Positions 1 through 45,854 of a DNA stretch of 45,854 nucleotides are shown piece after piece. Origin of the DNA: Candidatus Martarchaeota archaeon. GTDB lineage: Archaea; Micrarchaeota; Micrarchaeia; Micrarchaeales; Micrarchaeaceae. The notes beneath the pieces were generated by a model. The model was not told where the DNA came from, did not search any database, and was given only the letters and a program-made list of their open reading frames with translations. Location of the stretch: contig JAMCZI010000024.1 of NCBI GenBank assembly GCA_023485545.1, positions 1-45,854 of the forward strand. The letters are read 5' to 3'. How positions within the stretch are numbered: position 1 is the stretch's first letter; every line of letters begins with the position of its first letter. A program made the translations under genes and the position numbers.

Positions 1-621
1 TTGAAATATGCAGTAGACAAAAAGCGCAAATCTGTCACTGTGATGCACAAGGGCAACATAATGAAGTATACAGAGGCGATGTTCAAGGAGTGGTCCTATG
101 ACGTTGCTAGGAGCGAATTTGGTGAACACATAGTCGAGGAGGGGGACCTTGCAGCCAAGTACGGCGGAAAGATGCCTGATGGGAAGATACTGTTCAATGA
201 CAGGATAGCAGACAACATGTTCCAGCAGGTAATAACGAGGCCCGAGGGTTATGACGTGATACTGGCGCCAAACCTTAACGGCGATTACATATCTGATGCA
301 ATAGGGGCGCTGATAGGAGATATCGGTCTTCTCGGAGGCGCGAACGTAGGCGACAGCGCGGGCATGTTTGAGGCGGTCCACGGCACGGCACCCAAATATG
401 CTGGCAAAAACGTCGCTAATCCTACCGGAATAATACGTGGTGGCGCCCTCATGCTGGACCATTTAGGAATGGTGGAAGCGCCCAAGCTAATCGAGAAGGC
501 GATAGATCAGGCAGTAGATGAGCAGAAAGTCACTCAGGACATAGCCAGATACATTGGGTGTAAGCCTATAGGCACGAAAGAGTTCGGCGACGTCATTGTA
601 AGCATAATATCTGGAAAATGA
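1..621 (+). CDS. icd: Isocitrate dehydrogenase (NADP type), C-terminal part, cut by window edge
   Basis: This is the C-terminal half of isocitrate dehydrogenase, which oxidatively decarboxylates isocitrate to 2-oxoglutarate in the TCA cycle. The visible 206 residues include HKGNIMKYTEAMFKEW near the start, the NLNGDYISDAIGALIG segment (around residues 92-107) and the coenzyme-binding EAVHGTAPKYAGKNVANPTG region (around 124-143). Full-length enzymes are about 400 residues and HKGNIMK lies mid-protein, so the TTG at position 1 is not the true start and the gene begins left of the window. It ends 12 bp before cydA on the same strand, so cotranscription is possible. The HGTAPKYAGKN signature points to the NADP-dependent bacterial/archaeal type. 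Isopropylmalate dehydrogenase is a related alternative but fits less well. Confidence 0.93.
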   Translation: MKYAVDKKRKSVTVMHKGNIMKYTEAMFKEWSYDVARSEFGEHIVEEGDLAAKYGGKMPDGKILFNDRIADNMFQQVITRPEGYDVILAPNLNGDYISDAIGALIGDIGLLGGANVGDSAGMFEAVHGTAPKYAGKNVANPTGIIRGGALMLDHLGMVEAPKLIEKAIDQAVDEQKVTQDIARYIGCKPIGTKEFGDVIVSIISGK

Positions 622-633
622 TAGATTGATCGC

Positions 634-1974
634 ATGATATCCCCGGTGATATTCGACAGGTTTGATATGGGATTCAGCCTTGCTGTCCACATACTGCTTG
701 TTATAATAGGAATGATACTGCCGGTCTTCATACTGTGCGCAGAAATAATAGGAACGAAGATGAAAGACAGGTATTATCTTACCCTGGCAAGAAGGCTCAC
801 TTTGGCTTTCGTAGTGTTTTTCGGGGTGGGAACGGCTTCTGGGACGCTCGTCGCAGCAAACCTCCTGTTTCTTTGGCCGAAGTTCATGTCGTTTGTTGGC
901 CAGGTAGCTATACTGCCAGTTTATGCAGAAGTTTTTGCGTTCTTCCTGGAAGCGGTTTTCATAGGCGTGTATATTTACTCGGCAGACAAGTTCAGGAGCA
1001 GGTATGCGCATGCAGCTGTGATGGTTCTGATAGCGGTTGGCGCCGCGCTCTCCGCAGTCTTCATAACAATGCTAAACGCATTCATGAATACGCCGACTGG
1101 GTTCAACATAAGTGCTTACCTTGCCACAGGGAAGCTTGCTGACCTGAACCCTCTTGCAGTTTTCAATACTCCCTCAACATGGGTGGAAGTCGCGCACGTT
1201 GTTGCGACATCGTACTTTGCAGGGATATTTGTACTTGTGGCGTATTTTGCATTTAGGCTTCTCGGCGCAGGAAAGCGCAATGAGGAAGTTAGAATATATT
1301 ACAGGAAAGCCATTTCTCTCGCGCTTGCAATTGCACTCTTTGCCACTCTTGCCGCAATAGCTACTGGGCTCATAACTATATCCTCATTGTACTCGATACA
1401 GCCAGAGAAATACGCTGCTCTTGAGCTTGACCTTTACCCAACTACACATGCTCCCGAGTTAATAGGCGGTTTTTACTCCAATGGAAATATAGCAGATGCA
1501 ATAGCCATACCTAACCTGCAAAGCATACTTGCGACAGGCAGTGCTGCGGGCGCGGTGCCAGGATTATCCTCTTACCCGAAAGATACTTGGCCACCGCTTT
1601 TTGTTCATTTCATGTTTGACATATTGGTGTTTTTCGCATTTGCAATGGGAGCGTTCTTCATACTGCTGCTCATACTAAAATTCGCCAAGGTGGATTTGCT
1701 TAGGAACAGGTATGTCATGTATCTCTACATTATAGCTGCGGCCGTTGCTGTTTTCCTCCTCGAAGATGGATGGATCATGTCGGAGGTTGGGAGGCAACCT
1801 TGGATTATATATGGTGTCATGACAGTTGCTCAGGCAGCTAACTACTCTGCAAGCACGATACCGATAGCAATAGCGGTAGTCCTGTTTTATGCATTCATAC
1901 TCCCATTTACTGCTTTCATACTCAAACTGATATTCGCCAATAGGCAACTGGAATCTGACCTGGGGATTAAATGA
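634..1974 (+). CDS. cydA: Cytochrome bd oxidase subunit I (CydA)
   Basis: This is the quinol-oxidising, heme-bearing subunit of cytochrome bd, a membrane terminal oxygen reductase. It has 446 residues and about nine membrane helices. Visible landmarks are FDRFDMGFSLAVH with His19 (heme b595 ligand in E. coli numbering), Glu99 and Glu106, His188 in the STWVEVAHVVA helix (heme b558 ligand), a Q-loop with Lys259 and Glu264 at the spacing of the E. coli quinol-binding Lys252/Glu257 pair, and the signature GWIMSEVGRQPW at 379-390. The segment that should hold the Met ligand of heme b558 reads HFMFDILVFF, with Leu331 where I expect Met (see findings). It overlaps cydB by 4 bp (ATGA), so the two are translationally coupled. 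Identification is firm; quinol specificity is inferred. Confidence 0.93.
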   Translation: MISPVIFDRFDMGFSLAVHILLVIIGMILPVFILCAEIIGTKMKDRYYLTLARRLTLAFVVFFGVGTASGTLVAANLLFLWPKFMSFVGQVAILPVYAEVFAFFLEAVFIGVYIYSADKFRSRYAHAAVMVLIAVGAALSAVFITMLNAFMNTPTGFNISAYLATGKLADLNPLAVFNTPSTWVEVAHVVATSYFAGIFVLVAYFAFRLLGAGKRNEEVRIYYRKAISLALAIALFATLAAIATGLITISSLYSIQPEKYAALELDLYPTTHAPELIGGFYSNGNIADAIAIPNLQSILATGSAAGAVPGLSSYPKDTWPPLFVHFMFDILVFFAFAMGAFFILLLILKFAKVDLLRNRYVMYLYIIAAAVAVFLLEDGWIMSEVGRQPWIIYGVMTVAQAANYSASTIPIAIAVVLFYAFILPFTAFILKLIFANRQLESDLGIK

Positions 1975-2939
1975 ACATGATATACCTGCTCAACCACGCG
2001 ATATTTGCCGCATTCCTGTCTCTGATAGTTGTTGAGGTCGGAATAAGCGTGTTAGGGCTTGCAGGCTATAAGGAGTACTGGAGGAGAATGAAACCTTATC
2101 TTATGCCGATGTGGGAGATAAATGGCACTTTCGCCGTATTCTACATTGTCGCTTTCGAAGCAATGTATCCACAGTTGCTGACGCTTGTTGGAACTGCATA
2201 TATAGCGCCTGCACTCATTGCTGGCCTGTTTTTCATACTTCGTAATGCTTTCCTTTCATACAGCGAATACATAGGATCTGAGCAGCACGAGAGGAGGCTT
2301 GTCAAGGTATATAGTATTTCTACAGTCATAGTGGCTGTTCTTGCAGTCTCAATATTCACTTCTGCAGTAAGCGGTTCTGGTGTGAGCGTGCCGCTCCAGA
2401 GCATTTCAGTAGCGGCATTCTTGAACGCTTTCAACATACTTGCAATACTGTCAATTGTTCTAATAGCAATTTTCTGCACAAAAGTGCTGTTTGGCTTCGG
2501 CGGCAATGCGGTTCTTGATATAGGAATAGCCGCGTTAGGGATTGTGGCAATGATAATAGGGGCGTACGCCGGCCCTTCATACCTGCTATTCTCGCTCAGG
2601 TCTAACTTTGACCTTGCTCTATTTGTATCCGAGTTGCTCTTCCTTTTCGTAGTAGCAGTACTGCATGTTTCGAGAAAGAAACTTGCGAGGTTCCTTGTGA
2701 TTCCTTGGCTTTTCAGCGCCATTTTTGCCTTTACAGTATTTCAGTATCCTTACCTTTTTGGGATGGAGGTAAACATGCTTTCATATACTACCAGCGGTGC
2801 AGTTTCTGGCTACGTTGTCTCTATAACTGTTGCCGGGGGGCTGATGCTGGCAGTTTCGCTGCTGTTCCTGCTGCATATGGCCATGAGAAAGCCTGTACTT
2901 ACCCTTTCGGTGAGCCGACGAAGTCGGAAAAAAGCTTGA
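1971..2939 (+). CDS. cydB: Cytochrome bd oxidase subunit II (CydB)
   Basis: This is the second membrane subunit of cytochrome bd oxidase and pairs with CydA. It has 322 residues and about eight predicted hydrophobic helices, and ends in a basic cytoplasmic tail (SRRSRKK). The segment PMWEINGTFAVFYIVAFEAM resembles the CydB helix that packs against CydA. Position is the strongest evidence: it starts inside the cydA stop codon (ATGA overlap). Sequence conservation is low, as is usual for CydB. Its last 41 bp overlap the 3' end of the convergent prenyl synthase gene. No CydX-like small subunit is visible next to it. Confidence 0.85.
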   Translation: MNMIYLLNHAIFAAFLSLIVVEVGISVLGLAGYKEYWRRMKPYLMPMWEINGTFAVFYIVAFEAMYPQLLTLVGTAYIAPALIAGLFFILRNAFLSYSEYIGSEQHERRLVKVYSISTVIVAVLAVSIFTSAVSGSGVSVPLQSISVAAFLNAFNILAILSIVLIAIFCTKVLFGFGGNAVLDIGIAALGIVAMIIGAYAGPSYLLFSLRSNFDLALFVSELLFLFVVAVLHVSRKKLARFLVIPWLFSAIFAFTVFQYPYLFGMEVNMLSYTTSGAVSGYVVSITVAGGLMLAVSLLFLLHMAMRKPVLTLSVSRRSRKKA

Positions 2940-3984
2940 AAACCATTGAGGTATACTCGTTGTCCGGTAGCGTAGAGGAATTTTTCTGGTATACCTGAAT
3001 GCCTTCTGACATGTGGATACGGAACTGCTCGTTTGCGTAGCCAAGCGACCCGTATTTCTCTACCAGGGAGGATATAGCCGCAATATCTCCGGGGGTTTTC
3101 TCCTCAGGGAGCTTAGAGAATACGCTCTCCATCAGGCGTTTTTCGGCCTGTGTAGAATTAGCATATGCGTGTATAGTGACTATAGTCGGCTGGCCTTCCT
3201 TCATGTCATATAAATAATCATCGATGTCGTCTTTTATCTGGAACGCTACCCCGAAACTTGTGCCTATTTTTTCGATAAGCTTCAACTGCTCCTCCGATGC
3301 ACCGCCTATAATTGCGCCCATTATAGCAGGACCGTATATCGTGTATGCGGCAGTCTTCTTAGTCACTATCTCAAGATACGCATCGTATGTAGCCTCGTCT
3401 ATTCCCTTTAGGGCTTTTATGTAGGTTTTTGGGTATGCTGATATCTGGCGAGGCTTGAACATATTTTCAAGCGCTTGGCCTATGAACGTGGTGTCAGAAA
3501 ACTCTATGAATTTTTTATACACCAAAATTCCTTTTTCGCCGTTGTTCAGTGCATATTCATGTAGCATGTTCCACATTGCACTTATCAGGAATTGGGGCGT
3601 TATGAAGGTGTTGTTGAACCCATATACCTTGTGAAATGCCGGCTTTCCCCTCCTGATTTCGGTGCCGTCAATCATGTCATCTATCTGCAGGACGAAATCC
3701 TCCGAAAGCTGTATTGCAGAAGCTGGAGCAAGTATTGCGCTATCTGGCGCCCCGAACATCTTTGCGAATATCCACACAAGCTTAGGTCGTATGTATCTAC
3801 CCTTTCTTTTAGTATAATCGGTTACCATTCCGCGTATTTCAGGATGCGAATCGATAAAACGCGGCTCGATTTCATTGATTATTGTGGAGTAGACCAAGCG
3901 CTCAACTTTTGTCGAAACTTCCTCAAATGTCTCCTCTGAGCGTATCGCATAGCTGTGACGCTCTGCTAATGTCTTGGTATCCAT
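2899..3984 (-). CDS. idsA: Geranylgeranyl/farnesyl diphosphate synthase
   Basis: This trans-prenyltransferase extends allylic diphosphates with isopentenyl diphosphate to make the C15-C20 precursors of archaeal lipids and quinone tails. It has 361 residues. The first aspartate-rich motif is DDMID (102-106), followed by RRGKP, and the second is DDIDD (252-256) in FQIKDDIDDY. An aromatic residue (Phe97) sits five positions before the first motif, which in archaeal enzymes usually limits the chain to about C20, so geranylgeranyl diphosphate is the likely product (inference). It is convergent with cydB and shares 41 bp with it. A TATA-like TTATATATCTTATAAG lies just upstream on the minus strand (about 3998-4013), so the transcript has a short leader or none. 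Confidence 0.9.
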   Translation of the reverse strand: MDTKTLAERHSYAIRSEETFEEVSTKVERLVYSTIINEIEPRFIDSHPEIRGMVTDYTKRKGRYIRPKLVWIFAKMFGAPDSAILAPASAIQLSEDFVLQIDDMIDGTEIRRGKPAFHKVYGFNNTFITPQFLISAMWNMLHEYALNNGEKGILVYKKFIEFSDTTFIGQALENMFKPRQISAYPKTYIKALKGIDEATYDAYLEIVTKKTAAYTIYGPAIMGAIIGGASEEQLKLIEKIGTSFGVAFQIKDDIDDYLYDMKEGQPTIVTIHAYANSTQAEKRLMESVFSKLPEEKTPGDIAAISSLVEKYGSLGYANEQFRIHMSEGIQVYQKNSSTLPDNEYTSMVFKLFSDFVGSPKG

Positions 3985-3994
3985 ACTGCACTAT

Positions 3995-4014
3995 CGCCTT
4001 ATAAGATATATAAG
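3995..4014 (-). promoter_or_regulatory. TATA-type promoter for the prenyl diphosphate synthase gene
   Basis: On the minus strand this reads AGCTTATATATCTTATAAGG, an A/T-rich TATA-like element about 15-25 bp before the ATG at 3984. The spacing predicts a very short leader or leaderless transcript. It abuts the stop codon of the upstream membrane-protein gene. Assignment is by sequence and position only. Confidence 0.45.
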
Positions 4015-4015
4015 C

Positions 4016-4465
4016 TTACTTCCTGGCCTTCATTAGAAGGAGAATTGCAGCTATTGCTGAGAAAACAAGCATTGCAGTGAACGCGAAGGATGTTGAGAAA
4101 AGGGAAGGTGTTCCTCGAGCGCCAAAGCCGAAGAGATATGACCAGCCTATGCCTGACGATATGTTTATCCCTGGATCGAACTTTGTAAATGGGAGTCCAA
4201 GGGCCGCATCTAGTATAAAGAGTATCACAGCCAGTATGTTTATCGAACCCAGCAGCTTTGAATATGTCTTTGTGCTTCCAGCTAGGAAGCCAAATACGCC
4301 CAATGCAAGCACTATCGTTATTGCTATGTAAAGCAGAAGCCCGATCCAGTGAAGTATGCCGCTGCTGTAAAGGAGCTTGTCGAAGAATAGCAGATAAAAC
4401 GCCGCCACTAGCTCAATTAAAAGAGAGATTGACAAAATTTTGTCTGGTTTATTCATTGTAGGCAT
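4016..4465 (-). CDS. Hypothetical four-helix membrane protein
   Basis: I do not recognise this 149-residue protein. It has four hydrophobic stretches: about residues 9-28, 38-64, 72-92 and 124-146. A soluble-looking loop (LPFTKFDPGINISSG and following) lies between helices three and four, and the C-terminus is short and basic (MKARK). The architecture recalls small DoxX- or DUF-type archaeal membrane proteins, but no diagnostic motif is visible. It is divergent from the secreted protein gene at 4526, and the 60 bp between them probably holds both promoters. The ATG at 4465 is the first in frame; a second at codon 4 is an alternative. Confidence 0.6.
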   Translation of the reverse strand: MPTMNKPDKILSISLLIELVAAFYLLFFDKLLYSSGILHWIGLLLYIAITIVLALGVFGFLAGSTKTYSKLLGSINILAVILFILDAALGLPFTKFDPGINISSGIGWSYLFGFGARGTPSLFSTSFAFTAMLVFSAIAAILLLMKARK

Positions 4466-4525
4466 TAGGTTACTATTGGAAAGTTAATTTTAATAAAGTT
4501 ACTAACTTAATAGTATTGTGATTAC

Positions 4526-5632
4526 ATGAAAAGATTTTTGGGCTTTATTTTTGCAGTAGCTGCATTCTCCATGCTTATAGGAACAAGCGCAGCTGCTGGT
4601 ATAGGCACTTCTTCGATAATAGTCAACAGCAGCAGCACTTCATTGACGGCTGGCGGCTCGACAAGCATAGCATACATCGTAAACCTGACAAGCGGCTCTC
4701 CGTGGGGAACAACAATAGCGGCTTCAAACGCCGGCGCACTCAGCAGCGATGGGATAACGCTTTCATTCAGCGATAGTTATGGCGATCCCACATACTCCGG
4801 CACATTAAGCATAGCCACGTCGCCCTCGACGCCAAGCGGCGTATACAACATAAGTCTTGCAGCGACAGGTGACGACCCGTCAAGCGCCCCTACAGTTATT
4901 GCACTTACTGTTTCAGGAAAACCGTCAACTAACGTTTCAAGCGTTACAACTACCGTAAAGCCTGTTACTCCGGATTATTTCAGCGTAATTAGCAAGGCTA
5001 CATTTGCAGTAAACGGAAGCGCAGGAGGGACTTTTACGCTGAATCACGTGATAACAGCAGTAATACCAGCGAACACATTTGTTTCTGAGAACGGCAATGT
5101 AATACGCAACTACAATTTCAGCATAATAGACTTTTCAGTTCCATCTTCGCTTTCCGGACCAAACTCGTCACTCGTACCATACGGAGCGTACGCATTTGCG
5201 GTCAACGGACAGGTAAACGGCAGCATATCATTCGTTAACTCAATAGGCAAATTCCAGGCGATAAAGAGCCTTGTGGTTGGAGGGCCAAATGACACGAGCT
5301 GGACGTATCTTGGAGGTGCTTACAACGGAAGCACATACAAAGGAGGAAAGTATACCGCAGCTGATGTATGGACCCATCCGAATAATTCGGTTATGGTCAA
5401 CGACGTATTCTTCAAGCCGGTAATGTGGGTATTTGAAGAGCCTGCGCCAAAGGCTACCACAACGGTCCCAACGACTACTGCGCCAGTTACGGTGTCGAAG
5501 GCCACTACAGTTCCAACGACAGTAAGTGCAACCCCGTATCCTGGATCCAGTGAAGGAGTCATAGCTGCCATAGTAGTGATAATAGTAGTTATTGCTGCGG
5601 TGGCTATCTTCGCTTTGAGAAAGAAGAAGTAA
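4526..5632 (+). CDS. Secreted, C-terminally membrane-anchored surface protein
   Basis: This 368-residue protein looks like an envelope protein. It has an N-terminal signal peptide (MKRFLGFIFAVAAFSMLIGT, cleavage probably after the Ala-rich stretch near residue 24), a Ser/Thr/Gly-rich beta-type ectodomain with many N-x-S/T sequons, a Thr/Pro stalk at about 305-335 (TTVPTTTAPVTV), and a C-terminal helix (AAIVVIIVVIAAVAIFAL) followed by RKKK. The order signal-ectodomain-stalk-helix-basic tail is typical of archaeal surface glycoproteins. The sequons are plausible substrates for the AglB encoded in this window (inference). Residues 30-130 resemble an Ig-like or bacterial-type beta sandwich, but I cannot name the family. 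A TATA-like TTTTAATAAA lies about 30 bp before the ATG. Confidence 0.65.
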   Translation: MKRFLGFIFAVAAFSMLIGTSAAAGIGTSSIIVNSSSTSLTAGGSTSIAYIVNLTSGSPWGTTIAASNAGALSSDGITLSFSDSYGDPTYSGTLSIATSPSTPSGVYNISLAATGDDPSSAPTVIALTVSGKPSTNVSSVTTTVKPVTPDYFSVISKATFAVNGSAGGTFTLNHVITAVIPANTFVSENGNVIRNYNFSIIDFSVPSSLSGPNSSLVPYGAYAFAVNGQVNGSISFVNSIGKFQAIKSLVVGGPNDTSWTYLGGAYNGSTYKGGKYTAADVWTHPNNSVMVNDVFFKPVMWVFEEPAPKATTTVPTTTAPVTVSKATTVPTTVSATPYPGSSEGVIAAIVVIIVVIAAVAIFALRKKK

Positions 5633-5742
5633 TCATTTCGGCGCTTTCTTTCTTTGCGCCTTTCTTTCGTTCGAATCCTGCATCAAACGTGACCATAGTG
5701 TGGTACGTTTTATCACAGGAGTAAAGAAGCTTGAGATGGGCC
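5633..5742. other. Convergent intergenic spacer with pyrimidine-rich tract
   Basis: This spacer lies between the 3' ends of the surface-protein gene and the aldo/keto reductase gene. Right after the first stop is a T/C-rich run (CTTTCTTT repeated, about 5645-5672) that may act as a T-tract terminator on the plus strand. A perfect 7-bp inverted repeat, ATGGGCC-TCAT-GGCCCAT (5736-5753), covers the stop codon of the reductase on the minus strand. I see no gene here. Confidence 0.4.
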
Positions 5743-6552
5743 TCATGGCCCATTCGGTAAAAAAGAGTCTATTTTTTTGAGATCGCCTTCCGGTAGCTCT
5801 ATGCTACCAGATTCGACGTTTTGCTTTGTGTGAAGGTAACTCGACGCTTTTGGTATTGCGACCACATTAGGTTTCGAAATTAGCCATGCAAGAGCCACCT
5901 GCGATGCGCTGATACCGTGTTTTGTCCCAATTTCGCTGAGCAAAGCCCCAACAGGAGCGTATTTCTTTGTAAATATTGCACCGCGTGCGAGAGGGCTGTA
6001 AGCTATTAGCGTTATATGATTTTCTTTCATGTAGTTTGACAGCCCATTTTCTGGAGTGCGGACAAGTATGCTGTATTCTATCTGGTTTGAAACTATATCA
6101 TTTGACTTGAGCGCAGCCTGCGCCTCTTCCAGCTCTTTAATGTCGAAATTGCTTACTCCTATGTGCCTTACTTTGCCATCCTTGACAAGCTGCTCCATCG
6201 CAGACATTGTTTCGGCTATTGGTATGGATTTGTTTGGCCAATGCAGCTGATAAAGGTCTATTTGCTTGATGCCGATGCGTTTCAGGCTTGCGTTGCAAGA
6301 TTTTATGACATCTTCTTTATGGAAATTGTGTGGAGAGACCTTTGTTGCAACGAATACATTTGAACCTTTTATCGCCTCGCCAACTAGTTCCTCTGTGCCA
6401 TACATTTCTGCAGTGTCGACGAATCCAGCGCCGTTTGAAATAGCATACCTTATGCTTTCAATCTCATTCTGGCGCTCGAATCCTAGCTTCCATGTGCCTA
6501 CGCCTATCACAGGAAGCTTTTCGCCTGTCCTGCCCAATTCCTTAAGCTTCAA
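5743..6552 (-). CDS. Aldo/keto reductase
   Basis: This is a TIM-barrel NAD(P)H-dependent oxidoreductase of the aldo/keto reductase superfamily, 269 residues long. The catalytic tetrad is visible: Asp46 and Tyr51 in FVDTAEMYG, Lys71 in FVATKV and His104 in YQLHWPN. HIGVSNFD and the nucleotide-binding IPKASS near the C-terminus are also present. The short length suits the bacterial/archaeal 2,5-diketogluconate reductase-like branch. The substrate cannot be read from sequence. It is divergent from the FtsJ-type gene at 6604, with 51 bp between, and convergent with the surface protein gene. Confidence 0.92.
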   Translation of the reverse strand: MKLKELGRTGEKLPVIGVGTWKLGFERQNEIESIRYAISNGAGFVDTAEMYGTEELVGEAIKGSNVFVATKVSPHNFHKEDVIKSCNASLKRIGIKQIDLYQLHWPNKSIPIAETMSAMEQLVKDGKVRHIGVSNFDIKELEEAQAALKSNDIVSNQIEYSILVRTPENGLSNYMKENHITLIAYSPLARGAIFTKKYAPVGALLSEIGTKHGISASQVALAWLISKPNVVAIPKASSYLHTKQNVESGSIELPEGDLKKIDSFLPNGP

Positions 6553-6603
6553 AGCTACACCTATTTTTATTATGCTGCCTAAATTAATAAAGCTGGTGCG
6601 TCA

Positions 6604-7533
6604 GTGGCGGAATATATAGTTAGGGCTTCGGACAGATTTGCAGGAGCGCTGAGATTCGAACTTGGATGGTGCAGGAGACTTGGCACAGATACCTACCTGT
6701 ACGAGGGAGACATACCTGAAGATCCAGTATTCGTTCATAAAGCATACAGGATAGAGGCAAAATGTGGCCTGGATTTTGATTCAATCAGCAAATCAATTGC
6801 TGAAGTACTTCCGTCAGGGAAGAGCTTCGCGATAGAATGCCAACTTGTCGGAAAGGAGGGCGCAGGGCGTGCCAAGCTTGGCTTTGGAAGCAGAGAGATA
6901 GAAGTGCGCACTGGCAAACTGCTCGAAAACTCAGGTTTTATCGCAGACCTCGACAAACCAGATGTGATTGTTGAAATCGTCGCAGTTGGTAATGCAGCTT
7001 ATATCAGCATCTTAGAAGGATCGAGAAGAAACCCACACAGCATAAGAAAGTACCTTAACAGGGCTGAGAAAAAGTTCATAGAAGCTTATGAGGTATTCGG
7101 ACTTCGAGACTTTAGCATAAGGAATGCACTAGACATAGGCGCCGCGCCGGGGGGCTTCAGCAAGGCAATGGCGGAACTTGGCATCTCGGTAGTTTCAGTG
7201 GATCCTGGAGAACTGGATCCTATTCTGAAGGGTATTGAAAAAATAAGGCACGAAAAGGTCAGGGCAGAGAATTTCAAGGCTGACAGCAATTTCGACATTA
7301 TAACCGATGACATGAATATGCATCCTGTGCAGTCTGCCAGAATAGCGGCCTCTTTTTCGAAAAATCTTGAAGGCAGCAGGCTGCTCCTCATGACAGTTAA
7401 GTGCCCAACAAGGAATCCGGTTAAGTATATGGAGGCAGCTATGGCTGAACTGGAGGGGATATTTAGGAACTTCAGGTTCAAGCACCTAGAATCCAACAAA
7501 TCGGAGGTTATGATGCTCTGCGAGAAAATTTAG
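6604..7533 (+). CDS. FtsJ/RrmJ-type RNA 2'-O-ribose methyltransferase with N-terminal RNA-binding region
   Basis: This 309-residue protein has a Rossmann SAM-methyltransferase domain in its C-terminal half. The SAM-binding motif is ALDIGAAPGGFSKAMAELG (about 175-193), followed by VVSVDPGEL. The FtsJ catalytic K-D-K-E set is plausible: a Lys in YLNRAEKKF, Asp in ITDDMNMH, Lys in MTVKCPTRN and Glu in NKSEVMML. The N-terminal 130 residues could be a degenerate THUMP-like domain, giving an RlmM-like organisation (inference). The likely product is 2'-O-methylated rRNA or tRNA. The start is GTG at 6604 with no strong ribosome binding site. Confidence 0.8.
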   Translation: MAEYIVRASDRFAGALRFELGWCRRLGTDTYLYEGDIPEDPVFVHKAYRIEAKCGLDFDSISKSIAEVLPSGKSFAIECQLVGKEGAGRAKLGFGSREIEVRTGKLLENSGFIADLDKPDVIVEIVAVGNAAYISILEGSRRNPHSIRKYLNRAEKKFIEAYEVFGLRDFSIRNALDIGAAPGGFSKAMAELGISVVSVDPGELDPILKGIEKIRHEKVRAENFKADSNFDIITDDMNMHPVQSARIAASFSKNLEGSRLLLMTVKCPTRNPVKYMEAAMAELEGIFRNFRFKHLESNKSEVMMLCEKI

Positions 7534-7644
7534 TAGAAATTAATTTGCACTTTTGATTTATTTGGAAATCCATCTTTTGCTTTGGGGAAATAGTATGTTG
7601 CAGATAATGTAAAAATGTTATTGACATATAGTCTTATGATTTAT

Positions 7645-8376
7645 ATGCCAGAGGTAAAAGAGATAATAGGTGGGTTTCTAATTCTGTCAAACAGGGTGCG
7701 CCTTGGAATTTCTCCTGTGATACAAGTAAAGGGCAGGCACAATATAGTATATGACACTGGCGGCCCAAACGCTAAACAGTATCTAGCAAAGGAGCTTGAA
7801 AGACAAAAAATAGATCCTAAGAAAGTTGATACCTTGATAATATCTCACTCGCACTGGGATCACGCAATGAATCCCGACTTATTTCCTAACGCAAAGATCT
7901 TTATCGGCAAATCCGAATATGAATACGGAAAAAATATAATGAAATCAGATTGGGCAACACCTTCTTATATAAACAGGCTCTATGACGGCCGCAATAAAGA
8001 GCTGGTTGATTCTGAATTTGAAATAGAAAGTGGGGTAAAAATTATCGGCATACCGGGTCATACTCCAGGTACGCTCGGGCTTGAGGTCGAGACGAAGAAA
8101 GGAACTGCAGTATTGGGCAGCGATGCGTTGTTCAGCGCGAAGTCATTCTTGGCTGGAATACCGCTACTAGTGTTTCACAGCAAACAGAAAGCCAAGGAAA
8201 GCATGAAGCGCATGAAAAAAGAGGGTTCGCTATTCTACCCTGGCCATGATAGGCCATTCACATTTGATGGCAAGAATATTAAATTTATAAGCGACAGCGT
8301 CTTCGACATGCAAATTGTAATGCCTCCGGGGATGGATAATCTGCATTACCATATAGATACACGAAAGTTAAAATGA
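7645..8376 (+). CDS. Metallo-beta-lactamase-fold hydrolase
   Basis: This is a metal-dependent MBL-fold hydrolase. In the numbering of the 253-residue ORF that opens at 7615, the metal ligands are HSHWDH (78-83), His149 in GIPGHTPGTLG, Asp170 in LGSDALF and His211 in FYPGHDRP, so both metal sites look complete. The open frame starts at 7615, but the first ten codons look like AT-rich leader, so I place the start at the internal ATG at 7645 (MPEVKEIIGG). The later ligand spacing resembles the MBLAC1 / AHL-lactonase-like group, but the substrate is unknown. It faces a second MBL-fold gene whose stop lies 4 bp away. Confidence 0.82.
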   Translation: MPEVKEIIGGFLILSNRVRLGISPVIQVKGRHNIVYDTGGPNAKQYLAKELERQKIDPKKVDTLIISHSHWDHAMNPDLFPNAKIFIGKSEYEYGKNIMKSDWATPSYINRLYDGRNKELVDSEFEIESGVKIIGIPGHTPGTLGLEVETKKGTAVLGSDALFSAKSFLAGIPLLVFHSKQKAKESMKRMKKEGSLFYPGHDRPFTFDGKNIKFISDSVFDMQIVMPPGMDNLHYHIDTRKLK

Positions 8377-8380
8377 CTGC

Positions 8381-9319
8381 TTAAAAGTCCATTACCGTTC
8401 CTGAACCGCTGGAGATAAAGCGCGATGGCGCCTTTTGCATCATCTTAAACTTGAAATTCAGGCCGCTGCAGTGCAGCGGTACGACATATTTGGCATCCAT
8501 TTTAACTAATTCGTTTACCGTTTTCTCAATCTTACCTTTTGGAATATCTGGATGGCCCAGGTGAAACCCGCCCATAACACAATATATTTTTTTCACTCCA
8601 GTGATTTTTTGTGCATAGCGAACAGTATTTATTATGCCTGAATGGCCGCACATTGAAAGAACTATAAGGCCTTTGCCTTTGACATTTATTACTATATTAG
8701 TGTCGTCTTTTATCTCATCAGGGATTAGTTTGCCTCCTATTATCTGGAAGCGGCCTTTTGGAACCTCTTTTTCGAACTCAATTTTGCGCTCCACCATTCC
8801 TGTCGACATGATTGCATAGCCGAGCTTTGCGGGTTTACTGGTTTCCTTTATTACTGCACCATTTTTTCCCAGCGATGCTTTTGTAAGCTTTTTGTTTATC
8901 CAGTCAGCTCTTGTTATGTTTGTTATTATTGACCGTGGTATAAAGGCATCACTATGCACGGTAAATGGAACTTTATGATGTATTGCTCTAAGTACCCCGA
9001 GCATTCCACCAAAATGATCAGGATGGCCATGACTTAGGAGCACATGCTCTATGCTTTTAGGGTCTATTCCAAGTAATTTCATGTTATGCAATGTCACGCT
9101 GCTTTCAAAGCCAGAGTCAATCATGACGCGGGACATAAGCGTCTTGCCGTTGAATGTGTCTATAACGAAACATATACCAGAATCAGCCTGCACTATGCCT
9201 CCTTTTGGGCTGAATTGGTAATCCATCCTTAAGCGTTTAACGTGCTCTTCGTTGGCACTCAGCATGTCTACATAGTTATCCACAACTACATATATCCTAA
9301 CGCTTGTGCAAGATTCCAT
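8381..9319 (-). CDS. MBL-fold protein of the dihydropteroate-synthase-related (MJ0301/COG1237) family
   Basis: This 312-residue metallo-beta-lactamase-fold protein has the ligand motif SHGHPDHFGGM (His97, His99, Asp101, His102), preceded by VMIDSGF. SMCGHSGIINTVRYAQ and a C-terminal PLHCSG contribute further ligands. This motif set matches the archaeal/bacterial family that includes Methanocaldococcus MJ0301, annotated as 7,8-dihydropterin-6-methyl-4-(beta-D-ribofuranosyl)-aminobenzene-5'-phosphate synthase. A role in methanopterin-type synthesis is unlikely to be the true function here, since no pathway partner is present. The ATG at 9319 is the first in frame; internal Met19 or Met32 are alternatives. 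Confidence 0.8.
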   Translation of the reverse strand: MESCTSVRIYVVVDNYVDMLSANEEHVKRLRMDYQFSPKGGIVQADSGICFVIDTFNGKTLMSRVMIDSGFESSVTLHNMKLLGIDPKSIEHVLLSHGHPDHFGGMLGVLRAIHHKVPFTVHSDAFIPRSIITNITRADWINKKLTKASLGKNGAVIKETSKPAKLGYAIMSTGMVERKIEFEKEVPKGRFQIIGGKLIPDEIKDDTNIVINVKGKGLIVLSMCGHSGIINTVRYAQKITGVKKIYCVMGGFHLGHPDIPKGKIEKTVNELVKMDAKYVVPLHCSGLNFKFKMMQKAPSRFISSGSGTVMDF

Positions 9320-9356
9320 TGTACCAACCTTATATTACCAGGCTTAATATTTACAG

Positions 9357-10682
9357 TTAATCTTTTAATTCGGTAGATTTGGTCTCCTTGACGGTAAAGG
9401 TCAACAGAATGGTAAGCACAGTTGTTATAAGTATCGTTGCGGCGATGTACGGCCATGCGTTAAGTGGCCCCTTAAGCTTAACCAGCAGTAGCGGAAATAT
9501 TACAGTAACTAGAAGACCGCCAATTGCGGAGCCTATCGTTACCATGTACCCTGCACCAGAGTACCTGTAACGCGTAGGGAAGAACTCGGCCGAGCTGACT
9601 AACAGATTGCCAAGGCTTAGCTGTGCGAAGAATAGGAAAATCATCTGTGCAATTATGATAATGTATAGTGAATGTGTATTTAGCATGAGGAAGTATGGAA
9701 CTACGAATACTAGTGAAAGTATGGCCGATGCGCGTATCACTGCCTTCCTGCCCACATAATCGCCGAGGTATGCGCCAAAAAGGACAGAGACAAGCCCTGC
9801 AGTTGTAGCTATAAGTACGCTGGTAAGTGCTGTAAGTGCATTGACTTTAAGCGCTTCTAGATAACCTACGCTGAATACGGTAACTGTAAAGTATATCGTG
9901 CCCACGAAGACGAACATGAAAATCGTCTTCAACAGGTTTCCAGGATAATGCTTCCACACCGCTATTGACGGCGCGATATTTATCTTATGCTCTTTCTTGA
10001 GCCTGACGAATAGCGGGCTTTCATCAGTAAGGAGCCGAATCAGTATTCCAACAAGGATAACTGCGGCGCCAACGAAGAAAGGTATGCGCCAGCCACCTTC
10101 AATAACGCCTTTTATGCCCATTACAGCAACAAGTAGAAGGAAGAGACCTGAGGACATCATTGTACCGAGAGGTATTGAAGCTTGGACTATGCCTGCCCAG
10201 AATCCTCTGTGCTTTGATTTTGATGCATACTCTGTAATCCAGGCTGTTGCCCCGCCCCATTCTCCGCCGAAGCCAAAACTCTGTATAAACCTAAATACAG
10301 TGAGCATTACAGCGGCAGCTATGCCTATCTGTGCATATGTAGGAACAAGAGCTATAGCAAGAGTGCCTAGACCAGAAGTGACAAGGGTCCATATTAAAAT
10401 TGTCCTTCTGCCTATACGGTCTCCAAAATGCGCAAAAGTTAGATTGCCTATCGGCCTAGCTATGAGTCCAACAGCGTAAACAGATAGCGAAAGTAACAGG
10501 GCGGTCAGTGGGCTTGATGATGTAAAGAACACGGTTGGCCAAACTATAGCCGCAGCAAGTCCAGAAACTACGAAATCATAGAAATCTATTGTAGTACCGA
10601 ACAGGGATGCAACAGCAACCTTCATCAGGTCCCTAAAACGAACTTTAGGTTCGTTTGCTTTTTTATAAGCCACTCGCACCAC
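9357..10682 (-). CDS. MFS transporter of the metabolite:H+ symporter (MHS) type
   Basis: This 441-residue polytopic protein has about twelve membrane helices. The N-terminal GTTIDFYDFVVSGLAA and the loop RPIGNLTFAHFGDRIGRR (first intracellular loop, about 77-94) are hallmarks of the MHS subgroup of the major facilitator superfamily, which imports organic acids, amino acids or osmolytes with protons (ProP, KgtP and ShiA types). RFIQSFGFGGEWGGA matches the family's conserved helix 4. The substrate is not predictable. The 261 bp upstream contain promoter-like sequence and paired palindromes. Uptake of an organic acid would suit the TCA enzyme and respiratory chain seen here (speculative). Confidence 0.88.
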   Translation of the reverse strand: MVRVAYKKANEPKVRFRDLMKVAVASLFGTTIDFYDFVVSGLAAAIVWPTVFFTSSSPLTALLLSLSVYAVGLIARPIGNLTFAHFGDRIGRRTILIWTLVTSGLGTLAIALVPTYAQIGIAAAVMLTVFRFIQSFGFGGEWGGATAWITEYASKSKHRGFWAGIVQASIPLGTMMSSGLFLLLVAVMGIKGVIEGGWRIPFFVGAAVILVGILIRLLTDESPLFVRLKKEHKINIAPSIAVWKHYPGNLLKTIFMFVFVGTIYFTVTVFSVGYLEALKVNALTALTSVLIATTAGLVSVLFGAYLGDYVGRKAVIRASAILSLVFVVPYFLMLNTHSLYIIIIAQMIFLFFAQLSLGNLLVSSAEFFPTRYRYSGAGYMVTIGSAIGGLLVTVIFPLLLVKLKGPLNAWPYIAATILITTVLTILLTFTVKETKSTELKD

Positions 10683-10943
10683 TGTTCTACCAAAATCTTA
10701 ATCTACAACGTTGAAAATGCTTAAAAGCTTTTCTAAAACTACATGCTAGGACAAGGCGGTATTTTAGGAATTGAAAAACGGGTCAATAAGGATGTGGAAA
10801 AGTTTCAAGCACAGTAATCAGAGAAGGTTTAACATGTTTTTTTAACATGTTTTTATATCTTTACTATTTTGTGAGGCATTATAAACCTTTTGCAGCAATA
10901 AAAGCTGTTTATATCCTTTATGCGTATTATAAAGCGTGATAGA
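10683..10943. promoter_or_regulatory. Divergent intergenic region with paired AACATGTT palindromes
   Basis: This 261-bp region separates the MHS transporter (minus) from the DUF1059 gene (plus). It is AT-rich and holds two perfect 8-bp palindromes AACATGTT (10831-10838 and 10844-10851) whose starts are 13 bp apart inside a direct repeat of TTTAACATGTTTTT. Several TATA-like runs (TTTTATATC near 10850, TTTATATCC near 10910, TATTATAAAG near 10925) lie between the palindromes and the DUF1059 start. The short minus-strand frames in the ORF track here look spurious. An operator role for the palindromes is an inference. Confidence 0.4.
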
Positions 10944-11132
10944 ATGCCAATGCCAAAGAAATTTTCCTTTGCATGCAAGGATATAGGGATGAGCTGCGGA
11001 TTTGAAGCCAACGCAGAGAAGAAGGAGGAGCTTATGTCGAAGATTGTTGAGCACGCCAGGTCTGCCCACAACATAAACAAGATAGATTCAGAGCTCCAGA
11101 AGAAGGTCGAGAAGGCGATAAAGCAAAAGTAA
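10944..11132 (+). CDS. Small DUF1059-family protein
   Basis: This small acidic/basic protein is about 62 residues from the ATG at 10944. The pattern FACKDIGMSCGFEA followed by a helix ending HARSAHNI, then a C-terminal ELQKKVEKAIKQK helix, matches the widespread DUF1059 family. Its two conserved cysteines (in ACKD and SCGF) could bind a metal or form a redox pair, but the function is unknown. The ORF track starts at 10920; the internal start MPMPKKF fits the family better because the extra residues are AT-rich leader. No strong Shine-Dalgarno sequence is visible. Confidence 0.8.
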   Translation: MPMPKKFSFACKDIGMSCGFEANAEKKEELMSKIVEHARSAHNINKIDSELQKKVEKAIKQK

Positions 11133-11204
11133 CATTTATTTCTTTTTTTCTCTTTTTACAAATCTTTTTAGTTTTAACATTCGCAAACACGGGTAGTGAT
11201 TTTA

Positions 11205-11221
11205 TAGGAGGAGTACCGGCT
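11205..11221 (+). promoter_or_regulatory. Strong ribosome binding site and shared leader motif before taw1
   Basis: TAGGAGGAG is complementary to the archaeal 16S rRNA 3' end and supports the GTG start at 11222. It is followed by GTACCGGCT, which touches the start codon. The same 9-mer touches the start of the GINS gene (24342-24350). Confidence 0.6.
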
Positions 11222-12196
11222 GTGCTGAAGCAGAAGATGGAGAAGCAGGGCTACCACTTTGTTGGAAAGCACTCAGCAGTGAAGATATGCGAATACACTG
11301 CAAACGGGCTCAGAGGAGGCACGCTATGCTACAAATACTCGTTTTACGGAATAAGGAGCTGGCAGTGCATACAGTCAACCCCAGCAATAGGCTGCGACAT
11401 AGGCTGCAAGTTCTGCTGGAGGCTCATACCGGAAGAGATAGGGATAAACTGGAATGAGCTCAACGCTGTTGGCGAATGGGACGACCCCGACGCTATAGTC
11501 GAAGGCATGATAAAGGAGCAGCGGCGCATAGTGAGCGGCTACAAGGCAGTGGCAGATACAGACCTGAAGATGAGAAGATGGGAGGAGGCAAATGCCCCCA
11601 GGCACGTCGCCATAAGCCTTACAGGAGAGCCCACATTCTACCCCAAGCTCAGCGCACTTATACGCAGCTTCCACAACAGGGGGATAAGCACATTTCTGGT
11701 CAGCAATGGCACTCTTCCAGAAGCAATAAGGAAGCTGGATCCGCTTCCAACCCAGCTTTACATATCGCTTCAGGCGCCAGATGAGGAATCTTATATCGAG
11801 GTTACGCGGCCCAAAATAAAGGGCACATGGGAAAGGTTCCTGGAATCGCTTTCTATGCTGAAAACGCTCAAAACAAGGACAGTGCTGCGCATGACTCTGA
11901 TAAAGGACCTGAACATGAAGAACCCTGATGGCTATGCGAAGCTTATAAAGCTGGCAGGAGCCAATTATGTCGAGGTAAAGGGCTTTTCATTCGTTGGCGG
12001 TGCAAGAGGCGACAGCCGTGGGCTCTCACTGCAGAGCATGCCGAACCACGCTGAGATAAAGGAATTCGCCGCTGAACTTGCCAAAAGAACGGGCTATATA
12101 GTTACTGCAGAGCACATGCCGAGCAGAATAGTGCTGCTTTCTCGCGATGAGGAATCAAAAAGGAACAGGATAATAGACTTCTCTAAGATCGCTTAG
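11222..12196 (+). CDS. taw1: tRNA 4-demethylwyosine synthase (TYW1/Taw1), radical SAM
   Basis: This 324-residue radical SAM enzyme condenses pyruvate-derived carbons with N1-methylguanosine-37 of tRNA-Phe to make the tricyclic wyosine core. The radical SAM cluster motif is CDIGCKFCW (Cys58, Cys62, Cys65). Three upstream cysteines, Cys23, Cys36 and Cys49, have the 13-residue spacing that ligates the second [4Fe-4S] cluster in characterised archaeal Taw1. SLTGEPTFYPKL is the conserved GE-type SAM-binding segment. The start is GTG with a strong Shine-Dalgarno TAGGAGGAG (about 11205-11213). The 9-mer GTACCGGCT sits directly before the start and recurs before the GINS gene. Its 3' end overlaps rnp4 by 14 bp, tail to tail. 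Confidence 0.95.
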   Translation: MLKQKMEKQGYHFVGKHSAVKICEYTANGLRGGTLCYKYSFYGIRSWQCIQSTPAIGCDIGCKFCWRLIPEEIGINWNELNAVGEWDDPDAIVEGMIKEQRRIVSGYKAVADTDLKMRRWEEANAPRHVAISLTGEPTFYPKLSALIRSFHNRGISTFLVSNGTLPEAIRKLDPLPTQLYISLQAPDEESYIEVTRPKIKGTWERFLESLSMLKTLKTRTVLRMTLIKDLNMKNPDGYAKLIKLAGANYVEVKGFSFVGGARGDSRGLSLQSMPNHAEIKEFAAELAKRTGYIVTAEHMPSRIVLLSRDEESKRNRIIDFSKIA

Positions 12197-12509
12197 CTTT
12201 GGCGGCACTTCTTGGTCGTATGCGCTTGTATTTTATATGGTTCTCCGCTCCGCAGGATAGGCACTTGTAGGAAACATAGTTTTTGCTTTGCACGACACGG
12301 ACTGTGCAGTTTAAACCGGCCACCAAAGGTGCACCGCATCCTGCGCACACAGACACCTTTATTCTGTTTGGAAGCCTTACCTTGTAGTGCTCAGATATGC
12401 GCTTCATGCTGCCCGTATAGCGTTTGGCTGCGGAGAGGTCACCGCTCTTTAGTGCATCGGATGCAAGAAGGAAAAGCTTTTCTATGCGTTCCAATGCAAT
12501 TTTCTTCAC
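12183..12509 (-). CDS. rnp4: Ribonuclease P protein component 4 (Rpr2/Rpp21 family)
   Basis: This protein subunit of archaeal RNase P helps the RNA catalyst remove 5' leaders from pre-tRNAs. It has 108 residues. The N-terminus is two amphipathic helices ending in the family pattern around RYTGSMKRISEHYKVRLP. A zinc ribbon follows, with Cys55/Cys58 (CAGC) and Cys83/Cys86 (CLSC). The C-terminus is basic (RPRSAAKAKRS). It lies downstream of the DJ-1-like gene and PCNA on the minus strand with gaps of 20-22 bp, so an operon is likely. It overlaps the end of taw1 by 14 bp. No RNase P RNA gene is visible in the window. Confidence 0.88.
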   Translation of the reverse strand: MKKIALERIEKLFLLASDALKSGDLSAAKRYTGSMKRISEHYKVRLPNRIKVSVCAGCGAPLVAGLNCTVRVVQSKNYVSYKCLSCGAENHIKYKRIRPRSAAKAKRS

Positions 12510-12531
12510 TACGGGTTTGCCCTTCAGCGAA

Positions 12532-13053
12532 TCACTTGATTCCTACATGCTCCAGAAGCACATGCATTCCATCTTCCAGCTCGGCGCCGCTCATCGTTAT
12601 TACGTTGTCAGATATTTCTATCTGCTTCTCCGAAGGTATGCCATGAAACATGGCGACCATTTTTCTCGTTTCGGCGTCTTTGGGGACAGATATCTGCCTT
12701 CCTTTTATGACGTTCGCCTTTGCCAGTACCTTTGAGGCATTTCCTATCGAAACTACCCTTTTCTTCATGTGAAGGAAGAGGTTTATCAGATCGAGCAGCG
12801 GCCTGAAATCATAAATTTTGTAATCTTCTATGCCCTGACCGTCGATAAGTATTATGCCGTCGTAGTCGTCCGGATTTGCTTTGTTTGTGTTCAGGTCTAT
12901 CTTCGCTATGGCTCCGTGCGCACCTATCGAAGATTCTGATTTGGTGTAGCTGCTGGTTGAGTACTTTACTCCCCACCGCTCTAGGAAAAGCCGCACTGCC
13001 TTGAGGCTCTCGTCCCTGAAATCCCTTGGCGGCACGAAGATTAGGAACTTCAT
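12532..13053 (-). CDS. DJ-1/PfpI-like protein lacking the nucleophilic cysteine
   Basis: This 173-residue protein has the DJ-1/PfpI (class I glutamine amidotransferase-like) layout: a first strand with FLIFVPPRDFRDESL, where Glu15 occupies the conserved acidic position, DYDGIILIDGQG at 63-74, and the elbow region VVSIGNASKVLAKANVIKGR at about 100-119. In active members the elbow reads like AICHGP; here it is SIGNAS, so the Cys is replaced by Gly104 and the following His by Asn105. Protease, deglycase or chaperone activity dependent on that Cys is therefore unlikely. Its place between PCNA and rnp4 suggests a housekeeping context. Assignment is to the fold; function is unknown. Confidence 0.7.
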   Translation of the reverse strand: MKFLIFVPPRDFRDESLKAVRLFLERWGVKYSTSSYTKSESSIGAHGAIAKIDLNTNKANPDDYDGIILIDGQGIEDYKIYDFRPLLDLINLFLHMKKRVVSIGNASKVLAKANVIKGRQISVPKDAETRKMVAMFHGIPSEKQIEISDNVITMSGAELEDGMHVLLEHVGIK

Positions 13054-13073
13054 TACAACACGTCATTGCACAG

Positions 13074-13817
13074 TCAGTTCTCCATGTACGGAGCTAGGTA
13101 GTAAGATACTGTTGCGTCGCCTATGCTGTAGTCCACTTTGACCGGCTCCTCTGTCTTCATCGATATTGTTATCGCTGAATTGGACGGGCATGGTGCAACC
13201 ATCTTGCTAAGGTATTCTAGGTTAAATGTGGCAACTGCCCCTTTTGAGACCTCAAGCTTCTTTATGAACTCTGCCTTGTCAAGATGCTCCTCCTCAAGCT
13301 CGCCAAGCTCGCCCTTGGCTATTATCATGAATGTGCCCTTGTCAGCCTTCAAGCCTATATACGATGAAAGCAGTGTCGCGTCCTTGAGTATCTCCTTGAA
13401 CGAATCTCCCTGGACCTCCACGAACGAGTCGAACTCTATGTTTGGCTCCTTGTTTGAATCGTGCCTTACCTCTATCATGGGAAGCTTGTATTTCCTCTTG
13501 CTGTTCTCCCCGGCAAATTCGAGCATCACCTTGTTGTCGGCTTCCTTCATTGTAAGCCTCTCATTGGACCTAGAGCTGGCAAGTATCTTGCTCAGGTTGT
13601 CCAGGTTAAGGCCGACTGTGGCGCTCTTGTCCACATTGTACTTGGAAAATGCCTTGTTTGGTATGAAGAATGACACCATGCTTATGCCTGATGGATCCAT
13701 CGCCTTCAGGCTTATGCCCTCCTTGGTGATATTGAACGAACCCTCGTCTATGAGGCTGTTTATTGCATCAACGCAATTCCTCCAGTACTTGGCATCATCT
13801 ATTTTTATTTCAAACAT
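13074..13817 (-). CDS. pcn: DNA polymerase sliding clamp (PCNA)
   Basis: This is the ring-forming processivity factor for replicative DNA polymerases and other repair and replication enzymes. It has 247 residues, the usual clamp length. The N-terminal ISLKAMDPSGISMVSFFIPN (around 35-54) matches the conserved PCNA strand/loop, and the C-terminus ends YYLAPYMEN like other archaeal clamps. A single PCNA gene in the window is consistent with a homotrimer. It heads a probable minus-strand operon with the DJ-1-like gene and rnp4. A TATA-like AGTTAAATAGTA (13838-13850) lies about 25 bp upstream of the predicted transcript start near the ATG. Confidence 0.95.
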   Translation of the reverse strand: MFEIKIDDAKYWRNCVDAINSLIDEGSFNITKEGISLKAMDPSGISMVSFFIPNKAFSKYNVDKSATVGLNLDNLSKILASSRSNERLTMKEADNKVMLEFAGENSKRKYKLPMIEVRHDSNKEPNIEFDSFVEVQGDSFKEILKDATLLSSYIGLKADKGTFMIIAKGELGELEEEHLDKAEFIKKLEVSKGAVATFNLEYLSKMVAPCPSNSAITISMKTEEPVKVDYSIGDATVSYYLAPYMEN

Positions 13818-13837
13818 GCAATCACGTAAGATTAGTA

Positions 13838-13850
13838 ATACTATTTAACT
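13838..13850 (-). promoter_or_regulatory. TATA-type promoter of the PCNA operon
   Basis: On the minus strand, AGTTAAATAGTA is a TATA-like element about 22-32 bp upstream of the ATG at 13817, predicting a very short leader. It lies in a divergent region shared with the small gene at 13932. Confidence 0.45.
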
Positions 13851-13898
13851 GCTAAACAAATAAAAAGATTGTGAAACGACGGATTTTGGCCCAAGAAA

Positions 13899-13910
13899 CA
13901 TATTTATATC
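13899..13910 (+). promoter_or_regulatory. TATA-type promoter for the 90-residue hypothetical gene
   Basis: CATATTTATATC is a good archaeal TATA box centred about 27 bp before the ATG at 13932. The spacing predicts a leaderless transcript and supports the small downstream ORF as a real gene. Confidence 0.5.
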
Positions 13911-13931
13911 TGGTGCGCAGCAACCATCCTA

Positions 13932-14204
13932 ATGGAGGACCATAAAACCTGGAGCGGGATGCTCAGGAGAGAGCATTCGGCAAGGCAGCCGGAAACAGAA
14001 GCAGCGATTACTGGCGGCATGATGGATATAAGGACAGATAGGGACTACAACCCGACCCATGAGGCGCTGCTAAGATATGCAGAAGCTACTAAGATGAAAA
14101 GCAAGCTTACAATAAGAAAAGCAGGAATGCTGACAGAAACCGAAAGGGCAGAAAAGAGGGGAAGGCTGCTGATATTCGCAGGAAGGAAGCTTGCGAACAG
14201 CTGA
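13932..14204 (+). CDS. Small hypothetical soluble protein
   Basis: I do not recognise this 90-residue, strongly charged protein. It has no membrane segment or cysteine cluster. The C-terminal half (residues 45-85) is predicted helical and basic (KMKSKLTIRKAG, ERAEKRGRLL), which would suit nucleic acid binding, but this is only an inference. A good TATA box at the leaderless distance supports expression. It is divergent from PCNA, and its stop lies 10 bp from the 3' end of the tRNA-Ile gene on the opposite strand. Confidence 0.6.
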   Translation: MEDHKTWSGMLRREHSARQPETEAAITGGMMDIRTDRDYNPTHEALLRYAEATKMKSKLTIRKAGMLTETERAEKRGRLLIFAGRKLANS

Positions 14205-14213
14205 TTCTAATGA

Positions 14214-14288
14214 TGGGCCTGGAGAGATTTGAACTCTCGACCTACGGCTTATAAGACCGCCGCTCTGACCAGGCTGAGCTACAAGCCC
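14214..14288 (-). tRNA. tRNA-Ile (anticodon UAU)
   Basis: The minus strand folds into a complete 75-nt cloverleaf: acceptor GGGCTTG/CAGGCCC (with one G-U pair), D-arm GCTC/GAGC, anticodon stem GCGGT/GCCGT with loop CTTATAA, T-arm GAGAG/CTCTC with loop TTCAAAT, and discriminator A. The anticodon is UAU, reading AUA isoleucine directly. No intron is present and no 3' CCA is encoded. Most archaea instead read AUA with an agmatidine-modified CAU tRNA. It lies 45 bp beyond the 3' end of aglB on the same strand. Confidence 0.93.
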
Positions 14289-14333
14289 ACCCTTGCATAT
14301 TTCACTTCAAGCTATTTATTGGTTTTGTAGCGT

Positions 14334-17300
14334 TCAATCCGGCATCTGGTAATCATTCTTCACATAAGGAGGCTTTGCAATGCTTGGCGGGAGGCTGCCT
14401 GTGAAGTTGTCCAGCGCAAATATCCTTATTGGATATGTGCCATTTATGTAGTTGATGCCTGTTGCATTCGCAGGATATGGCTGGCTGAAACCTGGCAGTG
14501 ACCCAAGTATGAAGCCCTTGTAGAAGTTTGAGCTATAGAACAGCGACGGGGCGTTTGTTATCGTTGAGTTGCTGCCGTTTGGAGTGTATATCATCAGATA
14601 TTCTAGATATGGCTGGTTGTTCGGTCCGGTGACCTCTCCTAGCGGGTTGTCGCCAGCCAGATAGGCGTTCATCGGAACTCCCTTTGTGTTGTAAATGCGT
14701 ACTGCACCAGTGCTGCTGACGTTAGAAACGTCCGCGCATACTGTCTGGTTTACCAAGCTGTTGCCTATTACCAGGAATGAGCTTGCGTATTCTGTGGTGC
14801 TGTTTGATATTGAGCAGAATGAGCTTACGCTTGTACTAGACGATGTTGGTATTATTGCGGATAGGGGCACCAAAGCGTATTCCGGGTCGTGTGCTATCTC
14901 GCACTGTGAATTACCGAGCGCATATGGAACTGGAGGCGACTGTGCATGCCCTTCAGCTATCGCGAACGCTCTCGAAGTCTCGTTGACATATACGCACGCC
15001 AGGAAATCAAGCGCACCCCACTTCTGTATGAGCCCTTGGTCCATTACCACATACTTTGTCTGGTTGGTGTTCATCATGTTTGCCAGCGCAGACGGTCCGA
15101 AGCTGTCATTCGGACTGAGGACGAATCCCGCCGCCACCGCCTGATCCTCCTGCGGCTCAGCGTTATCCCCCCTTGTTACTGTGTGTGAGTTGCCGAACCA
15201 GTTTATCCAGTCGCCATAGTCCCACCATGAGAGTATTCTTGGGCCAGCAGGTCCTACATTCGCACGCATCCATGATGTGGCAGCTAGCCAATAGGAAGGC
15301 ACTGTGTTGCAGTACAGATCGGCCCCAATGCTTGACGTCCTGCTTATTGTAGTGCACGCTGAAGAGGGATTTGAATAGTACACCGATGCGGAGGAGAGGG
15401 CCTGCGTTATGGTGCTGCTTTCGCCGAGCATCGGCGATGAGAATATCGCAGTAGCGAGCACCACGACAACAAATAGGCCAAGCAAGCCCCAGAACTTGTT
15501 CCTCTGGCTCTGTTCTATCTTGTTCCATAGGAGCATGTACAGCACTAAAAGTATGGCAAGTACCGAAGAAATGAAGAAGAGCACCACGCTGAGTATGGCC
15601 TTCATCAGGCCGCTGTGCTCAGAGTATGCCCTCTCGTATGCTGCTAGCTTTTCCTTAAGGTAGGCTGCGCTCCCGCTGCCAACCATGTGAAGCTTGAAAT
15701 CGTTGCCTATGAGCAGCGTAAGCTCACCGATTATTATCCCTATTAGGAGTATGTAGGCAGTACCGAAATGCGGTATGTACTTTACCTCGGAGAACCCTGC
15801 TACAGCTAGCGGCAGTATTATCGCGAGGTAGAATATTCCAGACTGGCTTCTCCTATATATTATGCTTATCAGGATGAGGGCGACTCCGAGGAACATTATC
15901 AGCCATACGACTATCGGAAAGCCGAACAGGTTCGTGCCTATTATTCCGAACCCTCCCGAGCCGAAATTGTAAAGAAGCCCGGTTGGTATGAACTCTTCAA
16001 CAGTCATGAAAAGAGGTGTGGATGGAGTGGTGAACTTGGCGCTAAGGTTTATGTACGCGCTTACAGGCTTGCCCAAAGGAGTGAATGCAAGCATCAGCGC
16101 CAGGACGACTATGAGGAAGGCAAGCCAATATGTCATTTCCTTCATATCGAGCTTCCTGAAAAATATCTTCCTGTCCTTCAGGAGTTCAGGCACGTACTGG
16201 AAAATTGCCACAAGCAGTAGTGCGAGTATCGGTCCCATTATTGTTATTGGTATGTGCAACACAGTCGGAATTCTTCCAGACAGAGTTGCGTGATACGGGT
16301 AGTAGACAGCTAGGAAAACGCCTATTACGATTATCACTATGGCGTTCATCTTGTAGAAGTCCTTTGATATGTCGTGCCTGAGGACGCCTATAACTCCCTG
16401 TATTATTATGTAGAGCGTTAGCACGCCCGCATCAACGGTATAGTAGTGGGCACCGAGGAATGTCGATGCGTATGCTATCCCTGCAAGTATTGCAAGCCTG
16501 TTGCTCTTCATGTTCCTTACCGCAAGGAGATAAGTCGCAAAGAAGAAGAACAGGGTAAATATTCCCCATGACTCAAGCAGCTGCTCGCCAGATACGAATG
16601 TTGTAAAGAGTATGGGCATCGTTGCAGTCAAAGCTGCGCCGGCGAGCCCGGTGTAGTAATCGTACTCGTGGTACAGAAGCATGAATATCGTGAAAACGAG
16701 CAAGGCGGCGGTTATTGGTGGGTAGAATCCGCCAACATAGCTCATGAGCGACGTGCTGAAATGCACGTTGTGCGGCCCGAGATAGTTCGCGAGCGAGTAC
16801 CAGTACGCTTCAAGGTAGGGAACGAGCGGTTGGACTCTTGTTACTGTTCCGTTGACTATGGGCCATGCACCATGCGTTATGTAAGGCTGGTAGCCGTATG
16901 TCAGTATCGCCCTTGCGTCAAGCATGTCGAAGTATGGGTCAAACTCGAAGAAATTAGGCGTTATGATATAGCTCATCATCCTGGTGGCGAATGTGAGCAG
17001 CATGAGCGCCAGAAGTATTATCCACACCCACTTGTTCGCAGTGGTTGGAGCCCTGTTTTTTGTCTTTTGCGTTTGGCCGTTCTCAAGGTCGCGCAGCAGC
17101 GTAGCCTCTTCACGCTCGTGTTCGGCCGCGAGCTTTGCCTCCTCTGCTTCGTGGAGAGTTATCGCCTTCTTTCTTTCCTCCTCAGTGAAATTGGAAAGCA
17201 CGCGCTTCTCGTTTGCGTGGCTTCGCGCAAGCGATTCCTCCTCATCAATGTGCTTTGCTATTATAGCTTTTGCAGATTCAAACTGCCTCAGCCTATGCCT

Positions 17301-17690
17301 GGTCTCGGCGAGCCTTTTCCTGTAATTCCCCTCGTCTGCATTTATGCGGTTTATCTCCTCCTTTGCCTCGCCGCTTCTTGCGGACTTGGAATATGCCTTC
17401 TTAAGATCCTGGAATACGCCCTGCTGATAAGCGAGCGCAGCAGCGATTATAGTCAATACCAAGACGTTTGTCTCAAAAAGGCCAAGTGAGAACGTGAATG
17501 CGTGCACATAACTTATGGCGTAAGATTCTATCCATGTCATAGTCGCAGGGGCAAGAAGCCCGAAGAAAAAGCCTATGACCACTATTTCAAACATGTGCAG
17601 TTCGGTCTTCCTGAGCAGTGCAAAAGCGAACAGCACGCCAGGAATAAACATGCTGAGAAAAGCAACAATTATGGTTAACAATGCAGACAC
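14334..17690 (-). CDS. aglB: Oligosaccharyltransferase AglB/STT3 with N-terminal membrane and coiled-coil extension
   Basis: This enzyme transfers a lipid-linked glycan to Asn of N-x-S/T sequons outside the membrane. It has 1118 residues. The catalytic-site acidic motif lies in FFEFDPYFDMLDAR (about 247-260), right after the first STT3 helix (222-240). The diagnostic WWDYG is at 822-826, after about 11-13 helices. Residues 1-90 form two or three additional helices, and 92-208 form a long charged coiled coil (EEINRINADEG to EREEATLLRDLENG). Such an extension is not part of the usual STT3 layout. The start is GTG (17688-17690), 5 bp after the rps3 stop, so it is probably cotranscribed with the ribosomal genes. 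Confidence 0.92.
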   Translation of the reverse strand: MSALLTIIVAFLSMFIPGVLFAFALLRKTELHMFEIVVIGFFFGLLAPATMTWIESYAISYVHAFTFSLGLFETNVLVLTIIAAALAYQQGVFQDLKKAYSKSARSGEAKEEINRINADEGNYRKRLAETRHRLRQFESAKAIIAKHIDEEESLARSHANEKRVLSNFTEEERKKAITLHEAEEAKLAAEHEREEATLLRDLENGQTQKTKNRAPTTANKWVWIILLALMLLTFATRMMSYIITPNFFEFDPYFDMLDARAILTYGYQPYITHGAWPIVNGTVTRVQPLVPYLEAYWYSLANYLGPHNVHFSTSLMSYVGGFYPPITAALLVFTIFMLLYHEYDYYTGLAGAALTATMPILFTTFVSGEQLLESWGIFTLFFFFATYLLAVRNMKSNRLAILAGIAYASTFLGAHYYTVDAGVLTLYIIIQGVIGVLRHDISKDFYKMNAIVIIVIGVFLAVYYPYHATLSGRIPTVLHIPITIMGPILALLLVAIFQYVPELLKDRKIFFRKLDMKEMTYWLAFLIVVLALMLAFTPLGKPVSAYINLSAKFTTPSTPLFMTVEEFIPTGLLYNFGSGGFGIIGTNLFGFPIVVWLIMFLGVALILISIIYRRSQSGIFYLAIILPLAVAGFSEVKYIPHFGTAYILLIGIIIGELTLLIGNDFKLHMVGSGSAAYLKEKLAAYERAYSEHSGLMKAILSVVLFFISSVLAILLVLYMLLWNKIEQSQRNKFWGLLGLFVVVVLATAIFSSPMLGESSTITQALSSASVYYSNPSSACTTISRTSSIGADLYCNTVPSYWLAATSWMRANVGPAGPRILSWWDYGDWINWFGNSHTVTRGDNAEPQEDQAVAAGFVLSPNDSFGPSALANMMNTNQTKYVVMDQGLIQKWGALDFLACVYVNETSRAFAIAEGHAQSPPVPYALGNSQCEIAHDPEYALVPLSAIIPTSSSTSVSSFCSISNSTTEYASSFLVIGNSLVNQTVCADVSNVSSTGAVRIYNTKGVPMNAYLAGDNPLGEVTGPNNQPYLEYLMIYTPNGSNSTITNAPSLFYSSNFYKGFILGSLPGFSQPYPANATGINYINGTYPIRIFALDNFTGSLPPSIAKPPYVKNDYQMPD

Positions 17691-17695
17691 TGCAA

Positions 17696-18319
17696 TCAGC
17701 CGTTGGTTATAGCTCTCGGTATTTCAAGCTTCTTTACCTCTCTGTCCGGAAACTTTGTGCCTGGCGGTACTATCCTAACCTTGACGCCTATTGCCCCGTA
17801 TTTCGGATACGCTACTGCGTATGCCTCCCTTACTAGGTTGACGACGTCGCCCGCCTTAGGTATGTAACCAACATTCTTCTTTATGGACTTTGCCCTTGCA
17901 CCCTTTGCCGCAAGCTTTCCATTGACTATTATTTCTGCGCCGAGCGCGCCATTCTCCATTATGTTCCTCAATGTGAACTGGACAACCTTCCTTGCGTTTA
18001 TGCCCTTCTCTAGCTTTATTGTTATGTCCTTCGCGACCAGAAGCGGTTCGAGCGATTTGTTCTCAACCTCCATGACGCTTATCTGCGGGTTTTCTATCCC
18101 GAATCTCTTCTTTATCGAGTCTGTAAGCGCGTCTATCGTCTTCCCGCCACGTCCTATCACCCTTCCAGGGTTGAGGACGTAGACTGTTATCCTTGTGAGG
18201 ACCGGAGTCTTCTGTATGTCGACCTTTGAAAAGCCCGCGCGAGAGAGCTCCTTTCCCAAGTATCTTGAGACGTTCAGCTTCACAATCGAATCCTCTATGA
18301 ATTTCTTCTCTATTGCCAT
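17696..18319 (-). CDS. rps3: 30S ribosomal protein S3 (uS3)
   Basis: uS3 sits at the mRNA entry channel of the small subunit. From the ATG at 18319 it has 207 residues. It carries the KH domain motif VIGRGGKTIDALTDSIKKRF and the C-terminal S3 domain (IIVNGKLAAKGARAKSIK, PGTKFPDREVKKLEIP). The track's longer frame adds 17 basic residues upstream that overlap the end of rpl22; MAIEKKFIEDSI is the typical archaeal start and leaves a 4-bp gap. This is the last ribosomal gene of the cluster here: L29, S17 and L14 do not follow. Confidence 0.95.
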   Translation of the reverse strand: MAIEKKFIEDSIVKLNVSRYLGKELSRAGFSKVDIQKTPVLTRITVYVLNPGRVIGRGGKTIDALTDSIKKRFGIENPQISVMEVENKSLEPLLVAKDITIKLEKGINARKVVQFTLRNIMENGALGAEIIVNGKLAAKGARAKSIKKNVGYIPKAGDVVNLVREAYAVAYPKYGAIGVKVRIVPPGTKFPDREVKKLEIPRAITNG

Positions 18320-18323
18320 CGTA

Positions 18324-19013
18324 TCACTTGCTCTCTTCCGTCTCAGGTTTTGAAGGCTGCGGCGCCTCAACGTTCTTCTGGGCGAGCTCCGGGTGTGCCT
18401 TGTGCTTTGCCGGCTGCTCGGCCTTCTTAGTCTTCTGGATTATTACTGGCTTCTCCTTCTTTGCGGGATGCTTCGCCTCTATCGCCTGCGACTTCTTGAT
18501 CCTCGCCTTCATGCCGGAACCTAGGTGTTCCTCGTTGCCCGTGCCCAGCCCTATTTCTATCTTCGAAAGCTCTATGTCAGACCTTCTTATTGGTGAATAT
18601 CCCCAGCCGCCAGTCACTACGAACAGCCTGCCCTTCGGCGGTGTGCGCATGACTATCTGGGTCTTGTTTGCAGCCGCATGAACCACGTACATCATGTCAG
18701 GCTCATAGCCCTTGCTGCGAGCGTTGGCTGCGGCGCTCATCAGCGCTTTCTTCACTAGCGTGGCGCACTTTATCGGGTACCTGCCCTTCTTTCCCCCGAG
18801 CTCGTGCCTTGCACCCATGTGCTTGTTGTATTTCTTATACTCTATCGGCTTGCCTCCTTCTATGACACTGTCGAGTATGCCGATTGCGCGCGGGACGCTG
18901 TTGTAGCGTATTGCAGAGCACACGGCAGCAAGATCCTTGAAGCTAGCATTGACGTCATTCAGGCCTGCGAAGACGAGGCCAGAGCGATTCCTGTTGAAAG
19001 AGTAATTCATCAC
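18324..19013 (-). CDS. rpl22: 50S ribosomal protein L22 (uL22) with long C-terminal tail
   Basis: uL22 lines the peptide exit tunnel. The 229-residue protein has the archaeal core at residues 1-155, including HELGGKKGRYPIK and ANARSKGY, and the loop PPKGRLFVV. Beyond about residue 158 is a low-complexity Lys/Ala/Pro/Glu-rich tail of some 70 residues (KKSQAIEAKHPAKKEKP and similar). Archaeal L22 is usually about 150-160 residues, so the tail is an addition. It starts 4 bp inside the end of rps19 (ATGA overlap). Confidence 0.94.
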   Translation of the reverse strand: MMNYSFNRNRSGLVFAGLNDVNASFKDLAAVCSAIRYNSVPRAIGILDSVIEGGKPIEYKKYNKHMGARHELGGKKGRYPIKCATLVKKALMSAAANARSKGYEPDMMYVVHAAANKTQIVMRTPPKGRLFVVTGGWGYSPIRRSDIELSKIEIGLGTGNEEHLGSGMKARIKKSQAIEAKHPAKKEKPVIIQKTKKAEQPAKHKAHPELAQKNVEAPQPSKPETEESK

Positions 19014-19402
19014 TTCACCTCAGTAAACTTGCTTCCCTTTGTCGCCCTTATTCCTGGCGAGGAATGCACGACGCGCTTTGTCGAATACGCATACTCCCCG
19101 AGCCTATGGCCCAGCATGTTTGCTGATATGGTGAGCTGCTGGAACTCCTTGCCATTGTAGACGTTTATTGTCATGCCTATCCAAGATGGCAGTATCACAG
19201 CTTCGCGTATGTGTGTCTTAACAGGCTTGGTGGAGCCGGATTTCTTCTGCTCAGCTATCTTCTCGCTCAGCATCCTGTACTTGAGCGAATTGCGGATTAC
19301 GCTCCTGCGCTGCCTGGACTTCAGCATCTTCAGATAATCCTGGTCGCTGAGCGTGCTTATTTCTGACGGAGTCATTCCCCTGTATGCTATTCTTTCTGCC
19401 AT
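19010..19402 (-). CDS. rps19: 30S ribosomal protein S19 (uS19)
   Basis: uS19 binds 16S rRNA in the head of the small subunit near the A site. The 130-residue archaeal-type protein has an N-terminal extension (RGMTPSEISTLSDQDYLKML) and the S19 core with IGMTINVYNGKEF and LGHRLGEYAYSTKR. It lies between rpl2 (4-bp gap) and rpl22 (4-bp overlap), the conserved S10-operon order. Confidence 0.96.
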   Translation of the reverse strand: MAERIAYRGMTPSEISTLSDQDYLKMLKSRQRRSVIRNSLKYRMLSEKIAEQKKSGSTKPVKTHIREAVILPSWIGMTINVYNGKEFQQLTISANMLGHRLGEYAYSTKRVVHSSPGIRATKGSKFTEVK

Positions 19403-19406
19403 TCAA

Positions 19407-20120
19407 TCATCCTTTCTTCTTCCTTCCGACACGCCTTGCCGCTATGTGGCCTACCTTTCTTCCAGGCGGCGCGTTCCTTGATGTCATAGTGCTCTTGCCC
19501 TCGTGGTGCTGCTTTCCTCCGAACGGGTGGTCAACAGGGTTCATCTTCACTCCGCGGTTCTTTGGCCACAGCTTGTTTATTGCGTGCATGCGGTAGTGGT
19601 TCTTGCCCGCCTTGACCAGCGGCTGCTCTAGTATTCCGCCGCCTGCGACAACTCCGAGCTGTGCCCTGCACTCGTCGCTGAGCTGCTTGAGCGACTTTGA
19701 CGGCATCGCTATCGAAGACTTGCCGTTCATATGTGCAGTTATATACGCCGAGGATCCTGCCACACGCACGTACTTTCCGCCATCGCCAGGCCTCGCCTCT
19801 ATGTTGTATATCGGGACACCCTCAGGCACGTCGCGAAGCCTTACAACGCTGCCAAGGCTTATCTTGCCGTCGCAAATGTGCACTGTCTCGCCCTTCCGTA
19901 TGCCTTCTGGCGCAAGCAGGTATCCTGTTGAAAAATCATCGTATATTATCGACATGAGCGGCGCCGTGTGCCCAGTGGAATTGACGAAATCCACGACCTC
20001 GCCAGCCAGGCTCTTCGATGTGTCTGAAACATACCTTATCTCCTTGTCGAACGTGTTCGGCAACTTGCGGTATACGTTAGAACCCTTGCCCCTTCTCTGC
20101 TGTCTAAGCTTCTTACCCAT
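19407..20120 (-). CDS. rpl2: 50S ribosomal protein L2 (uL2)
   Basis: uL2 helps form the peptidyl-transferase region of the large subunit. The 237-residue protein starts MGKKLRQQRRGKGS as in other archaea. It carries the conserved VAGGGILEQPLVKAGKNH and, near the C-terminus, MNPVDHPFGGKQHHEGK with the functionally important His in the MNPVDHPFGG loop. It ends in a very basic tail (ARRVGRKKKG). The gap to rpl23 is 3 bp. Confidence 0.97.
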   Translation of the reverse strand: MGKKLRQQRRGKGSNVYRKLPNTFDKEIRYVSDTSKSLAGEVVDFVNSTGHTAPLMSIIYDDFSTGYLLAPEGIRKGETVHICDGKISLGSVVRLRDVPEGVPIYNIEARPGDGGKYVRVAGSSAYITAHMNGKSSIAMPSKSLKQLSDECRAQLGVVAGGGILEQPLVKAGKNHYRMHAINKLWPKNRGVKMNPVDHPFGGKQHHEGKSTMTSRNAPPGRKVGHIAARRVGRKKKG

Positions 20121-20123
20121 CTA

Positions 20124-20384
20124 TCACACCAATTTCAGTTTTACTGCTATGTCGCTGGCCTTGAATCCCTTCTTTAGCTTTATGAAAGCCTTCTTGTGGT
20201 TGTCCGCCGTGTTTACGGTGCGTATGCCTTCGACTTTGGCCTCAAACAGGGCTTCAAACTCCTTCTTTATTTCTGGCTTTGTGGCTGTCATCGCCACCAC
20301 ATAAGCTATAGTGTTCTGCCTTTCTATCATGCCTACGGATTTCTCCGTTGCTATCGGATACATGAGTACTGTCATTTCAAACAA
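20124..20384 (-). CDS. rpl23: 50S ribosomal protein L23 (uL23)
   Basis: uL23 lies at the tunnel exit and docks SRP and other nascent-chain factors. It has 86 residues with MYPIATEKSVGMIERQN at the N-terminus and the central VEGIRTVNTADNHKKAFIKL hairpin typical of archaeal L23. It overlaps the rpl4 end by 8 bp. Confidence 0.95.
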   Translation of the reverse strand: MFEMTVLMYPIATEKSVGMIERQNTIAYVVAMTATKPEIKKEFEALFEAKVEGIRTVNTADNHKKAFIKLKKGFKASDIAVKLKLV

Positions 20385-21174
20385 CCCTGAGTTTGCTTAT
20401 TGATTCGTCACACTTTTCGAGCGCGTGCTCGCTCCATACGGTAAGCCTTCCGGGATTGCCTCCTGGTGCGAGCAATTCTGCTCTTAGCTCGCTTACAGTG
20501 CATACGTCCACTCCGGCAACATTGCGCGCAGCCTTCTTTATGCCCTTGTCCTCCCCTACGACGACAAGTATGCTCTTCCTGTAGCTTCTGGCTCTCGACA
20601 TGTGCCTCTTTCCGCTGTCGGTTCTTGCGGAGTTGCCTTTGATCGCGTGGTCCAATTTTGCCGCGCCTATGATCTTAACGAACTCCTTCGTTCCCGATAC
20701 GGCTTCTATTTCGTTTGAGAACACGACGGGCAGTTTTACTCCTTTTGCATGCCGGGCTGCGAAAGCCGTAGATGATGTTGCAGCAACTGCGCTCGCGACG
20801 GCCTTGGAATACTCCCTTTTGTTTATAAGCTCGATTATCTTCTTCTCCACTTGGTGCGGGTGTGCCCTCTTTCCTGTTACTGAGGAAGGGATCCTCCTGA
20901 CTTTTCCTTGGCGGCCCCCTCCGAGCTTCTCCTTCGGGCGCACTGCTTGACCCATGTGCCTTCCTGATCTGTATGAGTTCATCTTTCCGTAGTATGTCGC
21001 GGTTGTCTGCATTCCTGCGAGCACGAAGTGGCCTTGCGGCTGCAGAAGGGCGGACCTCTCCGCAAGCACCGCTCTCCTTATGAGGTCGACCCTAACTTTC
21101 TCAGAAAAGGCAGCCGGGAGCTTGACCTGCCTGACCTCCTTTCCTTCGATATTCAACACGTTTGCTTCTGACAT
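20377..21174 (-). CDS. rpl4: 50S ribosomal protein L4 (uL4)
   Basis: uL4 extends a loop into the exit tunnel. The 265-residue protein has the archaeal/eukaryotic pattern GRHMGQAVRPKEKLGGGRQG and RIPSSVTGKRAHPHQVEKK. The segment SYRKSILVVVGEDKGIKKAARN leads into the typical C-terminal domain (VSELRAELLAPGGNPGRLTV). The order L3-L4-L23-L2 is conserved, with 10 bp to rpl3. Confidence 0.96.
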   Translation of the reverse strand: MSEANVLNIEGKEVRQVKLPAAFSEKVRVDLIRRAVLAERSALLQPQGHFVLAGMQTTATYYGKMNSYRSGRHMGQAVRPKEKLGGGRQGKVRRIPSSVTGKRAHPHQVEKKIIELINKREYSKAVASAVAATSSTAFAARHAKGVKLPVVFSNEIEAVSGTKEFVKIIGAAKLDHAIKGNSARTDSGKRHMSRARSYRKSILVVVGEDKGIKKAARNVAGVDVCTVSELRAELLAPGGNPGRLTVWSEHALEKCDESISKLRVV

Positions 21175-21184
21175 GAAAAATTAC

Positions 21185-22138
21185 CTACTTGATTATTTGG
21201 CCTATCTTGGGCTCCTTGACTGTAGCGGAGCTCATCGAGGACATCGATCCCTTTATTCTTACCAGTCTGTGTGCAGGCCCAGGAATAGAGCCGTCTATCA
21301 CAATGAAATTGCCGCGCACCGCACCGTAATTCTTGAATCCGGACTTCTTGTTTACCGCAGATGCATCTGACGCACCCGAAATCTTTAGTATGCGCTTGTT
21401 CTTCTCGGTTCTGTAATGGAAACCCATCTGGCCTGCCTGTGGAACAGTATACATGACCTTTGCCTGGCTATATGCCCCCAGGGTGCCCACGTGCCTGATC
21501 TTCTGCGATGCCTTATGATCCTGGCGCTGCACGCCGAACCTCTTTATTACACCCTGCCATCCGTGGCCTTTTGTTATCGATACTACGTCAACATACTGGC
21601 CAGCCTTGAAAACCTCTTCCGCCTTGAGCTCCTTGCCAAGCATAGTGCTGCAGAACCCCATCTTTGACTTGGCATCCTTGCCTACAACCTTGATCTCGAA
21701 TCTCTGGATGTGATTCTGCTGTGTGTTGGTCGTCTTAGGGAATGCGACCGCTAGAAGTGAAACATCGTCGTATTCCTCTATATTGACAGAATCAGCCTTC
21801 TTAGATTTCTGTGTGTTTTTAGCTCCTGCGCGCTGCGCCACTTCAGGAGCAAGTATCTCTCCTGCACTTTCAATGTATCCTGACACCTTGTCTCTCTTGT
21901 ACAGTCTTATCCCGTACACCTCAATCTTTGGTATCTCTATTATCGTGACTGCCCTGTTTATTTCGCGCTGCTTTGTAGGCGATTCAGAATCGTCTATCAC
22001 AGTAAGCTGCATCATGCCTGCCTTGAAACCTATTATCCCGGTTGCCTTTGGCTCTCCGTGCGCCATGTTCGCCGAGCGTAGCCTTGGAAGACGCCTCTGT
22101 GCCCTTCTCCTCTGCCAAAATTGGCGTGAACTGCTCAT
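21185..22138 (-). CDS. rpl3: 50S ribosomal protein L3 (uL3)
   Basis: uL3 helps organise the 23S rRNA 3' domain and the A-site region. The 317-residue archaeal form begins with a basic segment (QFWQRRRAQRRLPRL) and GIIGFKAGMMQLTVID. It contains KGHGWQGVIKRFGVQRQDHK and ends VRIKGSMSS plus a short tail. It heads the ribosomal cluster. The 96 bp upstream, before pcc1, are AT-rich (TATA-like runs on the minus strand) and probably hold the cluster promoter. Confidence 0.95.
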   Translation of the reverse strand: MSSSRQFWQRRRAQRRLPRLRSANMAHGEPKATGIIGFKAGMMQLTVIDDSESPTKQREINRAVTIIEIPKIEVYGIRLYKRDKVSGYIESAGEILAPEVAQRAGAKNTQKSKKADSVNIEEYDDVSLLAVAFPKTTNTQQNHIQRFEIKVVGKDAKSKMGFCSTMLGKELKAEEVFKAGQYVDVVSITKGHGWQGVIKRFGVQRQDHKASQKIRHVGTLGAYSQAKVMYTVPQAGQMGFHYRTEKNKRILKISGASDASAVNKKSGFKNYGAVRGNFIVIDGSIPGPAHRLVRIKGSMSSMSSATVKEPKIGQIIK

Positions 22139-22234
22139 AAAAAATACCTTTTAAACAAGCCGTGTACAGATTGAAGAATCTGACTAAAGGTTGCTTATTA
22201 ATATTAATGGCTTAAATTTTTATATGTTATTAAA

Positions 22235-22486
22235 TTATGTGCTTCTCTTTTTTTGTGGAACTTTGACTCCGAGCGCTGCTTCTGCAACTTTCGCCGCTTT
22301 CATTACGTAGTTCGAAGACGCCATGAGCGCAGTTATGTCGTCCGCCTTTATGAATGCGGTCATCCCCTTATTGGTCTCGGTCACTTTTATTTTGCTTCTC
22401 TTGTAGGAGGATATTGGGCCTATTGCATCTGTATACTTGATGGCCGCCGCCTTGCTGATTCTTATCGTCGCGCTGTAAACCTTCAT
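22235..22486 (-). CDS. pcc1: KEOPS complex subunit Pcc1-like protein
   Basis: Pcc1 is the dimerising subunit of KEOPS, which makes threonylcarbamoyl-adenosine (t6A37) on tRNAs decoding ANN codons. The 83-residue protein has the small alpha/beta layout expected: two strands, then FIKADDITALMASSNYVMKA leading into the C-terminal helix. No catalytic residue exists in Pcc1, so the call rests on length, layout and context. It overlaps eL15 by 4 bp (ATGA). eL15-pcc1 pairing occurs in other archaea (from memory). It would act on the tRNA-Ile and tRNA-Lys found nearby. Confidence 0.62.
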   Translation of the reverse strand: MKVYSATIRISKAAAIKYTDAIGPISSYKRSKIKVTETNKGMTAFIKADDITALMASSNYVMKAAKVAEAALGVKVPQKKRST

Positions 22487-22995
22487 TGCGCAAGCCCCCT
22501 GGTGCGCCTTCCTTCCCGGGTTACTGCCCTAAACGCACGGCCTTTCTGCTTCGCAACAACAGAATAGGATGCGTCTGACTTTATTGACGGGCTATTCCTG
22601 TCGATCATTATTACTTCGTAATAGTTTTCCGAACCGGCACTCCCTATGAAGTACGAATTTAGCGCTTCGCAGTTGAGGAATTTCCTTGATGCCTTCTCCT
22701 CTGCTATCTGCTTCACAGACTTGTGGCGTGTGTAGTATTTACCTGATTTGGAGGGTTTCCTTCCGCCGTCTGCAGCAATCCTGTGCTTGGTCCCGCCTTG
22801 AACCCGAACGCGCACCATCACTACTCCCTGCTTTGCCCTGTAGCCAAGCTCGCGCGCCCTAGCTACATTCGTAGGCCTCTCTATCTTTACTACTGGCGGT
22901 TCAGAATGCCATTTTATAAGGCGGCCGCGATACGTTTCGGACCGTGTTTTGAACCCCGATACTATGTTGCTCTTAACGTGCTTGTACATGCCCAT
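22483..22995 (-). CDS. rpl15e: 50S ribosomal protein L15e (eL15)
   Basis: eL15 is an archaeal/eukaryotic large-subunit protein. The 170-residue form has the family patterns KTRSETYRGRLIKWHSEP, ARELGYRAKQGVVMVRVRV and GGRKPSKSGKYYTRHKS. It ends FRAVTREGRRTRGLAQ. It starts the minus-strand run that includes pcc1 and possibly rpl3. A TATA-like CTTAAATATAAATATTC (about 23052-23068 on the minus strand) lies upstream. Confidence 0.95.
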   Translation of the reverse strand: MGMYKHVKSNIVSGFKTRSETYRGRLIKWHSEPPVVKIERPTNVARARELGYRAKQGVVMVRVRVQGGTKHRIAADGGRKPSKSGKYYTRHKSVKQIAEEKASRKFLNCEALNSYFIGSAGSENYYEVIMIDRNSPSIKSDASYSVVAKQKGRAFRAVTREGRRTRGLAQ

Positions 22996-23311
22996 GTTAT
23001 CAACTTCTGCAAAACCTTTATGCAGGGCAGAGAGAATTTACCTGCAAGAATATTTATATTTAAGCCTCGGAACCGCTTCGCATATGAACACAATACTTGG
23101 GCGCCACTATGAAATCGTAGCGCAATGCTTTTTCGTTATCCTTTATATTATAAATGCTGGTCGGAAGTACTTGACGCGTAAGATTAGGTTTTCCGGACTA
23201 TAGACTTGAAAATTTCTGAAATTCGACTTACACGTCATAGTATACACAGAAAGGTATAAATATTAATTAAGGGAAAATAATATAATCGCATTTTAACGAG
23301 GCGGTGTATCT
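22996..23311. promoter_or_regulatory. Divergent promoter region between eL15 and TFE
   Basis: This 316-bp spacer has TATA-like elements for both sides: CTTAAATATAAATATTC on the minus strand (about 23052-23068) for eL15 and GGTATAAATATTA on the plus strand (23253-23265) for TFE. A third TATA-like run, TTATATTATAAATGC (about 23141-23155, plus), has no obvious gene after it. A 39-codon frame at 23084-23203 has no recognisable features. The TFE start has a Shine-Dalgarno-like GAGGCGGTG (23298-23306). Confidence 0.45.
23253..23265 (+). promoter_or_regulatory. TATA box for the TFE gene
   Basis: GGTATAAATATTA is a strong archaeal TATA-like sequence. The predicted transcript start is near 23285, giving a leader of about 27 nt that carries GAGGCGGTG as ribosome binding site. 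This supports the upstream ATG at 23312, so the basic N-terminal tail is translated. Confidence 0.55.
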
Positions 23312-24133
23312 ATGAAATCTCAAATCCTAAAGAATAAAAAATCTAGTGATGTGATGGTTCAAAAACACGGCTTAAAGCACCCTAAAGGAGCCACGAATAG
23401 AAAGGTCGCTAAGCCCGCAGTTGCTGCAGGACACATGAGTAAAAAAATACTCGCGAAAACAAAAACCAAGGCAATGAAAAAGGTTGCAACAGCAAAGATT
23501 ACAAAGCCTGGAAAACCACACTCAACAGGCAATGTCAAAGCTGTTTATAATTCTATCGTCAAGACGCAGATTAAAAAAGATAAGCCTGTAACTGAAACAG
23601 TCAGGCACGTTTCAAGGACGCCTAGCGCTGCGCCAATAATGGAGCCTGGCGAGATAAAAAAGGCGATAGCGTACATCACAGAGAATCAAGATGTGTCAGA
23701 GTATCTGAAGAAGAACGTGAGTAGAAATTCGATAGATGTGATATCACTCCTCGCTACGCCAAGAACGGATGAATACATTTCAGAGCAGCTAGGGCTCAAG
23801 ATAAACGCAGTAAGGCGTATACTCAACATAATGCAGGGCTACGGGCTTACAAACTATTATGTCGCGAAGAACACTAACGGCTGGCTTTCTTTTGCATGGT
23901 ACGTCAATCCAGACAAAGCAGAGGCGTTTGCAAAGCAAGTGAATGCTATAAAGGAGAGCAACACAGTAATCCAGGAAGAGTGCAACGACTACTTTTTCTG
24001 CAAGTCTTGCTATGATAACGACAAACTCGTTTTCACTTTCGATGCTGCATTTGAAGTGAACTTCAAGTGTTCGTGCGGAAAGAGCCTTGTTTCTTTGGAT
24101 AAGGATTCTGTCAAAGCCCTGTTGAAGGGCTAA
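23312..24133 (+). CDS. tfe: Transcription factor E (TFE/TFIIE-alpha) with long basic N-terminal tail
   Basis: TFE stabilises the open promoter complex of archaeal RNA polymerase. The recognisable core is residues 110-273: an extended winged helix (IDVISLLATPRTDEYISEQL to YVAKNTNGWLSFAWYV, about 141-197) and a zinc ribbon with Cys230/Cys233 (FFCKSCYDN) and Cys253/Cys255 (NFKCSCGK). The first 105 residues form an unusual Lys/Ala/Thr-rich tail (KILAKTKTKAMKKVATAK), absent from usual TFE of about 170-190 residues. A TATA box and ribosome binding site support the ATG at 23312 rather than the internal Met110. The initiator tRNA follows after 12 bp. Confidence 0.85.
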   Translation: MKSQILKNKKSSDVMVQKHGLKHPKGATNRKVAKPAVAAGHMSKKILAKTKTKAMKKVATAKITKPGKPHSTGNVKAVYNSIVKTQIKKDKPVTETVRHVSRTPSAAPIMEPGEIKKAIAYITENQDVSEYLKKNVSRNSIDVISLLATPRTDEYISEQLGLKINAVRRILNIMQGYGLTNYYVAKNTNGWLSFAWYVNPDKAEAFAKQVNAIKESNTVIQEECNDYFFCKSCYDNDKLVFTFDAAFEVNFKCSCGKSLVSLDKDSVKALLKG

Positions 24134-24145
24134 TTTTTAAAAAGC

Positions 24146-24220
24146 AGCGAGGTAGGGTAGTCAGGAGTGCCCGCCGGGCTCATAACCCGGAGGTCGATGG
24201 TTCAAATCCATCCCTCGCTA
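24146..24220 (+). tRNA. Initiator tRNA-Met (anticodon CAU)
   Basis: A 75-nt cloverleaf: acceptor AGCGAGG/CCTCGCT, D-arm GGGT/GCCC, anticodon stem CCGGG/CCCGG with loop CTCATAA, T-arm GATGG/CCATC with loop TTCAAAT, and discriminator A. The A1-U72 pair and three consecutive G-C pairs at the loop end of the anticodon stem (GGG/CCC) mark it as the initiator rather than the elongator or Ile2 tRNA. No intron, no encoded CCA. A T-run (TTTTTT) follows directly and may end transcription. Confidence 0.93.
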
Positions 24221-24232
24221 TTTTTTCTGCAC
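24221..24232 (+). terminator. T-run after initiator tRNA
   Basis: TTTTTTCT directly follows the tRNA discriminator base. Archaeal RNA polymerase commonly stops at such T-tracts, so this is a likely terminator for the TFE-tRNA transcript. Confidence 0.45.
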
Positions 24233-24300
24233 CCCAGAGTTCCACTAAAAAATTAAACATTTTTGTTAGTTAGTAACGCTTTTAGTTTGTAGATTATTAT

Positions 24301-24350
24301 CATATATTATAAAACAGGACAGAATAGTGGAATTGTAGGGGGTACCGGCT
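24301..24350 (+). promoter_or_regulatory. Promoter and ribosome binding site of the GINS-eL42-aIF2-alpha operon
   Basis: CATATATTATAAAAC (24301-24315) is TATA-like. The G-rich GTAGGGGG (about 24335-24342) may act as ribosome binding site, followed by GTACCGGCT touching the ATG at 24351. The same 9-mer touches the taw1 start codon. Confidence 0.5.
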
Positions 24351-24848
24351 ATGGCAAACGATATAAAGTTCGATGTCTTGTGGCAGACATGGCAGAAGGA
24401 AAGGAAGAGCAGCATGCTGCAGCAAGTTGATAAGAACTTTTATCATGACGCAATGGAGTTTTACGATGATGTTAAAAGATCCGAAGACCAGGATCTTAAA
24501 ACAAACCTAATAAAAATATTAACAAACATAATAGAATTAAGAAAACAGAAGCTGCTTGCCTATGTAGCTTACAACAAACCTATTCAGCAGACATTACCTA
24601 AAGAGGAGCTGGATTTTTATAAAGCCGTGGCTACATACTCGAAAACATTCCAGGAAAGCCTGTTTTCGGGCCATGGGTTAGAAACCCAGCAAAAGCAAAA
24701 CGCTGGATTGAAAGTAAAACAAGAAGTTCCAGAAATAATACTTCCATCTGGGAACAAAATAGGCCCATTGATGAAGAATAATACAATATATGTAGATAAC
24801 GAATCTGATGCGGAATTTCTACTAAATAATGGTATATGCACAAAATAG
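24351..24848 (+). CDS. Archaeal GINS subunit (Gins51/15 type)
   Basis: GINS joins MCM and the GAN/Cdc45 nuclease in the archaeal replicative helicase. The 165-residue protein has the helical A domain first (FDVLWQTWQKERKSSMLQ; EFYDDVKR; IIELRKQKLLAYV) and a small beta-rich B domain last (EIILPSGNKIGPLMKNNTIY, residues 126-145, then FLLNNGI). The A-before-B order is that of the Sld5/Psf1-like (Gins51) group. The gene sits 12 bp upstream of eL42, matching the known archaeal linkage of replication genes with the L44e-S27e-aIF2-alpha cluster. Sequence is divergent, so context carries part of the weight. No Gins23 gene is in the window. Confidence 0.72.
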   Translation: MANDIKFDVLWQTWQKERKSSMLQQVDKNFYHDAMEFYDDVKRSEDQDLKTNLIKILTNIIELRKQKLLAYVAYNKPIQQTLPKEELDFYKAVATYSKTFQESLFSGHGLETQQKQNAGLKVKQEVPEIILPSGNKIGPLMKNNTIYVDNESDAEFLLNNGICTK

Positions 24849-24860
24849 CAGAGTGATACT

Positions 24861-25148
24861 ATGGAAATAGAAAAAGAAGTTAAGACTTTTTGCCCAAAGT
24901 GCAACAAGCATACTGCCCACAGCGTAAAACTATATTCCAAAGGCCCTGGTTTTGGAATAGGGATGAACATAGGCAATAGGCGTAACGTCAGGAAGAGAAA
25001 GGGCATAAAAGGTAAGGTCAAGGGACAAGCTACAATGAAGAAGATATCAAAGAAGCAGAAAGCGCTACTCAAGTGCAAGGTGTGTAATTACACTGTTGAG
25101 AAAGTATTTGGGACAAGGACGAAGAAGAAGCTTGAGGTAAAGAAATAA
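24861..25148 (+). CDS. rpl44e: 50S ribosomal protein L44e (eL42)
   Basis: eL42 binds near the ribosomal E site. The 95-residue protein has its zinc-binding pairs Cys11/Cys14 (FCPKCNKHT) and Cys72/Cys75 (KCKVCNY), with the basic NRRNVRKRKGIKGKVKG loop between. It overlaps the aIF2-alpha start by one base (TAATG). In most archaea eS27 follows eL42; it does not here. Confidence 0.95.
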   Translation: MEIEKEVKTFCPKCNKHTAHSVKLYSKGPGFGIGMNIGNRRNVRKRKGIKGKVKGQATMKKISKKQKALLKCKVCNYTVEKVFGTRTKKKLEVKK

Positions 25149-25969
25149 TGGCAGAATACAGCAAAACCACCAGCAATGCGTACAACAGGCCAGCAGTCAA
25201 CTCGTTAGCTATAGCTGTTGTAAAAAAGGTTGAGCCTTTCGGGGCATACTGCATGCTGCCGGAGTACAACGATATAGAGGTATTCCTGCCTATAAGAGAG
25301 GTCTCTTCTGGATGGGTAAAAAACATACACGAATTCGTCCACGAAGGGCAAAAAATAGTATGCAAGATCATATTCTATGATACAAACAGAAACACCATAG
25401 ACGTTTCGCTCAAAAAGGTTACACCAAAGGAATCGAAGGACAAACTGCGTGCATTCAACTTGGAGAAGCGCTCAAAGGCTCTTTTCAGCCAAGCAATAAA
25501 GATAGCGAAGGAGCAGCAGTCCAAGGAATCTATAGAGAGCAAGATGCTCACGGATTTCGGCACCTATACAAAGCTGATTGAAGCCGCAAAGTACTCCCCT
25601 GCTGACATAGACACGTCGAAGCTTCCAAAAAAGTTCAAAGAGGCTATAATAAAGCTGATAGAGGCGAGCAATGTCAAGAGGGATTACCCAGTTTCCTACA
25701 CAATGACCGTCCAGACAAACAACACAGAGTCTGGAGCAACAACGCTCCGCTCTGTATTTGCGAAGGCCCAGGAAGAGAGCGGCGCCAGCATAACGTACAT
25801 AAGTGCACCGAAATACAAACTCAACGCTTCTGGAGCGAGCTATTCAGAGGCCGAAGAAAAGGTCAAGAAGGCGGTCGAGGCTGTAAAAAGCCTGCTAGGG
25901 TCTGAAGAGATTGAAATAGAGAAGGAGAAGATGCACAAGGAGAAGGAGAACATACTGAACAAGCTTTAA
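25148..25969 (+). CDS. eif2a: Translation initiation factor aIF2 subunit alpha
   Basis: aIF2-alpha is part of the heterotrimer that brings initiator tRNA to the ribosome. The 273-residue protein has an S1 RNA-binding domain (about 20-85; VKKVEPFGAYCMLPEYNDIE, then FLPIREVSSGWVKNI), a helical middle domain and a C-terminal alpha/beta domain (TYISAPKYKLNASGASYSEA). The Ser51 region found in eukaryotes reads EVSSGWVKNI here. It is 8 bp upstream of the PAC2 gene. Nop10, the usual neighbour between them, is absent. Confidence 0.93.
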   Translation: MAEYSKTTSNAYNRPAVNSLAIAVVKKVEPFGAYCMLPEYNDIEVFLPIREVSSGWVKNIHEFVHEGQKIVCKIIFYDTNRNTIDVSLKKVTPKESKDKLRAFNLEKRSKALFSQAIKIAKEQQSKESIESKMLTDFGTYTKLIEAAKYSPADIDTSKLPKKFKEAIIKLIEASNVKRDYPVSYTMTVQTNNTESGATTLRSVFAKAQEESGASITYISAPKYKLNASGASYSEAEEKVKKAVEAVKSLLGSEEIEIEKEKMHKEKENILNKL

Positions 25970-25977
25970 GGGATTGG

Positions 25978-26751
25978 ATGAAGAATACAATAATAATAAA
26001 GAACAAAGACGTTAAGCTCAAAAATCCTATACTTATTGCTGGCTTTCCAGGCGTGGGAAACGTTGGCAAGATAGTGGTCAGGCACTTGAAAAGGGAATTC
26101 AAGGCGCAGCGCATAGCCACTGTGTACTCTCCCGGCTTTCCGCCGCAGATCATGATGAAGCGCAATGGAGGGCTGCGCTTCCTGAACAATTCATTCTACC
26201 TGATAAAGAGGCAGAAGGGCGAAAGCGACATTGTGCTGCTTACTGGCGACGTGCAGGCTATGACACAGGAATCGCAGTACGAGATAAATGAGGCAATAGT
26301 GGATTTTTTCGTCGACGAATTGGGCGGGAAGTTCATATATACGATAGGCGGGTATAATTCGGGTGAAGGGTCTGTTGAAAAGCCCCGTGTTTTCGCCAAT
26401 GCTACCAGCCCATCTGTGTTCGAAAGGTTCAAGAAGTCTGACATACTAATTGGAAAGTCGCGCGGCACCATAATGGGCTCTGCAGGAATGATACTCGCGT
26501 TTGCGAAGATGAAAAAGGTTCCAGGCATATGCCTTATGGGCGAGACTAAGATAATGGATCTGGACGCATCGGCCGCCAAGGCTGTAATAATGGTGCTCTC
26601 CGAAGCAATAAACCTGAAGGTAGACACCAACAACCTCGACATAATAATAAAGAATACCGCCGATGCGATAAAGGAGGCTGAAAAGCAGATGAATTCCCAA
26701 GGCATTCAGGGCCCTGAAGAAAATGGCGGCAGCCCCTCCTACATAAGGTAG
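25978..26751 (+). CDS. PAC2-family protein (proteasome-assembly-chaperone-like)
   Basis: This 257-residue protein belongs to the PAC2 family: LIAGFPGVGNVGKIVVRHL near the N-terminus, VLLTGDVQAMTQESQYEIN in the middle and IMGSAGMILAFAKMKKVPG followed by GICLMGET. Archaeal PAC2 proteins resemble eukaryotic proteasome assembly chaperones, but their archaeal role is not settled. It keeps the position it has in other archaea, at the end of the eL42-aIF2-alpha cluster. The stop codon lies one base before the tRNA-Gly gene. Confidence 0.88.
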   Translation: MKNTIIIKNKDVKLKNPILIAGFPGVGNVGKIVVRHLKREFKAQRIATVYSPGFPPQIMMKRNGGLRFLNNSFYLIKRQKGESDIVLLTGDVQAMTQESQYEINEAIVDFFVDELGGKFIYTIGGYNSGEGSVEKPRVFANATSPSVFERFKKSDILIGKSRGTIMGSAGMILAFAKMKKVPGICLMGETKIMDLDASAAKAVIMVLSEAINLKVDTNNLDIIIKNTADAIKEAEKQMNSQGIQGPEENGGSPSYIR

Positions 26752-26752
26752 C

Positions 26753-26843
26753 GCGCTAGTAATCTAGCCTGGTAGGATATCGGCTTCCCATAAAAGCTTG
26801 GAAAAAGCCGAAGGCCCGGGTTCAAATCCCGGCTGGCGCACCA
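26753..26843 (+). tRNA. tRNA-Gly (anticodon CCC) with a 15-nt intron
   Basis: Mature tRNA: acceptor GCGCTAG/CTGGCGC, D-arm ATCT/GGAT, anticodon stem TCGGC/GCCGA, loop TTCCCAA after splicing, T-arm CCGGG/CCCGG, discriminator A, and an encoded CCA (26841-26843). The anticodon CCC reads GGG glycine. A 15-nt intron TAAAAGCTTGGAAAA (26791-26805) lies at the canonical 37/38 site. TTCC pairs with GGAA of the intron to give the 4-bp central helix, with 3-nt bulges CAT and AAA at the two splice sites, a bulge-helix-bulge substrate. The gene fits between PAC2 (1 bp) and the DUF92 stop (1 bp). Confidence 0.9.
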
Positions 26844-26844
26844 T

Positions 26845-27534
26845 TCATGCCAATAGTATGAGCATGACTGCTATCCCTCCAATAAGGCTGCATGCGAAGT
26901 TTGTGGTGTATTTGGTTCCAAATCCTTTGTTTTCAAAGAATCCAAAAGCCGAATCTACTATAGTGCCAAGGAATCCTCCGACCAGCACCGAAGCAACTCC
27001 GATGTAAATGCTGGGAGAGGCGATTCCGAAGTAAAGCATGAACGGTATAACTGTTGCAGCTATTATCGCGGCACCGAACAGGCCAGCAAGGAGCCCAATT
27101 GCGGTCAACCCGCCGCTCTCGCCCTTTCTGCACTCTCTGAACGTGAATATCATTCTAGGGGTGCCGTCAAGCACTCCAAGCTCACTGCTGAACTTGTCTG
27201 CAGTTATGGCAGCGACGCTGCCTATGAAACCAAAAATTCCAGCATACTCTATGAAACTTATGGAATGCAGGTGGCCGAAGTATATCAGGCATGCAAATAT
27301 CAGTGGTGCAAGCCCATTGGCAACCACATTCTCGGCAGTCCTGCTTTTCTGATACAGCTTCTTCCTTTTCTTGTATGGGGTCCCGACCCACGTGACTACT
27401 GCAGAAACTGCCAAAAATATGAACATTTCTATGATCATGAACGCCCAGTAGCTGCCTCCTATGAACCAGAATGCCAGCGCCAGGACAATGGCGCTTCCTA
27501 TCGCAGCGCTGTCAAGTGTAAGGAAATTCATCAT
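26845..27534 (-). CDS. DUF92/TMEM19-family membrane protein
   Basis: This 229-residue polytopic protein has about six membrane helices. Family patterns are SRTAENVVANGLAPLIFA (about 64-81), ITADKFSSELGVLDGTPR (about 109-126) and GESGGLTAIGLLAGLFGA (about 138-155), the conserved acidic/glycine motifs of DUF92. Plant relatives act as phytyl-phosphate kinases, so a role in recycling prenyl phosphates is possible here (inference). It is convergent with PAC2/tRNA-Gly, its stop one base after the tRNA CCA. Confidence 0.82.
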   Translation of the reverse strand: MMNFLTLDSAAIGSAIVLALAFWFIGGSYWAFMIIEMFIFLAVSAVVTWVGTPYKKRKKLYQKSRTAENVVANGLAPLIFACLIYFGHLHSISFIEYAGIFGFIGSVAAITADKFSSELGVLDGTPRMIFTFRECRKGESGGLTAIGLLAGLFGAAIIAATVIPFMLYFGIASPSIYIGVASVLVGGFLGTIVDSAFGFFENKGFGTKYTTNFACSLIGGIAVMLILLA

Positions 27535-27566
27535 ACCACAAGGTTTAAATTCCGCTAATAAGGAAG

Positions 27567-27580
27567 TTTTTTAAATATAT
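27567..27580 (+). promoter_or_regulatory. TATA box upstream of a putative structured RNA
   Basis: TTTTTTAAATATAT is a strong TATA-like run. A transcript start about 25 bp downstream falls near 27600, just before the predicted outer stem of the putative RNA at 27600-27712. radA has its own closer TATA-like element, so this one may serve the RNA. Confidence 0.4.
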
Positions 27581-27599
27581 CATTTTATATGTTATTACG

Positions 27600-27712
27600 G
27601 GTTCTCTACTGTAGGAAGGTCGTGAAGAACTGGTCGCCTTGCCAGCGTGGAAACACGCTGGCACTATTTCTTATCGGTCTTTTAGCACTTCAAGCATGGC
27701 TTCTATACAGTC
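27600..27712 (+). ncRNA. Putative structured non-coding RNA with GAAA-capped hairpin
   Basis: The gap between DUF92 and radA contains a perfect 9-bp stem with a GAAA tetraloop: GCCAGCGTG-GAAA-CACGCTGGC (27641-27662). It is flanked by further complementary pieces that nest around it: ACTGTA/TACAGT (27608-27613 with 27706-27711), GAAG/CTTC (27615-27618 with 27700-27703) and TGAAG/CTTCA (27623-27627 with 27688-27692). Together they give a rod-like fold of about 105 nt. No ORF covers it. It lacks recognisable box C/D, SRP or RNase P motifs; an ACA at 27707-27709 near the 3' end leaves an H/ACA-like RNA possible. It could instead be part of a long radA leader. Confidence 0.5.
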
Positions 27713-27732
27713 CAGATATTCTATATGCTAAT

Positions 27733-27743
27733 CTTTATTAAAC
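27733..27743 (+). promoter_or_regulatory. TATA box of radA
   Basis: CTTTATTAAAC is TATA-like and predicts a transcript start near 27763, giving about 20 nt of leader to the ATG at 27785. This supports the internal start MAKEKVVREIE over the ATG at 27761. Confidence 0.4.
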
Positions 27744-27784
27744 CTTAGTCCGTATATTACATGTCTAATACTTTGCGTGTTAAA

Positions 27785-28735
27785 ATGGCCAAGGAAAAGG
27801 TGGTCCGCGAGATCGAAGACCTGCCGGGCATAGGTGAAGCCGCTTCAGCCAAGCTCAAAAGCAATGGCATAGATTCGCTTGACAAGGTTGCCATAATGGC
27901 TCCGCACGAGCTCTCCGAGATTGCAGGTATAAGCGTGGAGGCTGCCAAGAAGGCCGTACAGGTTGCCCAGGAATCCACAACTGTGGAATACGAGACCGGG
28001 GCACAGGTGCTCGAGCGCCGTGACGCTATAGGCAAGATAAGCACTGGCGCCAAGGACCTCGATGAGATGATAGGCGGAGGTGTCGAGACAAACGCGATAA
28101 CCGAAGCGTACGGCAAGTTCTCCAGCGGGAAGACGCAGCTCGGCTTCCAGCTCAGTGTAAACGTTCAGCTCCCAATAAAAGATGGCGGAATAAATGGCAG
28201 CGCACTCTTCATAGACACTGAAGGCACGTTCAGGCCGGAAAGGATTATGCAACTTGCCGAGGCCAAGGGGCTTGACCCTAAGGAGGCGCTTTCCAAAATC
28301 GCATACGTACGTGCGCTTACCACCAGCCAGCAGATACTGACAGCTGAGCGTGCCGACAAGCTCATACAGGAAAACAACATAAAGCTGATAGTGGTGGACT
28401 CAATGACATCGCTTTTCAGGTCTGAGTATTTGGGGCGTGGTGCGCTTGGCGAGAGGCAACAAAAGCTCAATATGCACATACACAGGCTGCAGACGCTTGC
28501 CGACAAGTACAACCTCGCCATATACATAACAAACCAGGTCATGGACAACCCAGGCATACTCTTCGGAGACCCTACTACCCCTATAGGCGGGAACATAGTT
28601 GCGCACGCTGCGACTACCAGGCTCTACATGAGAAAGAGCAAAGAGGAGAAGCGCATAGTAAGGCTTGTGGATTCGCCGAACATGCCGGAGGGCGAATGCG
28701 TGATAAAGCTTACTTCCGATGGCATAAAGAGCTGA
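27785..28735 (+). CDS. radA: DNA repair and recombination protein RadA
   Basis: RadA is the archaeal Rad51/RecA-type recombinase that forms filaments on single-stranded DNA and catalyses strand exchange. In the numbering of the 324-residue ORF from 27761, the N-terminal helix-hairpin-helix domain is at about 20-70 (IEDLPGIGEAASAKLKSNGI), Walker A at YGKFSSGKTQ (117-126) and Walker B at IKLIVVDSM. Loop regions LGRGALGERQQKLNMHIHRL and GDPTTPIGGNIVAHAATTR are conserved. The ATG at 27785 gives the usual RadA N-terminus; the track's start adds eight residues. dphB follows after 22 bp, with endA directly next. Confidence 0.96.
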   Translation: MAKEKVVREIEDLPGIGEAASAKLKSNGIDSLDKVAIMAPHELSEIAGISVEAAKKAVQVAQESTTVEYETGAQVLERRDAIGKISTGAKDLDEMIGGGVETNAITEAYGKFSSGKTQLGFQLSVNVQLPIKDGGINGSALFIDTEGTFRPERIMQLAEAKGLDPKEALSKIAYVRALTTSQQILTAERADKLIQENNIKLIVVDSMTSLFRSEYLGRGALGERQQKLNMHIHRLQTLADKYNLAIYITNQVMDNPGILFGDPTTPIGGNIVAHAATTRLYMRKSKEEKRIVRLVDSPNMPEGECVIKLTSDGIKS

Positions 28736-28757
28736 TGCCAAGGTTTACGGTGCGGCG

Positions 28758-29522
28758 ATGTTGTATCTCATAGGCACGGGCATTTCAGGGGAGCTCTCGA
28801 AAGAGGCGCAAAAAATATGTTCCTTATCGAAGGTATACATCGATTCCTATACCAGCCTTACAACAAAATCCAGCATGGATTCATTCAGTAAGCAGATAGG
28901 CACGGTGCCTGAGCCATTGCAGCGCAGCATGCTTGAGGAAGGATCAAAGTCGCTAGCATTCGCGGCGCTAAAATCAGACATAGCAGTACTAGTTCCTGGC
29001 GATCCCCTGATGGCCACAACGCACAAGACGCTTCTAGAAGAGGCGGCGGCAGCAGGCGCAAAATGGAAAGTGCTGCATTCAAGCTCCATAGCATCAGCCG
29101 CTCTTGGCGAAAGCATGCTTGATTTCTATAGGTTTGGCAGAGTTGCAACTATAGCTCGCTGGAGCGACCACTACAAGCCAGTATCATTTTACGAGGCGCT
29201 AAAGTCAAACTACGACGCAGGGCTGCATACCCTTTTCTTGCTGGATTATGACTCTGATGAGGGCCGCTCTATGGATTTCGGCGAAGTGTCCAGCATACTG
29301 GCAGCAGCAGAGGAAGAGTACGAAGAGGGGCTCCTTGCACCTGAATCCAGGGCAATATTCATGCATAACATAGGCCTGGAGGGCCAGGCAGTAGTAAAGG
29401 GCACCGTGTCAAGCATCCCTTCGCTGGGCTTCGGCAGGGGGCTGAACTCAATGATAATACCTGCAGCGCTGTCATACATAGAGGAGGAGCTTACTGCAGC
29501 GCTGTTAAAAGGCGAATGGTAA
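28758..29522 (+). CDS. dphB: Diphthine synthase (DphB)
   Basis: DphB is the SAM-dependent methyltransferase of diphthamide synthesis, which modifies a histidine of elongation factor aEF2. The 254-residue protein has the tetrapyrrole-methylase-type fold: MLYLIGTGISGELSKEA at the N-terminus, VYIDSYTSL, the signature VPGDPLMATTH (about 76-86) and LHSSSIASAA. The length matches the family (about 260). Its stop codon directly precedes the endA start, so the two genes are likely cotranscribed. The other diphthamide genes are not in the window. Confidence 0.94.
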   Translation: MLYLIGTGISGELSKEAQKICSLSKVYIDSYTSLTTKSSMDSFSKQIGTVPEPLQRSMLEEGSKSLAFAALKSDIAVLVPGDPLMATTHKTLLEEAAAAGAKWKVLHSSSIASAALGESMLDFYRFGRVATIARWSDHYKPVSFYEALKSNYDAGLHTLFLLDYDSDEGRSMDFGEVSSILAAAEEEYEEGLLAPESRAIFMHNIGLEGQAVVKGTVSSIPSLGFGRGLNSMIIPAALSYIEEELTAALLKGEW

Positions 29523-30698
29523 ATGGCAAATCTCAAGCTCGTGTACAGCCGCAAGTCGAAATCGATAGCTGCTGCAGACCAGTCCACTTCGGACGTTTTG
29601 TCTAACGGTTATATGGGCAAAAGTGCGGGCGGGAAGCTGCACCTCGACATAATAGAGGCGTTATACCTTATGGATGTTCGCGCAGCTGAATGCATAGTCG
29701 AAGAAAGCGGAGAGCCCCTAAGCTTCTCGGCGCTTTGCTCCGAGTTCGCGGCATCAAAAAAGTTCATGGCAAAATATTTTACATTCAAGGATTGGCGCGA
29801 GCGCGGGCTCATAGCGAAGACCCCTGAAAGTCTCGAGATAAAGCCGCATAAGCGCAGGGAGCCTGCCAAAAAATATCCTGCATCGAAGTTCAAGCCTCCC
29901 TCAAAAAAGATGACTGGCACGTTCTTCCAAGACGACCTGATAACAGTGGTTGCCGATCCTGAAGCAGGGGAAGACATATACCGCAAGTTCTGGCTTGGGC
30001 AGTATGGCAACTACAAGGCTTCCTCGCGCGGCAGCCTAAACAAGCTGGACGCATACGAGACCGTTTTCCTCATGGACCTCGGGGTGCTGCAGATAGAGGG
30101 ATTTTCACCAAAGGACATAATCCGGACATGCTCATCGCGCAGGAAGGATTTCTACAAGCTGTATGCCGTGTATCTGGACTGGAGGTCAAAGGGCTACGTA
30201 GTTAAGACTGGTTTCAAGTTCGGGGCTAACTTCAGGATCTACTTCCCTGGGGCGCTTCCTGATGACAAAAGCAACGAATGGTTCCACTCGAAGCATGTTC
30301 TCCACGTATTTCCGCGCGATTCCAAATTGCTCACATCGGAGTGGGCGCGCGCGATAAGAGTTGCCCATTCGGTGCGAAAGACGTTCATACTGGCCATACC
30401 GGGCCGCAGCAGGAAGAAGAAACTGCCGATAAACTTCTACCTCTACCATAGGAATGGTGCATCGACGGAAAACCCTTCAAACGCCCAGCCTAGCCTTGCC
30501 ATGCTTTCGCTGAGTGAAGAGGAGTACATAGGAGGAAGCGAGCTCTCCTCAGTGATAAGGCAGTCTTCTGAGAGCGGCTGCGAGCTTGTCATAGCTATAG
30601 CTGATAGGGAAACTGCGGTAACATACTACAAGGCAAAAAGCGTTGAACTTCCAGGTAGCAAATACGAATACTACGAGATAGACTGGATACAGCCATGA
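29523..30698 (+). CDS. endA: tRNA-splicing endonuclease, three-unit (epsilon-2) type
   Basis: This enzyme cuts introns from pre-tRNA at bulge-helix-bulge motifs. At 391 residues it is far longer than the usual 170-190-residue archaeal subunit. It contains an N-terminal alpha-like unit (about 36-105, ALYLMDVRAAECIVEE to FKDWRERGLIAKT), a second, complete unit with the catalytic Tyr240 (FGANFRIY), His255 (FHSKHV) and Lys286 (VRKTFILAI), and a C-terminal beta-like unit (about 318-391). The Tyr/His/Lys triad has family-like spacing. This alphaN-alpha-betaC layout is the epsilon-2 form described from ARMAN archaea. The intron-containing tRNA-Gly nearby is a natural substrate. Confidence 0.92.
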   Translation: MANLKLVYSRKSKSIAAADQSTSDVLSNGYMGKSAGGKLHLDIIEALYLMDVRAAECIVEESGEPLSFSALCSEFAASKKFMAKYFTFKDWRERGLIAKTPESLEIKPHKRREPAKKYPASKFKPPSKKMTGTFFQDDLITVVADPEAGEDIYRKFWLGQYGNYKASSRGSLNKLDAYETVFLMDLGVLQIEGFSPKDIIRTCSSRRKDFYKLYAVYLDWRSKGYVVKTGFKFGANFRIYFPGALPDDKSNEWFHSKHVLHVFPRDSKLLTSEWARAIRVAHSVRKTFILAIPGRSRKKKLPINFYLYHRNGASTENPSNAQPSLAMLSLSEEEYIGGSELSSVIRQSSESGCELVIAIADRETAVTYYKAKSVELPGSKYEYYEIDWIQP

Positions 30699-30703
30699 CT
30701 TCA

Positions 30704-30778
30704 CGGGCCCAGGGGGATTTGAACCCCCGACCTACTGGTTAAGAGCCAGCCGCTCTGACCAGGCTGAGCTATGGGCCC
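30704..30778 (-). tRNA. tRNA-Lys (anticodon CUU)
   Basis: The minus strand gives a 75-nt cloverleaf: acceptor GGGCCCA/TGGGCCC, D-arm GCTC/GAGC with loop AGCCTGGTCA, anticodon stem GCTGG/CCAGT with loop CTCTTAA, T-arm GGGGG/CCCCC with loop TTCAAAT, and discriminator G. The anticodon CUU reads AAG lysine. No intron and no encoded CCA. It lies between the convergent endA and HD-hydrolase genes, on the strand of the latter. Confidence 0.94.
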
Positions 30779-30790
30779 ACCTATGGGCGA

Positions 30791-31918
30791 TTATAAGATT
30801 TTACCTATAACTCTTTTAACCTTCCCTATGTTTTTCTCATCGCATGCGACAAGGAGGGTCTTCTTCGCCTCCATTACCCTATTGAGCGTATTTATGAGAG
30901 GCGATAGTTCGCCTAGACTGCCTATGTGCTTTCCGTCCTCCGCCACAACACTTATGTCGCCTCCTGGTTTATAAGATATCACTGTTACCACATAGTCTTC
31001 ATACTCCAGCCCGGACTTTGACAGCGCGGATTCAATCTCGTCCCTTCCCGCCTCTGAACCCTCTTTCAAGTCAGAATAAACAGCCCTCTTGTAAAGCTTT
31101 CTGTAATTTATGCGTTCCTGAAGCTTCCTGCCAGAAGAGCCTATAATCAGGCCCTCAAGCTCCTGGTCGCTGATTCTATGCAGCTCCTTTGGCGCAATTG
31201 CCCCGTCGTCTATTGCCATACTGGCTGCTTTGGAAGCCATGAGGTTCGCTATCTCAACAGCGTGGTGCGTGTAGACCGAGGAGAACATGAAGTATCTTGC
31301 GATCAATAGCGACTCTGCCCCAACTATGCCTCCCTGCTCTACCGCTGGGCTGTTTTTGTAAAGTCTCGTCTTTCCTATTATCCTATTGAAGTCTATTATT
31401 CCCAAGGCCACTCCTGTGTAATATGCATCCCTTGAAAGGTAATCCACCCTGTCGGACCCGAGTGCGCCGGTAACAATCTTTCCCCTTTCCTTGCCTGAGA
31501 ACAGGTCAGCGAATTCTCTTTTTGAAACTCCGCTTCCGGAAATAATGTCCCAGATTTCCGAGCCGAATATCATATCAAGGCCGATCTGCTCGTGGTTCTT
31601 TCCCAAATGCTGCTCGTACTGGCTGTCTAGCGTATGGGATAGCGGTGCATGCCCTATGTCATGCAGCATGCCAACCAGCGATAGCGCCTCAACCTCCTCG
31701 CCGAAAAGCCGCCTTGATAGGCGCTTGGTAGCCTCCATGGTCCCTAGCGAATGCTGGAACCTGCTGTGTGTGGCTCCTGGATACACTAGATATGCATTGC
31801 CGAGCTGCTTTATCCTCCGCAGCCTTTGCATCTCATTCGTTTCAAGTATGCGCGCTTCTGTCTCCGAAAGCTCTATGTTGCCGAAAATCGGATCCCTTAC
31901 GTACTTAACGCTTTTCAT
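30791..31918 (-). CDS. HD-superfamily phosphohydrolase (COG1078 / dNTPase-like)
   Basis: This 375-residue metal-dependent phosphohydrolase begins with DPIFGNIELSETEARIL and continues with TNEMQRLRRIKQLGNAYLVY, the typical N-terminus of the COG1078 group. The metal ligands are visible: His51 and His56 (ATHSRFQHSLG), His86-Asp87 with His90 and His95 (LHDIGHAPLSHTL), and a later Asp in LGSDRVDYLSRDAYY. Relatives hydrolyse dNTPs or phosphorylated nucleotides; the substrate here is not predictable. It starts 14 bp inside the end of the VKOR gene and is probably cotranscribed with it. Confidence 0.9.
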   Translation of the reverse strand: MKSVKYVRDPIFGNIELSETEARILETNEMQRLRRIKQLGNAYLVYPGATHSRFQHSLGTMEATKRLSRRLFGEEVEALSLVGMLHDIGHAPLSHTLDSQYEQHLGKNHEQIGLDMIFGSEIWDIISGSGVSKREFADLFSGKERGKIVTGALGSDRVDYLSRDAYYTGVALGIIDFNRIIGKTRLYKNSPAVEQGGIVGAESLLIARYFMFSSVYTHHAVEIANLMASKAASMAIDDGAIAPKELHRISDQELEGLIIGSSGRKLQERINYRKLYKRAVYSDLKEGSEAGRDEIESALSKSGLEYEDYVVTVISYKPGGDISVVAEDGKHIGSLGELSPLINTLNRVMEAKKTLLVACDEKNIGKVKRVIGKIL

Positions 31919-32315
31919 CTGCCTTACCTTTCACGCCTATCCCGAAAACAAGCACCATTATCGCAGAGCCCAGCAGCATCAGGTCCAGAAGCGAGCAATA
32001 TTCACATATCTCCCCAAGTATCGCCATGCCGCTTATGGAATATACCATCCCCAATATCCCCAAGTACTGCCAGGGCACCAGAAGTTTCGGAACTGCAGCG
32101 AAAGAGATTATCGCAACAACAAACCACACTAGGCCGAGCAGCGCTATAGGCACTCCGATTACAGTCGAAAGATTGCTTGTAGTTACGGCCTGGCAATTGA
32201 TTATGCCGCTGTTGCTGCAGTATAGCTGTGCATTAGTAAAATGTGCAAAAGTCAGGTAACTTGCATCGACAAGCCCTATCAAAAGGAAAAATAAAAGAAC
32301 ATATTTTTTGTTCAC
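31905..32315 (-). CDS. VKOR-family membrane thiol oxidoreductase
   Basis: VKOR proteins pass electrons from thiol proteins to quinones and so drive disulfide formation outside the cytoplasm. The 136-residue protein has four membrane helices, Cys33 and Cys41 in the first loop (LYCSNSGIINCQAV), the family motif GVPIALLGL (about 54-62) and the active-site Cys104-Cys107 (GEICEYCSLLD). All four redox cysteines are present, so it should be functional. No fused thioredoxin domain is seen. It would use the same quinone pool as NuoD and CydA. It is divergent from gyrB. Confidence 0.88.
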   Translation of the reverse strand: MNKKYVLLFFLLIGLVDASYLTFAHFTNAQLYCSNSGIINCQAVTTSNLSTVIGVPIALLGLVWFVVAIISFAAVPKLLVPWQYLGILGMVYSISGMAILGEICEYCSLLDLMLLGSAIMVLVFGIGVKGKADEKR

Positions 32316-32356
32316 AAAACCGCCAAAAATACGAGGTTACATCTCATTTACCATAA

Positions 32357-32396
32357 GTATTATAAACACAAAATAATATAAATTATAGAGAGGCGG
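32357..32396 (+). promoter_or_regulatory. Promoter and ribosome binding site of the gyrase operon
   Basis: GTATTATAAAC (32357-32367) is TATA-like with a predicted start near 32386. GAGAGGCGG (32388-32396) is a Shine-Dalgarno-like run 9 bp before the gyrB ATG. The region is shared with the divergent VKOR gene. Confidence 0.45.
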
Positions 32397-32405
32397 ACTG
32401 GTTTT

Positions 32406-34328
32406 ATGGACTCAAACGATTCTAATGGGTATACTGCAAAAGACATAACCGTTCTTTCGGGGCCACAGGGAATCCGGAAGCGCCCCGCGATGTACATCGG
32501 CTCAACCGGACCCCAGGGGTTTACCCATCTTCTGTACGAGGTTCTCGACAACTCTATAGACGAGGCCATGGCGGGATACTGCCACAACATCTCCATAATC
32601 CTTGGGCGAGAAGATGAAGTCGACACTGCCGAAATATCCGATGATGGCAGGGGCATACCCGTCGACATGATGCCTAAAATCAACAAGCCGGCGCTTGAAG
32701 TAATAATGACCTCAATCCACGCCGGTGGCAAATTTGAAAACAAGGCGTACAAAGTATCCGGCGGTCTTCATGGCGTCGGTCTTACAGTGGTAAATTCGCT
32801 TTCGGAATATACGACGGTTACCGTTAGGCGCGAAGGAAAGATATACCGTCAGGAGTTCAGCCGCGGCGCCCCTGTTTCAAAGCTTGAGCAGATAGGTGAA
32901 TACAGCGATGGCACCTCTGGCACCACGATAAAATTCAAACCAGACCGCGAGATATTCAGCGCGCTTAACTTCGATACGATAGAGATTGAGGAGCGGGTCA
33001 GAGATTTGTCATACTTAAACAAGGGTGTGACGATTACTCTTGTAGATAGGCGCGGCGAGCAACCCAAGGAAAAGAAATACTCGTCGCAGAATGGCATAAT
33101 GGATTTTCTGGAATACATAACTGAGCACAAGGAGAGCGTATCAAATCCAGTATCAATATCTAAGTCCGAAGGAAGCACAGAGGTCAATGCAATTTTTCAG
33201 TATGTCAATGCATACAATGAGAATCTCGTTTCGTTCGTAAACAAGATAAAGACTCCTGAGGGCGGGACACACCTGACAGGCTTCAGGACCGCGATAACAA
33301 GAGCGATAACTAACTATATACAGAGGAACCCAAAGAAACAGAAGGAAAACATACCGCTTGAAGGCGAGGACACTAGGGAGGGCCTCTATGGTGTAATATC
33401 CATAATGCTCCAGAATCCTGAATTCGAGGGCCAGACCAAGGAGAAGCTCGGCAATTCAGCCGTCAAGAGCATCGTCGACAGCATCGTATACTCGGAGTTC
33501 ACCAGGTTTCTCGAGGAGAATCCACAGGAAGCCGGCAGGATACTGGAAAAAGTTTACGGAGCAGCAAGAGCGCGCGAATCCGCGAAACGTGCAAGAGAGC
33601 TGTCAAGGAAGAAGGGCATATTCGACGGGCCGCTGCTTTCGGGCAAGCTCGCAGACTGCACAGAAAGCGACCCTGAAAAGACTGAGATATTCATAGTCGA
33701 GGGGGACAGCGCCGCAGGCTCAAGCAAGCAGGGAAGGGACAGGTTTTATCAGGCGATACTGCCTCTCAGGGGAAAGGTGCTCAACGTCGAAAAAGCTACC
33801 GACGAAAAGATATTCTCGAACAAGGAACTCCATATGATGGTTGCCGCGTTCGGCACCGGCATAAGGGAGACATTCGATCCAAACAAGCTAAGGTACAACA
33901 AGATAATACTGCTCACCGATGCAGATGTCGACGGCAGCCACATAAGGACGCTGCTGATGACATTCCTTTACAGGTACATGCGCCCTCTCATAGAACGCGG
34001 CAATCTTTACATAGCCCAGCCGCCGCTTTACAAGATCTCTAAGGGCAAGCACGTAAAGTACGCATACTCAGACACGGAGCTTGAGGGTGCGTTGAAGGAG
34101 TTCGGCGAAGCCGCAGCTGTGCAGAGGTACAAAGGTCTTGGAGAGATGAATCCAGAGCAATTATGGGAAACTACTATGGATCCGAAATCAAGGGTCCTGA
34201 AAAAGGTCTCTATAAGAGACGCAGAAAAGGCCGATGCGATATTTGCAACGCTAATGGGCGCAGATGTCTCAGAGAGGAGGAAGTTCCTAGAAGAGCATTC
34301 TACGGAAGTTTCCTTCCTTGACGTATAG
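32406..34328 (+). CDS. gyrB: DNA gyrase subunit B
   Basis: GyrB supplies the ATPase and TOPRIM parts of gyrase, which introduces negative supercoils. The 640-residue protein has the GHKL ATPase domain ([57 protein letters not shown]), the transducer, the TOPRIM motifs [15 protein letters not shown] (Glu432) and [13 protein letters not shown] (Asp505, Asp507), and the C-terminal [18 protein letters not shown]. Length matches bacterial GyrB without the proteobacterial insert. Archaeal gyrases derive from bacteria by transfer. gyrA follows after 8 bp. Confidence 0.97.
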
Positions 34329-34336
34329 GTGCTTCT

Positions 34337-36790
34337 ATGGGCGAAACGATAGATACGAGCATAGAGAAGGAGATGCAGACCAGCTACATAGACTACGCTA
34401 TGAGCGTAATAGTAGGCAGGGCGCTCCCAGATGCAAGGGACGGCCTTAAGCCTGCGCAAAGGCGCATACTGTACGCCATGTACCGGCTAGGCAACCTTCA
34501 TAGCAGCGCCACGAAGAAGAGCGCAAGGATAGTCGGTGAAGTAATAGGAAAATACCACCCCCACGGCGACGTGGCAGTATACGAAACCATGGTCAGGATG
34601 GCCCAAGACTTCACGCTTAACCATACATTGGTCGAAGGCCAGGGCAATATGGGTTCTATAGACGGAGATCCACCAGCTGCTCAGAGGTACACAGAGGTAA
34701 GGCTTGCCAAGCTTGCAGAGGAGATGCTGCAGGACCTAGACAAGGAATCGGTGCATTTCATACCAAATTTCGACAATACGGAAGAGGAGCCAGTCGTGCT
34801 TCCCAGCAAGTTTCCCAACGCTCTCGTGAATGGTTCCTCGGGCATAGCGGTCGGTGTCGCCACAAACATACTGCCACACAATCTTGCTGAGATATGCGAT
34901 GCGGTTTCTGCATACGTTGACAAGCCGGAGATAAAGATAGAAGAACTCCTCAGGATAATAAAGGGGCCTGATTTTCCAACTGGCGGGAAGGCTTTCTACA
35001 GCAAATCGCTTTACGATTCATACATATCTGGCAGGGGGTCTGTAATACTCAGGGGCAAAATCGACTTCGAACCAGGCAAAAGCAGGGATAGCCTGATAAT
35101 AACCGAGATACCATACACTGTAAACAAGGCTTCGCTCACCGAATCCATAGCGATGCTGGCAAGGGACAAGAAGATCAACGGAATAATGGACATACGCGAC
35201 GAAAGTGGTAGGGAAGGAATGCGTGTCGTAATAGAGATAAAGAAGGACGTCAATTCAGAGTATGTTATAAACTCGCTGTACAAGCACACACAGATGCAGG
35301 TCACTCTTCCAGCGATAAACATAGCAGTGATAGGAAACAGGCTTCTTACTCTGAATATAAGGAATTTCATAAAGATATTTGTTGAGCACAGGTTTGAAGT
35401 AATAACCAACAGGACAAAGTACGATCTCAAAGTCGCAGAGGACAGGAAGCATATTGTCGAGGGCTTGATAATAGCCCTGGAAAACATAGAGGAAGTCATA
35501 GAACTCATAAAGAAAAGTCGTGATTCAAGGGAGGCAAAGGACGGCCTAACCTCAAAATACGGCCTGAGCGAAAAGCAGACGGCTGCGATACTCGACATGA
35601 AGCTTTCCAAGCTTACCAATCTTGAGATAAATTCGATAAGGACAGAGTTTGAGGACCTGAAGTCAAAAATCTCCGGATACGAAGAACTTCTCGGCAGCCC
35701 CGCAAAAATCTACCAGGTAATCAAGGAAGAATCTGCTTACATAAAGGAAAAGTATGGTCGCCCGCGCAGGACCGAAATGCTGCAGGAGACCGAATCCGAT
35801 GGCATAGGGATGGAGGACCTGATAAACGACGAAGACACCATGATAATACTGACAAATAGTAACTATGCAAAGCGCACGGATCCAAAGCTGTACCACCAGC
35901 AGGAACGCGGAGGCAAGGGTGTGATAGCAATAAATCTCAAGGAAAGCGACATGGTCAAGCAGATGCTGCAGTGCAGGACAAAGGACCTCCTTATACTGTT
36001 CACAGACAGGGGCAGGGCGTATTGGTGCAAGGCATACAGCTTGCCTGAGGGCGATAGATACTCTCCCGGCAAACCCTTGGTCAATGTGCTTGAAGGGCTC
36101 GGCCAGGAAAAAGTTGAAAAGATACTCAAGGCCAGCGACATAGAAAGCAGGTTCATCGTTTTCCTCACAAAGAATGGCCTAATCAAGCGCGTCCGCGGTG
36201 CAAAATTCATGAATCAAAGATCTACCGGGGTCAAAGCCATTCCGCTCAATGAATCCGATTCCATATCTGACATATGCGTTTCGGATGGGAAATCAGAAAT
36301 ATTCATATCAACTAAAAAGGGCAAGTCAATAAGATTCATCGAAACAGACGTAAGGCCAATGTCAAGAGCAGCACACGGAGTAAGGGGAATCCGCCTCAAG
36401 AAGGGCGACTCCGCTGTGAGCATCGTAGCAGCAGCTTCTACCCACGACGATATGATACTATCAGTGAGCAGCGATGGATATGGCAAGGTAACAGAATTAG
36501 AACGTTATAGGCTTCAGAGGCGCGGCGGCTCTGGCGTGCTAAACATGAAGCTAAAGAGCGCAAACAGCCAAGTCGTAAAATCGGTCAAGGCTGGTCCAGA
36601 ATCTGTTGCAACGCTTCTGAGCTCTGATGGGATATCCATACAGTTCAGCATAAAGTCCGTAAGGGTTACTGGAAGGGCAGCCTCCGGCGTAAGGCTTATG
36701 AGGCTCACAAGCCCTGCTACTGTCGTTGACGTTCAGTGTTCTGATATGCCCATTTCCAATGAAGTACCACAGAACCAAGAACCTATATAG
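34337..36790 (+). CDS. gyrA: DNA gyrase subunit A
   Basis: GyrA cuts and rejoins DNA and wraps it through its C-terminal beta-pinwheel. The 817-residue protein has [20 protein letters not shown] (about 20-39), the catalytic Tyr118 in [14 protein letters not shown] and the GyrA box QRRGGSGV at 727-734, which identifies gyrase rather than topoisomerase IV. At the positions equivalent to E. coli Ser83 and Asp87 it has Val79 and Glu83 ([11 protein letters not shown]). A trm56-like gene follows after 28 bp on the same strand. Confidence 0.97.
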
Positions 36791-36818
36791 ATTTTGCCAT
36801 GGCATTTGAATCGGTTGG

Positions 36819-37334
36819 ATGATAATAGTACTAGCCATAGGGAAATCCAAATACGAGAGCATGGTGGATATCTGCCTTACCGCACGTGCCCTCGGAGCTT
36901 CCTCTGTAGTGCTAACCTCGTCATCGCATGAAATGAATTCCAAGCTCAAGCGTTTCTGTAATTCCGTGACAAACAGATGGGGTGGCAGTTTCTCAGTTCA
37001 ATTCGTCTCTAATTGGAAAAGCTATATCAGCACAAAGACCAACTACAAAACAGTATACCTCACCAGATACGGTATTCCAATACAGAAGCAGCAATACTCT
37101 ATACGCTCTTACAAGAATATCCTTCTAATAATTTCTACTGACAAGGAAAGGCCCGAGTTGAACAAGATATCCGATTTCAACATAAGCATAACTGCGCAGC
37201 CACATTCTTCAATAGCCTCAATGGCAATATTTCTGAATATGTATTATGCAGGAAGGGAGCTTTCTCTGAATTTTAGCAAGGCCCAGTATAAGGTCGTGCC
37301 AAGCCAGCACGACTCTATACTCAAAGAGCGCTAA
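36819..37334 (+). CDS. trm56: tRNA (cytidine-56 2'-O)-methyltransferase-like SPOUT protein (Trm56)
   Basis: Trm56 methylates the ribose of C56 in the tRNA T-loop. The 171-residue protein follows the Trm56 pattern: ICLTARALGASSVVLTS near the N-terminus, NRWGGSFSVQFVSNWK, VYLTRYGIPIQ (like HLTMYG), and the SPOUT knot end SITAQPHSSIASMAIFL then YYAGRELSLNFSKAQYKVVP. The N-terminal motif that usually reads like LRLGHRPERDKR is LAIGKSKYES here, so several conserved charged residues are missing. It lies 28 bp after gyrA and overlaps the convergent helicase gene by 4 bp. Family call is good; activity is uncertain. Confidence 0.75.
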   Translation: MIIVLAIGKSKYESMVDICLTARALGASSVVLTSSSHEMNSKLKRFCNSVTNRWGGSFSVQFVSNWKSYISTKTNYKTVYLTRYGIPIQKQQYSIRSYKNILLIISTDKERPELNKISDFNISITAQPHSSIASMAIFLNMYYAGRELSLNFSKAQYKVVPSQHDSILKER

Positions 37335-40063
37335 ATCGACCAATATTTCCTGTTCTTTATGAACTGCCTCTGTGTCTCCAAAACTTCAAGATAGAAAGAT
37401 TTGTCTGTCGTCTTAAGCATTCTTAGCACACGTGCGGCGCCTGTCTTCCCAATACCGTATGTCTCAAGAGTGAAGACAGCCTTCCATCCAAACTCGCTTA
37501 CCAAGCTGGCAACCGCCATCATGTCGGCAAGCCTGCGCTTCTCTGATGGAGAAAGCCTTCTTCCAGCCGACCGTTTCTTTATTATATCAGCATCTCTATC
37601 CTGTGCCAGGCTTAGCATCGGGCTACCGCAGCTAGGGCATTTTAGTTTCAGGTGGGCATCTTTTAGTTCCGACACCGTCCTTGAGAACACAAATCCGCAG
37701 TATGTACATATCATGTCCGCATTTTTGTGCATCACATACTCCGCAAAAGACGCCACTATCTCATCGTCCGGAGCAACAGGGAGCATGAGTTCGCTTGAGT
37801 AGTATGCAGAATTTATCACATTGTCCGCCAGCGGGCTTAGCGAATTACCATTTATATCCCTAAACCTAATCTCACCGGAGCATACCTTTTCAATGAAACG
37901 CTTCAGTGTGGGAAGATCGAAATAATTGTCCATGAGCTCCCTGACTGTCTCATTGTAAACAGGCGTGCCCCTGAATACGCGCATCAGCCTTCTCGCCATA
38001 CTCTTTCCTACGTTTGCATCCTTGTCAAGCACCCCAAAGAACTTAGCTATTGCAGAAAACCTGTAAAGGAAAAGTTCGCTTCTCTCTATCGCATTAAGCA
38101 GGGTTGCTTCAAGCATGTCTGGCTTAAGCAATTTTATTATGCTGGCTATGTCGAATCCCTGTGGCAATTCGAAAAGCACCATATACGGAGAAGCCCTTGA
38201 ATTTATGCTATGGCCAAGTTTTGCTGCTGCAAAATACGATATTATCCTGCCTAACGCTTCATTAGCAAGAGTCCCAAGCCTCACATGCAGTACTGTATAC
38301 TCTCCAACATTCTCTACATAAGCGGTATCTTCATCCAATACAAAAGCTCTATTTTGTGCATCTATAAAAGAGGACACCGGCGCAATCTTTCCGGTAAACA
38401 TCTCGTGGTCTACCCCGTTTCCAGAAAAAAGCTTGTATATCCTGCCCGCAACCTTACGGTCAACTGGTATGTCCTCTCCGCTCCAATCAGGCACAGCAGC
38501 ATTGCTGTCGGAAGACGGCTCGGCATTAATCGTGTCCTCTTCTATGCTTAGCACCTTCCACGGCAAGCCTTTTGTGATAAATGTGACCCCCTCATCAAGA
38601 TAGCTTGTGACAAACTGTTCGTCAAGGAATGATACGGTCCTGTTGTCTATCACGCTACGCACATTGAATTTTTTCTTGTCTGATATGAAACTCAAATGGT
38701 CGTAATAGAACATTCGCGTCATAGGCGTTGCACTTATATATTCTGAGTCTTTTACAACAAGCCTTCTTCCTACCATGAAATCGATTAGTTCCACAACATT
38801 TTTGCTAGCAGCGTCAAATATGTTGGACCTTCCGATTATCCTCGTTATGTCTTCCACTGTGGACCTGCCGCCGGAATCCAAAACAATCCCGCATATCTGC
38901 TGCATCATCACATCGAGCGCGTTTTTCTGCGGGCTGAAACTCTCAAAATCATATCTTTTCAGGTTGTTTATTATTGATACAGATTCTACTGCTTCAAGCG
39001 GATTTGCCGGAATTATGACACCCTCTGCGGTTAGGAGTTCTCCGTGGCCGCTTCTTCCCACCCTTTGCATCAGGCGTATCGCCTGTCTGGGCGATCCGTA
39101 CTGCACTACCAAGTCTATGCTACCTATATCTATTCCGAGCTCCAAAGAGCTCGTAGCAACGACGCTCTTAACTCTTCCGCTTTTGAAGTCCTCTTCCAGC
39201 CTTATGCGCTCCTCCTTGTTCAGAGAACCGTGGTGTACTCCAACCCCTCCAAGATTATGCTCCTTGTCTAACTCCTTAAGTTTGCTTCCAAGGGCCTCTA
39301 CAACATGCCTCGTGTTTCCGAATATGAGAACGGACTTATGCTTCCTTATGTATTCTGCAAGTAACTCTATCCTTCCATTCGACCCAACAGCGTCCTTCCC
39401 TTTGGTATCCGCTAGTGACCTCACATCTATCTTTATGTCTATGCTCTTTCTTGCGCCGCTTTCTATCTGCTCGCATCCTTTAGTTCCTGAAAAGAACGAC
39501 ATTATGGCCTCAGCGTTTCCTACAGTGGCACTCAGGCCTACTCTCTGATATCCTGGAGAAATTTCCTCAAGTCTCTCCAGTGCGATTGAGAGCTGCGCAC
39601 CTCTTTTGTTATGGTATAACTCATGGGCTTCATCTATAACAACTGCTGTCAGATTTTTCATCTGCGACCTCATTGATTTTGTCGGCAATATGCTCTGTAG
39701 CGTCTCGGGCGTTGTGACTAACAGCTCAGGTGCCTTCCTCGCCTGGCGTGCTCTCTCCGACTGGCTTGTATCCCCGTGCCTTGCACCTGCCTTGAATCCT
39801 AGAGTGCCAGCTATCTCTTCAAGCCTACGTACAATGTCTCTATTCAAGGACCGCAGCGGCGTTATGTAGAGTATGCGTATCCCACTACCTTCAGTTTCAG
39901 ATATTTTCTTAAATAGCGGCAAAACTGCAGCTTCGGTTTTTCCAGATCCTGTGGGCGCGGTTATTAGAAAATTTCCCCCAAATTCAAGTTTTTCAAAACT
40001 CAGTTTTTGTATTGCAGTAAGTTTGCCATGCTCTTCAATAAACCTAAAATATATTTTTTCCAT
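37331..40063 (-). CDS. Lhr-type superfamily 2 DNA helicase with zinc finger
   Basis: This 910-residue ATP-dependent helicase belongs to the large helicase-related (Lhr) family. The N-terminal RecA domains carry TAPTGSGKTEAAVLPL (motif I), TPLRSLNRD (Ia), VVIDEAHELYHNKRG (DEAH box), GLSATVG (III) and the C-terminal motifs TSSLELGIDIG and QRVGRSGH. Beyond is the Lhr core domain. A zinc finger at Cys786/Cys789 and Cys809/Cys812 (CTYCG, CPSCG) distinguishes it from the shortest Lhr forms. Archaeal Lhr enzymes act in repair. It overlaps the trm56-like gene by 4 bp and lies 8 bp from the surface-protein gene upstream. Confidence 0.9.
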   Translation of the reverse strand: MEKIYFRFIEEHGKLTAIQKLSFEKLEFGGNFLITAPTGSGKTEAAVLPLFKKISETEGSGIRILYITPLRSLNRDIVRRLEEIAGTLGFKAGARHGDTSQSERARQARKAPELLVTTPETLQSILPTKSMRSQMKNLTAVVIDEAHELYHNKRGAQLSIALERLEEISPGYQRVGLSATVGNAEAIMSFFSGTKGCEQIESGARKSIDIKIDVRSLADTKGKDAVGSNGRIELLAEYIRKHKSVLIFGNTRHVVEALGSKLKELDKEHNLGGVGVHHGSLNKEERIRLEEDFKSGRVKSVVATSSLELGIDIGSIDLVVQYGSPRQAIRLMQRVGRSGHGELLTAEGVIIPANPLEAVESVSIINNLKRYDFESFSPQKNALDVMMQQICGIVLDSGGRSTVEDITRIIGRSNIFDAASKNVVELIDFMVGRRLVVKDSEYISATPMTRMFYYDHLSFISDKKKFNVRSVIDNRTVSFLDEQFVTSYLDEGVTFITKGLPWKVLSIEEDTINAEPSSDSNAAVPDWSGEDIPVDRKVAGRIYKLFSGNGVDHEMFTGKIAPVSSFIDAQNRAFVLDEDTAYVENVGEYTVLHVRLGTLANEALGRIISYFAAAKLGHSINSRASPYMVLFELPQGFDIASIIKLLKPDMLEATLLNAIERSELFLYRFSAIAKFFGVLDKDANVGKSMARRLMRVFRGTPVYNETVRELMDNYFDLPTLKRFIEKVCSGEIRFRDINGNSLSPLADNVINSAYYSSELMLPVAPDDEIVASFAEYVMHKNADMICTYCGFVFSRTVSELKDAHLKLKCPSCGSPMLSLAQDRDADIIKKRSAGRRLSPSEKRRLADMMAVASLVSEFGWKAVFTLETYGIGKTGAARVLRMLKTTDKSFYLEVLETQRQFIKNRKYWSI

Positions 40064-40071
40064 CCTGCCGC

Positions 40072-42048
40072 CTATTTTCTGAATACCTTAACACCTATGA
40101 AATAAGACACAATTGCCATCAGCATTCCAATCGTAATCACAATATAGAGAATCGCGTCTGGTACATTCACATAAATGTCATTTCCTGTGGAATCATTGAA
40201 GCTGAAAGACATTCCATCATGCTGTATTGTACCTTCAACGAACCCAAATGGGACATTTTTCAGTTTAACTTCACCAGATTCGTTCAGCGGAACTGTGATG
40301 TGCGTCCCATTGCTAAATGCTAATTCTGCTATGCCCGTTGCCGGAGTTCCGAAATAGCTCCTGACATATATTGAGATGTTGTAAACAGGAAGATTGAAGT
40401 AGAACGTACTATTACTTGTAACGTTGATTGTGTTAGAAATGCTTAGTTTCGAATTCTTGTATAGCGCATAATCTACAAGGTGCTGGCCAACTGTGAGATA
40501 GGGGCTGGTGTTGTAAAACTTACCGCCAATTTCAAATCCCATTACGTTTATCTTTGATCCATATCCATCAAGCGCTTCGAGTTTGGTCCTGTAAGCCCTT
40601 TCGAAAACAGCATGTAAATTAACGGGGTAGGCAACATTGAAGCTTGTATCGCTCGTATCATAAGTTCCGCTCCATGACTGGAATTCATAGATATCGCCCC
40701 CTACGCTGTAATACTGCGGGGCGGATATGTTTGCTACTGACCCTGCCGAATACCATCCAGATCCACTCGAATTTCCATACTCGCTTGTAACATTTACCAG
40801 ATACTGCACTTTCCATTTAGCGTTCTCATCAATAGGCCCGTCAACCCGCACATTAAAGCTCGTGGCGTTTCCAGTATACGACCCATTCCCTTTTCCAGAC
40901 CATCCCAGCAACGCTTCCCTTGTCGTGCTGTTTATGTATATGTGTGGTTTGTACGATATGTTTGCTACTGACCCTGCCGAATACCATCCAGATCCACTCG
41001 AATTTCCATACTCGCTTGTAACATTTACCAGATACTGCACTTTCCACTCTGCCGTTTCGCTTACATTGTTGTAAATTTCTAGATTAAAGCTCGTGGCGTT
41101 TCCAGTATACGACCCATTCCCTTTTCCAGACCATCCCAGAAATATGGCTCTTGCTGTATCGTTTATGTAAAAAATTTTTGGTGCAGCAATATTGATTTTA
41201 GAAAACAAAGTATACGTGTTGTGCGTAGTCAGGTTTGCATACCTGGAATTTATCGATACAATGGCAGATGTATTCCAAAGCAAGCCCTGCATGTTTGGTA
41301 TCCCAGACCCAACTCTAAAATAATTGGCATAGGGGGTTATCTCGCTTATATTGTATGGGTTGTTTAGCGTCATTGCACTGCCCTTGCCATATCCCTTATA
41401 CGCATACGCCTTTGCAACAGCTGAAAAGGTGCCATTCTTTAGTACCTGTAAGTCCTTGAATGCAACGGGGACCATATACGATTTGTTATCCATTGCGTCA
41501 GCATATTCACCGAAAGCTGTAACTGGATTTGCCCCGGATGTTCCTGTACCAAGATTAATCTTGCCTATCGTATTCCCATTAAAAAGGAAATGCCATTCGC
41601 TGCCGCTCGAATAAAACGTATAGTTGTTGTAGCTTCCGTTTTGTCCGACTGAGTTATTTGGGCCTATAAATCCGAGGAACGAATCGCCAGAGTAACCTCC
41701 TGGAAAGTACTCCCAGAACCACACTGGGATTCCCTTTGAAATGTACTCCCTGGCACTACAGCCCGAAAGCGTGCAGTTAGTCGGGTAATACCCGCTTCTG
41801 TTATTCACTTCATAGCCTTCCTGGATAAATGCGCCATTGGATAAATCTTCTCCCACCCAAAAAGCCATGGAACCATAACTTATGTTTTGTGGGTAAACTG
41901 TTTGTATATAAATGCTGGTGCCGTTGTTGAATGCAGCGGAATTGGCGGCTCTTACTCCTGTTTGAAACCAGTAAATCTGACTGCTTTGCGATGCAGAAAG
42001 TGGCACTGCAATAAGTAGGAACAGAATTGCAATTTCAAGCTTTTTCAT
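40072..42048 (-). CDS. Surface-anchored protein with lectin-like domain and tandem repeats
   Basis: This is a large secreted, membrane-anchored protein of about 658 residues from Met7 of the track ORF. It has a signal peptide (KKLEIAILFLLIAVPLSASQ), an N-terminal beta-rich domain of about 220 residues resembling concanavalin/LamG-type lectin folds (MAFWVGEDLSNGAFIQEGYE, then WEYFPGGYSGDSFLGFIG), and tandem 77-residue repeats (GWSGKGNGSYTGNATSFN, then WKVQYLVNVTSEYGNSSGSG). A last Ig-like region and a C-terminal helix with FRK follow. N-x-S/T sequons are abundant, so AglB may glycosylate it. The track start (42066) adds six residues; both overlap dtdA. Function unknown. Confidence 0.65.
   Translation of the reverse strand: MKKLEIAILFLLIAVPLSASQSSQIYWFQTGVRAANSAAFNNGTSIYIQTVYPQNISYGSMAFWVGEDLSNGAFIQEGYEVNNRSGYYPTNCTLSGCSAREYISKGIPVWFWEYFPGGYSGDSFLGFIGPNNSVGQNGSYNNYTFYSSGSEWHFLFNGNTIGKINLGTGTSGANPVTAFGEYADAMDNKSYMVPVAFKDLQVLKNGTFSAVAKAYAYKGYGKGSAMTLNNPYNISEITPYANYFRVGSGIPNMQGLLWNTSAIVSINSRYANLTTHNTYTLFSKINIAAPKIFYINDTARAIFLGWSGKGNGSYTGNATSFNLEIYNNVSETAEWKVQYLVNVTSEYGNSSGSGWYSAGSVANISYKPHIYINSTTREALLGWSGKGNGSYTGNATSFNVRVDGPIDENAKWKVQYLVNVTSEYGNSSGSGWYSAGSVANISAPQYYSVGGDIYEFQSWSGTYDTSDTSFNVAYPVNLHAVFERAYRTKLEALDGYGSKINVMGFEIGGKFYNTSPYLTVGQHLVDYALYKNSKLSISNTINVTSNSTFYFNLPVYNISIYVRSYFGTPATGIAELAFSNGTHITVPLNESGEVKLKNVPFGFVEGTIQHDGMSFSFNDSTGNDIYVNVPDAILYIVITIGMLMAIVSYFIGVKVFRK
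40724..41139 (-). repeat. 231-bp tandem repeat with identical DNA blocks
   Basis: Two copies of a 231-bp unit (77 codons) lie in the surface-protein gene. Block A, 92 bp, is identical at 40724-40815 and 40955-41046. Block B, 57 bp, is identical at 40852-40908 and 41083-41139. The stretches between blocks are clearly different. The repeat keeps the reading frame and encodes the GWSGKGNGSYTGN and VNVTSEYGNSSGSG modules. A partial third unit (NDTARAIFLGWSGKGNG side) adjoins. Confidence 0.9.
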
Positions 42049-42826
42049 ATTCCATACCCATATCATTTAGCTTTTTTATAATTGAATTTCTTGTCTCCGC
42101 TTTTATGCTTTTCCATTCTATAACTGCTGCCGACGGCTTTGGGAATGACCTTTCAAATGCCTGCTCCAGCATTTCTACTTCGGAGCAATAGTATTTCGGC
42201 ATTATGTGCGCGAAGGCATACCCCTTAGAAAGTGCCAGCCGCGTGAATTTCTCCGAATAGTGCTGTCCTCCTATTCCCACTACGATCTTTTCATGGTAGT
42301 CGTCAGCATCAAGAATCCTATACGCGTAGTCGGCAAGCATTTCGGCTTTATGTTTCTTCATTTTAGCACTTTCCCCTCCTCCAAACTCCATGAACAGCGA
42401 CGGCGTGCTCAACAATGGACCGTGGTGCGTCGCCTCGTAGACAAAGTTTGACCCTCCCCTCTCAGAATTTCCTATTATCCTAGCAAGTTTCAGCATATGC
42501 AACGGAGCAGCTACGCTCAGCGATCTGCCTTTGCTCCCCAATGCCGCCTCGCTTCCCCAATTTCCTTCGGAATGGACTGTGAACGATTCAATGCCTCTTG
42601 CGCTCGAATGCGCACTCAAGAAAATTATACACTCCGGGGTTTTCATGTCGTCGAGGAATTCGGAGTTTATGTTAGCGGCCACACTTTCTGCAAGCATGCT
42701 CTCACTTGACACATATGTCCGTGCCCCTTCAAAGTTACCTTTGGCGGCAAAGTTGCCTATCTTTTTTAAGGCTTCTCCTGCCCAAAGGGATACCTGGTCT
42801 TTTTGAGAGTATGCAAAAAGAATCAT
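42035..42826 (-). CDS. dtdA: D-aminoacyl-tRNA deacylase (DtdA/GEK1 type)
   Basis: This enzyme removes D-amino acids wrongly attached to tRNA. The 263-residue protein has the DtdA signatures EATHHGPLLSTPSLFMEFG (about 150-168), VVGIGGQHYSEKFTRLAL (metal-binding His) and FAHIMPKYYCSE. FLSAHSSARGIESFTVHSEG supplies further conserved His residues. It is unrelated to bacterial DTD1. The end overlaps the surface-protein gene, and the start is divergent from the RNHCP gene with a TATA-like GTAATTTATATC between. Confidence 0.93.
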   Translation of the reverse strand: MILFAYSQKDQVSLWAGEALKKIGNFAAKGNFEGARTYVSSESMLAESVAANINSEFLDDMKTPECIIFLSAHSSARGIESFTVHSEGNWGSEAALGSKGRSLSVAAPLHMLKLARIIGNSERGGSNFVYEATHHGPLLSTPSLFMEFGGGESAKMKKHKAEMLADYAYRILDADDYHEKIVVGIGGQHYSEKFTRLALSKGYAFAHIMPKYYCSEVEMLEQAFERSFPKPSAAVIEWKSIKAETRNSIIKKLNDMGMEYEKA

Positions 42827-42862
42827 AAAGTAATTTATATCAAAAGATTAAAAAAAGGTATA

Positions 42863-43156
42863 ATGCGCAACTTTATAAGAAAGTACGAAGACTTCACATG
42901 TTTAAATTGCGGTGCAAAAGTCAAAGGCAACGGCTACACCGATCACTGTCCAGTATGTTTGTACAGCCTTCATGTAGACATAAATCCGGGAGACAGGCAG
43001 TCCGAATGCATGGGTGTAATGGTACCAGTGCGCAGGATATACATGCGCACCTACACTGAACTTACCTATCGGTGCAAAAAATGCTTGGTTGAAAAGAAAG
43101 TCCGGTGCTCCCCAGAAGATTCAGAAAGCGCTGTAATTTCTGTCCCTTCAAGGTAA
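42863..43156 (+). CDS. RNHCP-domain zinc protein
   Basis: This is a small cysteine-rich protein of the RNHCP family, 97 residues from the ATG at 42863. The pattern DFTCLNCGAKV, then DHCPVCLYSLHVDINPGDRQ, then CMGVMVPVRRI and RCKKC gives zinc-ligand pairs typical of the family (here DHCP rather than NHCP). Function is unknown; binding of nucleic acid is a reasonable guess. The ORF track starts at 42803, but MRNFIRKYEDFTC is the family-like start and a TATA-like GTAATTTATATC lies about 25 bp upstream of it. Confidence 0.82.
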   Translation: MRNFIRKYEDFTCLNCGAKVKGNGYTDHCPVCLYSLHVDINPGDRQSECMGVMVPVRRIYMRTYTELTYRCKKCLVEKKVRCSPEDSESAVISVPSR

Positions 43157-43165
43157 TGCAGCAAC

Positions 43166-43175
43166 AGTATATAAG
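43166..43175 (+). promoter_or_regulatory. TATA box of the nuo operon
   Basis: AGTATATAAG is a strong TATA-like element about 35 bp before the nuoA ATG at 43206. Transcription probably starts near 43196, with a leader of about 10 nt. Confidence 0.5.
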
Positions 43176-43205
43176 TTTTTATTCTTATTAATAATCGGTC
43201 AGTCG

Positions 43206-43562
43206 ATGCTCTATGATTATATCGCAGCAGTGCTGTTCATACTATTCGGCCTACTTGTGCCTTTCTCATTTCTTCTTACTTCAAAGCTCTTGCGCGTAAA
43301 GACCTCCGGCAATCCTGTAAAGAATTCACCGTATGAAAGCGGAGAGAAGAGCATAGGGAGCAGCAGGGACCTCGACAACGAATACCTCCCTTATTTCGCG
43401 CTTTTCCTCCCTTTTGAAATAATCGCAGTATACATGATTTTCTGGGCCCCGACGGCAAGAATAGGTTCTCAGAGCGCAGCCATCGGATCCATGGGAATTC
43501 TTGCACTGAGTGCTGTCCTAGCTCTTATAGGATATAAGATGATAAGTGGTAAAAATGTCTGA
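43206..43562 (+). CDS. nuoA: NADH:quinone oxidoreductase-type complex I subunit A
   Basis: NuoA is a small membrane subunit near the quinone site of complex I. The 118-residue protein has three membrane helices. The loop between helices one and two contains the conserved SPYESGEKSIGSSR (YECG-like, with Ser in place of Cys), and DNEYLPYFALFLPFEIIAVY follows, with the conserved acidic residue. It overlaps nuoB by 8 bp and begins the nuoABCD run in bacterial order. Confidence 0.9.
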   Translation: MLYDYIAAVLFILFGLLVPFSFLLTSKLLRVKTSGNPVKNSPYESGEKSIGSSRDLDNEYLPYFALFLPFEIIAVYMIFWAPTARIGSQSAAIGSMGILALSAVLALIGYKMISGKNV

Positions 43563-44169
43563 ACGCCCATACACGGATGAGGAGCTATTTAATGCGGAGA
43601 AGGAAATGACTGAGCTTACGCAAAATTCCCTCAAGAAATACAAGCAGACCCCTAGCGTCATGTTCACAAAGCTTGAAGAGGCTATAAAGGCGTTCTCGAA
43701 GGATCTGGTACGCTGGAGCAGGGCAAATTCCATGTGGCCGCTGCAATTCGGGCTTGCATGCTGTGCTATGGAGCTAATGGATTTCGGATCATCAAGGATA
43801 GACGCGGAGAGAAAAGGCTACCTACTCTTCCGCGGAACTCCACGCCAATGCGATGTAATGATAGTCGCCGGGTGGGTAACAAAGTCTATGGTTCCGCGCG
43901 TAAAAAGGCTCTATGAGCAGATGGCCAGCCCCAAATACGTGGTTGCATTCGGCGAATGCGCCACTTCTGGGGGTCCATGGTATGAAAGCTACAATATAAT
44001 GAAAGGGATAGACCAGGTGCTCCCTGTTGACGTCTACGCTATAGGTTGCCCCCCGAAGCCCGAAAACCTTTTCGGGGCCCTTATGAAGCTACAGGATAAA
44101 GTAGGTGGTAAAGTTGCAGGAGATACAGAAAGAAGCCTTACTGAAAACATTAGAAGAGCTGAAATCTAA
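43555..44169 (+). CDS. nuoB: Complex I subunit B (N2 iron-sulfur cluster)
   Basis: NuoB holds cluster N2, the last [4Fe-4S] centre before quinone. The ligands are visible as LACCAMELMDFG, FGECATSGGPWYES and IGCPPKPENLFGAL. With the start at 43555 (MSERPYTDEELF) it has 204 residues, including an N-terminal extension of about 50 charged residues before the core. The track start at 43546 adds three. The last part overlaps nuoC by about 56-65 bp in another frame. Confidence 0.94.
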   Translation: MSERPYTDEELFNAEKEMTELTQNSLKKYKQTPSVMFTKLEEAIKAFSKDLVRWSRANSMWPLQFGLACCAMELMDFGSSRIDAERKGYLLFRGTPRQCDVMIVAGWVTKSMVPRVKRLYEQMASPKYVVAFGECATSGGPWYESYNIMKGIDQVLPVDVYAIGCPPKPENLFGALMKLQDKVGGKVAGDTERSLTENIRRAEI

Positions 44170-44491
44170 AGGTTATCGCTATCTGAAGTACATAACCGCA
44201 GTGGACGCTCCTGACCACATGGAAGTAGTGTACCTGCTTGCCAACATTGAATCGAATGTAGATGAGGTTGTTAAGGTATCCATTAAAAAATCTGAAAGCG
44301 AAAGGCCATCAGTTGAATCGGTGATGAATCTTTTTCCCGCTGCTGATTGGTACGAGCGCGAAATATCCGAAATGTTCGGCATAAAGATAGAGGGCAGAAA
44401 AACGCGCCGTCTTCTTCTAGAGGAATGGAACGGCGACGGGTTCCCGCTTTTGAAAAGCTTTGAATGGGGCAAAGAGTACCACAAACGGTGA
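44105..44491 (+). CDS. nuoC: Complex I subunit C (30-kDa type)
   Basis: NuoC is a peripheral arm subunit that packs on NuoD. The 128-residue protein has the core YLKYITAVDAPDHMEVVYLL and the signature ADWYEREISEMFGIKIEG with LLLEEWNGDGFPLLKSF. It is shorter than most NuoC (about 150-200). The GTG at 44105 lies inside nuoB. A TTG at 44114 with AGGTGG five bases upstream is an attractive alternative start. Either way, the gene overlaps nuoB by more than 50 bp. Confidence 0.9.
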   Translation: MVKLQEIQKEALLKTLEELKSKGYRYLKYITAVDAPDHMEVVYLLANIESNVDEVVKVSIKKSESERPSVESVMNLFPAADWYEREISEMFGIKIEGRKTRRLLLEEWNGDGFPLLKSFEWGKEYHKR

Positions 44492-44495
44492 AATC

Positions 44496-45590
44496 ATGCC
44501 AAACATGCGCATAAACATAGGGCCTATACACCCAAGCACGCATGGGGTCCTGCGTGTAGTGGCATATGTTAATGGCGACACGATCGATAGCGTTGAACCA
44601 CACATAGGATTCCTTCACCGCGGCGTAGAGAAGCTTATGGAGACAAGGATGTACATGCAAAATCCTTCATACACTGAGAAACTTGATTACGTCGCTCCAA
44701 TGGGCTGGGACGAATTGTATGTAAGCTCGGTAGAGAAAGCCACCGGTGCCACTGTACTGGAAAATGCACAGTACGCAAGAGTTATACTTTTGGAATTTCA
44801 GCGGATAGCAAGCCACCTTCTGTGGCTAGGAACTTTTGCGAACGACCTTGGGCAAATGTTCACTATTTTTATGTGGGCGTTCAGGGAGAGGGCAAAAGTG
44901 ATAAAGTTTCTTGAGGATGTATCAGGAAGCAGGATGTTCTATGTGAACATGCGCATAGGCGGCCTAAACGGGGAATTGCCGGAAGACTTCAAGGAGCGTG
45001 CGTATTCACTGCTCGACTATCTCAGCGAGAGGATACCAAAATACAGGAGCCTGCTTGACAACAACAACTTCTTTGTTTCAAGAACCAAGGGTGTCGGGGT
45101 GCTGTCAAAAGAAGATGCGATAGCATACGGCGCGTCAGGTCCGGTCCTGCGAGCTTCGGGCGTGGAATACGATGTCAGGAAGTCCTCTCCATACTACATA
45201 TACGATAAGTTGAAGTTCAATGTGCCTCGCGGTACACATGGGGACGCTTTCGACCGCTACAGGGTAAGATACGACGAGATGCTAGAAAGTATAAAGATAA
45301 TAAAGCAAACACTAGATTTAATGCCCGGGGGAAGTGTTGCAGGAGCAAAGGTAAAACTTATAGGTCAGCCCGCAAAGCCAGATCCTGTAATAATCTCGCG
45401 CGAGCTTCCAAGGGGGGAAGGTATCATATATCTGGTGCCAGACAAGCAGAAGCCGTACAGGATAGGGATGCGCAGTCCGGCATACATAAACCTGTCTCTG
45501 CTGCCCAAGCTTGCAAAAGGTGCTAAGTTTGCTGACCTGTTCTCTATAATAGGCAGCCTTGACGTCGTTTTCGCAGAAATAGATAGATAA
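44496..45590 (+). CDS. nuoD: Complex I subunit D (49-kDa type, quinone site)
   Basis: NuoD forms the quinone-binding pocket with NuoB and is related to [NiFe] hydrogenase large subunits. From the ATG at 44496 it has 364 residues. It starts MPNMRINIGPIHPSTHGVLR with the quinone-site His, continues with EPHIGFLHRGVEKLME and GLNGELPEDF, and ends IIGSLDVVFAEIDR. The hydrogenase Ni-binding cysteines are absent, as expected for complex I. The track start at 44460 lies inside nuoC; the ATG at 44496 follows the nuoC stop by 4 bp and has a GGTGA-type site upstream. Confidence 0.95.
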   Translation: MPNMRINIGPIHPSTHGVLRVVAYVNGDTIDSVEPHIGFLHRGVEKLMETRMYMQNPSYTEKLDYVAPMGWDELYVSSVEKATGATVLENAQYARVILLEFQRIASHLLWLGTFANDLGQMFTIFMWAFRERAKVIKFLEDVSGSRMFYVNMRIGGLNGELPEDFKERAYSLLDYLSERIPKYRSLLDNNNFFVSRTKGVGVLSKEDAIAYGASGPVLRASGVEYDVRKSSPYYIYDKLKFNVPRGTHGDAFDRYRVRYDEMLESIKIIKQTLDLMPGGSVAGAKVKLIGQPAKPDPVIISRELPRGEGIIYLVPDKQKPYRIGMRSPAYINLSLLPKLAKGAKFADLFSIIGSLDVVFAEIDR

Positions 45591-45602
45591 TTAAGTGATT
45601 TG

Positions 45603-45854
45603 ATGGAGGAAAGCAAAGTGGAGAAACTGACAAGGGATTACCAGTTGGCGCAGGAGAAGCTTCAGTCGTTGGCATTGCAAAAGGCCCAGTTCCAGCAGCA
45701 GAAAAGCGAGCTCACCGAAGCGCAAAAAAGGGTAAAATCCGCTGAAGGCAAGATATACTACCAGGTCGGCGGAGCTATAGTGGAAACAAAGAAGGATGAC
45801 GCGCTTAATGATATAAGCGAGAAGCTCGAGTCAGTCGATATGCGCCTGACTATA
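45603..45854 (+). CDS. pfdB: Prefoldin subunit beta, cut by window edge
   Basis: This open frame runs off the right edge and is absent from the ORF track. The 84 visible codons encode a coiled-coil protein: KLTRDYQLAQEKLQSLALQK, a Gln-rich continuation (QFQQQKSELTEAQKRV), then GKIYYQVGGAIVETKKDDAL, which matches the conserved YKxVGxxLV loop of archaeal prefoldin beta, then a second helix (ISEKLESVDMRL). Prefoldin captures unfolded proteins for the chaperonin. The ATG at 45603 is 12 bp after nuoD, with a GTGAT-like site. Its position in the nuo run is unexpected; nuoH or nuoI would normally follow. Confidence 0.78.
   Translation, partial: MEESKVEKLTRDYQLAQEKLQSLALQKAQFQQQKSELTEAQKRVKSAEGKIYYQVGGAIVETKKDDALNDISEKLESVDMRLTI

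Follow-up and report, generated by a model that had tools for sequence, protein, structure and literature searches.

How can an archaeon read AUA as isoleucine without also reading AUG? This question is raised by a tRNA gene in the stretch of DNA analysed here (45,854 nt, hereafter the window). In the agmatidine system, reportedly described in 2010 by Ikeuchi and by Mandal, TiaS and tRNA-Ile2(CAU) provide the answer. In the window, by contrast, the gene specifies a tRNA-Ile whose anticodon is UAU.

The tRNA-Ile(UAU) gene and its codon

ARAGORN calls a tRNA-Ile(tat) on the minus strand at 14212-14289, Rfam family RF00005 matches 14214-14288 of the same strand (71 bits, E = 1.2e-13), and the mature sequence, GGGCTTGTAGCTCAGCCTGGTCAGAGCGGCGGTCTTATAAGCCGTAGGTCGAGAGTTCAAATCTCTCCAGGCCCA, folds into a cloverleaf with a minimum free energy of -27.3 kcal/mol. 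An earlier sequence-only reading had described an unambiguous cloverleaf tRNA-Ile with anticodon UAU, and all three analyses confirm it, with the gene on the minus strand (Table 1). Chance can be ruled out because most genomes of the phylum, Micrarchaeota, have conserved this tRNA. The tRNA shares 63 of 75 positions with the tRNA-Ile(GAU) of a relative (G125), versus at most 57 of 75 with any Lys, Arg or Met tRNA in the comparison; by sequence it is closest to tRNA-Ile(GAU) and has the features of a tRNA-Ile. The U31-G39 pair closes the anticodon loop in all 24 intronless copies of tRNA-Ile(UAU) and, after splicing, in 82 of the 91 intron-bearing copies scored, unlike the A31-U39 pair in the tRNA-Ile(GAU) of G125. 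This pair may tune decoding.

Table 1. Features of the window, with coordinates counted from its first nucleotide.
Feature	Position	Strand	Remarks
Cytochrome bd oxidase subunits I and II; NADH-dehydrogenase-type subunits (PF01058, PF00346)	634-2939; 43546-45590	plus	
TYW1-type enzyme	11222-12196	plus	radical SAM and wyosine-formation domains; acts on G37 of tRNA-Phe
PCNA-like gene, putative	13074-13817		assigned by eye; neighbour of tRNA-Ile(UAU)
tRNA-Ile(UAU)	14214-14288	minus	intronless, A73, no encoded CCA; ARAGORN, Rfam and fold; conserved in the phylum
Anticodon UAU (positions 34-36)	14251-14253	minus	5' U31 C32 U33; 3' A37 A38 G39; loop closed by U31-G39 wobble
Large membrane protein, 1118 aa	14334-17690	minus	putatively STT3/AglB-like by eye, no Pfam match; adjoins tRNA-Ile(UAU)
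Initiator tRNA-Met(CAU)	24146-24220	plus	A1-U72 pair, three G-C pairs in the anticodon stem; reads AUG at starts; same type in G125
tRNA-Gly(CCC)	about 26753-26843	plus	15-nt BHB intron at 26791-26805; ARAGORN label tRNA-Met(cat) wrong
DNA gyrase, bacterial type	32406-36790	plus	GyrB, then GyrA
Surface-type protein, 664 aa	40072-42066	minus	no Pfam match; internal repeat

The codon that this tRNA would read is abundant. Isoleucine is encoded in the window by 789 ATA, 116 ATC and 146 ATT codons, and the very frequent use of ATA remarked on earlier holds on tabulation, at 75% of Ile codons versus the 33% expected for the genome from A-ending codons of fourfold boxes. The ATA share is likewise 75% in the whole genome, 72% in genome G203 and 59-65% in the sister family, so that ATA is the major Ile codon in those genomes of the window's order that were sampled (59-75%, versus 27-42% expected from fourfold A). 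At 96 ATA codons of GyrA, RadA and uL2, the homologues in the PDB carry isoleucine 36 times, valine 26, leucine 13 and methionine once (I, V or L at 75 of 96). Judged by these alignments, AUA means isoleucine in this genome.

Several other genes of the window deserve mention in their own right. The gyrase is of bacterial type, and its GyrA matches bacterial GyrA over nearly the full length. The cytochrome bd and NADH-dehydrogenase-type genes suggest that the organism, despite its small genome, respires oxygen. In the surface-type protein, the internal repeat comprises two copies containing GWSGKGNGSYTGNATSFN.

TiaS, the CAU tRNAs and the spread of tRNA-Ile(UAU)

The sequence-only reading had further supposed that the agmatidine route may have been dropped, and had named tiaS and an Ile2-type CAU tRNA as the genes to look for. 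The assembly to which the window belongs (762 kb, 32 contigs) is 78% complete. Its CAU tRNAs number two: the initiator at 24146 and, on contig C19, an elongator with an intron. Neither a third, Ile2-type CAU tRNA nor a tRNA-Ile(GAU) was found in this assembly. An additional tRNA-Met(cat), called by ARAGORN at 26753 (as Phe in intron mode), was rejected. The gene has a canonical bulge-helix-bulge intron, with a central helix TTCC/GGAA and bulges CAT and AAA, and its spliced form, with the loop UUCCCAA, matches the intronless tRNA-Gly(CCC) of G125. It is therefore not a CAU tRNA, and automatic annotation would miscount here. In G125 itself, which is 97% complete in three contigs, we found tRNA-Ile(GAU), tRNA-Ile(UAU), initiator tRNA-Met and elongator tRNA-Met; the last two are its only CAU tRNAs, with no tRNA-Ile2(CAU).

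TiaS was sought through its FLD domain, PF08489, only. The profile found all four archaeal control genomes positive, and it gave no match in the window's own genome, in any of the 301 Micrarchaeota genomes or in the 96 of them that are of high quality (at least 90% complete). The supposition of a dropped agmatidine route is thus supported, with no tiaS match in the own genome or the phylum and no CAU tRNA beyond the two Met types in the own genome or in G125. It might be argued that the UAU tRNA was added to the older route, and that tiaS and tRNA-Ile2(CAU) belong to the fifth of the genome not covered by the assembly; in work cited in PMC9976931, Lactobacillus plantarum is reported to have both CAU and UAU tRNA-Ile. 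The incompleteness of this one assembly leaves room for such a reading, but the question is settled by the phylum-wide count and by the near-complete G125, and we regard an addition as very improbable indeed. Four things are observed directly: a conserved tRNA, genomes that lack TiaS, a near-complete relative that has no third CAU tRNA, and ATA as a codon for Ile and its major one in the order. It is highly probable that tRNA-Ile(UAU) here replaces the agmatidine system of TiaS and tRNA-Ile2(CAU).

What caused the switch is a separate matter. TiaS needs agmatine, and loss of agmatine synthesis could have forced the change from agmatidine, since the search for arginine decarboxylase (PF01862) gave no match for the own genome and for 221 of the 301 genomes. 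As a general cause, this is weakened by the 80 genomes that have the decarboxylase and still lack TiaS, and we consider it improbable.

The replacement is not confined to one genome. With a pattern that describes the D arm and runs on to A37, tRNA-Ile(UAU) was detected in 238 of the 301 Micrarchaeota genomes and 82 of the 96 high-quality ones, while the same pattern run backward as a control matched six. By hand count, matches occurred in 76 of 85 genomes of the own family, 68 of 79 of the sister family and 94 of 137 of the others. A few matches are spurious (that in G062, for example, is due to chance and that in G104 is a tRNA-Lys), and some misses are genuine genes with extra introns. One such case is G080, an A+T-rich genome, where the tRNA-Ile(UAU) on the minus strand (L141) seemingly has an intron in each of the D and T loops and another after A37, three in all; several further tRNAs of G080 look similarly interrupted. 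A pattern that required A38 had given only 103 of 301 genomes and left most other families without the tRNA. It was rejected because an intron directly after A37 alters the next base, as the 5' halves show, and looser patterns that still required A38 or a purine there failed for the same cause. We also rejected the idea that families without a pattern match leave AUA unassigned or give it another meaning, as G015, G043, G080 and G118 carry the UAU tRNA.

Outside the phylum, the matches listed for a stricter pattern among GTDB genomes include Diapherotrites, Woesearchaeota, Pacearchaeota, other Nanoarchaeota and Aenigmatarchaeota, as well as one Nanohaloarchaeon, one Altiarchaeon and some bacteria. 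In ten loci from Patescibacteria and other bacteria, the tRNA-Ile(UAU) has no intron of archaeal type. PF08489 was again without a match in 35 genomes from other DPANN groups, which were picked for their UAU tRNA and many of which are small, incomplete assemblies. The UAU replacement thus spans the phylum Micrarchaeota and extends into further DPANN phyla; it is a change in decoding shared by a lineage, rather than a peculiarity of one genome. UAU-using lineages do exist, as the sequence-only reading had stated, but its "a few lineages" understated their extent.

Elp3, the intron after A37 and the avoidance of AUG

If tRNA-Ile(UAU) is the cell's AUA reader, as we propose, it would be charged with Ile and its U34 would pair with A in ordinary Watson-Crick fashion, and the problem becomes how the same U34 is kept off AUG. 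Elp3 is the known archaeal U34-modifying enzyme (cm5U/cnm5U type), and its route is, to our knowledge, the one characterised archaeal pathway acting on carbon 5 of U34. Scored by TIGR01211 over the cut-off, Elp3 is found in none of the 164 genomes of the window's order, versus 125 of the 137 Micrarchaeota genomes outside it (Fisher's exact test, 2e-71, ignoring shared ancestry). In haloarchaeal work on U34-mutant tRNA-Ile, cnm5U34 reportedly reads AUG as well as AUA; the loss of Elp3 would therefore remove a hazard for tRNA-Ile(UAU). Further work on haloarchaeal U34 mutants is found in PMC8879553. Some anticodon-loop modification was evidently kept despite the loss of Elp3, as indicated by the TYW1-type gene of the window. 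In the sampled Elp3-bearing families, ATA accounts for 33-56% of Ile codons, and Elp3 loss alone does not explain the preference for AUA because the share is fairly high (54%) in some of these families.

Our explanation for AUG avoidance is that, with Elp3 lost in the order, U34 may not be turned into a G-reading (c)nm5U; the conserved, distinctive anticodon arm (C32, U31-G39) would help, as would elongator tRNA-Met(CAU) by competing for AUG. Where a family has kept Elp3, protection of U34 may instead come from the intron after A37. This U34 part, taken alone, is tentative, and we would put it somewhat short of even. An alternative is that no modification is needed: plain U34 would read AUA, and AUG would be excluded by the ribosome or by the body of the tRNA, as is said to be the case in Mycoplasma mobile (work by Taniguchi in 2013). 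The absence of Elp3 in the order, the lack of an intron in the window gene and the strong conservation of the anticodon arm, with U31-G39 in place of the A31-U39 of tRNA-Ile(GAU), all fit this alternative. Against it, U34-mutant haloarchaeal tRNA-Ile reportedly binds AUG on the ribosome (Mandal in 2014), although U34 there carried cnm5U. Plain U34 thus remains a serious contender, to which we give a little less than even weight.

The intron deserves closer attention. Its state was read in 75 Micrarchaeota copies, with corrections by eye for L033 and L053, where it is present, and for L141, which the automatic call had missed. It lies after A37 in all 24 UAU copies from the Elp3-bearing families and in 27 of the 51 from the Elp3-less order, the window copy having none; this association between intron and Elp3 status (Fisher's exact test, 1e-5, 75 copies) is drawn from relatives that share ancestry and are not independent. 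Most copies from the order came from the A38-requiring pattern, so that intronless genes are over-sampled, and from the broader pattern we estimate the intronless share of the order at about 40%. Among the copies from other DPANN, 34 of 35 have the intron (L214 scored by eye). Before splicing, the intron is able to pair with C32-A35 (UAAG with CUUA, e.g., in L165). An intron after A37 that can pair with the anticodon occurs in most DPANN relatives and not in the window gene.

In yeast, Pus1 forms psi34 and psi36 in tRNA-Ile(UAU) only if the intron is present, and with the intron removed Elongator is able to make ncm5U34 (PMC11408192). By analogy, the BHB intron of DPANN might pair with U34 and enable psi34 formation by a pseudouridine synthase, or otherwise block Elp3; once Elp3 was lost in the order, the intron would have become dispensable and been lost repeatedly. 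The contrast between Elp3-bearing families and the Elp3-less order, the near-constant intron in other DPANN and the yeast precedent speak for such a guard, while the shared ancestry of the copies compared weakens the test, and tRNA introns seem commoner overall in the Elp3-bearing G015 (the sole such genome inspected) than in G125. We consider both the guard and the subsequent loss unlikely, if worth entertaining, and the parallel with the yeast intron and psi34 is suggestive only. A broader scenario is more speculative still: DPANN as a group would have dropped agmatidine for tRNA-Ile(UAU), an intron competing with Elp3 would keep U34 off AUG in an archaeal arrangement that matches the intron, Pus1 and Elongator of yeast, whether by ancestry or by convergence, and Elp3 loss in the window's order would have freed the intron and let AUA dominate among Ile codons. 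We think this rather doubtful as a whole.

Comparison with known systems

Reviews and surveys treat agmatidine as the archaeal solution, and a whole phylum, together with other DPANN members, without TiaS alters this picture of AUA decoding. Ile UAU anticodons have been described as near-absent in archaea (2 of 167 genomes; PMC6000648), and the UAU anticodon for Ile has been called "lost" in prokaryotes (PMC8007984). In the literature searched, which covers few subscription papers and leaves earlier reports possible, an archaeal UAU tRNA is reported for Nanoarchaeum and Korarchaeum only, and no paper joining agmatidine with DPANN was found. As far as this search shows, the tRNA itself is of a known kind, tRNA-Ile3(UAU), and what is new is the phylum-wide loss of TiaS and the pattern of Elp3 and intron. 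Genomes with and without Elp3, and with and without the intron, provide a natural comparison for how a U34 tRNA-Ile avoids AUG, and the same pattern bears on possible archaeal roots of the eukaryotic psi-A-psi solution.

The agmatidine system solves the same problem, AUA as Ile and not AUG, and the window's lineage differs from it in lacking TiaS and the third CAU tRNA. The closest precedents are Nanoarchaeum equitans and Korarchaeum cryptofilum, for which tRNA-Ile3(UAU) is known (PMC6000648, PMC8450103); like the window, they have an archaeal tRNA-Ile(UAU) instead of tRNA-Ile2(CAU), and the window's lineage shows the features of this type, with a complete UAU tRNA bearing Ile features, no TiaS or Ile2(CAU), and AUA as Ile. 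Unlike these two-species reports, the present case is phylum-wide in Micrarchaeota and extends to other DPANN, has AUA as the major Ile codon of an order, and is linked to the loss of Elp3 and of the intron. In bacteria, tRNA-Ile(UAU) is known from Mycoplasma, Bifidobacterium and Neorickettsia (PMC8450103), where it likewise displaces a modified CAU tRNA, although in another domain and with lysidine (TilS) as the replaced modification. Yeast tRNA-Ile(UAU) (PMC11408192) has the same anticodon and shares with most DPANN copies the intron site one base after the anticodon; it has the intron together with psi34 and psi36, whereas the window gene is intronless.
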